A DNA stretch of 56,590 bases, taken from contig JAJXTH010000013.1 of assembly GCA_021783995.1 (NCBI GenBank), forward strand, positions 1-56,590, read 5' to 3'. The notes under the pieces are model-generated. The model saw only the letters and a list, made by a program, of their open reading frames with translations. It was not told the DNA's origin and did not search any database. The stretch's first letter is position 1; the number at the start of each line of letters is the position of its first letter. This document shows, in pieces, positions 1 through 56,590 of the stretch. The DNA is from Pseudomonadota bacterium. Its GTDB lineage: Bacteria > Pseudomonadota > Gammaproteobacteria > Burkholderiales > Gallionellaceae. A program made the translations under genes and the position numbers.

Positions 1-69
1 GTGGAGAGATTCGAACTCCCGACATCCTGCTCCCAAAGCAGGCGCGCTACCAGGCTACGCTACACCCCG
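1..69 (-). tRNA. tRNA-Pro (anticodon TGG), 3' end cut by window edge
   Basis: Read on the minus strand, the gene begins CGGGGTGTAGCG at 69 and has a D-arm (AGCCTGGTAGC), an anticodon stem CCTGC/GCAGG and the 7-base loop TTTGGGA, giving anticodon TGG. A T-arm with GTTCGAATC follows. Only the last bases of the acceptor stem and any CCA lie beyond the window start. A strong promoter sits directly upstream at 80-107. Confidence 0.95.
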
Positions 70-79
70 AAGGCTGCGC

Positions 80-107
80 ATTATACAGACACAAACGGCG
101 AAAGCAA
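80..107 (-). promoter_or_regulatory. sigma70-like promoter of tRNA-Pro
   Basis: On the minus strand TTGCTT (107-102) and a perfect TATAAT (85-80) are separated by 16 bp. The expected start of transcription lies a few bases before the tRNA 5' end at 69. The -35 box overlaps a small CGGCG/CGCCG hairpin just after the pgsA stop, so the tRNA has its own promoter between pgsA and itself. Confidence 0.65.
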
Positions 108-115
108 CGCCGATT

Positions 116-682
116 TCATATTTCTTTGAGCCTCTGCATCGCGACCATCAGATAGTAACCCATGGACCACAATGTGAGCAGCGCGGCAAGATAAAGCAGG
201 AGCGAACCAACCTGCTGGCAGTCCACACCGAATGCCTTTTCGTGATAGAGAAGCATCGCGATCGCAAGCATCTGGAAACTGGTCTTGACCTTGCCCAGCA
301 TGGAGACCGCAGTACTCTTGCTTTCCCCCACCTTGGCCATCCATTCGCGCAGCGCGGAGATGGTGATCTCGCGTCCTATGATGATGAAGGCGATGATCGC
401 ATCCGCGCGTTCCAGCTTGACCAGCAGAATCAGCGCTGCGGCCACCATCAGCTTGTCCGCAACGGGATCCAGGAAGGCGCCGAACGCGGAAGACTGGTTC
501 AATCTGCGCGCAAGATACCCATCGAGCCAGTCTGTTGCAGATGCCAGCATGAAAACACCCGTCGCGATTACATTCTTGGAATGCAGGGAGAGCGTGCTGT
601 CTGACAGATAGAAGGCCGCGACGAACACTGGTATGAGGACGATCCTGAACCAGGTAAGCAGATTGGGGATGTTGATCTTCAT
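116..682 (-). CDS. pgsA: CDP-diacylglycerol--glycerol-3-phosphate 3-phosphatidyltransferase
   Basis: The 188-residue integral membrane enzyme joins CDP-diacylglycerol and glycerol-3-phosphate to form phosphatidylglycerol phosphate, the committed step to phosphatidylglycerol and cardiolipin. The CDP-alcohol phosphotransferase signature DG-x2-AR-x8-G-x3-D-x3-D is readable around residues 50-75 (DGYLARR... GAFLDPVADK). Several hydrophobic helices fill the rest. The length is normal for PgsA. It lies 5 bp after uvrC on the same strand, a common proteobacterial uvrC-pgsA arrangement, and is probably cotranscribed with it. The ATG at 682 is the natural start (MKINIPNLLTWFR). Confidence 0.95.
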   Translation of the reverse strand: MKINIPNLLTWFRIVLIPVFVAAFYLSDSTLSLHSKNVIATGVFMLASATDWLDGYLARRLNQSSAFGAFLDPVADKLMVAAALILLVKLERADAIIAFIIIGREITISALREWMAKVGESKSTAVSMLGKVKTSFQMLAIAMLLYHEKAFGVDCQQVGSLLLYLAALLTLWSMGYYLMVAMQRLKEI

Positions 683-687
683 GCCCG

Positions 688-2511
688 TCAGTGTAGCTGC
701 TGATAAATCCTTGTAGCAAGCGATTTGCTGATCCCTTCGACCTGACAGAGCTGCTCTATGCTTGCCTTGGCGACCTCTCGCAAGCCGCCGAAATGGGTCA
801 GCAGGCTACGGCGGCGCTTGCCCCCTATTCCGCTAATCTCCTCGAGACTGGAAGCCGTCCTGCTCTTGCCGCGCCTGGCCCTGTGACCCGTGATCGCAAA
901 GCGATGCGCCTCATCCCTTATCGTCTGTATCAGATGCAGCGCAGGATCGTCAGGGGCCATGCGTTTTGATGTTCCATCCGGAAAGATCAGCTGCTCCATG
1001 CCTGCCTTGCGCTCGACTCCCTTGGCAACACCCACCATCGTCACCGAAATATGCAACTCCTTCATCACTCGCATCGCGCTGTGCAGTTGCCCCAGCCCCC
1101 CGTCTATCAGCAAAAGATCAGGGACTACCCCCTTCCCTTCCGATATCTTCTGATAGCGGCGCATCAAAGCTTGCCTCATCGCCGCATAATCGTCCCCTGC
1201 AGTGATGCCCGTCCCTTCGACTTGGCTCAGGACAGGAATGTTGTAGCGGCGATACTGCGCGGGGCGCATTTCCATGCCGTCGTAAACCACGCAGGATGCG
1301 ACCGTTGCCTCGCCCATGGTATGGCTGATGTCGAAGCATTCGATGCGCGAAAGCGCTTCCATTTCGAGAAAGCTGCGCAACCTGTCCAAACGCAGTCTCT
1401 CCCCCCCCTGCTGCATCAACCGCTGCCCGAGCGCCAGTTCCGCATTGCGCGTTGCCATCTCCAGCCACTGGCGGCGTGCCCCGCTTGATACCTTGATGAT
1501 CCTGACCTGATGTCCTGCCTGTTCGCAGAGCAACCCGGCCAGCGTCTCGTCCTTGCATTCTTGAGCCACTATCAGCAACGGAGGCACCGCGCTATTCAGA
1601 TAATGCTGCGCGATGAAGGCATCGATGATCTCATCTTGAGCAAGGTCTTCCGCATGATCCGGAAAGAAACTCTTGTCCCCGAGATGACGCCCGCCGCGAA
1701 CCATCGCAAGATTCACGCACACGATGCCGCTTTGCATTGCAAGCACGATGATGTCGGCATCGGTCGTCCCTCCTGTGGATTCGACGAACTGCTTCTGTTG
1801 CACGACATGCAGCGCGCGCAATTGATCACGCAAGACGGCGGCCTGCTCGTATTGTTCTGCTTTGGCAGCCTCATCCATCGCGCCTTGCAGCATGCGCTCG
1901 ACTTCCTGGTGCTTACCTTCCAGAAGCAGTTGTGCGCGCTGCACATCAGAACGGTAATCCTGTTCCGAAATCAGACCGACGCAGGGCGCAGTGCAACGAT
2001 TGATCTGGTGCAGAAGACAGGGGCGCGTGCGGTTCTTAAACACGCTCTCCTCGCAGGTGCGCAACCGGAATATCTTCTGCAGCAGCGCGATCGACTCCTT
2101 GGCCGCATAGGCATTCGGATAAGGTCCGAAATGCAGATGCTGCCTGTTTGGCGAACCGCGAAAATAAGACAGCCTCGGAAACTGCTCTCCTGTCAGGACG
2201 ATATAAGGATAGGACTTGTCGTCGCGGAACAGGATGTTGTAGCGCGGCTTCAACGACTTGATCAGGTTGTTCTCGAGCAGCAGCGCCTCGGCCTCGGAAC
2301 GCGTCACCGTGGTCTCTATTCTGGCGATGTGCGAGACCATCATGCGGATGCGCGGCGAGACATGACTCTTCTGAAAATACGACGACACGCGCTTCTTCAG
2401 CTGATTGGCCTTGCCGACATAGAGCACCACGCCCTCTGCATCGTAGTAGCGGTAGACGCCGGGCAGCAAGGGCAGGCTGTCCAGGATGGGCTTGGGATCA
2501 AACTTTTCCAA
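688..2511 (-). CDS. uvrC: Excinuclease ABC subunit C
   Basis: UvrC (607 residues) makes both incisions in nucleotide excision repair. The order is a GIY-YIG nuclease (residues ~15-95, LPGVYRYY...LYVGKA), a cysteine cluster (~150-175), a UVR motif (~205-240), an RNase H-like C-terminal nuclease (CFDISH near 390 and LLIDGG near 470) and two helix-hairpin-helix motifs at the end (ISGIGGKRR, VEGISKSLA). The only usable start in frame is a TTG at 2511. It lies inside the 3' end of the upstream glycosylase gene (14-bp overlap), so translation is probably coupled. No clear Shine-Dalgarno is visible. Confidence 0.95.
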   Translation of the reverse strand: MEKFDPKPILDSLPLLPGVYRYYDAEGVVLYVGKANQLKKRVSSYFQKSHVSPRIRMMVSHIARIETTVTRSEAEALLLENNLIKSLKPRYNILFRDDKSYPYIVLTGEQFPRLSYFRGSPNRQHLHFGPYPNAYAAKESIALLQKIFRLRTCEESVFKNRTRPCLLHQINRCTAPCVGLISEQDYRSDVQRAQLLLEGKHQEVERMLQGAMDEAAKAEQYEQAAVLRDQLRALHVVQQKQFVESTGGTTDADIIVLAMQSGIVCVNLAMVRGGRHLGDKSFFPDHAEDLAQDEIIDAFIAQHYLNSAVPPLLIVAQECKDETLAGLLCEQAGHQVRIIKVSSGARRQWLEMATRNAELALGQRLMQQGGERLRLDRLRSFLEMEALSRIECFDISHTMGEATVASCVVYDGMEMRPAQYRRYNIPVLSQVEGTGITAGDDYAAMRQALMRRYQKISEGKGVVPDLLLIDGGLGQLHSAMRVMKELHISVTMVGVAKGVERKAGMEQLIFPDGTSKRMAPDDPALHLIQTIRDEAHRFAITGHRARRGKSRTASSLEEISGIGGKRRRSLLTHFGGLREVAKASIEQLCQVEGISKSLATRIYQQLH

Positions 2512-3136
2512 GATGCGATGCGATGGAAGCGACCACGGAATCGAACATCTCCGTGGTCAGTCTCCTGGTCTGTGTGTTGTAACGGCTGCAGTGGTAACTG
2601 TCGAAAAGCGTGACATCACTGGCAAGACAATGCCTTGCCCCGTGTGAGAATGCGTAATCGGCCTTGCGCAGTCTGAGCGAGGCTAGCACAGCCTGGTGGG
2701 CGATCGTACCCAGCGCCAGCACCGCCCTGGGCAGCACCGCGAGCTCATCCGCAAGATAATCGTTGCAAGCCTTGATCTCGGCAGGCAATGGCTTGTTTTG
2801 CGGCGGCAGGCAGCGCACTGCGTTGGCGATGCGGCAATCAACAAGCCTGAGATCCTGATTGGCATTGCCATCGGCACCGAGAGGATCGGGAGAACTTGCA
2901 AAGCCATGCTTGTAAAGGGTTCCGTAGAGCAGACTTCCCGCATAGTCTCCCGTGAAGGGGCGGCCCGTGCGATTCGCGCCATGCATGCCGGGAGCCAACC
3001 CCACAATCAGAAGCCGGCTTTCCTCATCGCCGAAAGAGGCCACTGGGCGTGCGTGATATTCAGGATGCTCTGCTCCCACTTCGTCTAAAAAACCGGCCAG
3101 TCGGTCGCAGCGTCGGCAATCCTGAGAAAAACCCAT
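2498..3136 (-). CDS. Uracil-DNA glycosylase, family 5 (UDGb type)
   Basis: A 212-residue base-excision repair enzyme. The family-5 active-site stretch GLAPGMHGANRTGRPFTGD (about residues 45-63) and the C-terminal DSYHCSRYNTQT loop are both clear. Cysteines near the N-terminus (CRRC) fit the Fe-S cluster of this family. I prefer the ATG at 3136 (MGFSQDC), which lies 1 bp after the stop of the upstream gene, over an ATG eight codons earlier that would overlap it. The gene overlaps uvrC, so two DNA-repair genes are coupled. In the YHCSRYN loop a Cys stands where I would expect Pro. Confidence 0.85.
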   Translation of the reverse strand: MGFSQDCRRCDRLAGFLDEVGAEHPEYHARPVASFGDEESRLLIVGLAPGMHGANRTGRPFTGDYAGSLLYGTLYKHGFASSPDPLGADGNANQDLRLVDCRIANAVRCLPPQNKPLPAEIKACNDYLADELAVLPRAVLALGTIAHQAVLASLRLRKADYAFSHGARHCLASDVTLFDSYHCSRYNTQTRRLTTEMFDSVVASIASHLGKV

Positions 3137-3137
3137 G

Positions 3138-5255
3138 CTACTTTCCGAAGACGCCCGCATAGCGCAATCCGAAAAAAGCGATCAGCGCTGCCAGCACCAG
3201 AACGTAATACGGCCACACCGGTCTCTTCTCGGCATAGGGGTCCGTCAACGCGCGATGCGCGCCTTCCGGCAACACGGCCATGCCAGTCAGCGATGTGCCG
3301 AAGGGAATGTTGATGCGGGCGCGCGCATTCACCGCCCAGCCGTTCGCATCCAGTATGGGCGCCAGATTCCTGCGTTTCAGCTTGAACCAGGCAAGTATCA
3401 TCGCGGGTCCAGAAATCAGAAGCAGGAGCCCCAGAAGTGCGATCGGGATCTGCCAGAATTTCAGGCTCAATACGCCACCTATGACGGATGCGAGGATTCC
3501 GCCTATCGCGCCTATCGCAAGCCCGATGGCTGCGAATATGCCGGCGAACTTGCCGACATCGAAAGGGGGCTTGGGAGGCTGAGGATTCACGACTTCCTTG
3601 CCGTTCTCGACCACCGTCTTGATCATCTGACTTTCTGCCGAACTCGCACGCGTTGCGGCGAACTTCTGCAGCCCGTCGCTGATCGCCCTGGAAAGCTTCT
3701 TGTAGGGTGACCAGAATGCCTGGCGTATGCTGATCGGATTGTCGATGATGCGAACGACCACTGCATCCCAATCGCAGCCTTTCCTGTCGTAGAACACGCC
3801 GTTTCGGCCAACCATCAGGTAATCCGAATCCCCTGCAGTGAAGGCAGTCGCGATGTTCATCTTTTCTGTGCCTCGCACGCATTCGCAGTACACGAGACAA
3901 ATGCCGCTCATCGCAGCAAATGCAGCATGCTTGGCCACCTCCTCGACCCTGACCGTCAGATCGCAGCTGCGACCGTCGAGGTAGAGTGTGCCAACCTGAA
4001 AGATGCCCTTGTCACGGCCGGTATAGAAATTGCGGAAAGATACGAAGTTGTTGAGCAGCAGGAACAGGTCACGCTTGTATCGCAACAGGCGTTCCACGGA
4101 ATGGATCGAATTGACTTCGGCTTCGACCGCCTTATCCTTGTCGATCAGGGTCTCGATCTCGGCCTTGCGGCCCGCATTCAGGATTTCGCGCATTCGGGCT
4201 ATGCCAAGACCCGAGACATTGCCTGCCGGCTTTTCCTTTTGCCAGGCCTCATAGGGTGCGAGCTTCCCGCAAAGCGCGCGCCATTCCTCTGCCGTCAGGT
4301 TTTCCTTCTTCCCCAGGATGGGTGATATCGCCTTTGCATTCAGCGCATCCAGCCTCTGCTGCCAGGCGGGATTGATGCCCTTCGTCAATGGCAATGGCTG
4401 ATCTGCAACGATGAAGGCCAGCGGCAGACTCGCCACTTCCTCGCTGCTTGCGGAAAGGCTCTGGGCGGCCAGGTGCTGATAGTCTTCCACCGAGCGGCTT
4501 AACGGCAATGCGGCGCGCGCATCGAAGGCTGCCAACTGGCAGCGGGTAAAATAGTCGCCGACCTTGTCCTTGATCGCAGCATATGCATCGGCCGCCTCAT
4601 CTGTCTTCTCGCCGAGCGGCAATACCATGGGATCGGACTCCCCTTTCGCATACCAGTCAGAATAATTCTGCGCTTCCGCAAAAAACCTGTCGGATATCTC
4701 GCGGCTGATGCCCTGTTCACCGCTCCTGTCTGCAAGCGAACCTGAACACTTGATGATGTCTTCCAGCACCGCGCGCAAACTCTCGTCATTTACCTGCAAG
4801 GGTGCGACCACGCCATCACCGTTGAATTCCCAGCTTGCAACGATCTTCTCGATGTCATCCATGTCCGACATGGATATCTCTTCTGCATCCGGCTTGCCCA
4901 GGCTCTTCAGGATATGGCGTGCAGAAGAAAGCAGCGCCTTTCCCTCCTCCGATTCCCTGTCTATGTCGGACAGCGACAAACTGCCATTCCCCTTCACCAG
5001 CAGATCGACATCCTTTAACCTGGTTGTCGCCCATTCGATGGCGGCCAGCACCTCGCCCGCGCGTACTCGCCCGTCGGAATCTGCATCGATCATGTCCAGC
5101 GTTTTCGGATCGAATTCAATGCCGCGCGTGGGACAGCTCAAAGCGACCCACAGCTTCTGGTTCAGATCCTTGAGACAGGCCAGATCCTCCCCGGTATCGA
5201 GCTGCACCTGATCGAAACCGCCTGCACGAAAAAAATTCCATGTATGCTGAGCCAT
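3138..5255 (-). CDS. EF-hand-like, C-terminally membrane-anchored protein of unknown function
   Basis: A 705-residue protein I cannot assign to a characterised family. Near residue 60 is a calcium-loop-like stretch, DADSDGRVRAGEV, typical of an EF-hand; a second weaker one (WEFNGDGVV) lies near 150. The middle is soluble and helical. Around residues 560-625 come two hydrophobic segments with many Gly/Ala/Ile residues, and a last one covers ~685-702, so the large N-terminal part is held at the membrane. The ATG at 5255 (MAQHTW) has a good AAGGA six bases upstream; the longer reading uses a TTG. It is followed 1 bp later by the glycosylase gene. Confidence 0.75.
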   Translation of the reverse strand: MAQHTWNFFRAGGFDQVQLDTGEDLACLKDLNQKLWVALSCPTRGIEFDPKTLDMIDADSDGRVRAGEVLAAIEWATTRLKDVDLLVKGNGSLSLSDIDRESEEGKALLSSARHILKSLGKPDAEEISMSDMDDIEKIVASWEFNGDGVVAPLQVNDESLRAVLEDIIKCSGSLADRSGEQGISREISDRFFAEAQNYSDWYAKGESDPMVLPLGEKTDEAADAYAAIKDKVGDYFTRCQLAAFDARAALPLSRSVEDYQHLAAQSLSASSEEVASLPLAFIVADQPLPLTKGINPAWQQRLDALNAKAISPILGKKENLTAEEWRALCGKLAPYEAWQKEKPAGNVSGLGIARMREILNAGRKAEIETLIDKDKAVEAEVNSIHSVERLLRYKRDLFLLLNNFVSFRNFYTGRDKGIFQVGTLYLDGRSCDLTVRVEEVAKHAAFAAMSGICLVYCECVRGTEKMNIATAFTAGDSDYLMVGRNGVFYDRKGCDWDAVVVRIIDNPISIRQAFWSPYKKLSRAISDGLQKFAATRASSAESQMIKTVVENGKEVVNPQPPKPPFDVGKFAGIFAAIGLAIGAIGGILASVIGGVLSLKFWQIPIALLGLLLLISGPAMILAWFKLKRRNLAPILDANGWAVNARARINIPFGTSLTGMAVLPEGAHRALTDPYAEKRPVWPYYVLVLAALIAFFGLRYAGVFGK

Positions 5256-5273
5256 GTTTTTCCTTGTTAACAA

Positions 5274-5316
5274 CCCTCGCCTAAAGGCGAGGGATTTACG
5301 GATTCCCTACGGGGAA
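5274..5316. repeat. two tandem perfect hairpins between rlmJ and the EF-hand gene
   Basis: CCCTCGCC-TAAA-GGCGAGGG (5274-5293) is a perfect 8-bp stem with a 4-base loop. Nine bases on, TTCCC-TACG-GGGAA (5303-5316) is a second perfect stem. No T-run follows on either strand, so a simple terminator is unlikely. The first hairpin resembles the stem-loop ends of IS200/IS605-type elements or REP sequences, but no transposase is near. It lies only 18 bp before the ATG at 5255. Confidence 0.5.
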
Positions 5317-5325
5317 CTTTAAAAA

Positions 5326-6168
5326 TCACGCATCAGTCTTCTGCTCCAGCACAAAAGAAGCGCTGGCATCCTGCCCCAGAATCTTCACCAGATAAGGCAT
5401 CACCTGCTGCAATGTCGCATGCAGATTCCAGGGAGGATTGAGCACGAACATGCCGCTGCCATGCATGCCAAAACCCTCATCGCTCTCATTTTGCACCTTG
5501 AGCGACACATCAAGCCAGGACTTCACGGGAAGCTGCTTCAACTGTTCCGGCAGTTGCCCCGCTTCCACGCGCTGAAGCCTGGGATACCAGACCGCATAGA
5601 TGCCACTGGGGAAGCGCTTCAATCCTTCCTTCAGCGCTGACACCACGCGCCGGTAATCCTCCTTGTCCTCATAAGGCGGGTCCATCAGCACCAGGGCCCG
5701 GCGAGGTGGCGGAGGAAGCAGCGCCTTGAGCGCTGAAAATCCGTCGCTGCGCTGGATCAATGCCCCCATCCCGCTGAAATTTTCAGTAAGCGACTCGCTG
5801 TCACTCGGATGCATTTCGAAGAGCCTCATCCTGTCCTGGTCGCGCATCATCTTCTGCGCGAAAAACGGAGATCCCGGATACAACCTCATCTGCCCGTCCG
5901 GATTGAATTCCTTGACGAGCCTGACATAATCTTCGAGCGGCCCCGGCAGATCATCGCGATTCCACAGGCGCGCAATGCCAGTTTCGTATTCGGCATTTTG
6001 CAAGGCATAGCCGCGATCCAGTTCGTAGCAGCCTGCGCCCGCGTGCGTGTCGATATACCAGTACGCCTTGTCCTTTTTCGCAAGATAACCAAGCAGCTCT
6101 ACCTCTACGAAGTGCTTCAGCACATCGGCGTGATTGCCGGCATGAAACGCGTGGCGGTAGCTCAGCAT
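5326..6168 (-). CDS. rlmJ: 23S rRNA (adenine(2030)-N6)-methyltransferase
   Basis: RlmJ (280 residues, normal length) methylates A2030 of 23S rRNA using S-adenosylmethionine. The family start MLSYRHAFHAGNHADVLKH is unmistakable. A SAM-binding acidic loop (IDTHAGAGCYEL, ~39-50) and the catalytic DPPY motif of N6-adenine methylases (LMDPPYEDKEDY, ~163-174) are present. It stands alone, 67 bp after the DUF455 gene, on the same strand. Confidence 0.95.
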   Translation of the reverse strand: MLSYRHAFHAGNHADVLKHFVEVELLGYLAKKDKAYWYIDTHAGAGCYELDRGYALQNAEYETGIARLWNRDDLPGPLEDYVRLVKEFNPDGQMRLYPGSPFFAQKMMRDQDRMRLFEMHPSDSESLTENFSGMGALIQRSDGFSALKALLPPPPRRALVLMDPPYEDKEDYRRVVSALKEGLKRFPSGIYAVWYPRLQRVEAGQLPEQLKQLPVKSWLDVSLKVQNESDEGFGMHGSGMFVLNPPWNLHATLQQVMPYLVKILGQDASASFVLEQKTDA

Positions 6169-6235
6169 GAAATTTCGATCTTTAGGTAATGCTTAATTGT
6201 GCCATGTTCATGGCGCATACACCACAGCCTCAGCG

Positions 6236-7078
6236 CTAATTAGCCATGGCATCAAGTTCCTTCTCACTGAACCCGGCAAGTCGCCTCGCATCCAGATTGA
6301 ATGGGCCGTGCAATGGCATCACGCCATATCTTCGGGCCAGCGCTGCATAAGCCTCCACAGGATCGAGCCCGCGTTCGCTGCATAGATGACCATACCAGCG
6401 GTTGCCTATCGCGACATGGCCTATTTCGTCCTGCAGGATGACGTCCAGAATCTTTGCCGCATTCACATCCCCTGCCTGCAGAAGCCTGGCGCGCATTGCC
6501 GGCACTGCGTCCAGCCCCCTCGCCTCCAGGGTGCGCGGCACCAGTGCCATGCGCGCAAGCAGATCATCTTTCGTCTTCTCGGCCATCTCCCAAAGGCCGT
6601 TGTGCGCCACAAAATCGCCATAACGATAGCCCATGCCCTGCAGATGATTTGATAAAAGAGAGAAATGCAGCGCTTCCTCATGGGCCACGCGCAGCCAGTC
6701 ACCATAATATTCTTCAGTCATGCCGGCAAAGCGCCAGATCGCATCCAGCGCGAGATTGATCGCGTTGAATTCGATGTGCACCAGCGCATGGATCAATGCA
6801 GCCCGTCCCTCAACCGTGTTCATCGCACGGCGCTTCACATCGCGCGGCGAAACAAGAATCGGCCTCTCAGGACACCCCGGGATGGGCAATGAGGGAACCA
6901 GGATGGCCTGGCAGTCCAGCTCAATACCAGATATACCGTTTTTTGACAGAAGGCGCACGCCTTGCACCTTGCGCACGGCATCCCTCTCGGATAGCAGATT
7001 CAACGCAGTCGCTCTCAACTCACTGAGCCTATCACGCTCAAACAAAGTCTCCCGAAATTCGAACACCCGTTTCCCCAT
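6236..7078 (-). CDS. DUF455 family ferritin-like protein
   Basis: A protein of about 280 residues of the DUF455 family, a helical ferritin-like fold of unproven role. The putative di-metal ligands can be read in paired motifs: HIEFNAINLALD (~107), AHEEALHF (~136) and QDEIGHVAIG (~218). The start is chosen at MGKRVFEF (7078); an in-frame ATG four codons earlier (7090) is possible. Neither start has a strong ribosome-binding site. The family's substrate is unknown and I do not assign one. Confidence 0.8.
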   Translation of the reverse strand: MGKRVFEFRETLFERDRLSELRATALNLLSERDAVRKVQGVRLLSKNGISGIELDCQAILVPSLPIPGCPERPILVSPRDVKRRAMNTVEGRAALIHALVHIEFNAINLALDAIWRFAGMTEEYYGDWLRVAHEEALHFSLLSNHLQGMGYRYGDFVAHNGLWEMAEKTKDDLLARMALVPRTLEARGLDAVPAMRARLLQAGDVNAAKILDVILQDEIGHVAIGNRWYGHLCSERGLDPVEAYAALARRYGVMPLHGPFNLDARRLAGFSEKELDAMAN

Positions 7079-7390
7079 TCTGAAACACAATGCCGTGAAT
7101 GTAAGGCATTCGGGCCTGCTTCAGCAATCAATACAGGCATCCAGCCCCGCGAAGAATCAGAATAACCTAATACAATACAATATGTTATTGAATATTTCCG
7201 CGCGCAGCCCCAGATGAAACTTTTCCCATTACAGGCCGACCATGAAATCTTCCGGGTCTGATGCGCCATAAACGCCGAAAAAAATTCAATATTATTCACG
7301 CTTGGGCTATTCAGTTTGTCGCAGTTGAGTGTTAGACTTTGTTTGCTGTAACGCGCAGCCATTTATTTCGCTAATAACGGAGAGAGACAC
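7079..7390. other. intergenic region between DUF455 and HU genes
   Basis: About 310 bp, noticeably AT-rich in its middle (7165-7200), between divergent genes. It must hold the promoters of both. I see a 6-bp inverted repeat AATGCC/GGCATT at 7089-7110 and, for HU, only weak promoter candidates (for example TTGTTT, then TTTATT 17 bp later, near 7340-7365). No convincing gene or RNA was found. Confidence 0.5.
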
Positions 7391-7678
7391 ATGAACAGAA
7401 AAGAACTGATTGATGCTTTGGCCACCAAGACCGGCAGCACGAAAGTCGCCGCAGAGAACAATCTCGCAGCGCTGATCGAAGTCATCGGTGCAACGCTGGC
7501 TAAAGGAGAGAGCATCGCTCTCGTGGGTTTCGGCACCTTTGAAGTGCGCAAGCGCGCAGCCCGAGTAGGCCGCAACCCGAAGACAGGCGCAGAGCTGAAA
7601 ATCAAGGCTTCCAAGACACCTGCTTTCAAGCCGGGTGCGACCCTGAAGGCTGCCGTCAACGGCGCAAAGAAGAAGTAA
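7391..7678 (+). CDS. hupB: DNA-binding protein HU
   Basis: A 95-residue nucleoid protein of the HU/IHF family that bends and compacts DNA as a dimer. The start MNRKELIDALATKTG, the central GFGTFEVRKRAAR and the DNA-binding arm RNPKTGAELKI are typical of HU rather than IHF. The C-terminus ends in AAVNGAKKK. A good Shine-Dalgarno (GGAGAGA) precedes the ATG. The gene is monocistronic, with a hairpin directly after its stop. Whether it is the HU-alpha or HU-beta type cannot be decided here. Confidence 0.95.
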   Translation: MNRKELIDALATKTGSTKVAAENNLAALIEVIGATLAKGESIALVGFGTFEVRKRAARVGRNPKTGAELKIKASKTPAFKPGATLKAAVNGAKKK

Positions 7679-7686
7679 GTTTCAAC

Positions 7687-7707
7687 GCGCCAGCCAGGAG
7701 CTGGCGC
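7687..7707. terminator. hairpin between convergent hupB and malQ
   Basis: GCGCCAGC-CAGGA-GCTGGCGC is a perfect 8-bp GC-rich stem nine bases after the hupB stop and 16 bases before the malQ stop. There is no T-run on either strand, so it is at best a weak intrinsic terminator or an mRNA-stabilising 3' stem for both genes. Confidence 0.45.
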
Positions 7708-7722
7708 ATCCCCCTCCATCTG

Positions 7723-9210
7723 CTAGCGCAGATTGTCTCCCGTGATCTTGGCAAGCCTTATTGTCTGCCATGGCTGCACCTGCTCCCAGGTGAACCGCCA
7801 TTCCCAGTTTCCCCCGATGCTTCCCGGATAATTCATCCGATATTCATTGTCAAGACAGAGTATGTCCTGCATCGGAAAAATCACCGTATTGGCAACGGAA
7901 GACGAAAGCGCTGAAATCATGTCCCATGGCACGTCTATCTCCTCATGCTTCATATACTGCCTGACTTGGTGTTTCACATGGTCCGGCGCCGAATTCCACC
8001 AGCCTACTGTTGTGTCATTGTCATGCGTGCCCGTATAGGCGACAGTATTGGGGATGTAGTTGTGGGGAAGAAAATGATTCGAGTCGTCTTCCCCGAAGGC
8101 GAATTGCAGTATGCGCATGCCCGGCAGTGAAAAACTGTCGCGCAGTTCGATCACGTCAGGCGTGATCACCCCCAAATCCTCGGCAATAATGGGAAGCTCC
8201 GGAAAAGTCCTTTCAAACGCTTCGAAGAGTTTAATGCCCGGCCCGGGCATCCACCTTCCGTTGATCGCAGTCTCCTCGCTTGCTGGCACTTCCCAATATC
8301 CTGCAAAACCCCTGAAATGGTCGATGCGCACCTGATCGAAATCTTCCAGCGCATGACCAAGCCGCCTTATCCACCAGGCATATCCCGTTTCTTCGTGCGA
8401 CTCCCAACGATACAGCGGATTGCCCCAGAGCTGACCCGTCTGGCTGAAATAATCCGGCGGCACGCCTGCGACGACAGTAGGCGCGCCCGATTCGTCAAGT
8501 TCGAAGAGTTCGCGGTGCGCCCATACATCCGCGCTCTGGTAAGCCACGAAGATCGGCACATCGCCGATCAACCTGATGCCGCGCTCGTTGGCATAGGCTC
8601 TGAGTTGGTGCCACTGCCTGTCGAAACACCACTGACAGAATTTCCAGAAACCGATCTGCTCCCGGTTCATCTCTTCAAAGAGCAGCAGCGCCTGGATCTC
8701 CCTGTTCGCAAGCGCTGCAGGCCACAGATTCCAGTTGCGCCAGCCTTGCTGTTCGGCGATCGTCATGAAACGCGCATAGTCGTCCAGCCACTCGCGCTTT
8801 GCCAAACAAAATTCGGTATACGAATTGCGCATGGCTTCATCGGCAGATGCGAAAAAACACTTTGCCGCGCTGCGCAATCTCTCCAGCCTGTATGGCCCCT
8901 GCAGCGAGAAATCCACCCGTTCCTCGCGAAATTCGGGATGCGGAACAAGATCTTCAGCACCCAGCCAGCCCAGATATGACAACTCGCACAAATCGATCAG
9001 CAACACGTTGCCGGCAAAGGCAGAGCTGCTCATGTAGGGTGAATTTCCCGGTCCTATCTCGCCCAGCGGCAGAACCTGCCAGTAGGTCTGTCCTGCGCCC
9101 AGCAACCAGTCGATGAAAAGATAGGCATTCGCTCCCAGGTCGCCTGCGCCGAATTGGCCCGGCAGCGAGGTCGGGTGCAACAGAATGCCGCTGGCTCTAT
9201 TTTTTATCAT
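7723..9210 (-). CDS. malQ: 4-alpha-glucanotransferase (amylomaltase)
   Basis: A GH77 enzyme of 495 residues that moves maltodextrin segments between acceptors and releases glucose, reshaping short glucans left after glycogen breakdown. The start (ASGILLHPTSLPGQFGAGDLG), the nucleophile region VRIDHFRGFAGYW (~290), the acid/base IIAEDLGVI (~340) and GTHDNDT (~390) are all present. The length matches the short bacterial type without N-terminal extension. Its ATG overlaps the GH57 stop by 4 bp (ATGA), so the two are translationally coupled in a glgC-GH57-malQ operon. Confidence 0.95.
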   Translation of the reverse strand: MIKNRASGILLHPTSLPGQFGAGDLGANAYLFIDWLLGAGQTYWQVLPLGEIGPGNSPYMSSSAFAGNVLLIDLCELSYLGWLGAEDLVPHPEFREERVDFSLQGPYRLERLRSAAKCFFASADEAMRNSYTEFCLAKREWLDDYARFMTIAEQQGWRNWNLWPAALANREIQALLLFEEMNREQIGFWKFCQWCFDRQWHQLRAYANERGIRLIGDVPIFVAYQSADVWAHRELFELDESGAPTVVAGVPPDYFSQTGQLWGNPLYRWESHEETGYAWWIRRLGHALEDFDQVRIDHFRGFAGYWEVPASEETAINGRWMPGPGIKLFEAFERTFPELPIIAEDLGVITPDVIELRDSFSLPGMRILQFAFGEDDSNHFLPHNYIPNTVAYTGTHDNDTTVGWWNSAPDHVKHQVRQYMKHEEIDVPWDMISALSSSVANTVIFPMQDILCLDNEYRMNYPGSIGGNWEWRFTWEQVQPWQTIRLAKITGDNLR

Positions 9211-10925
9211 GTGCTTTCCGTTGCGCGCCGCATCGCCCCATCCGATTCCGTCTCGCCCTGGCTGCCGAGACTGATGGGCTCAGAAAGGCTGATCGGTGGT
9301 TGAAGCTTCAACAGGCGGTAAAGCTCTGTCAGATTGTGCCGGTACAAACGGTCAAAACTGGCGACCGAATTCGCGGGATTGTAATCGCCAAACCACCAGA
9401 ACCAGTCAGAGCTCTCGCATGAACAGAGCTGCCTTTCCGCAGCCTCCTGCTCATCCTTGCCCAGGCGTTTGCTCGCCATCACCATGTCGAAACTGTGTTT
9501 TGCCGCGCATAACAGATCCCACGCGCGATTCTTGTCTTCACTGCCTATCCAGGTGGAAAAATTGCCGTAGACCCAGCTTCCAGCCGAAATAGTGGAAAGG
9601 CTGCCGGGCACGGGCCTGTCGGTGCGCATCGGGTCGGCTTTCGCAAAATCGCTGTATGTGCCGGTATGGATGTCAGGATGCGCCTCCAGTCCACCATACA
9701 GTTCGTCAAGAAAATAGAAGCCATTGTAGGGATAATATTCCCATGCATTCTCGCCATCCAGGATCACGCTGACGACAGGCGTCTCGTCTTCCGCCTGCTG
9801 CAGGATGTTTTCCAACTGATCGATGAAATGGATGGCTGCATCCTTGCCATGCCAGCGCGAATACTCGAATCCGATCAGATCCGACAAGTGGTCATCGCGG
9901 AAATAACAGGTCATGCCGTTTGCGCCATGCTCCAGTCTGTATGGACGGTAAAGATACTTGCCGCGCTCCGGGACTGCAAGATTGGATAGACGCAGGCTGT
10001 TGACCAGAACGCCCTCTCCGCTTGCAGCCCATCCGCACCCTTCCTCTGCCATCACTTCCAGCGTCTCGACCGAGATCGAACCTTCTGCAGGCCACATCCC
10101 TGTTGGCTCGGCGCCGAAGCGCTCCCTGTGACTCTGCTTTGCCAGACGTATGTGCCTAGACACGCGCAGCCGCCCTTTGGGATAATGTGGCGCATTGGGC
10201 AGAGGCGCATCGGGCATCGCATCCTTCGCGCTTTTGAAATCGATCAGAAGCGGCGCCAGCGGATGATAATGCGGGGTCGCGGAAATCTCGATCTGCCCCG
10301 CATCCGACAGCTTGCGATAGCGCGGGATGACATCGCTGATCAATGCGCCTATCAGGTCAAACAGCGCCTTGCGGTCCGCATGGCTGAAATTCACTGCCTT
10401 GGTCATCAGCGTCGCAACCAGCTCATACTCGCGGCGCACGCTCTCCCCGCACCAGGCCAGATGGTACCAAGTCAAAAGATCACTCATGTACTGCCCGGAA
10501 AGATAGGACAGGCCGATTTCACCTTCCGCCTCCAGCATTTGGAACAGATCCCACAGCCGCTTGTATGCAGGATAAGGCGCAATCATCTTGGTATGGCTGC
10601 TGCGAAAGCAGGAATCAAGCACGAGGCGTCGCTCAGCAGCGGTGAGTCCGTTTATGTCCCCGTGAACCAGAAGGCGCAGCAGTGGATCGCGCAGCTTGCC
10701 TGTTGAAAACTGATCCGCATAGTCCTCGATCTGATCGAGCAGTATCGGCACGAAATTGATCACCGCGCGCACCCCGGGATGGCGCTCCAGGTGATAGGCC
10801 ATATCGGTGTAATCCTTGATCGCGTGCAGATAGACCCAGGGCAAAACGAAATCGCCGCTGGAATAATCGCGATAATCCGGCTGATGCATGTGCCAAAGAA
10901 AAACCAGATCGAGTGATTTTTTCAT
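9207..10925 (-). CDS. Glycoside hydrolase family 57 protein (amylase/glucanotransferase type)
   Basis: A 572-residue GH57 enzyme acting on alpha-glucans. The family opening WHMHQPDYRD (residues ~9-18), the nucleophile motif GMWPAEGSIS (about 270) and the acid/base motif ILDGENAWEYY (about 375) are visible. GH57 enzymes in glycogen operons are annotated as amylases, 4-alpha-glucanotransferases or branching enzymes; the sequence alone does not choose. The start is ATG 10925 (MKKSLDLVFLW); the upstream in-frame extension overlaps glgC and is ignored. It lies 11 bp after glgC and overlaps malQ by 4 bp. With glgB also present, a debranching or transfer role is more likely than branching. Confidence 0.9.
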   Translation of the reverse strand: MKKSLDLVFLWHMHQPDYRDYSSGDFVLPWVYLHAIKDYTDMAYHLERHPGVRAVINFVPILLDQIEDYADQFSTGKLRDPLLRLLVHGDINGLTAAERRLVLDSCFRSSHTKMIAPYPAYKRLWDLFQMLEAEGEIGLSYLSGQYMSDLLTWYHLAWCGESVRREYELVATLMTKAVNFSHADRKALFDLIGALISDVIPRYRKLSDAGQIEISATPHYHPLAPLLIDFKSAKDAMPDAPLPNAPHYPKGRLRVSRHIRLAKQSHRERFGAEPTGMWPAEGSISVETLEVMAEEGCGWAASGEGVLVNSLRLSNLAVPERGKYLYRPYRLEHGANGMTCYFRDDHLSDLIGFEYSRWHGKDAAIHFIDQLENILQQAEDETPVVSVILDGENAWEYYPYNGFYFLDELYGGLEAHPDIHTGTYSDFAKADPMRTDRPVPGSLSTISAGSWVYGNFSTWIGSEDKNRAWDLLCAAKHSFDMVMASKRLGKDEQEAAERQLCSCESSDWFWWFGDYNPANSVASFDRLYRHNLTELYRLLKLQPPISLSEPISLGSQGETESDGAMRRATEST

Positions 10926-10936
10926 GATAAGCCCGC

Positions 10937-12262
10937 CTAGCGGATGCGATGCCCTGTCTGCCCCAGCATCTCCGAGGTGACGAGCGTGATGCCGTTCGGG
11001 CTGACGTGAAAATGTTTGCGGTCCTTTTCGATGTCGAGGCCCACCTCGAGCCCGTCGGGTATCCTGCACTCCTTGTCCACGATCACGCGCTTCAAGGTGA
11101 CATGTCGGCCTACATCCACCTTGGGCAACAGCACCGAATCCTCTATGCAGGAATAGCTGTTGACGCGCACATCGGAAAAGAGCAGCGAGCGCCTCACCGT
11201 GGAGCCGCTGACGATGCACCCGCCTGAGACCAGCGAGTCTATCGCGATGCCGCGCCGCTCCGCTTCGTCGAACACGAACTTGGCGGGCGGCAGCTGTTCC
11301 TGGTAGGTCCAGATCGGCCATTCCTGATCATACATGTTGAGATCCGGAATCACCTTGGTCATCTCCATGCTCGCCTCCCAGTACGAGTCTATGGTGCCGA
11401 CGTCGCGCCAGTAAGGTTTCTTGTCAGCCCCCATGCCCACGCAGCTTTCCTCGAAACTTTGCGCGAAAACGCGATAATTCGACACCATGTGCGGTATCAG
11501 ATCCTTGCCAAAGTCGTGGCTTGATTTGGGACTGTCCGCATCGCGTATCAACTGCTCGATCAGGAACCTGGTATTAAATACATAGATGCCCATGCTTGCC
11601 AGCGACTTTTCCGGATGACCGGGGATGGAGGGCGGATTCTCGGGCTTTTCGACAAATTCCAGCACGCGTCCATCCTCGCCTATTCCCATCACGCCAAAGG
11701 CGCGCGCGTCAAGGACCGGAACTTCGAGGCAGGCCACCGTCATGTCGGCCTTTTTTTCCACATGGAATGCCAGTAGCTTCCCGTAGTCCATCTTGTAGAT
11801 GTGATCCCCCGCCAGTATCACGACGAAGTCACAGTTGGACGCGCGTATGATATCCAGATTCTGGAACACCGCATCCGCCGTGCCCCGGTACCACTGGTCT
11901 TCGCTGACGCGCTGCTGTGCCGGCAGAATGTCCAGATACTCGTTGAACTGGCCGTTCAGAAAGGACCAGCCGCGCTGTATGTGCTGGATCAGGCTGTGCG
12001 CCTTGTACTGGGTTGCCACGCCGATGCGGCGTATGCCTGAATTCACGCAGTTTGAAAGCACGAAATCGATGATGCGGAACTTGCCACCAAATGGAACAGC
12101 CGGCTTTGCGCGCCAGTCGGTCAGTTCGTGCAGGCGGCTGCCTCTTCCTCCCGCCAGAACCATCGCGTAAGTGCTCTTGGTCAGGCGGCTGACGAAACGC
12201 GGTTCGGGATCGCCTGTTGCCACATGGTATTTTCTTCTCAGATATCCCAGCTCGACACTCAT
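10937..12262 (-). CDS. glgC: Glucose-1-phosphate adenylyltransferase (ADP-glucose pyrophosphorylase)
   Basis: GlgC (441 residues) makes ADP-glucose from glucose-1-phosphate and ATP, the controlled first step of bacterial glycogen synthesis. The pyrophosphorylase loop [19 protein letters not shown] (about 38-56), [11 protein letters not shown] (~125), the catalytic region [13 protein letters not shown] (~145) and the C-terminal left-handed beta-helix are clear. I choose the ATG at 12262 (MSVELGYL), which has GGAGG six bases upstream; a GTG seven codons earlier is less likely. It heads the minus-strand operon and is divergent from glgB. Confidence 0.96.
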
Positions 12263-12351
12263 CACACCCTCCGTCTCGATCACATTTTATCTTGGTTCGC
12301 TCATTATCGTTTACAATCGCCACACGACACAAGAACCAGCGGAAACTTAAA
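12263..12351. promoter_or_regulatory. divergent glgC/glgB promoter region
   Basis: Only 89 bp separate the two start codons, so both glycogen promoters must lie here. For glgB, TACAAT at 12312-12317 is a fair -10 box, with TTGGTT (12292) too close for an ideal -35. For glgC the GGAGG ribosome site occupies the edge. No obvious operator palindrome. Confidence 0.4.
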
Positions 12352-14514
12352 GTGACTATACTGACTGAAGCATTGTTGCAGGCCCGACTCCACGATCCGT
12401 TTTCGCTGCTCGGCCTGCACAGGGATGGCGATCATGCGGTGATCCGCTATTACGATCCACATGCAACGGCTGTCTTCCTGCATGGGGAAGCTTTCAGGAA
12501 AATACACCCTGAAGGTCTGTTCGAATGGAAAGCTGAAAATCCACCCGAACTTCCCTACATCCTGCGCATAGAGACAGGAAACGCGGTGCGCGAAGTGTAT
12601 GACCCCTACCAGTTCCCGCATAATATCTCCGAACAGGACCTGTTCCTTTTCGGGGAAGGAAAACTGGAACAAGCCTATCGGATGCTGGGCTCGCACGCCG
12701 TTGAAATCAACGGCGTGTCCGGCGTGCGCTTTGCGGCCTGGGCGCCCAACGCGGAACGCGTCAGCGTGATCGGCGAGTTCAACAACTGGGATGGCAGGTT
12801 CAATCCGATGCGCCCGCATGGTTCAAGCGGCGTATGGGAGATATTCATTCCCGGAATCGCCGAACATGCGCTCTACCGCTATGAGATCCGCACTCGCGAC
12901 AGCGGCCATATCCAGACCAAGACCGATCCCTATGCGCAAGGCTTCGAATTGCGCCCGGGCACTGCGGCGCTCGCCGCAACTGGCAACAGGCACTGCTGGC
13001 AGGATGCGGCATGGATGGAAAAGCGATCCCAGTGGGACTGGCTGCATGCAGCGGTGAACATCTACGAGGTTCATGCAGGCTCCTGGATGCGCCATCCCGA
13101 TGGCAGGTTCTACAGCTATCTCGAACTGGCACACGACCTCGTGCCCTATGTCAAAGGTATGGGCTATACGCACATCGAATTCATGCCGCTGACCGAGCAT
13201 CCTCTGGACGAGTCCTGGGGATACCAGTGCAGCGGCTATTTTGCGCCGACCAGCCGCTTTGGTTCTCCCGACGAATTGCGCCAGCTGATAGACGCCTGCC
13301 ATCAGGCGGGCATAGGCGTGATGCTGGACTGGGTACCCGCGCATTTCCCCCAGGACGACTGGGCGCTTGCGCGCTTCGACGGCACCGCGCTTTACGAGCA
13401 TGAAGACCCGCGCAAGGGCTTTCATCAGGACTGGGGCACGCATATATTCAACTTCGGTCGCAATGAAGTGAAATCCTTCCTGATGTCCAGCGCGCATTAC
13501 TGGCTTTCCGAATTCCATTTCGACGGCCTGCGCGTGGACGCCGTCGCCTCCATGCTTTATCTCGATTATTCTCGCAACGAAGGGGAATGGATACCCAACA
13601 AATACGGCGGACGTGAGAATCTCGAAGCCGTCGAATTCCTGCGCGAACTGAACGCAATGGTGCATGACAGATTCCCTGGCGCCCTGACCATGGCCGAAGA
13701 ATCCACCGCATGGCCCGCCGTCTCGCGACCCACCTATCTCGGCGGACTCGGCTTCTCGATGAAGTGGAACATGGGCTGGATGAACGATACCCTTAGCTAC
13801 TTCAGGCACGACCCCGTGCACCGCCGCTACCATCACAACCAGCTGACCTTCGGTCAGCTCTACGCATACACCGAGAACTTCATCTTGCCTTTCTCGCACG
13901 ACGAGGTCGTGCATGGGAAGGGCTCCTTGCTCTCCAAGATGCCTGGAGACGCATGGCAAAAATTTGCCAATCTCAGGCTATTGCTGATCTATCAGATGAC
14001 GAGTCCCGGCAAGAAGCTCAACTTCATGGGCAATGAATTCGCTCAAGGGCGCGAATGGCAGTCCAGGTGGGAACTGGAATGGTGGCAGCTGCGCGAAGAA
14101 TACCATCGCAGCATGCAGGATCTGACACGCGACCTCAATGAGCTCTACCGCTCTCTGCCTCAACTGCACGACCTGGATTTCCAGACTGAAGGATTTTCCT
14201 GGATAGACTGCAACGATGCCGAAAAATCGGTGCTCTCATATCAGCGCCGCGCGCGAGACGGTTCGTTTGCCGTCGTCCTGCTCAACTTGACGCCATTGCC
14301 GCGCGTCAGATACCGGATAGGCCTGCCCGAACTTGCCGTCTACCGGGAGGCCCTGAACAGCGATTCAGCCTATTACTCCGGCAGCAACCTCGGCAATGCC
14401 GGCTCCATCTATGCTGAAACGATACCCTGGATGAACCAGCCCTGCTCCGCCGAAATCACGCTGCCGCCCCTGGCCGGGATCATTTTGCTGCCGCAATCAT
14501 CGAATTTTTCCTAA
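12352..14514 (+). CDS. glgB: 1,4-alpha-glucan branching enzyme (GH13)
   Basis: GlgB (720 residues) introduces alpha-1,6 branches into glycogen. It has an N-terminal CBM48-type module (about 110-200, GVRFAAWAPNAERVSVIGEFNNW), then the GH13 barrel with DWVPAHFPQDDW (~325), the nucleophile region GLRVDAVASMLY (~390), the acid/base EESTAW (~450) and SHDEVVHGKGS (~515). The GTG at 12352 (VTILTEALLQARLHDPFSLLG) gives the family length; the longer upstream reading runs into glgC. A GGAAA stretch lies seven bases upstream. pgi follows after 9 bp in the same transcript. Confidence 0.95.
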   Translation: MTILTEALLQARLHDPFSLLGLHRDGDHAVIRYYDPHATAVFLHGEAFRKIHPEGLFEWKAENPPELPYILRIETGNAVREVYDPYQFPHNISEQDLFLFGEGKLEQAYRMLGSHAVEINGVSGVRFAAWAPNAERVSVIGEFNNWDGRFNPMRPHGSSGVWEIFIPGIAEHALYRYEIRTRDSGHIQTKTDPYAQGFELRPGTAALAATGNRHCWQDAAWMEKRSQWDWLHAAVNIYEVHAGSWMRHPDGRFYSYLELAHDLVPYVKGMGYTHIEFMPLTEHPLDESWGYQCSGYFAPTSRFGSPDELRQLIDACHQAGIGVMLDWVPAHFPQDDWALARFDGTALYEHEDPRKGFHQDWGTHIFNFGRNEVKSFLMSSAHYWLSEFHFDGLRVDAVASMLYLDYSRNEGEWIPNKYGGRENLEAVEFLRELNAMVHDRFPGALTMAEESTAWPAVSRPTYLGGLGFSMKWNMGWMNDTLSYFRHDPVHRRYHHNQLTFGQLYAYTENFILPFSHDEVVHGKGSLLSKMPGDAWQKFANLRLLLIYQMTSPGKKLNFMGNEFAQGREWQSRWELEWWQLREEYHRSMQDLTRDLNELYRSLPQLHDLDFQTEGFSWIDCNDAEKSVLSYQRRARDGSFAVVLLNLTPLPRVRYRIGLPELAVYREALNSDSAYYSGSNLGNAGSIYAETIPWMNQPCSAEITLPPLAGIILLPQSSNFS

Positions 14515-14523
14515 GAAAAGACC

Positions 14524-16164
14524 ATGCCCAAACTCACCTCTTCCAGAGCCTGGCAAGCACTGCTCGAACATCGCAAAGCCATGGAGTCGCGCCACATGCG
14601 ACAGATGTTCGAGGAGGATGCGTCGCGCTTTGAGACATTTTCGATCAGGCTGAATGATCTGCTTCTCGACTATTCCAAGAACCGCATCGACTCAGACACG
14701 CGCAGCCTGCTTGTCGAACTGGCCCGACAGTGCGGACTGCCCGCCGCCATCGAGCGCATGTTTTCCGGCGACAAGATCAACGTGACTGAGCACCGCGCGG
14801 TGCTGCACACGGCGTTGCGCAACCGTTCCGACAGGCCCGTCCTGGTCGACGGCCACGACGTGATGCCGGATATCAGGCGCGTGCTTGCTAAAATGCGGAT
14901 TTTTTCCGAACGCGTCCGCAGTGGAGAACACAAGGGGCATACAGGCCGCGCGATCACCGACATCGTCAACATCGGCATAGGCGGATCCGACTTAGGCCCG
15001 CTGATGGTCTGCGAGGCGCTGAAGCCCTATGGATCGACACACCTGCGCGCCCACTTCGTATCCAATGTGGATGCCACTCACATCGCAGAGACGCTTAAGA
15101 AACTCAACGCGGCGACCACACTCTTTGTCGTCAGCTCCAAAACCTTCACGACGCAGGAAACGCTGACCAATGCGCGCACCGCCCGGGCCTGGCTCGCAGG
15201 CGAGCTGGGAGACGATGCAGTCTCGAAACATTTTGTCGCTGTGTCGACCAATCTCGAGGCGACTTCGGGATTCGGCATCCATCCTGAATGCGTGTTCGAA
15301 TTCTGGGACTGGGTAGGAGGACGCTACTCGCTTTGGTCTGCGATCGGTCTGCCCATCGCGCTCTTCGTCGGCATGGACAGATTCGAGGAACTGCTTTCAG
15401 GCGCATATGAGATGGACATGCATTTTTGCAATGCGCCACTGGAACAGAACATGCCTGTGATCATGGGCATGCTGGGCGTCTGGTACGGCAACTTTTTCGG
15501 CGCCGCATCGAATGCCGTGCTGCCCTACGACCAGTATCTGCATCGCTTTCCAGCCTATCTGCAGCAACTCGAGATGGAGAGCAACGGTAAATCAGCGGAC
15601 CTCGAGGGAATGATGGTCGACTACGATACCGGCATGGTGACATGGGGTGAACCTGGAACCAACGGCCAGCATGCGTTCTACCAGCTGATCCATCAGGGAA
15701 CGCGCATGATACCTGCAGACTTTCTGGCTCCGCTCGAGAGCCAGAACCCCCTGGGAAACCATCACGCCATCCTTCTTGCCAACTGTTTCGCGCAAACCGA
15801 GGCGTTGATGATAGGCAAGACCGGAGAAGAGGCACGCTCGGAACTGGAAGCCCAGGGGATGAATGAAAATGCGCTGGCAGCCCTGCTGCCGCACAAGATA
15901 TTCGGGGGTAACAGACCGACCAACACACTGCTCTTCGACAGTCTGGACCCTCACACTTTGGGCATGCTGATCGCGCTATACGAACACAAGGTGTTCGTGC
16001 AGGGCATCGTGTGGCATATCAACTCCTTCGATCAGTGGGGCGTAGAGCTTGGAAAGCAGCTCGCCGGAAGAATCCTGCCGGAACTGCTTGACGCATCGAA
16101 AGACTCACATCACGATGGCTCGACCAGGGGCCTGATTGCGCATTACCGCGAGAAGCGCGGTTGA
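14524..16164 (+). CDS. pgi: Glucose-6-phosphate isomerase
   Basis: Pgi (546 residues, normal for the proteobacterial enzyme) interconverts glucose-6-phosphate and fructose-6-phosphate. Visible signatures include the phosphate-binding [11 protein letters not shown] (~150), [13 protein letters not shown] (~204), the catalytic-region [15 protein letters not shown] (~265) and the C-terminal [15 protein letters not shown] (~502). It lies 9 bp after glgB and ends 4 bp from the convergent zinc-ribbon gene. Placed with glycogen genes it links the polymer to central hexose-phosphate metabolism. Confidence 0.97.
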
Positions 16165-16168
16165 CGCG

Positions 16169-16792
16169 TCATTCGCGCAAATCGAGCTTCCCTCTTGGCA
16201 GCCAGAACTTCTCGTTCGGGTTGCTTAAGGAACGCACTAAGATGCTGTCTCCGCTTTTGGGATTTTCTATCACGCTGACATCCATGTTGCCCAATCCCCT
16301 GTAGCATTTCGACAGCGCGCCTTCGAAGGTGGAAACACCTGCCCTGGCCCGGTAAGCGTCCAGCATGGGTTTCTGCGCCTGGGAAACATCAGGCTCTCCC
16401 GTCTTGCTGGTGATCTTGGACGATGAGCCTGCGAAGTTGACCTGAGCCAGCATCAACCCCATCACATAGTTTGCATAGTCAGACAGCTCCCGACTCTTAC
16501 ATGTGTAATAAGGCTCTTGCTCGGAGGACGCAGTCACGGCACCGGTTCCCGTGGGACAATTCGAGACGGTGCAACTGTGCAGCAGTACGCCTCGTGGCTC
16601 AGTTTTCTTCGTCGTGTTCAGCACCAGCAGAAAAAGCAGACAGGCCAGCATGACGAGCCCGACCAACACATTCGTGATGCCCTTCTTTTCGATCTGCATG
16701 GCTTTCTTCGCGATGAGCGCGCCGCAATAAGGACAGTTAGCGCTACCCGCCGGAAAAATCTTTTCGCATTTCTTGCAGATGGTCAAAGACAT
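16169..16792 (-). CDS. zinc-ribbon, single-pass membrane protein of unknown function
   Basis: A 207-residue protein. The N-terminus carries a CX2C-X10-CX2C zinc ribbon (CKKC at 7-10, CPYC at 21-24), then one hydrophobic helix at about 40-62 (GLVMLACLLFLLVL). The remaining ~140 residues are probably exported, with several cysteines (SCTVSNC, YTCKSREL, KCYRG) that could form disulfides. An AAGGGAAG site precedes the ATG. I recognise no family for the C-terminal part. It is the last gene of the run that starts with the MlaF-like ATPase. Confidence 0.75.
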   Translation of the reverse strand: MSLTICKKCEKIFPAGSANCPYCGALIAKKAMQIEKKGITNVLVGLVMLACLLFLLVLNTTKKTEPRGVLLHSCTVSNCPTGTGAVTASSEQEPYYTCKSRELSDYANYVMGLMLAQVNFAGSSSKITSKTGEPDVSQAQKPMLDAYRARAGVSTFEGALSKCYRGLGNMDVSVIENPKSGDSILVRSLSNPNEKFWLPRGKLDLRE

Positions 16793-16809
16793 GCTAGCTT
16801 CCCTTGCGC

Positions 16810-17607
16810 CTAGATATCTTCGGCATATGGCCTGCTCGGATACTGGAAGGCGACCGGTCCGTCAGATTCTGCATGAATGAACTGGTGCACGAAAGGATCT
16901 TCAGATTCATACATCTCCGACGCGACACCTTCGGCCACCACCTTCCCATCGTGTATGAAATATACGTAATCGGCAATCTTCAGGGATTCCGACATGTCGT
17001 AAGTGACCACCACGGAGCTCACGCCCAATGCGTCGTTGAGTTTTCTGATCAGATTGGCGATGATGTTGAGCGAGATCGGATCGAGCCCCGCGAAAGGCTC
17101 ATCGTAGATGATGAGCTGAGGGTCCAACGCAATGGCTCTTGCCAGCGCTACGCGCCTCTCCATGCCTCCCGAAAGATCCCTGGGCATCAAACCATGCGCG
17201 CCGCGCAAACCAACCGCCTGGAGCTTCATCAGAACCAGGTCGCGTATCATATCCTCCGAGAGCTTGGTGTGTTCGCGCAACGGGAAGGCCAGATTGTCAT
17301 ATACACTGAGATCGCTGAACAGTCCACTCACCTGGAACATCATGCCCATCTGCCTGCGCATTGCATAGAGCTCGTCGTTGTCGAGTTCGTGAATCACTTT
17401 GCCCAGCACCTTCACGTTTCCGCTTGCCGGTTTCAACTGCCCGCCGAAATGATGCAGCAATGTGCTCTTCCCGCATCCGCTCACGCCAAGTATCGCCACG
17501 ATCTTGCCGCGCGGAATCGACAGATTGATTCCTTTCAGCACTTCACGCTTGCCATAGGAAAAACGCAGGTTGGTGACCTCGACCAGATTATCGGATGATT
17601 GCTTCAA
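16810..17607 (-). CDS. MlaF-like ABC transporter ATP-binding protein
   Basis: A 265-residue ATPase of the MlaF group (phospholipid/toluene-tolerance type importers). Walker A GVSGCGKST (about 42-50), the signature LSGGMERR (~145-152) and Walker B LIIYDEPFAGLDP (~164-176) are intact. The switch position that is normally His (H-loop) is Tyr here: VVVTYDMSES, codon TAC at about 16999-17001. No membrane or substrate-binding partner is adjacent, so it is an orphan ATPase in this window. The start is a TTG at 17607 with GGAG seven bases upstream; no ATG is available nearby. Confidence 0.85.
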   Translation of the reverse strand: MKQSSDNLVEVTNLRFSYGKREVLKGINLSIPRGKIVAILGVSGCGKSTLLHHFGGQLKPASGNVKVLGKVIHELDNDELYAMRRQMGMMFQVSGLFSDLSVYDNLAFPLREHTKLSEDMIRDLVLMKLQAVGLRGAHGLMPRDLSGGMERRVALARAIALDPQLIIYDEPFAGLDPISLNIIANLIRKLNDALGVSSVVVTYDMSESLKIADYVYFIHDGKVVAEGVASEMYESEDPFVHQFIHAESDGPVAFQYPSRPYAEDI

Positions 17608-17700
17608 TGATTGCTCCAGAATAACGGGGCGATGTTATCACTTTTGCGGCGCATGGCCACGAGTTCCCCGAGAAAAATTCTGCTGTCTGGGAACGAACAG

Positions 17701-18099
17701 TTATGCGGAAGATGTCATCTCGGCCGTCGCCTGGGCAGCCTTCAGTATGCGCTGGTCGCAATTTCTCAACCGCTGCGCCATCACGCGCATCACGTCTATG
17801 GCAAAGCGGGGCGCCTCATCCACCAGAAAATGAAAACGCGCGTGATCGATCACGACGAACTTGCAATCCGTCAGCGCAGTGACGGTCGCAAAGCGCGGTG
17901 ATCCGTCGATCACGGCCAGCTCACCGACAAAGCTGCCTGGCGTGCATTTTTCGAAGAACATGCCGGCTATGGTCACTTCAGCTTCTCCCGCTATCAGCAC
18001 AAACATCGCTTCGCCGGCATCTCCCTCGCGAAACAATGTCCCGCCGCTTTTGATTTCTATGAACTCCGGATCGTGTCGGAACATGTCGAAAAAAAGCAT
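17701..18099 (-). CDS. stand-alone cyclic nucleotide-binding domain protein
   Basis: A 132-residue protein that is almost entirely one cNMP-binding domain. The phosphate-binding cassette reads VGELAVIDGSPRFATVTA (about 71-88), with the conserved Glu and Arg in place. No helix-turn-helix or enzymatic domain follows, so it is not a Crp-type regulator. It would work by interaction. The ATG at 18099 has GAGG five bases upstream. It lies between the DUF3025 gene and the MlaF-like ATPase, 93 bp from the latter. Confidence 0.85.
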   Translation of the reverse strand: MLFFDMFRHDPEFIEIKSGGTLFREGDAGEAMFVLIAGEAEVTIAGMFFEKCTPGSFVGELAVIDGSPRFATVTALTDCKFVVIDHARFHFLVDEAPRFAIDVMRVMAQRLRNCDQRILKAAQATAEMTSSA

Positions 18100-18157
18100 G
18101 GCGGCCTCAAATATTATGGGGGAAAAACGCGGCGATTATGAGCGCTTACAGAAAAAT

Positions 18158-18970
18158 TTACAATTGCGGTTTTCCGACACTGCGCCTGCCCGGGCGAAAA
18201 TAGGCAGTGTTGTCGTAATAGCTCGAGCATTCGTTGTCCGCCGTCCATCCCGGCATGCCGAGCAACGGCACAGGAGCAAGCTCGCGCGTGTTTTTGCCTT
18301 GCTCTATTAGATGCATGGCCATCCTGTCGTCCAGATGTTCCGTCTGCCGATCGATGGGCAGGCTGAAGAACGCCTGCTCCACCTTGATCAGCAGCCCATG
18401 TCCCGTCATGCCGACATAGGGCTGCATGGCTTTTTCATACAACCCGTGGCCGAAAATATAAAAGCTCATACTGTTTTTAACCTGCTCCCTGTGCTGCCAG
18501 AAAAGCTCACGCCAGTGAAAATTTCTGAGCAGCTCTGCAAGACTCTCGTCGCAATATGCCACGATGACGCCTGACTCATCGAGCAGCGTGTTTGTGTCGC
18601 GTAACTCGCCCCGCCCTGCTCTTCCATCCGCACCGTTAAGCGCGCGATAATGCCGCGCATTGATCACGGCCTTGGTTTTGGGAAAAGTAAGCCATACCAG
18701 CGCATTGAACAGGTCATGCCAGTTGTTCACGCGCGTCTCGACCTCTCCCGCAAGATAGCAGCGGGGCTCGTATTGCTCCTCGAACGTCGAGCGGAAGCCG
18801 GGCAGCACGAATTTGAGAGCCCGCCCGCTTTGCACGGATGGCTTGCGATCTGAAAGCAGCGCATTCAGGTCATCCAGCGTCGGGAATGCCTCTGCTCCAA
18901 GGCGGGCGATCGCCGTGTGCAGCGGGAAAAACAGCGTGGATTTCAGCAGGCCTTCCCGATCGAACTGCAT
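18158..18970 (-). CDS. DUF3025 family protein
   Basis: A 270-residue protein I recognise as the DUF3025 type, from the conserved core NNWHDLFNALVWLTFPKTKAV (quoted in part; about residues 84-104) followed by N-x-RH-x3-L. The function is unknown. No signal peptide, membrane segment or known catalytic motif is visible. It lies 8 bp after the radical SAM gene and is probably cotranscribed with it. Confidence 0.8.
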   Translation of the reverse strand: MQFDREGLLKSTLFFPLHTAIARLGAEAFPTLDDLNALLSDRKPSVQSGRALKFVLPGFRSTFEEQYEPRCYLAGEVETRVNNWHDLFNALVWLTFPKTKAVINARHYRALNGADGRAGRGELRDTNTLLDESGVIVAYCDESLAELLRNFHWRELFWQHREQVKNSMSFYIFGHGLYEKAMQPYVGMTGHGLLIKVEQAFFSLPIDRQTEHLDDRMAMHLIEQGKNTRELAPVPLLGMPGWTADNECSSYYDNTAYFRPGRRSVGKPQL

Positions 18971-18978
18971 GGTTTGAT

Positions 18979-19833
18979 TTAGGCGCTGACCTTGACGGGA
19001 AGGCCCAGGCTTGCGATGCGGTCCGCAAAGGCCTGCATGACGTCTTCGGATAACGCAGACAAGCGCTCCGCCTCCGACTGCTGGGAAGGCCTTGCCAGGC
19101 CATAAAGCAGCACGCCTTGCAGCCTATGGCCATCGTTTAACAGTCCGCTTATCAATGCCAGATAATCATCCTCATCCTGTTTTGTTGGCGCCATTCCATC
19201 CAGCGCGAACCAGCAGGTTTGCAGCCAGGTAGGGCAACGCTCGATGGCCAGGACGAGATTTTCCCGCACCCTGTCCATGCGCATCTGCGTGTCGTTGATC
19301 TGCTTCATGCCTTCCTCGCTTGCGCGATCGAGCTTGAACCATACCTCGCCGCTGATCTTTGCCAGCTCGACCAGCCCCCGCTGCACTTTTTCCCGATACA
19401 ACAGGCTGCCGTTGGTAATCAGCACGGTCTTGACCGATGCAGGTATCGCAAGCTCGGAACGAATCTCAGCGATGAGATCAACGACTTCAGGAAACTCCGC
19501 AGCACTGGTCGGCTCCCCATTGCCGGACAACGCGATATCGTTGATGCGCCTCGAACCTTCCGGCACACGCTCCTGCATAAACCTGCCTTGCAAAAGCTCG
19601 TTCAGGAAATCGTGCAGCTCGGCTCTGAGCAACGCCATATCAATCGGCGGCGCAGTTCCTCTGACGAGATCGGGCACCTGGCAGTAGATGCAGCGCCAGT
19701 TGCAGGCATTGTTGGTGTTGAGGTTGATGCCGACCGACACCCCGCCTGCGCGGCGCGACACCACAGGATACACGTAAAAGAGGTTTGCGCTTCCCCTGTC
19801 ATGATCGGTCACGTTGAGCATCTTCTCAATCAT
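18979..19833 (-). CDS. radical SAM protein
   Basis: A 284-residue protein with the radical-SAM cluster motif CNWRCIYC (CX3CX2C) at about residues 43-50, preceded by NLNTNNA, and the GNGEPT motif (about 104-109) that binds S-adenosylmethionine. No second cysteine cluster is seen. The specific reaction cannot be read from sequence. It is encoded 9 bp after the cytochrome gene and 8 bp before the DUF3025 gene on the same strand, suggesting one operon with the cytochrome and methyltransferase. Confidence 0.85.
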   Translation of the reverse strand: MIEKMLNVTDHDRGSANLFYVYPVVSRRAGGVSVGINLNTNNACNWRCIYCQVPDLVRGTAPPIDMALLRAELHDFLNELLQGRFMQERVPEGSRRINDIALSGNGEPTSAAEFPEVVDLIAEIRSELAIPASVKTVLITNGSLLYREKVQRGLVELAKISGEVWFKLDRASEEGMKQINDTQMRMDRVRENLVLAIERCPTWLQTCWFALDGMAPTKQDEDDYLALISGLLNDGHRLQGVLLYGLARPSQQSEAERLSALSEDVMQAFADRIASLGLPVKVSA

Positions 19834-19842
19834 TCATGAAAC

Positions 19843-20289
19843 TCACTGGCGGAACATCGCATGGCACGCGACGCAGTATTGAATCGTCTTATTGAGTGCG
19901 GACAGCGATTTGCCGACATCCTGGGTCTTTAGCGCATCGGCAAGATCGTCTCCACTCCTGTGGAATGCAAGCCCGAGCTCTGTGGCCTTTTCATTGCCCA
20001 GCATGTTGCACATCTTCTGCATTTGTGGCGTCAGACCCAGCCTGTCATGGGCGACCTCGGCCGCTTCAGCATACCTGTTCCCCGCCATCAGGCCCACGAT
20101 GTCGTTGATCGCCGCAAGATGATCCCGCATGTCCGCAAGCTGGTGCCGCTTCATCTTTCCCGAGAGATTGAGTGAAATCCGCGTGTCCGTCATGCTCATG
20201 TCGCGGTGATGTTCCATCGGCATGATTTCGTCCACCGCATAGGCCGCATTCAGACCTAGCATGCCTATCACCGCCAGAACTCTGATCAT
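19843..20289 (-). CDS. exported class II cytochrome c (c'/c556-like)
   Basis: A 148-residue periplasmic haem protein. A signal peptide (MIRVLAVIGMLGLNAAYA) is followed by a four-helix type body and a single haem motif CVACH near the C-terminus, as in class II cytochromes. A Met in the first helix (KMKRHQLADM) could be an axial ligand, favouring the c556 subtype; this is inference. The start is the ATG at 20289, which has GGGAGGA upstream and overlaps the methyltransferase stop (ATGA, 20286-20289). It could serve electron transfer or gas binding. Confidence 0.85.
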   Translation of the reverse strand: MIRVLAVIGMLGLNAAYAVDEIMPMEHHRDMSMTDTRISLNLSGKMKRHQLADMRDHLAAINDIVGLMAGNRYAEAAEVAHDRLGLTPQMQKMCNMLGNEKATELGLAFHRSGDDLADALKTQDVGKSLSALNKTIQYCVACHAMFRQ

Positions 20290-21071
20290 TGTCTTCCTCC
20301 CTTGCACAATCGCTGACGCACCGCTTCAAAAGCACAGATCGCCGAAGCAGCCGCTACATTCAACGACTCTATACCTCCCGGCATCGGAATCCTGATCTCA
20401 TGGGTTGCATGCTTCGATAGACTTTCCGACAAACCTGCTCCCTCGTTTCCAAACATGAATGCGACATCACCAGACAGGTCGCATTCATAAAGTGAAGCTT
20501 CCGCCCTGAGGCTGGTTGCAAGTTTCATTCCCTTAAACGCCGAAGCCACTTCCGGCAGGTCCTGACATTCGTGTATCCTGGTGCAGAAATGCCCCCCCAT
20601 CGCCGCGCGCAGCACCTTGGGGGACCAGGCATCTGCGCATCCCGGCGAGAGAAAGACCCCATCGCAACCTGCCGCAGCACTCGTGCGTATTATCGAACCC
20701 AGGTTGCCAGGATCCTGTATGTCTTCGAGCAGCAATCCAAAACTGAAGTCTGCCGGTCCAGGCTTTTGCACCTCGATCAACGCAAGCATCCCCGTCGCGG
20801 TTTTCAATTCCGAAATCTCCGCAAAGAGCTTCCCGTCAAGCTCCGTGACCGGGATGCCCTGCATACGCTCTTTGAGCGCTTCAATTTCAACAGAATGCGA
20901 AGCAGCATTCAGCAGCACATGCAGTGGCTTCAACCCCGCATCGAGAAAAGAGCCAATCAGATGCGTTCCGTCCAGCAAGGTCTTCGCGGATTGCTTGCGG
21001 TTGCGCGCTGACGTTGCAATCTTCAAAAGCTCTCTGAAGAATGGGTTTTCCCTTGACTGGATCCGCTTCAT
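20286..21071 (-). CDS. SpoU/TrmH family RNA 2'-O-methyltransferase
   Basis: A 261-residue SPOUT enzyme. After an N-terminal substrate-binding region (residues 1-95) come the three family motifs: LEDIQDPGNLGSIIRTSAAAG (quoted in part; ~113-133), FMFGNEGAGLS (~208-218) and IPMPGGIESLNVAAASAI (~230-247). The knotted SAM pocket is therefore complete. The target nucleotide cannot be told. Its ATG overlaps the end of cphA by 4 bp and its stop overlaps the cytochrome start by 4 bp, so it is translationally coupled on both sides. Confidence 0.9.
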   Translation of the reverse strand: MKRIQSRENPFFRELLKIATSARNRKQSAKTLLDGTHLIGSFLDAGLKPLHVLLNAASHSVEIEALKERMQGIPVTELDGKLFAEISELKTATGMLALIEVQKPGPADFSFGLLLEDIQDPGNLGSIIRTSAAAGCDGVFLSPGCADAWSPKVLRAAMGGHFCTRIHECQDLPEVASAFKGMKLATSLRAEASLYECDLSGDVAFMFGNEGAGLSESLSKHATHEIRIPMPGGIESLNVAAASAICAFEAVRQRLCKGGRQ

Positions 21072-23641
21072 CCGGCCTCGGCTACCCTCTTTGCGATATG
21101 CGCCAGCGCTTCATCGACCTGATCGATCAGGATCAGGCAAAGGTCACCTGGCTCAAGCCGCTCGAGCGCCAGATCCATCGCGTGAAATTCCCCCGTGATC
21201 TCGTCCACTCTCTTCGCGCGCTTGGCATTAGCAAGTCCCTGCCTCAATAGGCCCAGCACCTCTCCGTCGGGACGGCCGCGCTGACACTGATCCTGATACA
21301 GGATGAGATCGTCGAACACATCGCCCAGCAATTCCGTCTGCATGCGTATGTCCTCGTCCCGCCTATCCCCGGCTCCGCTGATCACGACCACGCGCTTTTT
21401 CGCTTTCATGCTTTCTATCGCGGGTATCAGCGCCTGTATTGCATCCGGGTTGTGACCATAGTCCGCAATCACGACAGCGCCACGGTAATCGAAGAGATTG
21501 AAGCGGCCTGGTGCTGTCGCCGCATCGTTCACGAAACTCGACAACCCGCGGCATATTGTCTCCCAGTCCACCTTGAGCGCCCAGACAGCCGCGACCACAG
21601 CCATCGCATTCTCGACCTGAAAGCCTATCGTGCCATCTCTCGTGATAGGAATCTGTGCAAGCGGAATGCGCAGCTCGCGATTCTTCTCGCATGCGACGAG
21701 CTGGCCATCTTCCACATAGACGATGCGCTTTCCCTGAGCGCGGTGTGCCGCCATCAACGGGTTATGGCGATCGCGCGCAAAGAAGGTGACCGATCCAGGA
21801 CACATGTCTGCCATCCTGGCCACCATGTCGTCTTCGGCATTCAGGACTGCAATGCCGTCAGGTGCGACGTTCTGCACCACGACCCGCTTGACCACCGCCA
21901 GATCCTCGACAGTGCTGATGTAATTCAGGCCCAGATGGTCACCCATGCCTATGTTGGTCACGACAGCCACATTGCAGCGGTCGAACGCCAAGCCCTCGCG
22001 CAATATGCCGCCGCGAGCCGTCTCGAAGACGGCCGCATCGACGTCGGGATGCAACAGCACGTTGCGCGCGCTCTTGGGGCCGCTGCAATCCCCGGTATCT
22101 ATGCGCTTGCCCTGTATGTACACGCCATCGGAATTGGTCATGCCGACGCGCAACCCCTGGCAACCAAGGATATGCGAGATCAGGCGCACCGTGGTCGTCT
22201 TGCCGTTGGTGCCTGCCACCGCAACCAGCGGTATTCGGCCGTCCTCGCCGCTGCCGAACATCGAAGACACGATGAATCTTCCCACCATGCGGCCCTTGCC
22301 AAAAGAGGGCTGCAGATGCATGCGCAAGCCAGGCGCCGCATTGACCTCAACGATGCCACCTCCCTGCTCTTCCAGTGGCTTGAGCACGGAGTCGCAAACG
22401 ACGTCCACGCCGCAAACATCCAGCCCCACCATCTGCGCTGCAGCAACCGCGCTCGCCGCGAGATCGGGGTGTACGTCTTCCGTGACATCGGTCGCCGACC
22501 CTCCCGTGCTCAGATTCGCATTGTTGCGAAGCACGACGCATACACCCTTCTTCGGCACGGAGTCGACCGTATACCCCTGCAGTTCGAGGCGTGCGATGGC
22601 AATGCTGTCTATGCGCATCCGGGTAAGGGAAGTCGCATGCCCTTCTCCGCGCCTCGGATCCCTGTTCACCTGCTCGACGAGTTCGGAAACGGTATGCATG
22701 CCGTCCCCTATCACCATCGGAGGTTCGCGGCGGGCGGCAGCCACAACCTGATTGCCCACCACCAGCATCCGGAAATCGCTGCCGGGCATGAAGCGCTCTA
22801 TCATCACATCATCGCTGATCTTTCTTGCGGCCGCATAAGCGATCTCAAGATGTCCCCGCGTCTGCACGTTGACCGTGACCCCCTTGCCCTGATTTCCGTC
22901 AACCGGCTTCACCACGACGGGGCCTGCGATCTCGTTCATCGCACGCCATGCATCCTCGATATCGGCAACCGATCTGCCCCGGGGAACAGGCACACCTGCG
23001 GCTTCGAGCAGCTTTTTTGTGAGCTCCTTGTCCTGTGCGATAGATTCGCCTATCGCTCCGCTGCGATCGGTTTCAGCCGCCTGGATGCGACGCTGCTTGC
23101 TGCCCCAGCCGAACTGCACAAGACTGCCTTCCGTGAGCCTCCGATAGGGGATGCCGCGCCGCACGGCAGCCTCGACGATCGCCGCAGTGCTGGGGCCTAG
23201 GCGCACATCTTCATCCAGCTCGCGCAGCTGATGCAGCGCATCGGCAAGATCGAATGAAACATCCTCCATCGCCGAGCTGCAGAGCTTTTGTGCCAGTTCG
23301 AATGCCAGCCTGCCGACTGCCTCTTCGCTGTATTCGAAGACCACCTGATATACGCCCGGCTCCACTGTAACCGCAGTGCGGCTGAAACTGACAGGACAGC
23401 CCGCCTGAGCCTGAAGGTTAAGCGCAGCCATCTCCAGAATGTGCGCCATCGCGATCGCCTCTGTGTGACCCGGCACCTGCAGCATGCCTATCTCCGGGAA
23501 ACGCGCGCGCAGCCGGGCTTCGAATCCTGGAAGCCTCGCGATATCGCACTCCGCCTCAGAACAGGACACGATCGCTTCGATGGCCGTATGCCGGCTCCAC
23601 AGATTGGGACCGCGCAGCGCGCGTATGCGTGACACTTCCAT
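21068..23641 (-). CDS. cphA: Cyanophycin synthetase, full length
   Basis: CphA (857 residues) polymerises Asp and Arg into cyanophycin with two ATP-driven steps. The layout is an N-terminal domain (1-160), an ATP-grasp domain (about 220-470: VVVKPVDGNQGKGV, GIVEVNAAPGLRMHLQP) that adds Asp, and a Mur-ligase domain with an intact P-loop GTNGKTTT (about 477-484) and a C-lobe (IADYGHNPDAIQ) that adds Arg. In the N-domain the metallopeptidase-like HxxEH site reads H67-I-L-E70-M71: the second His is Met. AAGGGAAG lies upstream of the ATG. The gene is 18 bp after the second synthetase and overlaps the methyltransferase by 4 bp. Confidence 0.95.
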   Translation of the reverse strand: MEVSRIRALRGPNLWSRHTAIEAIVSCSEAECDIARLPGFEARLRARFPEIGMLQVPGHTEAIAMAHILEMAALNLQAQAGCPVSFSRTAVTVEPGVYQVVFEYSEEAVGRLAFELAQKLCSSAMEDVSFDLADALHQLRELDEDVRLGPSTAAIVEAAVRRGIPYRRLTEGSLVQFGWGSKQRRIQAAETDRSGAIGESIAQDKELTKKLLEAAGVPVPRGRSVADIEDAWRAMNEIAGPVVVKPVDGNQGKGVTVNVQTRGHLEIAYAAARKISDDVMIERFMPGSDFRMLVVGNQVVAAARREPPMVIGDGMHTVSELVEQVNRDPRRGEGHATSLTRMRIDSIAIARLELQGYTVDSVPKKGVCVVLRNNANLSTGGSATDVTEDVHPDLAASAVAAAQMVGLDVCGVDVVCDSVLKPLEEQGGGIVEVNAAPGLRMHLQPSFGKGRMVGRFIVSSMFGSGEDGRIPLVAVAGTNGKTTTVRLISHILGCQGLRVGMTNSDGVYIQGKRIDTGDCSGPKSARNVLLHPDVDAAVFETARGGILREGLAFDRCNVAVVTNIGMGDHLGLNYISTVEDLAVVKRVVVQNVAPDGIAVLNAEDDMVARMADMCPGSVTFFARDRHNPLMAAHRAQGKRIVYVEDGQLVACEKNRELRIPLAQIPITRDGTIGFQVENAMAVVAAVWALKVDWETICRGLSSFVNDAATAPGRFNLFDYRGAVVIADYGHNPDAIQALIPAIESMKAKKRVVVISGAGDRRDEDIRMQTELLGDVFDDLILYQDQCQRGRPDGEVLGLLRQGLANAKRAKRVDEITGEFHAMDLALERLEPGDLCLILIDQVDEALAHIAKRVAEAG

Positions 23642-23659
23642 TAAAAAGCTTCCCTTAGA

Positions 23660-25810
23660 TTATTTGAGCAAGACATCGGTCGTTTCAGAAGTCGCAATCC
23701 CTGCGCGCAAAAGATCGAGCTGAATTCCGAGCGCCCAAGCTGCTGCAATTGCAGCCAGCATGTATTCGACCTGTTTTTCATTCCCTTCCAGTATGCCAGG
23801 CAGGTTGATCAGCAGAGTCTCCTTTTTACCCAGGCAAAGGACGATTCGCCCGTTGCGAACCAGCACGGCACGTCCCCCTTTTTCAAGGTGAACCTGAACC
23901 AGAGGCAGCTCGCCTTGGGCTGCGAAGTAGATCACTTCCCCATCGCAATACTTTGCAAGATCAGCAACCAGCTGATTCGAGCCATTGAGAACAGCGACGC
24001 CGTCGGGAAGCACCACATCGACCTGGGTTCTGACCACATTGCAAACCTGATCCATGTTCTCGATGTAATACTCGCCGAAATGGCGTTCAGGCTCGAGGTT
24101 CGTGACGATACCGATCTGGCAGCGGTCATAGCCCAGGCCTTCTGACAGTATCGTCTGCATGCTGTTTTCGATTACAGCCGCATTCACTGAACGGTTCAAT
24201 AGCACCTTCTGCGAGGATGCCCAGTCCGCGCAATTCTTGCTGTCCACCAGACGCTTGTCGAAGTAGAGCCCTTCGCTGCTCACACATCCCACATGAAGAC
24301 CAGCGAGCTTCAACAGGCGCGAGACGAGTCGCGCAACCTTCGCCATGCCGTGCGTGCCGCATATGCCGATCACGGGAATGCGGCCGTTTTCATTTTGAGG
24401 AAAAAGGCTGTCGACGATCGCTCGTCCCACCGGGCGAGGTTTTCCGGAGGCGGGCTTCAGATGCATCAGAAGGCCCGGACCCGCATTGATTTCGACGATC
24501 GCGCCACCCTGCCCTTCGAGCGGGCGCGAGATATCGGTCGCCACCAGATCTATGCCTGCAATGTCGAGCCCTATGACGCGCGCGGCGAGTTCTGCAGTTG
24601 CCGCGACGTCAGGATGCACCTCATCGGTCACATCGAAGGCGACATTCCCGTTGCGTTGTATCAGCACCCTGGTACCTGATGGAGGTATGGACTCCGGCGT
24701 ATAGCCCTGACGTTCAAGCTCGAAGTGAGCCGCAGGATTGCTGTCGATGTCGATCACATCGAGGGGAAACTCCTCCGCTTCGCCGCGGCGCGGATCGCAG
24801 TTGATCTGCTCGTCGATCAGTTTCCTGATGGTTGTTTTCCCGTTCGCCAGGAGCCAGACAGACTCTCCCTTGACCGCAGCAGCCAGCCTTCCTCCGACAA
24901 CCAGCAACCTGTGCTCGTTGCCGCGCACGAAGCGCTCGACGATGACTTCGCTGCCTTCGACTTCCGCAAGCCTGTACGCAGCCTCAACCTCGTCTTGCGT
25001 CATGAGTTCCATCGAAACGCCTCGCCCGTGGTTTGCATCCGAAGGCTTGACCACGACTGGAAGGCCGATGTCCTGGGCCGCCTCCCATGCATCGATAGGG
25101 CTCTCTGCGATGCGCCCCTCGGGAACCGGAACCCCGCACGCGTGAAGCAGAGACTTGGTGAGATCCTTGTCCTTGGATATGCTCTCTGCAATCGCGCTGG
25201 TCCTGTCGGTCTCTGCGGTCCAGATGCGGTGCTGGTTTGCGCCATATCCAAGCTGTACCAGATTGCCTCCGGTCAGACGGATGAAAGGAATGCCCCTGTC
25301 TGCTGCAGCATCCACGATGCACGCGGTGCTGGGGCCAAGGCAGAGCGCATCGACCATCTCGCGCAATCTGGCCACCACGGGTGCAACCTCATAAGTCCTG
25401 TCATGGATTGCGCAAAGGACAAGATCGCGCGCCGCGTGTATCGCCTCGCGACTCACGGCCTCGTTGCGCGAGCGCACCACGACCTTGTATACCCCGCGTT
25501 TAGAGGTTTCGCGAGCCTTGCCAAACCCGCTCTGCATTCCGGCGAGGTTCTGCAATTCGATCGCGACATGTTCGAGTATGTGACCAGGCCAGGTGCCCTC
25601 GCGCAATCGCTGTAGAAAACCTCCTCGCTCACCGACGCTGCAGCGGTGCTCCACCAGCGTCGGCAGCCATGCAGTCAGCCGCTCGTAGAAGCCGGGTATC
25701 GTATTGGAGGGAGAGTCTTCCAACTCCCCGATGTCCAGCCACACCTCGAGCACGGGACGATAGGTCCATATATTTGGGCCGCGCAGCGGCAAAATTTTTA
25801 GAAACTCCAT
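23660..25810 (-). CDS. second cyanophycin synthetase with degenerate Mur-ligase domain (CphA'/CphA2-like)
   Basis: A 716-residue homologue of the neighbouring CphA. The N-domain keeps the HxxEH motif (H77-I-L-E80-H81), and the ATP-grasp domain is intact (VVVKPSDANHGRGV, AIVEINAGPGLLMHLKP). The Mur P-loop reads GTHGMAK (485-491) instead of GTNGKTT, so ATP binding there should be lost. The protein ends about where the Mur C-lobe would begin, roughly 140 residues short. CphA2-type enzymes with a dead Mur site use one ATP and condense Asp-Arg dipeptides; whether this one does is inference. The start is ATG 25810 (MEFLKILPLRG) with GGAAG upstream. It heads the cphA operon. Confidence 0.88.
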   Translation of the reverse strand: MEFLKILPLRGPNIWTYRPVLEVWLDIGELEDSPSNTIPGFYERLTAWLPTLVEHRCSVGERGGFLQRLREGTWPGHILEHVAIELQNLAGMQSGFGKARETSKRGVYKVVVRSRNEAVSREAIHAARDLVLCAIHDRTYEVAPVVARLREMVDALCLGPSTACIVDAAADRGIPFIRLTGGNLVQLGYGANQHRIWTAETDRTSAIAESISKDKDLTKSLLHACGVPVPEGRIAESPIDAWEAAQDIGLPVVVKPSDANHGRGVSMELMTQDEVEAAYRLAEVEGSEVIVERFVRGNEHRLLVVGGRLAAAVKGESVWLLANGKTTIRKLIDEQINCDPRRGEAEEFPLDVIDIDSNPAAHFELERQGYTPESIPPSGTRVLIQRNGNVAFDVTDEVHPDVAATAELAARVIGLDIAGIDLVATDISRPLEGQGGAIVEINAGPGLLMHLKPASGKPRPVGRAIVDSLFPQNENGRIPVIGICGTHGMAKVARLVSRLLKLAGLHVGCVSSEGLYFDKRLVDSKNCADWASSQKVLLNRSVNAAVIENSMQTILSEGLGYDRCQIGIVTNLEPERHFGEYYIENMDQVCNVVRTQVDVVLPDGVAVLNGSNQLVADLAKYCDGEVIYFAAQGELPLVQVHLEKGGRAVLVRNGRIVLCLGKKETLLINLPGILEGNEKQVEYMLAAIAAAWALGIQLDLLRAGIATSETTDVLLK

Positions 25811-25946
25811 CAAGTCTTCCATGTGAGTTGTGCGGTTTTCAGCATTTACCCAATGTTTGGGTTTACCCGCTTTTTTTCGTCAAGTTTACCAGAACGCGAG
25901 GCAAAACTGTTTGTCCGGGCGTTTTATTGTAGTAATATTCCCGCCA
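25811..25946. promoter_or_regulatory. divergent control region of the cyanophycin locus
   Basis: The 136 bp between the second synthetase and the ABC exporter hold an inverted repeat ACCCAA-TGT-TTGGGT (25848-25862), three direct copies of TTTACC (25845, 25862 and 25885) and a plausible rightward promoter TTGTCC (25911-25916), 16 bp, TAATAT (25933-25938). That promoter would start transcription at about 25945, almost at the exporter's GTG, which would make its message nearly leaderless. No clear leftward promoter was found. Confidence 0.45.
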
Positions 25947-28214
25947 GTGAACACCTCCTCCCCTTTGCCATATAAAGCTCAGGACGCGCCACACGCCGCT
26001 CCGGGGATATCCCTTTTCGATGGAGAAACGATCCAGGCACAGCTCGAGATCAATCTCGACAGCAAGCTCGATTTTTCGCATAGCCTGTTAATCGCGACAA
26101 ACCGGCGCCTGCTCCATCTCATAGGACAGGAGACCAGGGCTTACCCCTACCGGGCAGCCATGGCTTTTCAGCGCCACGACCACGGAGGAGTGGGAAGAAT
26201 CGAGCTCTTCGAGGACAACAGGCTCGTAGCCCGGTGGCTTTACACACTTGCGTGCAATGTCCAGGCTGCAATCTTCCTCAAGCATCTGGAACAACAGTTA
26301 AACCATTTTCTCACGGGCATCGCGATCGCTGAAGAAGCCCCCGAGCTCTGCCCGGACTGTTCTACGCCCATGGTTAATGCTGAGTGTCCTGCGTGCAGCG
26401 CAACGATCAACGCGCCGCCTTCGACGTGGACGCTGTTTCGCCTCTGGCGCTTTGCTAAACCCTATCAGTGGCAGCTTCTGTCAGGATTCTTGCTGATGCT
26501 AGCTTCCACTGCAGCCACACTGGTGCCACCCTACCTCACGATGCCGCTGATGGACAGGGTGCTGATTCCCTATCAGAACGGGAAACCGATAGACTTCGTC
26601 ATCGTGGCCTGGTTGCTCACAGGGTTGCTGGGTTCGGCGCTTCTGGCATGGGGACTGGGCTGGGCCAAGACCTACATCCTGGCGCTAGTGAGCGAAAGGA
26701 TAGGTGCAGACCTGCGCACCGTGACCTATGAACATCTGCTACGCCTGTCGCTGGAATACTTCGGCGGAAAGCGCACCGGAGACCTGATGTCCAGGATAGG
26801 TTCCGAGTCCGACAGGATATGCGTCTTTCTATCCCTGCACCTGCTCGATTTTGCAACGGACGTGCTGATGATCGCGATGACATCCGTCATCCTCTTTTCC
26901 ATCAACCCATGGCTTGCGCTGGTGACCCTGCTTCCCCTGCCCTTCATCGGCTGGATGATCCACTATGTCAGGGACAGGCTGCGCACCGGCTTCGAAAAGA
27001 TAGACCGCGTCTGGTCCGAGGTGAGCAATGTGCTGGCCGACACCATACCGGGCATCCGTGTGGTCAAGGCGTTCGCCCAGGAGAAACGGGAAGCGGAGCG
27101 CTTCCGCATCGCCAATGCCCACAATTTGCAGGTGAACGACCGCATCAACAGGATCTGGTCGCTGTTCACGCCCAGCGTATCTCTTCTGACCGAGATCGGC
27201 CTGCTCGTGGTCTGGGCCTTCGGTATCTGGCAGGTGTCCAGAAATCAGATCACCGTCGGCGTTCTGACCGCTTTTCTCGCCTACATCAGCCGTTTCTATT
27301 CGCGCCTTGATTCGATGAGCCGCATCGTCTCCGTAACCCAGAAGGCTGCAGCAGGCGCCAAGCGCATCTTCGACATACTCGATCATATATCGAGCGTGCC
27401 CGAGCCCGCCAACCCCGTGCACCTCGAGAAGATCGAGGGACGGGTAGAATTCGGGAATGTCGGATTTCGTTACGGGAACCGCGCCGTGATCAAAAACCTC
27501 AACCTGAAGATAGCACCTGGAGAGATGATAGGGCTGGTAGGCCATAGCGGTTCAGGAAAAAGTACGCTGGTCAACCTGATGTGCCGCTTCTACGATGTCA
27601 CCGAAGGGGCCATCAGCGTGGACAACGTCAACATCCGATCGCTGCCCATCCCTGAATACAGACGCCACATCGGCCTGGTCCTGCAGGAGCCCTTTCTGTT
27701 CTTCGGCAGCATTGCCGAGAACATCGCCTATGGAAAACCCGATGCCACGCGTGGCGAAATCATAGCCGCCGCACGCGCTGCGCATGCGCACGAATTCATA
27801 CTGCGCCTGCCCCATGGCTATGACTCCCTGGTAGGCGAACGGGGTCACGGACTCTCAGGCGGAGAACGACAGCGCATTTCGATCGCAAGAGCCCTGTTGA
27901 TCGATCCTCGCATACTGATACTCGACGAAGCGACCGCTTCGGTTGATACTGAAACAGAGAAGGAAATACAGAAGGCTCTGGACAATCTGGTTCAGGGCAG
28001 AACTACCATCGCGATCGCGCATCGTTTATCCACACTGCACAAGGCAAACCGCCTCGTCGTCCTGGACAAGGGCGAGATCGTCGAAATTGGCAGTCATCAG
28101 GAGCTCATGGAAAGAAAAGGTCACTACTACCGGCTCTATCAGGCACAGGCGCGCAACGTGGACACGGAAATGGACCAGAGGCGCATACCGATGGAAGGAA
28201 AGGTGAGCACATGA
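25947..28214 (+). CDS. cyanophycin-associated ABC exporter (fused membrane and ATPase domains)
   Basis: A 755-residue half-transporter. The N-terminal ~115 residues form a soluble module, followed by a zinc ribbon CPDC-x9-CPAC (about 130-146). Six membrane helices lie at about 165-480. The ATPase has Walker A GHSGSGKST (~533), signature LSGGERQR (~634), Walker B ILILDEATASVD (~654-665) and H-loop AIAHRLS. Such proteins are known beside cyanophycin genes as the cyanophycin metabolism-associated ABC transporter; the cargo is unknown. The GTG at 25947 is the best start after the promoter; an upstream in-frame ATG at 25830 would run through the control region. It overlaps the DUF1854 gene by ATGA. 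Confidence 0.85.
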   Translation: MNTSSPLPYKAQDAPHAAPGISLFDGETIQAQLEINLDSKLDFSHSLLIATNRRLLHLIGQETRAYPYRAAMAFQRHDHGGVGRIELFEDNRLVARWLYTLACNVQAAIFLKHLEQQLNHFLTGIAIAEEAPELCPDCSTPMVNAECPACSATINAPPSTWTLFRLWRFAKPYQWQLLSGFLLMLASTAATLVPPYLTMPLMDRVLIPYQNGKPIDFVIVAWLLTGLLGSALLAWGLGWAKTYILALVSERIGADLRTVTYEHLLRLSLEYFGGKRTGDLMSRIGSESDRICVFLSLHLLDFATDVLMIAMTSVILFSINPWLALVTLLPLPFIGWMIHYVRDRLRTGFEKIDRVWSEVSNVLADTIPGIRVVKAFAQEKREAERFRIANAHNLQVNDRINRIWSLFTPSVSLLTEIGLLVVWAFGIWQVSRNQITVGVLTAFLAYISRFYSRLDSMSRIVSVTQKAAAGAKRIFDILDHISSVPEPANPVHLEKIEGRVEFGNVGFRYGNRAVIKNLNLKIAPGEMIGLVGHSGSGKSTLVNLMCRFYDVTEGAISVDNVNIRSLPIPEYRRHIGLVLQEPFLFFGSIAENIAYGKPDATRGEIIAAARAAHAHEFILRLPHGYDSLVGERGHGLSGGERQRISIARALLIDPRILILDEATASVDTETEKEIQKALDNLVQGRTTIAIAHRLSTLHKANRLVVLDKGEIVEIGSHQELMERKGHYYRLYQAQARNVDTEMDQRRIPMEGKVST

Positions 28215-28711
28215 ACTTCCACCAGAATGACAGGAGACAATCGAGTCGCTCGACGAACTTCACGCTTGCACGCGATGAAGATGGCATGCTCGTGCTTCAA
28301 TGCAATGGAATCATGCATAAAGGCGTGGCCCCGGTACGCGCGTTCCCCATCGCTGCGCCGCACGAATGCGTCTCGCTTGTTGACCAGAATAGCCATGAAG
28401 TCGCATGGATAGAGTCTCTGGATAACGTATCGCCGGACATGCGTTCCATGATCATGGAAGACCTGGCTTACCGCGAATTCACGCCAGAGATACGCCGCAT
28501 CGTCAGCGTGTCGAGCTTTGCAACCCCCAGCACCTGGCAGATCGAGACCGACAGGGGAAATGCCGAGCTTCTGCTCAAGGCCGAAGACCACGTCCGGCGT
28601 CTGTCACATACCGCACTGCTCATCACGGACGGCCACGGCATCTCCTTCCTGCTTCGCAACATCGAAGATCTTGATTCTCACAGCCGAAAGCTGCTCGACA
28701 GATTCCTGTAA
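28211..28711 (+). CDS. DUF1854 family protein, cyanophycin-associated
   Basis: A 166-residue soluble protein. The family pattern is readable: RAFPIAAPHECVSLVD (~42-57), MEDLAYREFTPEIRRIVSVS (quoted in part; ~80-98), WQIETDRGNAE (~107-117) and a terminal LDSHSRKLLDRFL. DUF1854 proteins are known next to cyanophycin synthetases and this type of exporter, but no activity is established. Its ATG overlaps the exporter stop (28211-28214), so the two are made together and may form a complex. It ends 72 bp before the MarR gene. Confidence 0.85.
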   Translation: MNFHQNDRRQSSRSTNFTLARDEDGMLVLQCNGIMHKGVAPVRAFPIAAPHECVSLVDQNSHEVAWIESLDNVSPDMRSMIMEDLAYREFTPEIRRIVSVSSFATPSTWQIETDRGNAELLLKAEDHVRRLSHTALLITDGHGISFLLRNIEDLDSHSRKLLDRFL

Positions 28712-28734
28712 TCTCTGTCGACAAAATGCAGTTT

Positions 28735-28771
28735 TTGCGAGATCATCGTTAGCATACTAATCATTAGTATG
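28735..28771 (+). promoter_or_regulatory. MarR-type operator overlapping the promoter of the efflux operon
   Basis: CATACTAAT-C-ATTAGTATG (28753-28771) is a perfect 9-bp inverted repeat around one base, the size and base composition of MarR-family operators. A promoter TTGCGA (28735-28740), 17 bp, TAATCA (28758-28763) would be covered by it. The marR ATG is 12 bp downstream. Autorepression relieved by a ligand is the likely logic. Confidence 0.7.
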
Positions 28772-28783
28772 AGAACATAAACA

Positions 28784-29215
28784 ATGAAGGCGCTGAACGA
28801 AACTTTCGCGGAATCAACGTTTCTGACCACGCACGCATGGCGCATCGCGCTGGATCGCCAGTTGAGGCCGCGCGGCTTCACCCTTTCCCGCTGGACATTG
28901 CTGCTTCATCTTTCGCGCAACGACGGATGCACGCACAAGGAGCTCGCGCAAAGCATGGGGATAGAGGCTGCTACGCTGGTCAGGCTGGTGGACAACATGG
29001 AAAAGGAAGGCATGTTAAAACGCAGCGGCAGCAAGACAGATCGCAGGGTCAAGCATCTATACCTCTCCGAAACCGGTCTTTCCAGCGTCGATGAGATACG
29101 CGCATGCGCGACCGACCTTCGCAACAGGCTGCTGTCCGGATTAAGCCACGACGAGATCGAGAATGCGCTGCATGTGATGAATGCGATTCGCGAAAAACTG
29201 GGGGCAATCTCATGA
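28784..29215 (+). CDS. MarR family transcriptional regulator
   Basis: A 143-residue winged-helix repressor. The DNA-binding part includes LSRWTLLLHLSRNDGCTHKE (~36-55), the recognition region QSMGIEAATLVRLVDNMEKE (~57-76) and a wing KRSGSKTDRRVKHLYLSETG (~80-99) with the conserved D-R-R. It is first in an operon with the membrane-fusion and MFS genes and lies just behind a perfect palindrome, so it probably represses itself and the pump. It overlaps the next gene by ATGA. Confidence 0.9.
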   Translation: MKALNETFAESTFLTTHAWRIALDRQLRPRGFTLSRWTLLLHLSRNDGCTHKELAQSMGIEAATLVRLVDNMEKEGMLKRSGSKTDRRVKHLYLSETGLSSVDEIRACATDLRNRLLSGLSHDEIENALHVMNAIREKLGAIS

Positions 29216-30186
29216 AGATTGCCAATGCAAAATTCTGGGTTCTGGCTTTAGTGCTGGCTGTCGTTCTCGGCTGGCTTGCCTATCAGCACTACCACGAAAT
29301 AGAACGCAGCACGGAGAACGCCTATATAGGGGCAGATGTTGTGAACGTAGCCCCCCAGGTATCTGGGAGAGTCATCAAGGTGTATGTGCAGGAAAACCAG
29401 TTCGTGAAGAAAGGCGACACGCTTTTCGACATAGACCCCGAGCCATACAGGATCGCGCTTGAGCATGCCAGGGCGGATCTTGCCGAAGCATATCAAAACG
29501 CGCGCCGCGACACCGCAGACATAGCACTTGCAAAGGCCGGCATCGCGCAAACCGAGAGCGATCTTGCTAATGCCCTGAGCATCGAAGCTCGGGACAGACA
29601 GCTCGTAGCCCGGCATTTTCTTTCCCAGCAGGCCCTGGACGACGCGATGACCCGAGTGAAGAGCCTCAAAGCCGCATTGAACGAGGCGCGCGCGAAGCTT
29701 CAAAGCGCACTTTCTGCACCCGAGAATACTGTGGATCGCGGCGACTACATGAAGGCAAAGGCCGCGATCGACCAGGCCAATCTCGACCTCCAGCGCACGC
29801 ACGTTCTCGCAGAGCATGATGGGCAGATCAGCAATCTCACGCTCACCGCAGGCTCCACGGTCGGCAAAGACACTCCGCTTTTTGCGTTGATCGACAAGAA
29901 CAGCTTCCATGTGGATGCAAACTTCAAGGAGACTGAACTGCCCGGAATAAAAACCGGACAGAAGGTTGATATCGAATTCGACATGTACCCGGGGGAGCAT
30001 TTCAAGGGCACTGTGGAAAGCATAGGCGGAAGCACTGGCACCGCATTCTCATTGCTACCGCCCCAGAACGCCACAGGGAACTGGGTCAAGATCACGCAGC
30101 GAGTTCCCGTGCGCATCAGGCTTGACAATATCGACCGCGCGCTTCGCATCGGAGCGACCGCGACCGTCACTGTGCATCTCAGGTGA
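29212..30186 (+). CDS. EmrA/HlyD-type membrane fusion protein
   Basis: A 324-residue periplasmic adaptor of an MFS tripartite pump. There is one N-terminal membrane helix (about 7-25), then the split lipoyl domain (NAYIGADVVNVAPQVSGRV... and ...VLAEHDGQISNLTLTAGS), a coiled-coil hairpin (~80-190) and a beta-barrel (~215-290). The true start is the ATG at 29212, overlapping the marR stop. It should bridge the EmrB-like transporter and an outer-membrane channel; no TolC-like gene is in the window. Confidence 0.9.
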   Translation: MKIANAKFWVLALVLAVVLGWLAYQHYHEIERSTENAYIGADVVNVAPQVSGRVIKVYVQENQFVKKGDTLFDIDPEPYRIALEHARADLAEAYQNARRDTADIALAKAGIAQTESDLANALSIEARDRQLVARHFLSQQALDDAMTRVKSLKAALNEARAKLQSALSAPENTVDRGDYMKAKAAIDQANLDLQRTHVLAEHDGQISNLTLTAGSTVGKDTPLFALIDKNSFHVDANFKETELPGIKTGQKVDIEFDMYPGEHFKGTVESIGGSTGTAFSLLPPQNATGNWVKITQRVPVRIRLDNIDRALRIGATATVTVHLR

Positions 30187-31700
30187 TGGAGGCGAAGCGG
30201 ATACTGATCAGCGTGGCCGTGATGGCGGCGACCATCATGCAGGTGCTCGACACGACCATCGTCAATGTCGCCCTGCCCAACATGGCAGGAGAGCTCGATG
30301 CAACACCCGACAACATCAGCTGGGTGCTGACCTCCTACCTGATCGCCTCCGCCATACTGATGCCGTTGACGGGCTATCTGACTGACCGCATGGGACAACG
30401 CCGCTATCTCCTGATCAGCATCGCTGGTTTCGTCATCACGTCTGCGCTTTGCGGCATGGCAGGCTCTCTCTTCGAGATGGTTCTGTTCCGCTTTCTTCAG
30501 GGTCTGTTCGGCGCATCTCTCGTTCCACTCTCGCAGTCCGTGATGCTGCAGGTGTTTCCAGGCGAACAGCGCGGCAAGGCGATGGCGATCTGGAGCATGG
30601 GCGTGATGGTCGCCCCGATACTTGGGCCGACGCTCGGAGGATGGCTTACCGAATCCGTCAGCTGGCGCTGGAATTTCTACATCAACCTTCCTGTCGGCAT
30701 TCTCTCCTTCCTGCTTTCGATACGCCACGTCCCAAACACCGAGATCAAGGAGCGACGCATGGACTGGATGGGATTTTCCTCTCTTGCGCTTGCGATCGGC
30801 GCGCTGCAGCTTGTACTGGACCGCGGCAATCAGGACGACTGGTTCAGTTCAAGGATGCTGACCGTTGCAGCGCTAGCGGGCGCGCTCTCCATGATCTTCT
30901 TCTTGGTCTACGCACTGACAGGAAAACACCATCCGCTGTTCGACCTGCGCATCTTCAAGGACAGGAATTTCTTGTTCGCGAGTCTCATCATGACGACGAT
31001 AGGCATCGGATTCTTCGGCGGCATGCTCTTAAATTCGATCTTCCTGCAGGAATTCCTGAACTATCCAACCTTCGAGGCCGGGCTATACATGGCGCCGAGA
31101 GGTCTCGCCTCCTTCCTCGTGATGATCCTGGTCGGCAAGTATTCAGGCAGGGTATCTCCCCGCTTCTTCGTCTTCGTCGGCATAATTGCCAGCATTTTTG
31201 GAAACTACCTGATGACGAGATTCACCGGAGAGATCACGGCACACGATCTGATCCTTCCGATGATGCTGCAGGGACTGGGCATGGGACTGATCTTCGTGCC
31301 AATCTCCACGCTTGCCTTCACGACGCTACCCAAAACCATCGCGGCCGAAGCCGCCGGCATCTACAGCCTGATCCGCGCGCTGGGCTCGGCAGTCGGCATC
31401 TCGATACTCACGACCTTTTACTCGAGAGAATCCGAAAAAGCCTGGAGTCTGTTAAGAGGAAACGTGAACATATACAACGATGCGCTGCACGCTTATCTCG
31501 CTCCCTTGCATCTCGGCATTGAGACCCATCAGGGTGTTGCGATCGCAGCCCGCGCCGTGCTTCACGAGGCGCAGAACATCGGCTTCATCTCCGGCTTCTG
31601 GTTTGCCACGCTCAATTTCGTCTGCATGCTTCCGCTTCTTTTCCTCGTGAAGAAAACAAAGGCGGGCAGCACACAGGCGATGCAGGTCAGTCCCGAATAA
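30186..31700 (+). CDS. EmrB/QacA-type MFS drug exporter (DHA2, 14 helices)
   Basis: A 504-residue proton-driven exporter. The DHA2 motifs are visible: the helix 1 motif LDTTIVNVALP (about 19-29), motif A DRMGQRRYLL (~68-77) and motif C GVMVAPILGPTLGGWLT (~141-157). Fourteen hydrophobic segments can be counted roughly. ATG 30186 shares its A with the TGA of the adaptor gene; a GTG at 30183 is the alternative. With MarR and EmrA it forms a three-gene inducible efflux operon against an unknown compound. Confidence 0.9.
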   Translation: MEAKRILISVAVMAATIMQVLDTTIVNVALPNMAGELDATPDNISWVLTSYLIASAILMPLTGYLTDRMGQRRYLLISIAGFVITSALCGMAGSLFEMVLFRFLQGLFGASLVPLSQSVMLQVFPGEQRGKAMAIWSMGVMVAPILGPTLGGWLTESVSWRWNFYINLPVGILSFLLSIRHVPNTEIKERRMDWMGFSSLALAIGALQLVLDRGNQDDWFSSRMLTVAALAGALSMIFFLVYALTGKHHPLFDLRIFKDRNFLFASLIMTTIGIGFFGGMLLNSIFLQEFLNYPTFEAGLYMAPRGLASFLVMILVGKYSGRVSPRFFVFVGIIASIFGNYLMTRFTGEITAHDLILPMMLQGLGMGLIFVPISTLAFTTLPKTIAAEAAGIYSLIRALGSAVGISILTTFYSRESEKAWSLLRGNVNIYNDALHAYLAPLHLGIETHQGVAIAARAVLHEAQNIGFISGFWFATLNFVCMLPLLFLVKKTKAGSTQAMQVSPE

Positions 31701-32004
31701 ATCCGGGTTCATGTATCAAGAAAATCGTCGGACTTGCGCTCCGAAATCGTCTGCTTTCCGATATGCACAGAAGTACCCAAAGGCCCCTTGTGCGCAGATC
31801 ACGAGTTAGACAATGCTTTGATGCGCAGCATGACGGACAAACGGTTCTACGAAATCGCGCATCCTGACCTGCAATCGGATGATATGGCGCTGACTGGTTA
31901 TCGGGAAACATTCGCGTCATGGATGGCCTGAGCAATTTGCAAACGACAGTTTCAGACACCCGTTTTAATCCTACTGCTTACTTTTTACTTACTTTCGCCT
32001 ACCA
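31701..32004. other. intergenic region downstream of the efflux operon, with a possible gene remnant
   Basis: Roughly 300 bp between the MFS gene and the tRNA-Lys terminator. A 65-codon reading frame on the plus strand (31734-31931) ends with a protein-like stretch (TDKRFYEIAHPDLQS...TFASWMA), but it has no ribosome site, low-quality flanks and no recognisable family. It may be the decayed tail of a lost gene beside a tRNA. No integrase and no tRNA-like repeat was found. Confidence 0.3.
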
Positions 32005-32034
32005 ATAAAAAAGGCCTGCACCTCTGCAAGCCTT
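32005..32034 (-). terminator. intrinsic terminator of tRNA-Lys
   Basis: On the minus strand AAGGCTTGCA-GAGG-TGCAGGCCTT forms a 10-bp stem with one G-U pair and a 4-base loop, followed directly by TTTTTATT. It lies 9 bases after the tRNA CCA end. Confidence 0.85.
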
Positions 32035-32042
32035 ATTTTATA

Positions 32043-32118
32043 TGGTGGGTCGTGCGGGGATCGAACCTGCGACAAACGGATTAAGAGTCCGCTGCTCTAC
32101 CAGCTGAGCTAACGACCC
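32043..32118 (-). tRNA. tRNA-Lys (anticodon CTT)
   Basis: A 76-base gene with acceptor stem GGGTCGT/ACGACCC, discriminator A and encoded CCA. The D-arm GCTCAGCTGGTAGAGC, anticodon loop CTCTTAA (anticodon CTT) and T-loop GGTTCGATCC are all standard. It has its own strong promoter upstream and an intrinsic terminator downstream. Confidence 0.96.
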
Positions 32119-32140
32119 GGAGAGATATCAAACAGGTCGG

Positions 32141-32169
32141 ATTATCCCCCAAATGGCGCTGCCTGTCAA
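32141..32169 (-). promoter_or_regulatory. sigma70 promoter of tRNA-Lys
   Basis: On the minus strand a perfect TTGACA (32169-32164) is followed after 17 bp by GATAAT (32146-32141). Transcription would begin about 15 bases before the tRNA 5' end. This is the best promoter match in the window. Confidence 0.8.
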
Positions 32170-32211
32170 AAAAGATAATACAGTATGCCAGCGAAGCGAA
32201 GTCTGGTGGCC

Positions 32212-32814
32212 TCAGGCCTGGGTGCTGACGATCGTGCCGCTGATGTTCTGCCCGTTTCCCACGTTCTGCATCAGGTTCTGCAGAAATGTCTGCAATGTAG
32301 GCTGCGCTGCAGAAGCACCCAAGCCCTGTGCGCTGCTGATCGACGTGACCAGATTCTGGAAACTTGCATCTAGCTGGCTAAGCGAATTGGTAGTGCCGGA
32401 TGTCGAAGATGAACTCGACGAAGAGAGCTGCTGGAGCAGATTCTGCAGACTCGTCGTCATGTGAGAGCCATGAGCTTTTCCGGCAGCGGTTACCGCTCCA
32501 TCCTGATTGCCCGAATTGACTGACGCCTGCGAAAGCGATGAGAAAAGATTCTGCAGAAACCCCTGGAGGGCGACCTGAGGATCCTGAGCCGTCGCATCTG
32601 TTGATGAAGAAGTCTTGTGCGATGCCTGCTGGGGCTTGGATGAACTTCCCGACAGTGTCTGATCCAGCGCATGGGTCACGGCATTCATGAAATTCGACTT
32701 GCCTATGCTCTCCTGCCCATGGTCGCCATCCGAATCTCCGGAAACGCGCTGCGCGCCAGAGGAAAGCATGGCCGGCAGACTCGCCAAGGCTGACAAACCG
32801 CTGATTATATTCAT
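32212..32814 (-). CDS. Ser/Gln-rich low-complexity protein of unknown function
   Basis: A 200-residue protein with no recognisable domain. It is rich in Ser, Gln, Ala and Gly and contains a run of seven Ser. A short amphipathic motif recurs: LQGFLQNLF (~84), LQNLLQQL (~123), FQNLVTSI (~152) and LQTFLQNLM (~174). No signal peptide is seen, only a moderately hydrophobic start (MNIISGLSALASLPAML). GGAGG lies just upstream of the ATG at 32814. The composition recalls bacterial surface-associated or appendage-linked proteins, but I do not assign a function. Confidence 0.7.
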   Translation of the reverse strand: MNIISGLSALASLPAMLSSGAQRVSGDSDGDHGQESIGKSNFMNAVTHALDQTLSGSSSKPQQASHKTSSSTDATAQDPQVALQGFLQNLFSSLSQASVNSGNQDGAVTAAGKAHGSHMTTSLQNLLQQLSSSSSSSTSGTTNSLSQLDASFQNLVTSISSAQGLGASAAQPTLQTFLQNLMQNVGNGQNISGTIVSTQA

Positions 32815-32962
32815 CGTGACCTCCAAGTCGAGTAGGATTTCCTGCAGCCGCAGGATCGGTATCGCGCACTATAGCCAATCAGCCACCGTGCATATCCGCC
32901 GAACAGAAGGGGAAAAGCAGGTCAATTCCGGCTGAAGTGAAACCTCCAGCCGGAGAAAAGCT

Positions 32963-33322
32963 TCAGTCGTCACCGCCGCCGCGATGCCAGCGGCCATGCC
33001 CTTCGCCGTGATCGCGAAAGCCGTGGTCACCCCCGTAGCCTTCGCCACGATCTCCTTCGCGATAACCGTCTCCGCCGCGATAACCGTCTCCGCCGCGATA
33101 ACCGTCTCCGCCGCGGTAGCCATCGCTCTGACTGCCGATCGCAGCGCCTGTACCACCGCCGATCGCGGCACCCAGAATCGCGCCCTCCCTGCCGCCGATG
33201 CTTTGTCCGACAGCAGCGCCTGCCGCTCCGCCCAATGCGCCGCCCAGCAGCGTTTCGCCATCCATTGCAAACGCGCCTGCGCTGACAGACAGCAGCAAAC
33301 CGATTGCCAATACTCGTTTCAT
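32963..33322 (-). CDS. exported glycine-zipper protein with GYRGGD repeats
   Basis: A 119-residue protein. A signal peptide (MKRVLAIGLLLSVSAGAFA) precedes a glycine-zipper region with small-residue spacing (GGALGGAAGAAVGQSIGG and a second GAAIGGG stretch, about 27-65), a fold that inserts in or spans membranes. The hydrophilic tail has GYRGGD three times plus GYREGD, then His/Gly-rich ends, which might bind metals. GGAGG precedes the ATG at 33322. The role is unknown; outer-membrane or envelope-stress functions are usual for glycine-zipper proteins. Confidence 0.8.
   Translation of the reverse strand: MKRVLAIGLLLSVSAGAFAMDGETLLGGALGGAAGAAVGQSIGGREGAILGAAIGGGTGAAIGSQSDGYRGGDGYRGGDGYRGGDGYREGDRGEGYGGDHGFRDHGEGHGRWHRGGGDD
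33061..33114. repeat. three perfect 18-bp tandem repeats in the glycine-zipper gene
   Basis: The unit GATAACCGTCTCCGCCGC occurs three times without mismatch, each encoding one six-residue GYRGGD unit on the minus strand. Flanking degenerate units code GYREGD and related sequence. The number of units is likely to vary between strains through slippage. Confidence 0.85.
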
Positions 33323-33392
33323 GTTGCCTCCTGATTGATAACACCGGTTTCCGAAGTCCGGCTCCAGCAGTATAAACCCATTCAGGACGATT

Positions 33393-34847
33393 TCAACTTT
33401 CCAGCACCTTCCGATACACCCCGAGATAAGATTTTGCACTGGTCTCCCAGGAGAAATCCTTGATCATGCATAGCCTGCGCAACCGTTTCCATCGGGTTAG
33501 ATCCTTGTACAACGCGACAGCCCTCGCAATCGCATCGTAAAGATTGTCCTCCGTCATGCCGCTGAACACGAAACCGCTTGCCGTGCCGTCATTCAAGGTC
33601 TGGCTTGTGCAGTCCATCACGGAATCTGCCAGCCCTCCGGTGCGGTGCACGATGGGCGGTGTGCCATAGCGCTGGCTGTAGAACTGGTTGAGTCCACAGG
33701 GCTCGAAGCGCGAAGGCATGACGAACATGTCGGCTGCCGCCTCGATATGATGTGAAAGCCCCTCGTCGAAGCCTATCATCGCAGCGAATTTTCCTGGATA
33801 GCGCGCCGCCAGAGAGAGCGCCTGTTCCTGCATCTGCCTCTCCCCTGTCCCCAGCATCACGATCTGGGCGGGCACATCGAGGAGCCTGGGCGCAATTTCG
33901 AGAAGGAGATCAAGGCCCTTTTGATGAGTCATGCGGCTCACGGCCGCCAGAAGCGGCACATCAGCATCCACCTGCAGGCCGAGCAACTCCTGAAGTGCGC
34001 GCTTGTTCTTCGCCTTGCCAGTCATGTTTCTCGTCGAAAAGCGGAAAGGCAGGTGTTTGTCGGCTGCGGGATTCCATTCATCGGTATCGATGCCGTTCAA
34101 AATACCCGTGATGTCGCTCGTTCGAACCTGTAAAAGACCCTGCATCCCGAAACCCAGCTCTTCGCCTTGTATCTCGCGCGCATAATTGGGACTCACCGTG
34201 GTGATGTGCCTGGCATAGTAGAGGCCGGATTTCATGAAGGACATCCTGCCATAGAACTCGAGCCCGTCGATCGCATAGCATTGTTCCGGGAGATGCAGGC
34301 GGGCGACATATCCTGGCTCGAAATTTCCCTGGAATGCAAGATTGTGTATGGTGAAAATGTTAGGTACGGCATCCTGCGCGATATTGAGATATGCGCCAGT
34401 CAGTCCTGCCTGCCAGTCGTTTCCGTGCACAAGATCAGGACGCCAGGATAGCGGTGAGCTGCCGCACCCAAGTATCGCGGATATCCTGCAAAGCAGGCCG
34501 AAGCGCAGAGGATTGTCCTCCCAATCATGGCCGCTTGCATCCACATAAGGACCTCCGTCGCGTCGGTACAAGGCAGGACAATCTATCGCCATCAGCGGCA
34601 AACCGTTTTCCATTGTCGAGCCAAGCAACCGACAATGCGGAAATCCAGGCAGATCAGGGAAACTCGCCAGTTCCTCGGAAGATTCCATCTGCGCCATGAT
34701 CTGCGGATATCCAGGAACGATCACGCGCACGTCCACGCCGATTTCGCGCAGCGCGGCGGGTAACGCGCCACTAACATCCGCCAGGCCGCCCGTCTTGATG
34801 AACGGCGCGATCTCGGAAGTGACAAAAAGGACTTTCAATTCAGCCAT
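33393..34847 (-). CDS. glgA: Glycogen synthase (ADP-glucose)
   Basis: GlgA (484 residues, GT5) extends alpha-1,4 glucan chains from ADP-glucose. The N-terminal ADP-glucose motif reads VTSEIAPFIKTGGLADVSGA (quoted in part; ~7-26), and the C-terminal GT-B domain carries PSRFEPCGLNQFYSQRYGT and the HRTGGLADSV loop (~375-405). The start at 34847 (MAELKVLFVTSE) fits the family. It is 77 bp after glgP in a run of six minus-strand glucose genes, separate from glgC and glgB 21 kb away. Confidence 0.95.
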   Translation of the reverse strand: MAELKVLFVTSEIAPFIKTGGLADVSGALPAALREIGVDVRVIVPGYPQIMAQMESSEELASFPDLPGFPHCRLLGSTMENGLPLMAIDCPALYRRDGGPYVDASGHDWEDNPLRFGLLCRISAILGCGSSPLSWRPDLVHGNDWQAGLTGAYLNIAQDAVPNIFTIHNLAFQGNFEPGYVARLHLPEQCYAIDGLEFYGRMSFMKSGLYYARHITTVSPNYAREIQGEELGFGMQGLLQVRTSDITGILNGIDTDEWNPAADKHLPFRFSTRNMTGKAKNKRALQELLGLQVDADVPLLAAVSRMTHQKGLDLLLEIAPRLLDVPAQIVMLGTGERQMQEQALSLAARYPGKFAAMIGFDEGLSHHIEAAADMFVMPSRFEPCGLNQFYSQRYGTPPIVHRTGGLADSVMDCTSQTLNDGTASGFVFSGMTEDNLYDAIARAVALYKDLTRWKRLRRLCMIKDFSWETSAKSYLGVYRKVLES

Positions 34848-34924
34848 CGGTAAATCCGGGTGGTTGCAAAAAGCCAATTATCGCATCATACCCGAATCAA
34901 AGGGAGACCCTCATGTTCAGACTG

Positions 34925-37387
34925 TCAGTCCATTCTAACGCGCTTGATGCCCCAGACCTGATCCGCATATTCCATGATCGTGCGATCGCTTGAAAACTTG
35001 CCCATGTTCGCCACGTTCAGGATCGCCCGTCTGCTCCATTCTTCCTTGTCCTGATAAAGCAGACCGACCATGTCCTGGGTTGCGACATAACTTGCATAAT
35101 CCGCAAGCAGCAGGTAGTGGTCATTTTGATGGGTCAGACTATCTAAAATCTGGCGATAGCGGTCCGGCTCGTCCACAGAGAAGAAGCCTGTGTTTATCAT
35201 GTCGAGAACCCGTCTCAACTCCTCGTTTCCATGATAGTAGTCCCATGCGCTGTAACCCTGTTTGCGCAAATGGGCGACCTCTGCCGTCGTGAGACCGAAG
35301 ATAAAGATGTTCTCTTCTCCCACTTCTTCCCTGATCTCGACGTTCGCGCCATCCAGCGTGCCTATCGTCAACGCTCCGTTCAAAGCCATCTTCATGTTGC
35401 CCGTGCCGGATGCCTCTGTTCCTGCCGTCGATATCTGCTCGGACAGATCGCTTGCCGGGAAAAGTTTTTCGGCAGAAGAAACATCGTAGTTGGGCAGGAA
35501 TACGACCTTCAGCAGGCCGTGTACGGCAGGATCCTCGTTGACGATGCTGGCCACATCGTTGATAAGTCTGATGATAAGCTTTGCCATCCGGTACCCCGGT
35601 GCGGCCTTGCCTGCGAAGATGACCGTGCGCGGCGTGATCGTATGGCCTGCGCGGATGCGGTTGTAGAGAGTGATCACATGCAGAACATTCAGAAGCTGGC
35701 GCTTGTATTCGTGTATGCGCTTGATCTGCACGTCGAACATCGAACTCGTATCGACCTCTATGCCCGTCACCTTTTCGATATATCTGGCAAGGCGCTCTTT
35801 GTTTGCGAACTTCACCGCACGGAACTGGCTGCGGAATTCCGCATCCTCCGCATAGGACGCAAGCTTCCTGAGCTCTCCCAGCTCGCTCACGAATCCTTCA
35901 CCTATGCGTGATGCGATGAGCCCAGCGAGCCCTCTGTTGCACTGGTTGAGCCAGCGGCGAGGCGTGATACCGTTCGTGACGTTCACGAACTTTTCAGGGT
36001 ATATGCGATGGAAATCGGCAAACAGTGTCGTCTTCAGCAATTCGCTGTGGATCGCCGCAACACCGTTCACGGTATGACTACCCACGATCGCAAGATGCGC
36101 CATGCGCACCCGCCTTCCGTGGTCTTCGTCTATGATGGAAACGCGGCGCAGGAGATCTATGTCTCCCGGGAAGCGGTGATTTACCTGCTCCAGGAAGTGC
36201 TGGTTGATTCCGTAGATGATCTCGAGATGCCTGGGCAAAACGCGCTCGAATTTCGCCACATCCCAGGTCTCAAGCGCCTCTGGCATCAGCGTGTGATTGG
36301 TATAGGCGAAGATCCTGGTCACCAGAGACCAGGCAAAATCCCACTTCAGGTGATGCACATCCATCAACTGGTACATCATCTCGGCCACCGCGATCGCAGG
36401 ATGCGTGTCGTTCAACTGTATCGCGATCTTCTCCGGCAGTTGGTTCCAGTCCGAGTGGTCGCACAAAAAATGCGAAAGTATGTCCTGTATCGAGGCGGAA
36501 ACGAAGAAGTACTCCTGCCTCAGGCGCAATTCCTTGCCGACTGCAGAACTGTCATTGGGATAGAGCACCTTGGAGAGGCTCTCGGATATGTTCTTGTCGT
36601 AAACCGCGCTCAGATAATCCCCGGCATTGAACGAATCGAGATTGAATTCACGCGCGGCTTTTGCAGCCCACAGACGCAGGTTGTTCACCGTTTCTGTCCT
36701 ATATCCGGGAATGGGAACATCGTACGCCATCGCCATCACGGTTTCGCCGTCCACCCAGTGATGCTCGATGTTTCCATTCTCGTCCGGGAAATGCACGACG
36801 TGGCCAAAGAACCTGACCGCATACATGTGCTCGGGGCGCTGGAACTCCCAGGGATTTCCAAATCTCAGCCAGTTGTCCGGACGCTCGACCTGTTCGCCCT
36901 TCTTGATGCGCTGATTGAACATGCCGTATTCATAGCGTATGCCATAGCCCTGCCCGGGAAGATCCAGCGTTGCCAGAGAATCCAGAAAACAGGCAGCGAG
37001 CCTGCCTAGCCCCCCGTTCCCGAGGGCCGCGTCTATCTCTGTCTCTTCGACGACCTCGATGTTCTGTCCCAGCGTGTGCAGGCTTTCTCGCAAAGGCTGG
37101 TCCATGCCCAGATTGAGCGCGGCATTGGAAAGGCTGCGGCCGATCAGGAATTCCAGCGAAAGATAATAGAGCCGCTTGGGATCCTGAGCCATGCAGGCCT
37201 CCGATCTCCTGAGCTGCTTCTCGATCAGTTGGTCGCGCACCGCATGAGCCGATGCTTCGAACCAGTCTCTATGAGTCGCCGTCTTGAGCGACTTGCCTTC
37301 GGTGAAGATCAGATGATTGGTCATCACCCGCTGAAAAACGGCGGGATTGGAACGGTCGATCGCTTCGTTGTTTTTTGGTGAATTCAT
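34925..37387 (-). CDS. glgP: Glycogen (starch/maltodextrin) phosphorylase
   Basis: GlgP (820 residues, GT35) releases glucose-1-phosphate from glycogen ends. N-terminal YYLSLEFLIGRSL (~74-86), GGLGRLAACFLDS (~119-131) and the pyridoxal-phosphate region TEASGTGNMKMALNGALTIG (quoted in part; around 650-670, Lys in NMKMALNG) are intact. ATG 37387 (MNSPKNNEAID) has GGAAG upstream; the much longer reading into gnd is a frame artefact. It lies 29 bp after gnd and before glgA, so phosphorolysis and synthesis genes share a transcript with the oxidative pentose-phosphate genes. Confidence 0.96.
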   Translation of the reverse strand: MNSPKNNEAIDRSNPAVFQRVMTNHLIFTEGKSLKTATHRDWFEASAHAVRDQLIEKQLRRSEACMAQDPKRLYYLSLEFLIGRSLSNAALNLGMDQPLRESLHTLGQNIEVVEETEIDAALGNGGLGRLAACFLDSLATLDLPGQGYGIRYEYGMFNQRIKKGEQVERPDNWLRFGNPWEFQRPEHMYAVRFFGHVVHFPDENGNIEHHWVDGETVMAMAYDVPIPGYRTETVNNLRLWAAKAAREFNLDSFNAGDYLSAVYDKNISESLSKVLYPNDSSAVGKELRLRQEYFFVSASIQDILSHFLCDHSDWNQLPEKIAIQLNDTHPAIAVAEMMYQLMDVHHLKWDFAWSLVTRIFAYTNHTLMPEALETWDVAKFERVLPRHLEIIYGINQHFLEQVNHRFPGDIDLLRRVSIIDEDHGRRVRMAHLAIVGSHTVNGVAAIHSELLKTTLFADFHRIYPEKFVNVTNGITPRRWLNQCNRGLAGLIASRIGEGFVSELGELRKLASYAEDAEFRSQFRAVKFANKERLARYIEKVTGIEVDTSSMFDVQIKRIHEYKRQLLNVLHVITLYNRIRAGHTITPRTVIFAGKAAPGYRMAKLIIRLINDVASIVNEDPAVHGLLKVVFLPNYDVSSAEKLFPASDLSEQISTAGTEASGTGNMKMALNGALTIGTLDGANVEIREEVGEENIFIFGLTTAEVAHLRKQGYSAWDYYHGNEELRRVLDMINTGFFSVDEPDRYRQILDSLTHQNDHYLLLADYASYVATQDMVGLLYQDKEEWSRRAILNVANMGKFSSDRTIMEYADQVWGIKRVRMD

Positions 37388-37416
37388 TATGTGCTTCCAT
37401 AGTTGATTGTTTTCGA

Positions 37417-38430
37417 TCAGCCATGCTGCTCGCGGTGTCCACCGAATTCGAAGCGCATCGCCGATAACAGCTTGTCTGCGTAATCCGCCTCTCCTCGCGA
37501 CGAGAACCTGCTGAACAGGGCCGCGGCCAGCACAGGCACCGGTGTGCCGGATTCGATGGCCGCGATGCTGGTCCAGCGCCCTTCGCCGGAGTCTGACACC
37601 CTGCCGCCAAAGCCCGCGAGATCGGCATCGCTCTTTAACGCATGCGCGGTCAGATCCAGCAGCCATGAACCCACCACGCTGCCACGACGCCAGAGTTCAG
37701 CGACCTTTGCCACATCGATGTCATAACGCAGTGCATCCGGTTCGCGCAGCGGCGCATTTTCCGCATCGATCCTATGCCCTTCAGTCCCGGCATTGGCATG
37801 GCGCAACAGGTTGAACCCTTCTGCATAGGCGGCCATCAGACCGTATTCGATGCCATTATGCACCATTTTCACGAAGTGTCCCGCACCCGAAGGCCCGCAA
37901 TGCAGATAGCCCTTCTCTGCATTTCCGGGCGAACCCTTCATGCCCTCGGTTCGGGGAGCAGCTTCGATCCCGGGCGCGAGCGTCTCGAATATCGGTTCAA
38001 GGCGCGAAACGGCCGCATCGTCACCTCCTATCATCAGGCAGTAGCCCCGTTCCAGACCCCATACACCACCACTCACCCCGACGTCCACATAGTGGATCGA
38101 TTTTTCATTCAGCGCCCTGGCTCTTGTTATGTCGTCCTTGTAATAAGAATTTCCGCCGTCTATCAGCACGTCGCCAGGAGCCAGCATTCTTGATATCTCC
38201 GCAATGCTCTCATCCACAACGGCGGCGGGCAGCATCAGCCAGACTGCGCGCGGCAATTCAAGCTTGCCAATGAAATCCGAGGCGCTCGAAGCACCTGTGG
38301 CACCTTCCTGCTCGAGGCTCTTCACCGCCTCCGAATTTCGGTCATATACGACGCACTGGTGCCCAGCTTTCTGCAACCTTCTCACCATATTCGCGCCCAT
38401 GCGCCCCAAGCCTATCATCCCTATCTGCAT
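37417..38430 (-). CDS. gnd: 6-phosphogluconate dehydrogenase, decarboxylating, short type
   Basis: A 337-residue enzyme that converts 6-phosphogluconate to ribulose-5-phosphate and CO2. The nucleotide-binding start MQIGMIGLGRMGANMVRRL (quoted in part), VGVSGGVWGLERGYCLMIGG (~125-144) and the catalytic-lysine region HFVKMVHNGIEYGLM (~183-197) are present. At about 340 residues it belongs to the short class, often NAD-preferring, rather than the ~470-residue dimeric class; the cofactor is inference. ATG 38430 has GGAGACGAGG upstream. It lies 13 bp after pgl. Confidence 0.93.
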   Translation of the reverse strand: MQIGMIGLGRMGANMVRRLQKAGHQCVVYDRNSEAVKSLEQEGATGASSASDFIGKLELPRAVWLMLPAAVVDESIAEISRMLAPGDVLIDGGNSYYKDDITRARALNEKSIHYVDVGVSGGVWGLERGYCLMIGGDDAAVSRLEPIFETLAPGIEAAPRTEGMKGSPGNAEKGYLHCGPSGAGHFVKMVHNGIEYGLMAAYAEGFNLLRHANAGTEGHRIDAENAPLREPDALRYDIDVAKVAELWRRGSVVGSWLLDLTAHALKSDADLAGFGGRVSDSGEGRWTSIAAIESGTPVPVLAAALFSRFSSRGEADYADKLLSAMRFEFGGHREQHG

Positions 38431-38443
38431 CCTCGTCTCCTTA

Positions 38444-39109
38444 TCAAGTTTTTTCCGGCAAAGCCGCGCGGTCGACATGCCACTCGGCGCCGGCAACTTG
38501 TGCAGCGGGCAGCTTCTCACCACGCAATATCCGTTCCAGCGCAAGGCGCTTTCCCTCTCCCGACACCATGAAAAGCTTCGCACGCGCGGCGTTGATCGTG
38601 CTTATGCCGAGAGATACGCGATCCTTGGGAGGCTTGGGCGCATCGTGCACCGGAATGACGGCCGCCTCCGTATTTGCTGTGCTGCCAGGGAACAGGCTTG
38701 CAGTGTGCCCATCTTCGCCCATGCCAAGCAAAATCAGGTCAAGTCTGATTCCATCGAGCACCAGCATGTAGCGCGCGGCCGCTTCCTCCGCACCAAATTC
38801 TGTCATGATGGCATGCACGTTCTCTTTTGGAATCTGGACATGGCTAATCAACGCATCCCGCGCCATGCTGTCGTTGCGGTTCGCATCACCCAGAGGCAGG
38901 CAGCGCTCGTCGCCGAAATAGACCTGCACATGTTTCCAGTCGACATCCATGCCCGCAAGCGCTTTGTAACAGAGACGCGGCGTCTCGCCCCCGGCCAGCA
39001 CCAGCCTGAACACGCCGCGCGCCGCAATGGCCTCTGTAGCGAGATTCGCTATTCTCCCTGCTACAGCACAGGCCATCTCTTGAGCGTCTTCATGAACATG
39101 CGGAATCAT
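38444..39109 (-). CDS. pgl: 6-phosphogluconolactonase
   Basis: A 221-residue DevB/SOL-type lactonase, second step of the oxidative pentose-phosphate path. GGETPRLCYKAL (~40-51), YFGDERCLPLGDANRND (~67-83) and LLGMGEDGHTASLFPGS (~124-140), with the conserved GMGxDGHTAS pocket, are readable. The ATG at 39109 overlaps the glucokinase stop by 4 bp, and gnd follows 13 bp on. The oxidative branch is thus encoded as a coupled set. Confidence 0.95.
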   Translation of the reverse strand: MIPHVHEDAQEMACAVAGRIANLATEAIAARGVFRLVLAGGETPRLCYKALAGMDVDWKHVQVYFGDERCLPLGDANRNDSMARDALISHVQIPKENVHAIMTEFGAEEAAARYMLVLDGIRLDLILLGMGEDGHTASLFPGSTANTEAAVIPVHDAPKPPKDRVSLGISTINAARAKLFMVSGEGKRLALERILRGEKLPAAQVAGAEWHVDRAALPEKT

Positions 39110-40059
39110 GCAACCTCCGCTGCGCGCAAGGCCGCACCGTAAAGCGCAGCCCTGTCGTTCAGTATCACCCTGACCGGCATTCTTTCCAGCAGATGACGCA
39201 TCCTGCCCTTGTTCAGAAAGGCCTCCAGGAATGCACCGCCCTCCAGGGCAGGCAGGATCTTGGGCGGAATGCCGCCGCCGATGTATAGACCCGCCCAGCT
39301 CATGGCTTTCAGGGCGAGGTTGCCAGCGTCGGCACCCAGGAGCCGCACGAACCAGTCAAGCGTTTGCACAGATATTTCGTCGCTCCCTGCAAGAGCCGCC
39401 TGGCTTATCGCCGCCGCATCACGCCCATCCAGTTGGAGGCCTGAGCGATCGCGCAAAAATTCGTATATGTTCACGAGCCCCTCGCCGGAAACCACGCGCT
39501 CCCAGCTCACATGACCATAGCGCTTCTGCAGATGGCGCAAGAGTTCGATCTCAAGCTCGCTACCCGGGCTGAAGCTCGCATGCCCGCCCTCGGTAGCGTA
39601 TGGCCTGTGGACTTTACCATCCCAAAACAGCCCTGCTTCTCCGAGCCCTGTCCCCGGCGCGATCACCGCCGCATTGCCAACGGCATTGGCTCTACCTTCC
39701 TGCAGCGTCAGAAGATCGTCTTCGCAGAGCGCTGGCAATCCACAGGCGGTCGCCTCAAGGTCGTTGAGTAACTTGCAGCTTGCAAAACCGTATCGCTTCA
39801 TCAGTGCATCGGCATCGATGCGCAAAGGCAGATTGGTTACATCGACCGACCTTACATCGACAGGCCCCGCGACTCCGAAGGCTGCGTTTCTTGGCGCCTC
39901 CTTCCCCGACAGGAAGTCGCCAAGAAGCAATTCGAAAGAAGAAAAATTCCGGCTGGCATAGCGTACTTCACATAGCAGCCTCACCTGGCTGCCCGACACT
40001 TCGGCCAATGCAAGCCTGGTCTTGGTGCCGCCTATGTCGCCCGCCAGAACGGTATGCAT
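39106..40059 (-). CDS. glk: Glucokinase
   Basis: A 317-residue ATP-dependent hexokinase of the bacterial Glk family. The phosphate-1 motif LAGDIGGTKTRLALAE (~5-20), LLNDLEATACGLPAL (~93-107), the adenosine-side APGTGLGEAGLFWDG (~125-139) and YIGGGIPPKILP (~263-274) are clear. It phosphorylates the free glucose released by MalQ or GlgP-linked trimming. The start is ATG 40059 (MHTVLAGD), 2 bp after the zwf stop; it overlaps pgl by ATGA. The long upstream extension inside zwf is not real. Confidence 0.94.
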   Translation of the reverse strand: MHTVLAGDIGGTKTRLALAEVSGSQVRLLCEVRYASRNFSSFELLLGDFLSGKEAPRNAAFGVAGPVDVRSVDVTNLPLRIDADALMKRYGFASCKLLNDLEATACGLPALCEDDLLTLQEGRANAVGNAAVIAPGTGLGEAGLFWDGKVHRPYATEGGHASFSPGSELEIELLRHLQKRYGHVSWERVVSGEGLVNIYEFLRDRSGLQLDGRDAAAISQAALAGSDEISVQTLDWFVRLLGADAGNLALKAMSWAGLYIGGGIPPKILPALEGGAFLEAFLNKGRMRHLLERMPVRVILNDRAALYGAALRAAEVA

Positions 40060-40061
40060 GG

Positions 40062-41567
40062 TTAGTAAGCCTGCAGGTCCGCGCCGTCGAGATTCAGCGA
40101 GTGGCGCCAAAACTGGTCTTCCCGATCGAAAAGCCTGTATGTGCCGCGAGGCCCCCAGCTTCCGGCCTGATAAGTGTTGATGAAATCGCGCTCCATGGAC
40201 CAGACCTTGATGATGGGATCGACCACGCGCCATGCGGCTTCCACTTCGTCCATGCGCAAGAACAGCGAATGGTCGCCCAGCATAACGTCCAGCAACAGGC
40301 TCTCGTAGGCGCCGAAATCCTCTTCGCTGCTCTTTCTGTAGGTCGCATCCAGACTGATGCTGCGCGTGTGCAGGTCGAGACCCGGCTCCTTGACCTGCAT
40401 CTCCATCTTCAGGCACTCGTCGGGCTGTATGCCTAGCATGATCCAGTTGGGCTGCGCAGGTCCCTGACGCGTGAAACGCATCAGATCCTGGGGTGGCTTC
40501 TTGAATCGTATGCTGATCGCGGAACTGTTTTCTTGCAGGCGCTTTCCGGTGCGCAGATAAAAAGGCACGCCCGCCCAGCGCCAGTTGTCGATGAAGAGTT
40601 TCAGTGCGGCATAGGTCTCCGTGGTGCTGCTGGCCGCCACTCCGGGTTCATCGAGATATCCCGAAACAGCCTTGCCCTCGATGCTTCCGCTTGCATACTG
40701 GCCGCGAAACGCATGGGCATGTACCGCGTTCTGCGGGATGGGGCGGATCGCTCTCAGCACCTTCACCTTCTCGTCCCTCAGATGTTCAGCATCCATTGTT
40801 ACCGGCGGCTCCATCGCCACCAGCGTGAGCAACTGCAGAAGGTGGCTCTGTATCATGTCGCGCAAGGCGCCCGCACCTTCGTAATAGTCGGCCCTCCCCT
40901 CGACGCCCAGCGTCTCGGAGTGGGTGATCTGCACATGGTCTATGTAATGGTGGTTCCAGAGTGGCTCGAGCAGTAGGTTCGCGAAGCGGAACACCATCAC
41001 GTTCTGCACCGTGCCTTTGCCGAGATAGTGGTCTATGCGATAGATCTGAGGTTCATCCAGATGCTTGTAGAGATTCCTCTGCAGGGTCTGCGCACTGAGC
41101 AGGTCATAGCCGAAAGGCTTTTCAATCACAAGCCTGCGCCATCCGCTGTTTTCCTTCAAAAGGCCGACTCGCCCGAGATTTTCGATGATCGCGTTGAATT
41201 CGGAAGGCCTTACTGCCATGTAGAAGGCCATGTTGGGCGGGAATCTGTCGCCATTCTCCAGAAGCTGCTGCAACCGCTCATAGGCCGCATCGTCGCCTGG
41301 CGGAATCGCGTGGTAATGCGTGCGCGCAAGAAATCTTTCCAGTGCTTCCCCGTCCACGCCTTGAGGATAATGCTGTTGCAGCATGTCGCCGACAATCTTC
41401 TTCCATGCGTCCGGCTCGACTTTCTCGATGCCGCAACCCAGAATGATCAGGCGCTCCTGCAGGCGTTTTGCCATTTCCAGCCTGAACAGCGAAGGGATCA
41501 GCTTGCGTCGGCTCAGATTGCCGGCGGCGCCAAAGATGACAAGCGTACAGGGTTCCAGCACTTTCAT
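40062..41567 (-). CDS. zwf: Glucose-6-phosphate 1-dehydrogenase
   Basis: Zwf (501 residues) oxidises glucose-6-phosphate to 6-phosphogluconolactone, making NADPH. The dinucleotide motif is GAAGNLSRRKL (~12-22; Asn stands where many homologues have Asp), and the active site is YRIDHYLGKGTVQN (~172-185). ATG 41567 (MKVLEPCTLVIF) has AAGGA six bases upstream and is preferred over an ATG seven codons earlier. It heads the zwf-glk-pgl-gnd-glgP-glgA run; its promoter should lie in the 70 bp before it, but I see no strong match. Confidence 0.96.
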   Translation of the reverse strand: MKVLEPCTLVIFGAAGNLSRRKLIPSLFRLEMAKRLQERLIILGCGIEKVEPDAWKKIVGDMLQQHYPQGVDGEALERFLARTHYHAIPPGDDAAYERLQQLLENGDRFPPNMAFYMAVRPSEFNAIIENLGRVGLLKENSGWRRLVIEKPFGYDLLSAQTLQRNLYKHLDEPQIYRIDHYLGKGTVQNVMVFRFANLLLEPLWNHHYIDHVQITHSETLGVEGRADYYEGAGALRDMIQSHLLQLLTLVAMEPPVTMDAEHLRDEKVKVLRAIRPIPQNAVHAHAFRGQYASGSIEGKAVSGYLDEPGVAASSTTETYAALKLFIDNWRWAGVPFYLRTGKRLQENSSAISIRFKKPPQDLMRFTRQGPAQPNWIMLGIQPDECLKMEMQVKEPGLDLHTRSISLDATYRKSSEEDFGAYESLLLDVMLGDHSLFLRMDEVEAAWRVVDPIIKVWSMERDFINTYQAGSWGPRGTYRLFDREDQFWRHSLNLDGADLQAY

Positions 41568-41637
41568 GTTGATCCTTTCAGATGTCACGCATGAGCTTCA
41601 TGCATCATACGGAGCCAATGTGACAGTTTGACCCCCG

Positions 41638-43002
41638 TCACAGTTCCATCTTCACCTCCAAAACGTCGACAGCCTCGATCCTCGAAAAGCGGTCGCTGAT
41701 CTTTCGGCTGGATATTTCGACCTGTCCTGCCTCTTCATGCGCCTTCCTTATGTTGTCGGCCAAGCGCTTCATGCGCTCGTCGAAGCGCCTGAAATCCGCG
41801 CTCAGTTTGCCAAGCTCACTCTGGATGATGTGCACCTGCTCGCGCATCTGTACGTCCTTCATCACCGCGCGAGCCGTGTTCAGCACTGCCATCAGCGTGG
41901 TCGGAGAGACGATCCACACATGTTTGTTCATCGCATACTCGACGACATCCGAATGATAGGCATGTATCTCTGCGAAAACCGCCTCGGCCGGAACGAACAT
42001 CACCGCGCCGTCCGAAGTCTCGTTTCTGATCAGATATTTTCCGGCAATGTCGTCGATGTGCTTTCTGATGTCCGCCTTGAATTGCTTGCGCGCAGCCTGC
42101 CTTTCGGATTCGTGAAGGTCGGAGGCAAGCATGCGGTGATAGTTCTCCAGCGGAAACTTTGCGTCCACAGGCACTTTCCCTGTCGGCTCGGGAAGGATCA
42201 GCAGACAGTCGACGCGGCTGCCGTTGGAAAGCTTCTCCTGGAATGCATAGGCATTCGGCGGAAGGATGTTGCGCACCAGCCCCTCGAGCTGGACCTCGCC
42301 GAATGCGCCGCGCGAACTTTTGTCTCCCAGGAGGTTCTGCAAACTAACCACATTGGTTGTCAGACTGTCTATCTTCTTTTGCGCCTCGTCTATCGTCGCA
42401 AGGCGGGTGAGCACGTCGACGAAGGTCTCATTGGTTTTCTTGAAGCCCTCGTCCAGCCGTTCGGCGACCTTGCCCGAGATCAGCTCCAGCCTGTTGTCCA
42501 CGCTTCTCGTGAGATTCTCTATGCTCAAAGCCAGCATTTCGCTGCTGCGTTTCAGCGCGGACTGGATCAAATCCTGGTCCGCTCTGCCCTGTTCTGCCAT
42601 GGTCTGCAGGGTCTTCGTGACCAGCTCGACGCGAAGCGCCTCCTGCTTCGCCTGCAGCTCGATTGAGAGCGCGGCAAGCTGCCTCAGCAAGTCCTCCCGC
42701 GTGTTCGACAACCCATCGCGCTGCACGAGCTGCAGATTCTGCATCGCCTCGCGGGTTGCTTTAAGCTCCTGCGCCACGCTCTCCCTCAGGCGCTCCGCGC
42801 TGTCCGTGGTCACCTGCGCCATGCGGTCGCCCTGCCTTGTAAGACCGTCGTGCAGATCGCCCAACATCAAGCGATGCTTTTCCTCGAGCAATCTCGCCAT
42901 GAGTTCCGGAAGTTCGCGCTGCATGCGCGACTGCGCTTTGAACGCAACCCAGAACAGCGCGATCAGAACCAGCAGCAGCGCGAGATTGACCATTTCAAGC
43001 AT
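41638..43002 (-). CDS. rmuC: DNA recombination protein RmuC homologue
   Basis: A protein of about 454 residues. One N-terminal membrane helix (NLALLLVLIALFWVAF) is followed by a long coiled coil to about residue 200, then the RmuC nuclease-like domain (LPPNAYAFQEKLSNGSRVDC, IPVDAKFPLENY-type motif PVDAKFPLENYHRM, VMFVPAEAVFAEI). RmuC limits DNA inversions in E. coli; its mechanism is unsettled. ATG 43002 has a GGGTGG site upstream; a GTG at 43011 is possible. It follows the typA terminator and is probably transcribed on its own or by read-through. Confidence 0.92.
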   Translation of the reverse strand: MLEMVNLALLLVLIALFWVAFKAQSRMQRELPELMARLLEEKHRLMLGDLHDGLTRQGDRMAQVTTDSAERLRESVAQELKATREAMQNLQLVQRDGLSNTREDLLRQLAALSIELQAKQEALRVELVTKTLQTMAEQGRADQDLIQSALKRSSEMLALSIENLTRSVDNRLELISGKVAERLDEGFKKTNETFVDVLTRLATIDEAQKKIDSLTTNVVSLQNLLGDKSSRGAFGEVQLEGLVRNILPPNAYAFQEKLSNGSRVDCLLILPEPTGKVPVDAKFPLENYHRMLASDLHESERQAARKQFKADIRKHIDDIAGKYLIRNETSDGAVMFVPAEAVFAEIHAYHSDVVEYAMNKHVWIVSPTTLMAVLNTARAVMKDVQMREQVHIIQSELGKLSADFRRFDERMKRLADNIRKAHEEAGQVEISSRKISDRFSRIEAVDVLEVKMEL

Positions 43003-43012
43003 AACACCCACC

Positions 43013-43049
43013 CAAAAATAACGCCGCCCAGTATATCACCGGGCGGCGT
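43013..43049 (-). terminator. intrinsic terminator after typA
   Basis: On the minus strand ACGCCGCCC (43049-43041) pairs perfectly with GGGCGGCGT (43029-43021) around an 11-base loop, and is followed by TATTTTTG. It lies 17 bases after the typA stop and just before the rmuC start. Confidence 0.8.
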
Positions 43050-43065
43050 CATTCCATGCGAAAGA

Positions 43066-44877
<1,812 letters not shown>

Positions 44878-44986
44878 GAAAACAGCCTTGCTAGATTAAA
44901 GGGCGCGAATTCTACCACGTTTTGCAGCGGATGATTTTTCAGGCGTTTGATGTTACTGTCCGCATACCATGACCTGCCCAACCTCC

Positions 44987-45373
44987 ATGAAAAGACTTCT
45001 CTGCACCCTCGTTCTGGCGCTTTTCAGCAGCAGCGCAGCTGCCGAATGGCAGAACATAGGCGAGAGCGATGCTGAGACGGCCTACGTCGATGCGGCGGGC
45101 ATCAAGAAGGAGCGCTACGACGTGAGCAGGATGTGGGCGCTTTTCGACCTGAAGCAGCCGCGCGCCATAGGAGACATGGACTATCTGTCGATGAGAATAG
45201 AACGCGAGTATGCCTGCCGCAGTAGGAAATCCAGAATCGTCGCAAGGGCCGCCTATGCCGGTCACATGGGGCAAGGGGAGCTTATCTACAACAGCAATGT
45301 GCGGGATAAGTGGGTATCAGTGGCAGCAGGCAGCGCAGAGGAAGCGCTGTGGAACATCGCCTGCAAAAAGTGA
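44987..45373 (+). CDS. exported protein, surface-adhesin-E-like
   Basis: A 128-residue protein with a signal peptide (MKRLLCTLVLALFSSSAAA) and a small beta-rich domain that opens EWQNIGESDAETAYVDAAGI and continues with a tryptophan-containing strand (RMWALFDLKQ), the pattern of small adhesin-E-type domains found in many betaproteobacteria. Two cysteines (YACRS, NIACKK) may pair. The start could also be six codons earlier (44969); neither start has a good ribosome site. Its stop lies 2 bp from the stop of the convergent lipoprotein gene. Function unknown. Confidence 0.7.
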   Translation: MKRLLCTLVLALFSSSAAAEWQNIGESDAETAYVDAAGIKKERYDVSRMWALFDLKQPRAIGDMDYLSMRIEREYACRSRKSRIVARAAYAGHMGQGELIYNSNVRDKWVSVAAGSAEEALWNIACKK

Positions 45374-45375
45374 GA

Positions 45376-45555
45376 TCAGTCCGATTCAATGCTGCTCCCC
45401 TGAGTCCTGGGCACGGCAGGCAGAACGGCAGGCTGGGGCGCGCGGTGCTTGCGCTGCCGTGACGGCTGCAACAAAGAGCTCGCCCCGTCCTTGACCCCGG
45501 CAGGATGCGGGCTCACGCAGGCTGACAGCAGCAAAACCGCAAGCAATATTCTCAT
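45376..45555 (-). CDS. small lipoprotein coupled to the sensor kinase
   Basis: A 59-residue frame. It opens [20 protein letters not shown], with a short charged start, a Leu-rich helix and a lipobox LSAC with Cys at residue 13, so the mature part would be a lipid-anchored peptide of about 47 residues rich in Pro, Ser and basic residues. The ATG (45555-45553) overlaps the kinase TGA (ATGA), and the kinase's last codons supply a GGAGGCGAGG ribosome site. These two independent signals support expression. It has no recognisable family. Confidence 0.65.
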
Positions 45556-48500
45556 GCCTCGCCTCCTGAAATTGCAGCCTGCCCGTCTTTATGACCCTCA
45601 AGATAGCGCCTTATCCCGGCCAGCGCCTGGTCCATATCGCTGGTCAATGCCGCGAGCAATTCCGGAAAATCTTCGCTGCCATTCGAACGGATCGCCTGTT
45701 CCATCCGTAGCGCAGACTCCGAAAGCCGGATCGCGCCCACGCTTGCTGCGACGCCCTTCAGGGTATGCGCGAGCCTTTCCGCGCAAGCGCTGTCATGCTT
45801 GCCCAGCGCTTCCTGCATCGCGCTCACAGCATCGCCCTGACTCGAGACGAATTCCTCCAGCATCATCAAGTAGAGCCTCTGATCGCCCATCCTTGCTGTC
45901 GCCCCATCGGCATCCAGCACTTCATCCTGCGTCATCCCTTCGCGATGCGTCCAGCGCGCGAGCGTGTCAAACATGTCCTTGTAATGCAGCGGCTTGGAAA
46001 GATAGTCGTTCATGCCTGCGGCAAGGCAGCTCTCCCTGTCGCCGGTCATCGCATTCGCGGTCATCGCTATGATTGGAAGCTCGGCCCATGCAGGATTTTC
46101 CCTGATCTTGCGCGTGGCCTCCAGCCCGTCCATTTTCGGCATCTGCATGTCCATCAGCACGGCATCGAATTTTTCCTGATGAAGCGCGGAGAGCGCTTCC
46201 AGCCCGTCTTCGGCGATGCTGACCGCAACGCCCGCTTCGTTCAAGAGCGCCTGCGCAAGCTGCTGGTTGAACTCGTTGTCCTCGACCAGAAGCACGCGCA
46301 ACCCCTTGAGATCGGAAGGCATCTCGAACGGTTGTGCCGCATGCGTCAAAATGCCTTTTCCTGTTGAACATGCGACTATCGCAGCGACCAATTCGGAATG
46401 CAGCACGGGCTTACTGATCACGGCATCGAGCAGTTTCGCAAGCCTCGGGGCATGGACCGTCTCCATGTGCTTGTGGCCGGAAAGATAAATGATCTTCAGA
46501 CTGGCAGCCTGCCTGATCATCCCGGCAAGCTCCAGTCCATCGATATCCGGCATACTCCAGTCCAGCATTGCGCAGCCGAACGGCCCATCCTTTTCGAGCA
46601 CGACCATCGCCTCATGGCCGCTGGCGACGCCGACCGCCTCTATGCCCAGTGCATTCAGCATGGATATCATCAGCCTGCGCGCGTTGTCGTTGTCGTCCGC
46701 GACCAGCACTCTCTGCACGGAAAAATCCGGCACTTTTGCTGTTTCATCCGACAGGAATTCAAAGGGTAGGACAAAGGTGAAGATGCTGCCCTTGCCAGGC
46801 ATGCTTTCCACCCATATCTTGCCGCCCATCAGTTCCACCAAGCGCTTGGATATCGCAAGCCCCAGCCCAGTTCCGCCGTACTTGCGCGTCGTCGATACGT
46901 CGGCCTGGCTGAACGATTCGAAGAGCTTGCCGATCTGCTCTGCCGTCATGCCTATGCCCGTGTCGCTGACGGAAAATCGCAGCGCTATTCTGCGCTCTCC
47001 CTGATCGCGCTCCTCCATGCTGATCCTGATCGTTACCTCGCCTGCTTCTGTGAACTTTACCGCGTTGTTGGCAAGATTGCTCAGCACCTGACCGAGCCGC
47101 AATGAATCGCCGATCAGCACTTCGGGCAAGCCATGTGCCTCGTCGATTAGGAATTCCAGGTGCTTTTCTTCTGCGCGCATGCTGGTGATTGCTGCGACCC
47201 CCTTCAGCACCGACTCGAGATTGAATGGCGCATGCTCCATGTCCATCTTGCCGGATTCGATCTTGGAGAAATCCAAGATGTCGTTGATGATACCGAGAAG
47301 CGAGTTTGCCGAGAGATACACCTTCTCGAGATAATCGCGCTGTCCGCGCGTAAGCCTGGTTTCCAGGCAAAGGTGTGTGAAACCGATGATCGCATTCATC
47401 GGCGTGCGGATCTCGTGACTCATGTTCGCAAGGAAATAGCTCTTTGTCTGATTGGCGAGCTCCGCCTCCTGCTTCGCTGCGATCAGCTCCTGCTGGTTGC
47501 GCTTGCGCCTCGTGATGTCCCGCGCCATGCAGGTGTAATGGCGCTCACCGCCCAGCATCACCTCGCTTACCGAAAGCTCCAGTGGGAATGTGTTGCCATT
47601 CTTGTGCTTGCCTGAGATCTCGCGTTCGCCACCTCCAGTTGCTGTCTCCTTGCGGCCTGGCAGCGCATCGGTCAATTCAAATCTGGGCATCAGCATGCTG
47701 ATATGCTGGCCTATCACCTCTGTTGCCGGATAGCCGAAGATGCGCTCGGCATTCGCCGAGAACTCCTCGATGATGCCGTTCCCGCTGAAAGAGATGATGC
47801 CGTCCGGGATCGTGTGCAATATCGCATATATGCGCGCCTCCGAATCCCGGACGGCCAGCTGCTTGCCATATTCCAGCGCTGCAGCGCTCAGATCCTCATG
47901 GGCCTTGAGCTTGGAGAAGCGCATGTTGATGTAATACCAGCATCCGATGAAAAGCAGAACAAGCATCCCTGTCGAATAAAGCGCCGTCGACCACATCACC
48001 CTGGAGCTCAGCTCCCATATCTGTTTTTTCGGAACGAACGAAACGACCTTCCAGAAATACTTGTCCGGGTCAACGCTGGTCCTGGCGCGAAACACGGCTG
48101 TCCCTGCCTGCTGCGACTTCAAGGGATAGACAGTCCCGAAGCTCCATATCCCGCTCTCCTCCTCGAACTGGCCGCTGGCGGCCCGAGATATCTTCTTCCA
48201 TACACCGGGATACTTTTTCGCGAGCGTGTTCGATTTTCCGAACATGAAGCCCCACGCTTCGTTCGCATCGATGCTCTTCAACCAGTAGCCGTCGCTGTTG
48301 AGCAGGGCGTTCTGGCTCATGGAGACATTGTTGCTCGCACCTATCCGCGCAAGCAGATCGTTCGCGGCCACGGTGATCACCAGCACGCCCTGGCGCCGCA
48401 TCTTCTCGTCGAACACCGGCGTTGCAATGCGGATGATGGGACGGTAAGGGATGACGACCTTCCCGCTTTCCATTTCGAGCTGCATGGGCGAAACATATAC

Positions 48501-48959
48501 AGTGCCGCGATCGAGTTTCACGCTCTCCGTAAAGTAGAAGCGGTCGCTCTTGTTCTCAAGCTTTCCGGCATCTGCGATACCGACTTTTCCGTTCAGGTTG
48601 TTGACCCTGAATATCTCCCGCCCGCGCTCGTCTATCCAGCGCAGTCTGAGATATGTCGGATGGGTGAGGCAGAAGGTTGAAAAATTCCTGTGCAGATTCT
48701 GGATTCCGGCACGTTCGTTCTTGCGCACGACAGACCACTCCGGAATGCTCGCGAGATAGAGCGCGTCCTCCACGGTGTCGTCAAGAGAGCGTTCTATCGC
48801 CCTTTCGCCTGCCACCACATTCAGCAGCGCATCCGCCTGTAGCAGAGCCTTCTGATCATCGACCTCCTGCTTGAAGAGATAGATCGCCGCGGATACGAGT
48901 AGCAGCGCGAGCGGAATGAACAGCGCGAGAAAACTTCGCCGGAAGTTCATGTCATTCAT
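45552..48959 (-). CDS. Hybrid sensor histidine kinase with two receivers and Hpt domain
   Basis: A 1135-residue inner-membrane phosphorelay kinase. It has a membrane helix (~8-28), a periplasmic Cache-like sensor (~30-315), a second helix (~325-345) and a PAS domain (~375-490). The HisKA motif is [15 protein letters not shown] (~515-529). The ATPase boxes are [20 protein letters not shown] and [13 protein letters not shown]. Receiver 1 has VADDNDN and [11 protein letters not shown], receiver 2 VEDNEFNQ and [11 protein letters not shown], and the Hpt motif is [14 protein letters not shown] (~1055). The chain His-Asp-His is complete. The signal is unknown. It follows the response-regulator gene after 35 bp and overlaps the lipoprotein gene. 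Confidence 0.95.
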
Positions 48960-48994
48960 GGATAGTTCCGGACACTATCCGGCGCGCATCCTGG

Positions 48995-49498
48995 TCAACG
49001 CCTGGAAAATGGTGTGGTGCGCCACATGAAATCCTTCAGCTGCTGCAGCTCTGCCGACTTCTCGCTGGCATTGGCGAGCAGCCTGGAATTTTCGTCGCGC
49101 AGATAATCCTGCATGAATTTCACTTTCAGATGCGTCCTGACGCGCGCTGCAACGATGGGCGCGCTGATGGGCTTGTGTATGAAATCCGATGCGCCCAGGT
49201 TGAATCCGAGTTCCTCGTCCTTGATCTCGTTCTTTGCGGTGACGAAAATCACCGGCACATGCATCGTTGCGGCATTCTCCTTCAGGCGACGGCAGACCTC
49301 GAATCCATCCATCATGGGCATCATCACGTCGACCAGGATCAGGTCGGGCGGATTGGCGAAAGCAAGCTCCAGCGCCTGCGGTCCGCTGCTGGCCTTCAGC
49401 ACGTTGTATCCGTTGCCCAATACACCTTCCATCAGGCTCAGATTGAATGGCTCGTCGTCTATCACCAACACCGTCGGGCGTTCAGAATTGATCAGCAT
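48995..49498 (-). CDS. single-domain response regulator with C-terminal coil
   Basis: A 167-residue protein. The receiver spans about 10-125: acidic pair VLVIDDEP, phosphorylation site LILVDVMMPMMDG, switch Thr in IFVTAKNE and Lys in FIHKPIS. The last ~40 residues (RDENSRLLANASEKSAELQQ) look like a short coiled coil rather than an output domain. ATG 49498 has AAGGA eight bases upstream. It lies 35 bp before the hybrid kinase gene and is likely its cognate partner or a phosphate carrier of the relay. Confidence 0.92.
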   Translation of the reverse strand: MLINSERPTVLVIDDEPFNLSLMEGVLGNGYNVLKASSGPQALELAFANPPDLILVDVMMPMMDGFEVCRRLKENAATMHVPVIFVTAKNEIKDEELGFNLGASDFIHKPISAPIVAARVRTHLKVKFMQDYLRDENSRLLANASEKSAELQQLKDFMWRTTPFSRR

Positions 49499-49624
49499 CG
49501 CATTTTCCTTTTTTGTCCGTTGCAATAGCGGCAAGGCGCTCGATGAAAAGATTGTATAGAGGAAGCCATGGCAGCACAATCGGCAAATGTCGCATGATGG
49601 CATGCGATGATCGAATAATTTTGC

Positions 49625-49630
49625 TACAAT
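49625..49630 (+). promoter_or_regulatory. -10 element of tRNA-Thr
   Basis: TACAAT stands 21 bp before the tRNA 5' end, the right place for its -10 box. No good -35 hexamer is found 16-18 bp upstream, so only the -10 is claimed. Confidence 0.45.
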
Positions 49631-49651
49631 ACATAGATGCAGTAAGTGTTC

Positions 49652-49727
49652 GCTGGAGTAGCTCAGTCGGTAGAGCAACGCACTCGTAACGCGTAGGTCG
49701 GAGGTTCGATTCCTCTCTCCAGCACCA
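49652..49727 (+). tRNA. tRNA-Thr (anticodon CGT)
   Basis: A 76-base gene with acceptor stem GCTGGAG/CTCCAGC, discriminator A and encoded CCA. The D-arm GCTCAGTCGGTAGAGC, anticodon loop CTCGTAA (anticodon CGT) and T-loop GGTTCGATTCC are standard. The base pair closing the anticodon loop is A-C rather than a Watson-Crick pair, which is tolerable. Confidence 0.95.
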
Positions 49728-49799
49728 CCCACAAATCCCACCGTACCAGACGCTTACATCCGGTTGAAGTGGAAACTGCATTCGACATCGGGAACACTC

Positions 49800-50954
49800 A
49801 TGGCGGTCGCTCTGCACAAGACAACATGGCGCAGCATCTTCATCCTAACGGCAATACTGATCGCAGGTGCGCTGTGGTATCTCACCCGCCCCGCCCCGCC
49901 TCAAGTGGCGCTTGTCACAGTCGAGCGCGGCAAGGTGGAAGCGACGGTCAACAACACACGCTCCGGAACCATCAAGGCCTGCCGACGCGCAAAGCTCTCC
50001 GCACCGGCTGGCGGTCAGATCTCGCACCTTCTGGTTCAGAAGGGTCAACGCGTGAGAAGCGGCGACATACTGCTCGAACTCTGGAACAAGGATCTTGAGG
50101 CGCAGAAGAGCATTGCGGATGATGCGCTGATCACTGCGAAGAATCAGGAAAAGCAGGCATGCTACCAGGCCGACCTTGCGCAGAGTGAAGCGCTGCGCGC
50201 CTCAAACCTGCAGACCAGGGGTTTCATCTCGCAGGAAGGAATGGACCAGAAAAACGCTGCAGCACGCGTCGCTCATGCGGGGTGCGATGCTGCAAAGAGT
50301 GCGACAGAGCAGAGCAGATCGCGCATCAGAGCCGCCCGCGCCGATCTCGACCGCCTGGTTCTGAAAGCGCCATTCGATGGCATCGTCGCGGACATCAGCG
50401 GCGAGCTCGGGGAATACGCCACGCCTTCCCCTCCCGGCATACCCACGCCTCCCTCGATAGACCTGATCGACGACAGCTGTCTTTATGTCAGTGCGCCCAT
50501 AGACGAAGTCGATGCGGCACATGTCAGGGCCGGGCAACCGGTGCGCATCACGCTCGACGCGATCAAGGGAAAAACATTCACCGGCCATGTCAAACGCATC
50601 GCCTCGTATGTGCTGGAACTGGAAAAGCAGGCCCGCACCGTGGAGGTTGAAGTGGACTTCGACGAACCTCCCACCCCAGACAAGCTCCTTGTTGGCTACA
50701 GCGCCGACGTCGAGATCGTTTATGCCACACACGACAACGTGCTGCGCATCCCGACTCAGGCCCTGCTCGACGGCAAGCATGTGTACTACTACGGTTCCAA
50801 AGGCGTACTCGAAGACCGCACTGTCAGCACAGGACTTGCAAACTGGGACGAGACTGAAATCACCTCCGGGCTAAATCAGGGCGACCGCATCGTGCTGAAC
50901 CTGGATCAGGCTGGCGTGAAGGCAGAAGCCCGCGTTCAGCCACAAAAGAAATGA
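49800..50954 (+). CDS. MacA-like periplasmic adaptor (RND/HlyD family)
   Basis: A 384-residue membrane-fusion protein. One N-terminal helix (SIFILTAILIAGALWYL) is followed by the lipoyl half APAGGQISHLLVQKGQRV, a coiled-coil hairpin (~100-180), the other lipoyl half LKAPFDGIVADISGELGEYA and beta-barrel domains (~215-370). It would bridge the ABC exporter to an outer-membrane channel. ATG 49800 is preferred to a TTG 12 codons earlier. It overlaps the ATPase gene by ATGA, so adaptor, ATPase and two permeases form one operon. Confidence 0.9.
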   Translation: MAVALHKTTWRSIFILTAILIAGALWYLTRPAPPQVALVTVERGKVEATVNNTRSGTIKACRRAKLSAPAGGQISHLLVQKGQRVRSGDILLELWNKDLEAQKSIADDALITAKNQEKQACYQADLAQSEALRASNLQTRGFISQEGMDQKNAAARVAHAGCDAAKSATEQSRSRIRAARADLDRLVLKAPFDGIVADISGELGEYATPSPPGIPTPPSIDLIDDSCLYVSAPIDEVDAAHVRAGQPVRITLDAIKGKTFTGHVKRIASYVLELEKQARTVEVEVDFDEPPTPDKLLVGYSADVEIVYATHDNVLRIPTQALLDGKHVYYYGSKGVLEDRTVSTGLANWDETEITSGLNQGDRIVLNLDQAGVKAEARVQPQKK

Positions 50955-51613
50955 TCTCTCTCGATCATGTGTCGCGCAGTTTCGCGATAGGCGGCCAGCA
51001 GGTTTATGCTCTGCGCGGCATCAGCCTCGACATCGCTGCTGGAGACTATGTCTCCGTAATGGGGCCTTCGGGTTCGGGAAAATCCACGCTGCTGAACCTG
51101 ATCGGCCTTCTTGACCGTCCGAGCTCGGGCATCTACAGGCTGGACGGACGCGATGTCACCGGCCTTGACGATGCGGAACAGGCCAAGGTGCGCAGCGAAA
51201 AGATAGGCTTCGTGTTCCAGTCCTTCCATCTCGTGCCGCGGCTCACCGCGGCGATGAACATCGAGCTGCCGCTGATCCTGGCAGGCATGCCTTGCGATGA
51301 TCGCAAGGCGCGCGTCGAAGAACTGCTCAGGGACTATGGCCTTTCAGACCGCGCCGATCACAGGCCGGACCAGCTCTCCGGAGGACAGCGGCAGCGCGTC
51401 GCGATCGCGCGCGCAACCAGCATGCATCCCGCAGTGCTGCTTGCCGACGAGCCTACCGGAAACCTTGACCAGACGACTGGTCGTGAAGTGATCAACCTGC
51501 TCGAGAAATTGACCCAGCAGAATGTCGCGCTGATACTCGTCACCCACGACCCGACGATAGGCAGCAGGGCAAAGCGCCAGCTGCACATGCTGGACGGGCA
51601 GATCACAGGATAG
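50951..51613 (+). CDS. MacB/LolD-type ABC transporter ATP-binding protein
   Basis: A 220-residue ATPase of the MacB/LolD/FtsE branch. Walker A GPSGSGKST (~38-46), Q-loop FVFQSFHL (~86-93), signature LSGGQRQR (~142-149), Walker B VLLADEPTGNLD (~162-173) and H-loop LVTHDPT (~196-202) are intact. It powers the two adjacent FtsX-like permeases. It overlaps the adaptor gene by 4 bp and lies 9 bp before the first permease. Confidence 0.95.
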   Translation: MISLDHVSRSFAIGGQQVYALRGISLDIAAGDYVSVMGPSGSGKSTLLNLIGLLDRPSSGIYRLDGRDVTGLDDAEQAKVRSEKIGFVFQSFHLVPRLTAAMNIELPLILAGMPCDDRKARVEELLRDYGLSDRADHRPDQLSGGQRQRVAIARATSMHPAVLLADEPTGNLDQTTGREVINLLEKLTQQNVALILVTHDPTIGSRAKRQLHMLDGQITG

Positions 51614-51622
51614 AAGAAAACG

Positions 51623-52825
51623 GTGAGGCCAGCCGACATCGCGTTTTACGCCTCAAACAGCCTCAAGTGCAGCCGTTCCCGCACATTGCTGATGATGCTC
51701 GCAATGTCGATCGGCGTGGGCGCTGTCGTTGTGTTGACGGCACTTGGCGAAGGTGCACGGCTCTATGTCGTCAACCAGTTTTCATCCTTGGGCAGCAACC
51801 TTGTACTGGTCTTTCCCGGCAGAACAGAAACCGCAGGTATCAGCCCGGGCATGCTGCTGGGCCAGATTCCGCGAGAGCTCACGATGGAAGATGCAAGAGC
51901 GCTCCTTAAGAGCCGGGCGATCTCGCGCATGGCGCCGCTCACAGCAGGCTCTTCCGAGATATCATACGGCCCGCTCAACCGGGAAGTGGTGGTGCTGGGA
52001 TCGACAGCCGATCTGCTTGCAGTGCGCCACATGGATATGGCGCTCGGGCAATTCCTGCCCCCCACCCATGCGGAAGAGCCCGTCTGCGTTCTGGGTGCGA
52101 AGATACGGCACGAACTTTTCGGCAATGCCACGGCGATAGGCAAGTGGGTGAAGTTGGGTGACAGGCGCTTTCGCGTCACGGGCGTCCTCGCAAGCCAGGG
52201 GGAGTCGATGGGATTCAACACCGACGAACTCGTCATCGTGCCAGTCTCGTCCGCCCATATGCTGTTCAACAATTCAGGTCTGTTGCGCATCCTGATCGAG
52301 GCGAAGAGCCGCGATGCGATCGAAAAGGCAAAACAGGATGCTGAAGCCATACTGCTTGCAAGGCACAACGGCGAGCGCGACGTGACCGTGATCACGCAGG
52401 ATGCAGTGCTCGCGACCTTTGACCGCATATTGCGCGCGCTAACCCTTGCCGTCGCGGGTATCGCCGCAATCAGCCTCGCGGTCGCGGGCATACTGATCAT
52501 GAACGTGATGCTGATCGCAGTCTCCCAGCGCGTGAAGGAAATCGGCCTTTTGAAGGCGCTGGGTGCACCGGCGTCCAGCATACGCGCGCTGTTCTTCACC
52601 GAGGCCATCCTGCTTTCCGGCACAGGCAGCCTGGCCGGCCTGATGCTTGGAGAAGCGGGCGTCTTCCTGATCGGGAAAGCCTACCCTTCGCTTCCCGTGA
52701 CCGCACCCTGGTGGGCGCTGCTTGCCGCTATTGGCATTGCGCTCACCACCGGCATCCTGTTCAGCGTATGGCCTGCAAGGCGCGCAGCGCTTCTCGACCC
52801 TGTCGCCGCGCTCTCCGGGAGATGA
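51623..52825 (+). CDS. MacB-like ABC permease 1
   Basis: A 400-residue permease of the MacB/FtsX fold. One N-terminal helix (TLLMMLAMSIGVGAVVVLTALG), a ~200-residue periplasmic domain, and three C-terminal helices around 270-300, 325-345 and 355-380 (VAGIAAISLAVAGILIMNVM; ALLAAIGIALTTGILFSVWPARRAALLDP). The ending PARRAA-x-LDPVAAL is the family's coupling tail. The start is a GTG at 51623. It pairs with the next gene, whose product has the same fold but a different sequence, suggesting a heterodimer. Confidence 0.92.
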   Translation: MRPADIAFYASNSLKCSRSRTLLMMLAMSIGVGAVVVLTALGEGARLYVVNQFSSLGSNLVLVFPGRTETAGISPGMLLGQIPRELTMEDARALLKSRAISRMAPLTAGSSEISYGPLNREVVVLGSTADLLAVRHMDMALGQFLPPTHAEEPVCVLGAKIRHELFGNATAIGKWVKLGDRRFRVTGVLASQGESMGFNTDELVIVPVSSAHMLFNNSGLLRILIEAKSRDAIEKAKQDAEAILLARHNGERDVTVITQDAVLATFDRILRALTLAVAGIAAISLAVAGILIMNVMLIAVSQRVKEIGLLKALGAPASSIRALFFTEAILLSGTGSLAGLMLGEAGVFLIGKAYPSLPVTAPWWALLAAIGIALTTGILFSVWPARRAALLDPVAALSGR

Positions 52826-52826
52826 C

Positions 52827-54026
52827 ATGCTGCCATCCGATCTGATCCGCTTCTCCACATCCGGCCCGCTGGCCTACAGGATGCGCAGTTTTCTCACCGG
52901 ATCGGGCATCGCGATCGGCATCACCGCGGTGATCCTGCTCACCTCGATAGGCGAAGGCTTGCACCAGTTCGTGCTGTCGGAATTCTCGCAGTTCGGCACA
53001 AACCTGATCAGCATACAGCCTGGCAAGACACAGGTGCAGGGTGCGAACGTGGGCATCTTCGGCTCTATTCGGCCGCTTTCCATCGAGGACGCGATGGCGC
53101 TGCAACGGCTTCCGAACGTAGAATACGTCGACCCGAGCCTCACAGGGAATGCTGAGCTGCGTTTCAACGGCAAGACGCGCCGCACCATGGTCATCGGAGG
53201 CGGTCACTTTCTTCCGAAAGTGATGGCAAGCCGCGTACAGATGGGCAGCTTCCTGCCCGACGAGGATCCCACAAGCGCGCGCGCATTCGTCGTGCTGGGC
53301 GCCAAGGTTCGCGAAGAACTTTATGGAGTGACGAACCCGCTGGGCAGCTATCTCAAGGTGGGTGGGCAGCGCTATCGCGTGATAGGCGTGATGGAACCCA
53401 AAGGACAGATACTGGGCTTCGACATGGACGATACCGTGTTCATTCCGGCCGCGCGCGCGATGGAGCTCTTCAACAGGCCAGGCCTGATGGAGATCCACCT
53501 GAGCTACAAGGCAAGCGCCGATGTGGAAAACGTGCTGCACTCGATCACCGAAATGCTAAAGGAGCGCCACGGCAGGGTGGACTTCACGCTTGTCCCACAG
53601 GCGAAAGCGCTGGAGGTGCTGGGCTCGGTGCTGGACGTGATCACCTTCGCGGTCGGCGCGCTGGGCGGCATCTCACTCCTAGTCGGCGGCGTGGGCATAC
53701 TGACCATCATGACCATGTCCGTTTCCGAGCGCACCAGCGAAATCGGCCTTCTGCGCGCCCTGGGCGCAAAACAGAAGGAGGTACTGCTGGTGTTTCTTTT
53801 CGAGGCGATGCTGCTGTCTGCGATGGGTGGACTTGCAGGGCTCGCATTGGGCTTCGGCATCGCGCAGGCTTTGCATGAACTCATCCCAGCACTTCCGGTC
53901 CACACGCCCTGGCAGTTCGCCGTGCTTGCGGAATCTGTCGCAATCTTCATCGGCCTTTCCGCGGGCGTGATGCCTGCAAGGCGCGCAGCAAGGCTGGACC
54001 CCGTCGATGCGCTGCGTTCTGAGTAG
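52827..54026 (+). CDS. MacB-like ABC permease 2
   Basis: A 399-residue partner of permease 1 with the same MacB/FtsX topology: N-terminal helix (FLTGSGIAIGITAVILLTSIG), periplasmic domain (about 45-270), three C-terminal helices, and the coupling tail MPARRAARLDPVDALRSE. The ATG at 52827 lies 1 bp after the stop of permease 1 with GGGAG six bases upstream; the longer frame inside permease 1 is ignored. Two separate permeases with a stand-alone ATPase differ from fused MacB. The cargo is unknown. Confidence 0.92.
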   Translation: MLPSDLIRFSTSGPLAYRMRSFLTGSGIAIGITAVILLTSIGEGLHQFVLSEFSQFGTNLISIQPGKTQVQGANVGIFGSIRPLSIEDAMALQRLPNVEYVDPSLTGNAELRFNGKTRRTMVIGGGHFLPKVMASRVQMGSFLPDEDPTSARAFVVLGAKVREELYGVTNPLGSYLKVGGQRYRVIGVMEPKGQILGFDMDDTVFIPAARAMELFNRPGLMEIHLSYKASADVENVLHSITEMLKERHGRVDFTLVPQAKALEVLGSVLDVITFAVGALGGISLLVGGVGILTIMTMSVSERTSEIGLLRALGAKQKEVLLVFLFEAMLLSAMGGLAGLALGFGIAQALHELIPALPVHTPWQFAVLAESVAIFIGLSAGVMPARRAARLDPVDALRSE

Positions 54027-54036
54027 GGTTTTTCGC

Positions 54037-54067
54037 GTGACAAACGACGATGACGCGGGTGTATAAT
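54037..54067 (+). promoter_or_regulatory. sigma70-like promoter of aspC
   Basis: GTGACA (54037-54042) and a perfect TATAAT (54062-54067) are 19 bp apart, a little long. Transcription would start near 54074, giving a ~25-base leader with GAGGAAA before the GTG start. Confidence 0.6.
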
Positions 54068-54097
54068 TTGTGCAATTCAAACCCTTGAGGAAACATC

Positions 54098-55291
54098 GTG
54101 TCCCTGTCCCGCCGCGTTCAAGCCATCAAACCCTCCCCCACCCTGGCCGTCACGGCGCGCGCGGCAAAACTCAAGGCGGAAGGGCATGACATCATAGGTC
54201 TGGGCGCGGGAGAACCGGACTTCGACACCCCGCAGCACATCAAGGACGCCGCGATCAGGGCGATCAACTCAGGCTTCACCAAATACACTTCGGTGGGCGG
54301 CACGCCCGCCCTCAAGACCGCGGTCATCAACAAGTTCAAACGCGACAACGGTCTCGACTACAATGCAAAGCAGATACTGGTCTCATGCGGCGGGAAACAG
54401 AGCTTCTTCAACCTGGCGCTCGCGGTGATCAACCCCGGCGACGAGGTAATCGTGCCCGCGCCCTACTGGGTCTCCTATCCTGACATCGTGATCATCGCCG
54501 AAGGCAAACCCGTGATCGTCGAGGCCGGCATAGAGCAGGGATTCAAGATGACGCCCGCGCAGCTCAAGGCCGCCATCACGCCGAAAACCAAAATGGTCGT
54601 AATTAACAGCCCGAGCAACCCTTCCGGCGCAGTGTACACGGTGGATGACTTGCGGCGGCTTGGCGAAGTGCTGCGCGCGCATCCCGACATCCTGATTGCG
54701 ACTGACGACATGTACGAGCACATCGCGCTGACCGACGAGAAGTTCGTCAACATCCTCAACGCATGCCCCGATCTCTACCCTCGCACGCTGGTGCTGAACG
54801 GCGTCTCCAAGGCCTATGCGATGACGGGCTGGCGCATAGGTTATGCTGCGGGACCGGAGCAGATCATCACCGCGATGGAAAACGTGCAATCGCAAAGCAC
54901 GTCCAACCCGACTTCGATCTCTCAGGTCGCAGCGGAAGCCGCGCTGGACGGCGACCAGGGATGCATAACGCCGATGCTGAAGGCATTCCGAGAGCGCCAT
55001 GTATTCGTGGTGAACGCGCTGAACAAGATCCCGGGATTGAAATGCCTCATGGCGGGCGGCGCGTTCTATGCGTTTCCCGATGCAAGGGAAGCCATCGCAA
55101 CGCTGCACCAGAAAGGCGTCATCAGTGAAGCGACCGACATCGCACTCTCCGAATATCTCCTTGTCAAAGGTGGCGTCGCCGTCGTGCCAGGCTCCGCATT
55201 CGGCCTGTCAGGCTACATCCGCCTCTCCTTTGCCACATCGATGGAAAACCTCACGAAGGCCCTTGATCGAATTGCAAAAGCTCTTTCATGA
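54098..55291 (+). CDS. aspC: Pyridoxal-phosphate aminotransferase, aspartate aminotransferase type Ib
   Basis: A 397-residue class I aminotransferase interconverting aspartate/glutamate and their keto acids, supplying aspartate. GLGAGEPDFDTPQHIK (~34-49), NSPSNPSGAVY (~169-179) and the pyridoxal Lys in LNGVSKAYAMTGWRIGYAAG (quoted in part; ~231-250) are clear, as is the C-terminal Arg in GYIRLSFA. The start is a GTG with GAGGAAA upstream. It has its own promoter. Its last codons (NLTKALDRIAKALS) are followed 20 bp later by a diverged second copy of the same tail. Confidence 0.95.
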   Translation: MSLSRRVQAIKPSPTLAVTARAAKLKAEGHDIIGLGAGEPDFDTPQHIKDAAIRAINSGFTKYTSVGGTPALKTAVINKFKRDNGLDYNAKQILVSCGGKQSFFNLALAVINPGDEVIVPAPYWVSYPDIVIIAEGKPVIVEAGIEQGFKMTPAQLKAAITPKTKMVVINSPSNPSGAVYTVDDLRRLGEVLRAHPDILIATDDMYEHIALTDEKFVNILNACPDLYPRTLVLNGVSKAYAMTGWRIGYAAGPEQIITAMENVQSQSTSNPTSISQVAAEAALDGDQGCITPMLKAFRERHVFVVNALNKIPGLKCLMAGGAFYAFPDAREAIATLHQKGVISEATDIALSEYLLVKGGVAVVPGSAFGLSGYIRLSFATSMENLTKALDRIAKALS

Positions 55292-55311
55292 GGTTTCGGC
55301 GACTGAGCCAC

Positions 55312-55356
55312 AATCTTACGAAGGTACTCGACCGCATCGCAAAGGCACTGGGCTGA
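55312..55356 (+). pseudogene. displaced second copy of the aspC 3' end
   Basis: Downstream of the aspC stop, 45 bases read NLTKVLDRIAKALG and stop. This matches the real aspC tail NLTKALDRIAKALS in 12 of 14 residues, but only 31 of 45 bases are identical, most differences being at third codon positions. It is therefore an old or foreign allele of the tail, not a fresh duplication. Such scars form when DNA integrates into or replaces a gene's 3' end. Confidence 0.75.
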
Positions 55357-55410
55357 CTCGCAATTTCCATCAAAAGCGCGTTGATCTGGATCGTCAGCGT
55401 TGAGACGCTC

Positions 55411-55758
55411 TTAGGCGCCGCGACAAAGAATGTCGAGAAGCACAAGCGCATGGCTGTGATTTTCGTCTTTGGCGGCATAGACCAGGGTCACTTTTCCCTT
55501 GCGAGATAGTTTATGTAACTCTGCCAATGCAGGGTTGCCATCGAGTTCAGATCGATATTGCTCCTGAAACACAGGCCATTTTTCCGGGTCATGCCCATAC
55601 CACTTGCGCAATTCAGCCGATGGCGCAACGTCTTTCAGCCACAAATCGATTTTTGCCTCTTCCTTCTTTACTCCGCGAGGCCAGAGACGGTCCACGAGAA
55701 TACGCTTGCCGTCCGCAGGCACCGGCATCTCGTAAACCCGCTTGATCGATACGCTCAT
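55411..55758 (-). CDS. DUF488 family protein (YeaO-like)
   Basis: A 115-residue protein. The conserved opening RILVDRLWPRGVKKEEAKID (quoted from ~16) and W-x-KDVAPSAELRKWYGHDPEKW (split; ~39-60), plus VTLVYAAKDENHSHALVL near the end, mark the DUF488/YeaO family, of unknown biochemical function. The ATG at 55758 has GGGG seven bases upstream. It lies on the far side of the duplicated aspC tail, convergent with aspC, and begins the accessory-looking right end of the window. Confidence 0.88.
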   Translation of the reverse strand: MSVSIKRVYEMPVPADGKRILVDRLWPRGVKKEEAKIDLWLKDVAPSAELRKWYGHDPEKWPVFQEQYRSELDGNPALAELHKLSRKGKVTLVYAAKDENHSHALVLLDILCRGA

Positions 55759-55848
55759 ATTCAGCCCCAACGTTATCGCCCAGACACGCCGCTTTCTGGC
55801 ATCAAATGGAGTGGTTTTCAGGACATCACTTCGGCGCGCTCGGCAAAA

Positions 55849-56166
55849 TCAAGGAATGCGACGCCTTGAGCGAGTAGCGTCTGAGCTAGGGGTTGGACTT
55901 GGCTCTACAAGCCGTCCTGTGACGTACTTGTGAAGGACACTGGCCATCAGAGTCTGATAAGGGATGGCTTCTTCTGCCGCCTTTGCCTGAATATCTTCGA
56001 GGTCCCGCGAAGATATTCGAATATTGACCCGCTTGTCTTTAACCAGAGAGGCCGAGGCCATTGTCACATAGCGCGCAATATCACTCTTTCCTTTTCGTGA
56101 AGGCTGCCACTCGCCTCTTTCAAAAGAAGCCAGAATTTCCTCTTCCAGTTTGCTTTCTTTGTCCAT
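55849..56166 (-). CDS. CopG/BrnA-like antitoxin
   Basis: A 105-residue protein. An acidic N-terminal part (MDKESKLEEEILASFERGEW) is followed by a ribbon-helix-helix-like stretch DKRVNIRISSRDLEDIQAKA (about 45-64) and EAIPYQTLMASVLHKYVTG, as in CopG-type antitoxins paired with BrnT-like toxins. The tail is Ser/Pro/Arg-rich. ATG 56166 lies 1 bp after the stop of the toxin gene with GAGGAA upstream, so toxin-first order and coupled translation are clear. It should bind its toxin and repress the operon. Confidence 0.82.
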   Translation of the reverse strand: MDKESKLEEEILASFERGEWQPSRKGKSDIARYVTMASASLVKDKRVNIRISSRDLEDIQAKAAEEAIPYQTLMASVLHKYVTGRLVEPSPTPSSDATRSRRRIP

Positions 56167-56167
56167 T

Positions 56168-56446
56168 TCAATGTTCCTCATCAAGATAAGTGCGCGTGGC
56201 TTTCCGGCTCGGGATAATCGCTTTCAGAAAGACTTTCTGTTTCGTCTCCACAAACGGCACCAGATAGGCGTAGCCACGAATGCGAATTACAAACATCCGC
56301 TGGTTCGGGTATTGAGCTGTGTTCGGGTGATCCAGCACAACAAGAAGCCCGCCATTTGCAATGGCTGATATGACTTCCTCAAAAGACACGCCACGCTCGG
56401 CTTTGAGGAGAATATTCTTTTCTGTGCTCCAGTTCACAGGCTTCAT
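56168..56446 (-). CDS. BrnT-like toxin
   Basis: A 92-residue protein of the BrnT/DUF497 type, RNase-like toxins. The pattern is VNWSTEKNILLKAERGVSFEEV (split; residues ~4-25), HPNTAQYPNQRMFVIRIRGY (~46-65) and a basic ending LKAIIPSRKATRTYL. It shares an operon with the CopG-like antitoxin that follows. ATG 56446 is chosen; a GTG seven codons earlier is possible. Assignment is from sequence pattern and gene context, not a search. Confidence 0.78.
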   Translation of the reverse strand: MKPVNWSTEKNILLKAERGVSFEEVISAIANGGLLVVLDHPNTAQYPNQRMFVIRIRGYAYLVPFVETKQKVFLKAIIPSRKATRTYLDEEH

Positions 56447-56500
56447 GCAGAGAATATTACACCTCACTCTTGTCCAAAACAGGATTTCAAATCAGCGTGA

Positions 56501-56574
56501 CGTTGGGTCATCCAAAGGTGTAAGGTAATCGTGTATCGCCAAACACACCATGCCCATCCAAAGGAGACCCAACG
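56501..56574. repeat. inverted and direct repeats before the last, partial gene
   Basis: CGTTGGGTC (56501-56509) and GACCCAACG (56566-56574) form a perfect 9-bp inverted repeat 56 bases apart. Between them CATCCAAAGG occurs twice (56509-56518 and 56555-56564), and GGTGT (56517) faces ACACC nearby. This could be a structured leader or the end of a mobile element; the window stops too soon to tell. Confidence 0.5.
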
Positions 56575-56590
56575 TGAAAGCATCATGCAG
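56574..56590 (+). CDS. start of a gene cut by the window edge
   Basis: AAGGAG (56561-56566) is followed after seven bases by GTG (56574), reading VKASC to the window end; an in-frame ATG at 56550 is the alternative. Only 17 bases are visible, so the product cannot be named. The strong ribosome site inside a repeat-rich leader is the evidence. Confidence 0.4.

Follow-up and report, generated by a model that had tools for sequence, protein, structure and literature searches.

Cyanophycin is a nitrogen-storage polymer. The stretch of DNA analyzed here (hereafter the window; 56,590 nucleotides of contig JAJXTH010000013.1, from a bacterium of the Gallionellaceae) possesses two adjoining genes for proteins related to cyanophycin synthetase, namely, CphA and its paralogue CphA'. 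CphA' is located upstream of CphA with an 18 bp gap, and genes for an ABC transporter and a DUF1854 protein follow divergently (Table 1). Because homology of the transporter begins near residue 57, its true start is probably further in. HILEH of CphA' occupies positions 25568-25582, which correspond to residues 81 to 85 from the ATG at 25822 or to residues 77 to 81 if the in-frame Met at 25810 is taken as the start, the choice made in an earlier note on this DNA. Both ORFs, HILEM, HILEH, and the two Mur P-loops described in that note were confirmed, and the pattern extends well beyond the window. G-domain residues such as R323 and R458 follow TeCphA1 numbering. PMC9262961, PMC10687191, PMC5178258, PMC8560796, and PMC11362209 are cited from partial text.

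Table 1. Genes and active-site features of the cyanophycin locus in the window
Feature	Position	Strand	Details
CphA, elongating cyanophycin synthetase (predicted), N-domain zinc site lost	21068..23641	-	857 aa; TIGR02068 992 bits, cut-off 850
CphA', paralogue with complete N-domain site, without Asp pocket, Mur dead and truncated	23660..25822	-	720 aa; TIGR02068 739 bits, under cut-off 850
HILEM, HxxEH remnant of CphA (aa 67-71)	23429..23443	-	alignment
Cx19HxxEH zinc hydrolase motif of CphA' (aa 61-85)	25568..25642	-	motif defined in PMC9262961 (partial text)
Gln 251 of CphA in DGNQGKG, replacing catalytic H267 of TeCphA1	22889..22891	-	alignment; role of H267, PMC9427784
Mur P-loop GTNGKTTT of CphA, intact	22190..22213	-	
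Gly 319 of CphA', replacing Asp-binding R323	24866..24868	-	alignments
QRNGNV of CphA', LSTGG part of Asp-binding loop (including S396) deleted	24641..24658	-	
LMHL of CphA', Asp-binding R458 replaced by Leu	24458..24469	-	
Mur P-loop of CphA', destroyed (GTHGMAK)	24338..24358	-	
Cyanophycin metabolism-associated ABC transporter, divergent	25830..28214	+	NF052233, 1381 bits, cut-off 880
Cyanophycin metabolism-associated DUF1854 protein	28211..28711	+	NF052234, 210 bits, cut-off 150; PF08909

According to PMC9262961 (partial text), the four residues of Cx19HxxEH make up the zinc site in the N domain of cyanophycin synthetase, and 83% of CphA1 enzymes have this motif; the reading of HxxEH as a metal site in the earlier note is thereby confirmed. 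CphA' of the window has this motif together with H57, F67, R70, and E87, the residues by which we recognized an endo-cyanophycinase site, whereas CphA reads HILEM, contains no HxxEH, and is missing the second His as well as the motif Cys and the loop that joins these two residues. Across the 121 pair genomes fetched, a complete motif was present in 119/119 assessed CphA' and in 0/120 assessed CphA, a division far beyond chance, although the pairs are of common ancestry and the counts are not independent events. The N terminus of CphA from G326 and the N domains of CphA' from G142 and G324 fall at contig edges; a fragment from G289 that the script labeled CphA is not a pair member; it was left out of the motif counts and remains within the n = 121 of the G- and M-domain rows. 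A named sample, partly overlapping with these genomes, gave 80/80 for CphA' and 0/78 for CphA. The strict Cx19 spacing was satisfied by all 119 assessed CphA'. Misalignment was rejected as the source of the missing motif, because a regular-expression search of the first 190 unaligned residues of CphA found Cx19HxxEH in 0/118 and HxxEH in 3/118. The earlier note had contrasted HxxEM in one copy with HxxEH in the other; every assessed pair has the full site in CphA' and never in CphA, but the literal HxxEM is uncommon, since the second His of paired CphA is Leu, Phe, Val, or others and is Met in 5/118.

The surroundings of the N site follow the same division. By alignment, H57, F67, R70, E87, and Y110 are present in 119/119 CphA', and F67 and R70 fall in alignment gaps in 117 and 118 of 118 CphA, respectively. 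E82, the general base, and R70, which binds substrate, are not zinc ligands, and in CphA' both are as constant as the ligands (119/119). At M-core position 607, where SuCphA1 contacts its N-site substrate, 114/114 CphA' have Asp and CphA is mixed; position 603 is Arg in 114/114 CphA' but also in 104/113 CphA. Eight genomes with broken, partial, or mislabeled genes were omitted from these two counts, from the domain identities, and from the substitution counts given below.

For the ligase sites, the alignment showed that CphA of the window keeps all of the Asp-ligase residues R309, R323, N394, S396, D431, E450, and R458, and its M domain contains GTNGKTTT, R731, and H748, with a TIGR02068 score over the cut-off. 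The earlier note had called both its Mur P-loop and its ATP-grasp intact; this holds for the P-loop, but the ATP-grasp carries Gln for H267 and Ser for E215. Since H267 is Gln in 115/120 paired CphA and E215 is missing, CphA may not be a normal elongase. In CphA' of the window, the Asp pocket is lost (R323 to Gly, R458 to Leu, and S396 deleted with LSTGG), the P-loop reads GTHGMAK, and TIGR02068 scores under the cut-off. The protein aligns to synthetase models only up to position 713-715 of 862-871; therefore, the Mur C-lobe is absent, as had been noted before. The Mur sites of CphA' have decayed in differing ways by lineage: K499 is kept in 53/121 CphA' (57/80 in the named sample), and 8/121 reach full length (871-883 aa) and carry GxNGKTV and D585/H586, as does CphA' of G1056. 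The ATP-binding and chain-end residues K220, K261, R309, and D431 of the CphA' G domain show no change in 113 complete pairs, so CphA' may do more than hydrolyze; in G490, the ATP residues of CphA' are gone too and the N site is retained. Domain identities cross over between the two copies, with an equal value for the G core (0.72 versus 0.72).

A family search of 150 genomes detected CphA in 37, and an adjoining CphA' match was present in 37/37. The identity to CphA' of the window ranged from 45 to 89%, and the median intergenic distance between CphA' and CphA was 34 nt in the named pair sample. The order search covered 86 pair genomes, of which G277 was not fetched. Bearers of the pair include iron oxidizers, nitrifiers, and activated-sludge bacteria, with Zoogloea and Nitrosospira among them. 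A plasmid collection yielded 22 records matching at 1e-30, all with <60% identity. When 113 pairs were mapped on one shared tree, CphA' underwent zero changes at eight site positions, and CphA underwent 16-42 changes at the six N-site positions still aligned; by contrast, Mur K499 changed 27 times in CphA' versus 0 in CphA and D585 changed 53 times versus 0. The substitution counts at the active sites are reciprocal between the two proteins. A tree from which nine genomes were omitted is compatible with one duplication and a single origin of the pair.

Most unpaired synthetases keep the four motif residues by alignment (17/19 and 9/9). The residues were scored by alignment column, and all of the 21 solo-labeled rows except G289 and G379 could be assessed; the strict Cx19 spacing is present in just 4/19 because many have a longer loop. 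Synthetases lacking both the motif and an adjoining CphA' were rare in these samples; such enzymes are encoded by G627 and by two additional copies that G211, a pair genome, carries. G929 is presented, with caution, as an ancestor-like relative: it groups with paired CphA (SH 0.95-0.97, FastTree), and its contig ends inside the gene, so a CphA' that was lost or left unassembled is possible. The wider-set tree was constructed by FastTree and took in 31 of the pairs.

Many betaproteobacteria appear to have split a three-site cyanophycin synthetase over two neighboring genes. It is probable that the sites of one synthetase were divided after duplication, such that CphA elongates and CphA' serves as a trans-acting, primer-making endo-cyanophycinase that may also be the missing cyanophycinase. 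After the duplication, the three active sites would have been shared out between the paralogues: CphA would have retained both ligase sites, for Asp addition (ATP-grasp G domain) and for Arg addition (Mur-like M domain), and CphA' would have retained the N-domain zinc hydrolase while losing the Asp pocket and, in most lineages, the complete Mur site. CphA by itself would start chains poorly and depend on primers; CphA', perhaps in contact with CphA, would cleave the initial long chains to short pieces for CphA to extend. Because the cutting activity would reside on a separate polypeptide, the amount of CphA' could be set separately, and where a genome has no cyanophycinase, CphA' may also degrade the polymer. 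The model for this cutting is the N domain of SuCphA1, which acts in cis and experimentally in trans: in PMC9262961 (partial text), a ligase-dead, N-active SuCphA1 rendered TmCphA1 primer-independent in trans, and we infer primer cutting by CphA' from this rescue. The division of labor proposed in the earlier note, with a hydrolase-bearing paralogue and a site-less CphA, is borne out by the survey for the sites and, at the sequence level, partly supported as a whole. Recycling of dipeptides by CphA', which the same note had offered, seems weaker, because the cyanophycinase that would supply dipeptides is absent from most tested pair genomes and CphA' differs from CphA2, which is described without the N motif.

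The genomic context bears on another explanation, namely, that CphA' serves chiefly as the intracellular cyanophycinase missing from these bacteria, its zinc site mobilizing stored polymer and the priming of CphA being incidental or otherwise done. A cyanophycinase scoring over the TIGR02069 cut-off was found in 3/67 pair genomes versus 26/27 genomes with unpaired synthetases (chosen 62/122 pair genomes, 18/19 unpaired with G627 omitted, and 14 genomes of the phylum sample), and four further pair genomes gave weaker matches only. A six-frame TIGR02069 search of the window's genome found nothing at E <= 0.001, and CphA' therefore falls outside the CphB-type profile. The NCBIfam "cyanophycin-associated" ABC transporter was present in 67/67 pair genomes versus 1/27 genomes with unpaired synthetases. 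In PMC10206079, only 2.8% of the 903 CphA1-bearing genomes of betaproteobacteria had a recognized cyanophycinase; the lack is called "unanticipated" there, and the unknown isozymes suggested to fill it could include CphA', whose dose, on a separate polypeptide, can differ from that of CphA. Counter to the general lack, extracellular cyanophycinases are said to occur in Nitrosomonas and Ralstonia (PMC8560796, partial text). Against the preferred division of labor, wild-type R. eutropha H16, which has two CphA homologues, is reported to be without cyanophycin (PMC11362209, partial text). A mainly degradative role is possible but doubtful, since the N-domain activity described in PMC9262961 (partial text) is slow and endo-acting and yields chiefly tetramers rather than dipeptides, the position of CphA' directly upstream of CphA suggests joint expression with synthesis, and the fact that CphA is site-less wherever CphA' is present points to synthesis.

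The ligase residues of CphA' would also fit an enzyme resembling CphA2 that adds some substrate in place of Asp, such as beta-Asp-Arg dipeptides, and has the N site as an additional feature. The retention of K220, K261, R309, and D431 while R323, S396, and R458 were replaced or deleted would suggest a pocket that was altered rather than an enzyme that was abandoned, and the G core is as conserved as that of CphA. We nevertheless regard this as unlikely: CphA2 is described without the N motif (PMC9262961, partial text), the model of CphA' matches CphA1 better, the dipeptide-making enzyme is absent from most tested pair genomes, and CphA' of G490 kept the N site after losing the ATP residues. 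The same conserved G core, which forms a large dimer interface in TeCphA1 (PMC9427784), together with the loss of the Asp pocket and mostly of the Mur site, could instead point to a CphA' that has lost catalysis and serves CphA as scaffold or regulator, with the motif kept for a structural zinc; this is very unlikely given the constancy of E82 and R70 and of D607 in the substrate groove. Finally, duplicates often decay, and the lineage-specific loss of the CphA' Mur sites would suit redundant copies losing sites randomly with no functional link. Such decay is extremely improbable unless the sample is strongly biased, and it was rejected on the reciprocal substitution counts; furthermore, no assessed pair is an exception, and the copies have been retained together across the whole range of CphA' identity.

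An extension of the preferred division of sites, rather unlikely to hold in full, is that betaproteobacteria have an obligate two-protein system in which CphA polymerizes and a free-standing endo-cyanophycinase, CphA', both founds chains and is the long-missing degrader. With the dedicated ABC transporter and the DUF1854 protein, short chains would be synthesized, trimmed, and perhaps transported through the membrane, not only stored. If this is true, motif-less "primer-dependent" CphA1 enzymes would largely be half-enzymes whose primer-maker is encoded next door. The preferred division of sites would give testable answers to why a share of CphA1 enzymes lack the primer-making site (PMC9262961, partial text) and why a recognized cyanophycinase is rare in betaproteobacteria (PMC10206079), and it would be a clean case of duplication dividing a multi-site enzyme, in which one copy holds the ligase sites and the second holds the opposing hydrolase. 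CphA from these pairs is predicted to need coexpressed CphA' for a good polymer yield, which is relevant to cyanophycin production.

The pair and its transporter are already in print; a search limited to open-licence PMC found no paper that describes a division of active sites between two paired CphA copies. The "Group 1" cphA cluster of activated sludge (PMC10687191), with two cphA copies, an ABC transporter, and no cyanophycinase, and the adjacent cphA1/cphA2 of Sideroxydans (PMC5178258) are evidently the same kind of locus as that of the window, as far as the partial texts describe them; in these texts, the second copy is named cphA or CphA2, and the active sites of the copies are not compared. 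PMC10687191 also notes a tandem cphA in Tetrasphaera. Cyanobacterial CphA2 (7ta5, 8fxh) resembles CphA' in being shorter than CphA1; it is active at one site and ligates dipeptides (PMC10206079). We excluded CphA' from CphA2 because CphA' has the N motif and CphA2, compared by its published description (PMC9262961, partial text), does not. In addition, the AF2 model of CphA' (pLDDT 88.6) is nearer to CphA1 than to CphA2 (TMq 0.87, top PDB match 7txv, versus 0.66). When the PDB was searched by sequence, CphA2 came sixth and seventh among the matches. The intracellular cyanophycinase CphB (TIGR02069) cleaves the cyanophycin backbone but is a different, exo-acting enzyme. TmCphA1 of Tatumella morbirosei (7lgn), which is primer-dependent, is without the site, as is paired CphA, and has none of the four motif residues; the partial text of PMC9262961 mentions no partner gene. 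SuCphA1 and TeCphA1 (7lg5, 7txv, 7wae) share their three-domain fold with the models of both proteins, that of CphA (pLDDT 89.7) matching 7wae best (TMq 0.93). They have Cx19HxxEH as in CphA' and the Asp-binding and Mur residues as in CphA; however, they carry the three sites on one chain, whereas in the window the sites are divided over two.

The window carries two synthetase genes, for the full-length CphA and for its paralogue CphA', on the same (minus) strand with a gap of 18 bp. CphA scored 992 bits against TIGR02068, above the cut-off of 850; CphA' scored 739 bits, below it, and its match ended near position 715 of 871 of the model. The window is a complete contig of a 2.18-Mb genome with 94.6% completeness. 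In the named collection, which may omit the records most similar to the window, CphA' had its nearest matches at 88 and 72% in two proteobacterial MAGs and at 71 and 70% in two Sideroxydans MAGs, so that the window probably comes from a member of the Gallionellaceae. The ABC transporter and DUF1854 genes (25830-28711, plus strand) form a conserved module together with the pair, and the ABC protein of the window has an additional N-terminal stretch bearing a zinc-ribbon-like CxxC...CxxC patch. Past this module, three genes (28784-31700, plus strand) resemble a MarR-type regulator, an HlyD-type membrane-fusion protein and an MFS pump, presumably as in an emrRAB-type efflux operon.

Features of the cyanophycin locus in the window
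Feature	Coordinates	Strand	Description
CphA	21068-23641	minus	857 aa; matches NCBIfam cyanophycin synthetase subfamily model
CphA'	23660-25822	minus	720 aa; matches NCBIfam cyanophycin synthetase subfamily model
ABC transporter, 'cyanophycin metabolism-associated'	25830-28214	plus, divergent from CphA'/CphA	NF052233
DUF1854 protein	28211-28711	plus, divergent from CphA'/CphA	NF052234

According to the available part of PMC9262961, the characterised enzyme SuCphA1 has a third active site in its N domain, in which zinc is held by C59, H79 and H83 and E82 is the general base; this site slowly cuts cyanophycin, chiefly to tetramers that serve as primers. HxxEH, which the earlier note had raised as a possible metal site, is thus the published metal site. 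The same note had read HILEM in CphA and HILEH in the paralogue, and both readings were confirmed: Cx19HxxEH is complete in CphA' (aa 61-85, DNA 25568-25642), and CphA lacks HxxEH throughout and the Cys at the aligned position.

We surveyed genomes (G numbers; loci are L numbers) for further pairs. A genus search with CphA' gave 20 positive genomes out of 61, with CphA adjoining in all 20 and the remaining listed matches weak, and a family search with CphA gave 37 out of 150, all with an adjoining CphA' match (in two pieces in G119, partial in G142). The order search with CphA' matched 94 of 250 genomes, of which 86 were counted as pairs, six genomes of one family (f41) and G267 as unpaired, and G289 as neither; the locus was cut by contig ends in a few pairs. 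The class search matched 18 of 369 genomes and added three pair genomes, bringing the total to 122, of which 121 were analyzed and G277 was excluded. In G119 (L233), a single-contig genome, CphA' is split into two open pieces of 551 and 329 aa with the motif in the first, and CphA is intact.

Residue states were read in TeCphA1 numbering from a MAFFT alignment of the 121 pair genomes. Cx19HxxEH was intact in 119/119 CphA' with an N domain and in 0/118 CphA; two extra CphA N termini, inspected separately, also lacked HxxEH (0/120 in total). Three CphA retained HxxEH without the Cys. H57, F67, R70, E87 and Y110 were each present in 119/119 CphA', and in CphA the positions of F67 and R70 were gapped in 117/118 and 118/118, respectively. 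The second His was replaced in CphA (n = 118) by Leu (28), Phe (24), Val (21) or Met (5), among other states. The co-occurrence proposed earlier therefore holds for an intact site in CphA' and its loss in CphA, but the exact HxxEM of the window is uncommon among paired CphA. In a named sample of 80 loci partially overlapping the first (Nitrosospira, Nitrosomonas, Zoogloea, Accumulibacter, Rhodocyclus, Undibacterium, Pigmentiphaga and Thermomonas), the motif was complete in 80/80 CphA' and 0/78 CphA. Five more pairs from a phylum sample had CphA without the motif in all cases, and the one CphA' assessed had it.

Among unpaired synthetases of the first set, all four residues were kept by alignment column in 17 of the 19 assessed, with the strict x19 spacing in just 4; the exceptions were G627 and one of two extra copies in the pair genome G211; the other of these, outside the 19, lacks the four residues too. 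These two additional G211 copies (L208, L221) lie near a cyanophycinase, and neither has the N-domain motif. The phylum sample matched 29 of 398 genomes, 20 of them pairs, and the four residues were kept in 9/9 single synthetases. In f41, a cyanophycinase and a second gene resembling a Mur ligase adjoin the unpaired synthetases (L199, L200, L201 and L203; G196, G317, G350 and G280).

Asp binding in TeCphA1 involves R323, N394, S396 and R458, the chain end R309 and acyl-phosphate stabilization H267, as given in the accessible text of PMC9427784. In 121 CphA' rows, R323 was Gly in 116, S396 was gapped in all and R458 was Leu in 115; N394 was retained in 111. CphA' as a group have lost the Asp pocket. 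K220, K261, H267, R309, D431 and E450 were retained in 114 to 120 rows. The Mur lysine K499 was kept in 53/121 and H748 in 10/121 (57/80 and 1/80 in the named sample), and eight CphA' of 871 to 883 aa retain GxNGKTV and D585/H586, with G1056 similar. Because K499 and GxNGKTV persist in part of CphA' while the Asp pocket is gone generally, Mur-site loss looks later and repeated. In the CphA' of G490 (L197, L113) the G-domain ATP residues are altered too and the N motif is complete, so that, judged from these residues, the hydrolase site is the last one kept. Paired CphA retain the Asp-binding and Mur residues checked; Gln replaces H267 in 115/120 (window 22889-22891), as in G929 and the G211 extra copies, and the E215 position is mostly Ser or Ala. 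Mutation of E215 costs TeCphA1 most of its activity and SuCphA1 about half (PMC9427784, same part).

Substitutions in both paralogues were counted on a common tree comprising 113 complete pairs. CphA' positions 57, 59, 67, 70, 79, 82, 83 and 87 had zero changes, and the six not deleted in CphA had 16, 32, 17, 22, 42 and 36. Mur positions behaved oppositely (K499, 27 changes in CphA' versus 0 in CphA; D585, 53 versus 0). Mean pairwise identities for CphA versus CphA' were 0.48 versus 0.78 in the N-site region, 0.70 versus 0.48 in the M core, 0.71 versus 0.55 in the Asp-binding G-omega and 0.72 in both for the G core and lid. In the decayed CphA' M core, 603 is Arg and 607 Asp, each in 114/114, and both contact the N-site substrate in SuCphA1; since CphA has Arg 603 in 104/113 and a mixed 607, the CphA'-specific position is 607 alone.

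In a G-domain tree, 113 CphA and 114 CphA' formed one clade (support 0.994) outside which fell all 19 unpaired synthetases and extra copies; CphA' was monophyletic (0.991), as was CphA with weak support (0.39). A single duplication behind the pairs would fit this topology, in which case the motif counts reflect long-term retention, not independent inventions. G929 (L377, 9440-11782) has a single synthetase, truncated by the contig end, with all three sites intact, adjoining the ABC transporter and DUF1854 genes in a genome without cyanophycinase. A 31-pair tree placed it within the joint clade (0.55 or 0.93 depending on the alignment part), beside paired CphA (SH 0.95-0.97). It is possibly a pre-split relative, as would be expected if N-site loss by CphA was confined to cases in which CphA' took over; possibly, given the contig end inside the gene, its partner was lost or unassembled.

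Cyanophycinase (TIGR02069) was above the cut-off in 3/62 chosen pair genomes, with a weaker match in three more, and in 18/18 unpaired genomes; in G211, one cyanophycinase copy adjoins the extra synthetase. The second set had it in 0/5 pairs (one weaker match) versus 8/9 unpaired genomes. The NF052233 transporter was above the cut-off in 62/62 pair genomes versus 0/18 unpaired, and in the second set in 5/5 versus 1/9, the one being G929. It mostly flanks the pair (elsewhere in G299, G335 and G356; approximately 8 kb away in G189). Of the 80 named-sample loci, 67 have it (35 divergent, 29 co-directional), and 9 of the 13 loci without it have <3 kb of upstream sequence. Cyanophycin export by this transporter would be a striking possibility.

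The best account of these patterns is a divided synthetase, in which CphA would build and lengthen chains and CphA' would cut early chains into primers. CphA' may in addition be the missing cyanophycinase of PMC10206079, in the available part of which a recognizable enzyme is reported for 2.8% of the 903 betaproteobacterial genomes that carry CphA1; a review, in the part available, places extracellular cyanophycinases in Nitrosomonas and Ralstonia and cyanophycin in Bordetella species (PMC8560796). CphA' may also ligate another substrate. Because its G core is as conserved as that of CphA and K220, K261, R309 and D431 had zero changes in 113 pairs, CphA' may well be more than a lone N domain, and dimerization, ATP sensing and other ligation are candidates.

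Parts of this system were known. The consulted portions of earlier papers describe neighboring cphA pairs without cyanophycinase in Sideroxydans (PMC5178258) and such pairs with an ABC transporter in activated-sludge taxa (PMC10687191); R. eutropha is reported to have two CphA homologues and no cyanophycin in the wild type (PMC11362209, likewise in part). The adjacent pair, cyanophycinase absence and transporter are thus known already; the active-site division, its constancy in the assessed pairs and the link to the missing cyanophycinase appear new, as we found no report of them in the open-licence PMC papers searched. AlphaFold2 models were confident (pLDDT 88.6 for CphA' and 89.7 for CphA). 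The solved structure nearest to the CphA model was 7wae (TMq 0.93), and that nearest to CphA' was 7txv, SuCphA1 E82Q with cyanophycin (0.87), with CphA2 more distant (0.66). The proposed division between CphA' and CphA directly parallels the published trans experiment, in which, as the available text of PMC9262961 relates, primer-dependent TmCphA1 became primer-independent when supplied with SuCphA1 that was ligase-dead or with the N domain of SuCphA1 alone.
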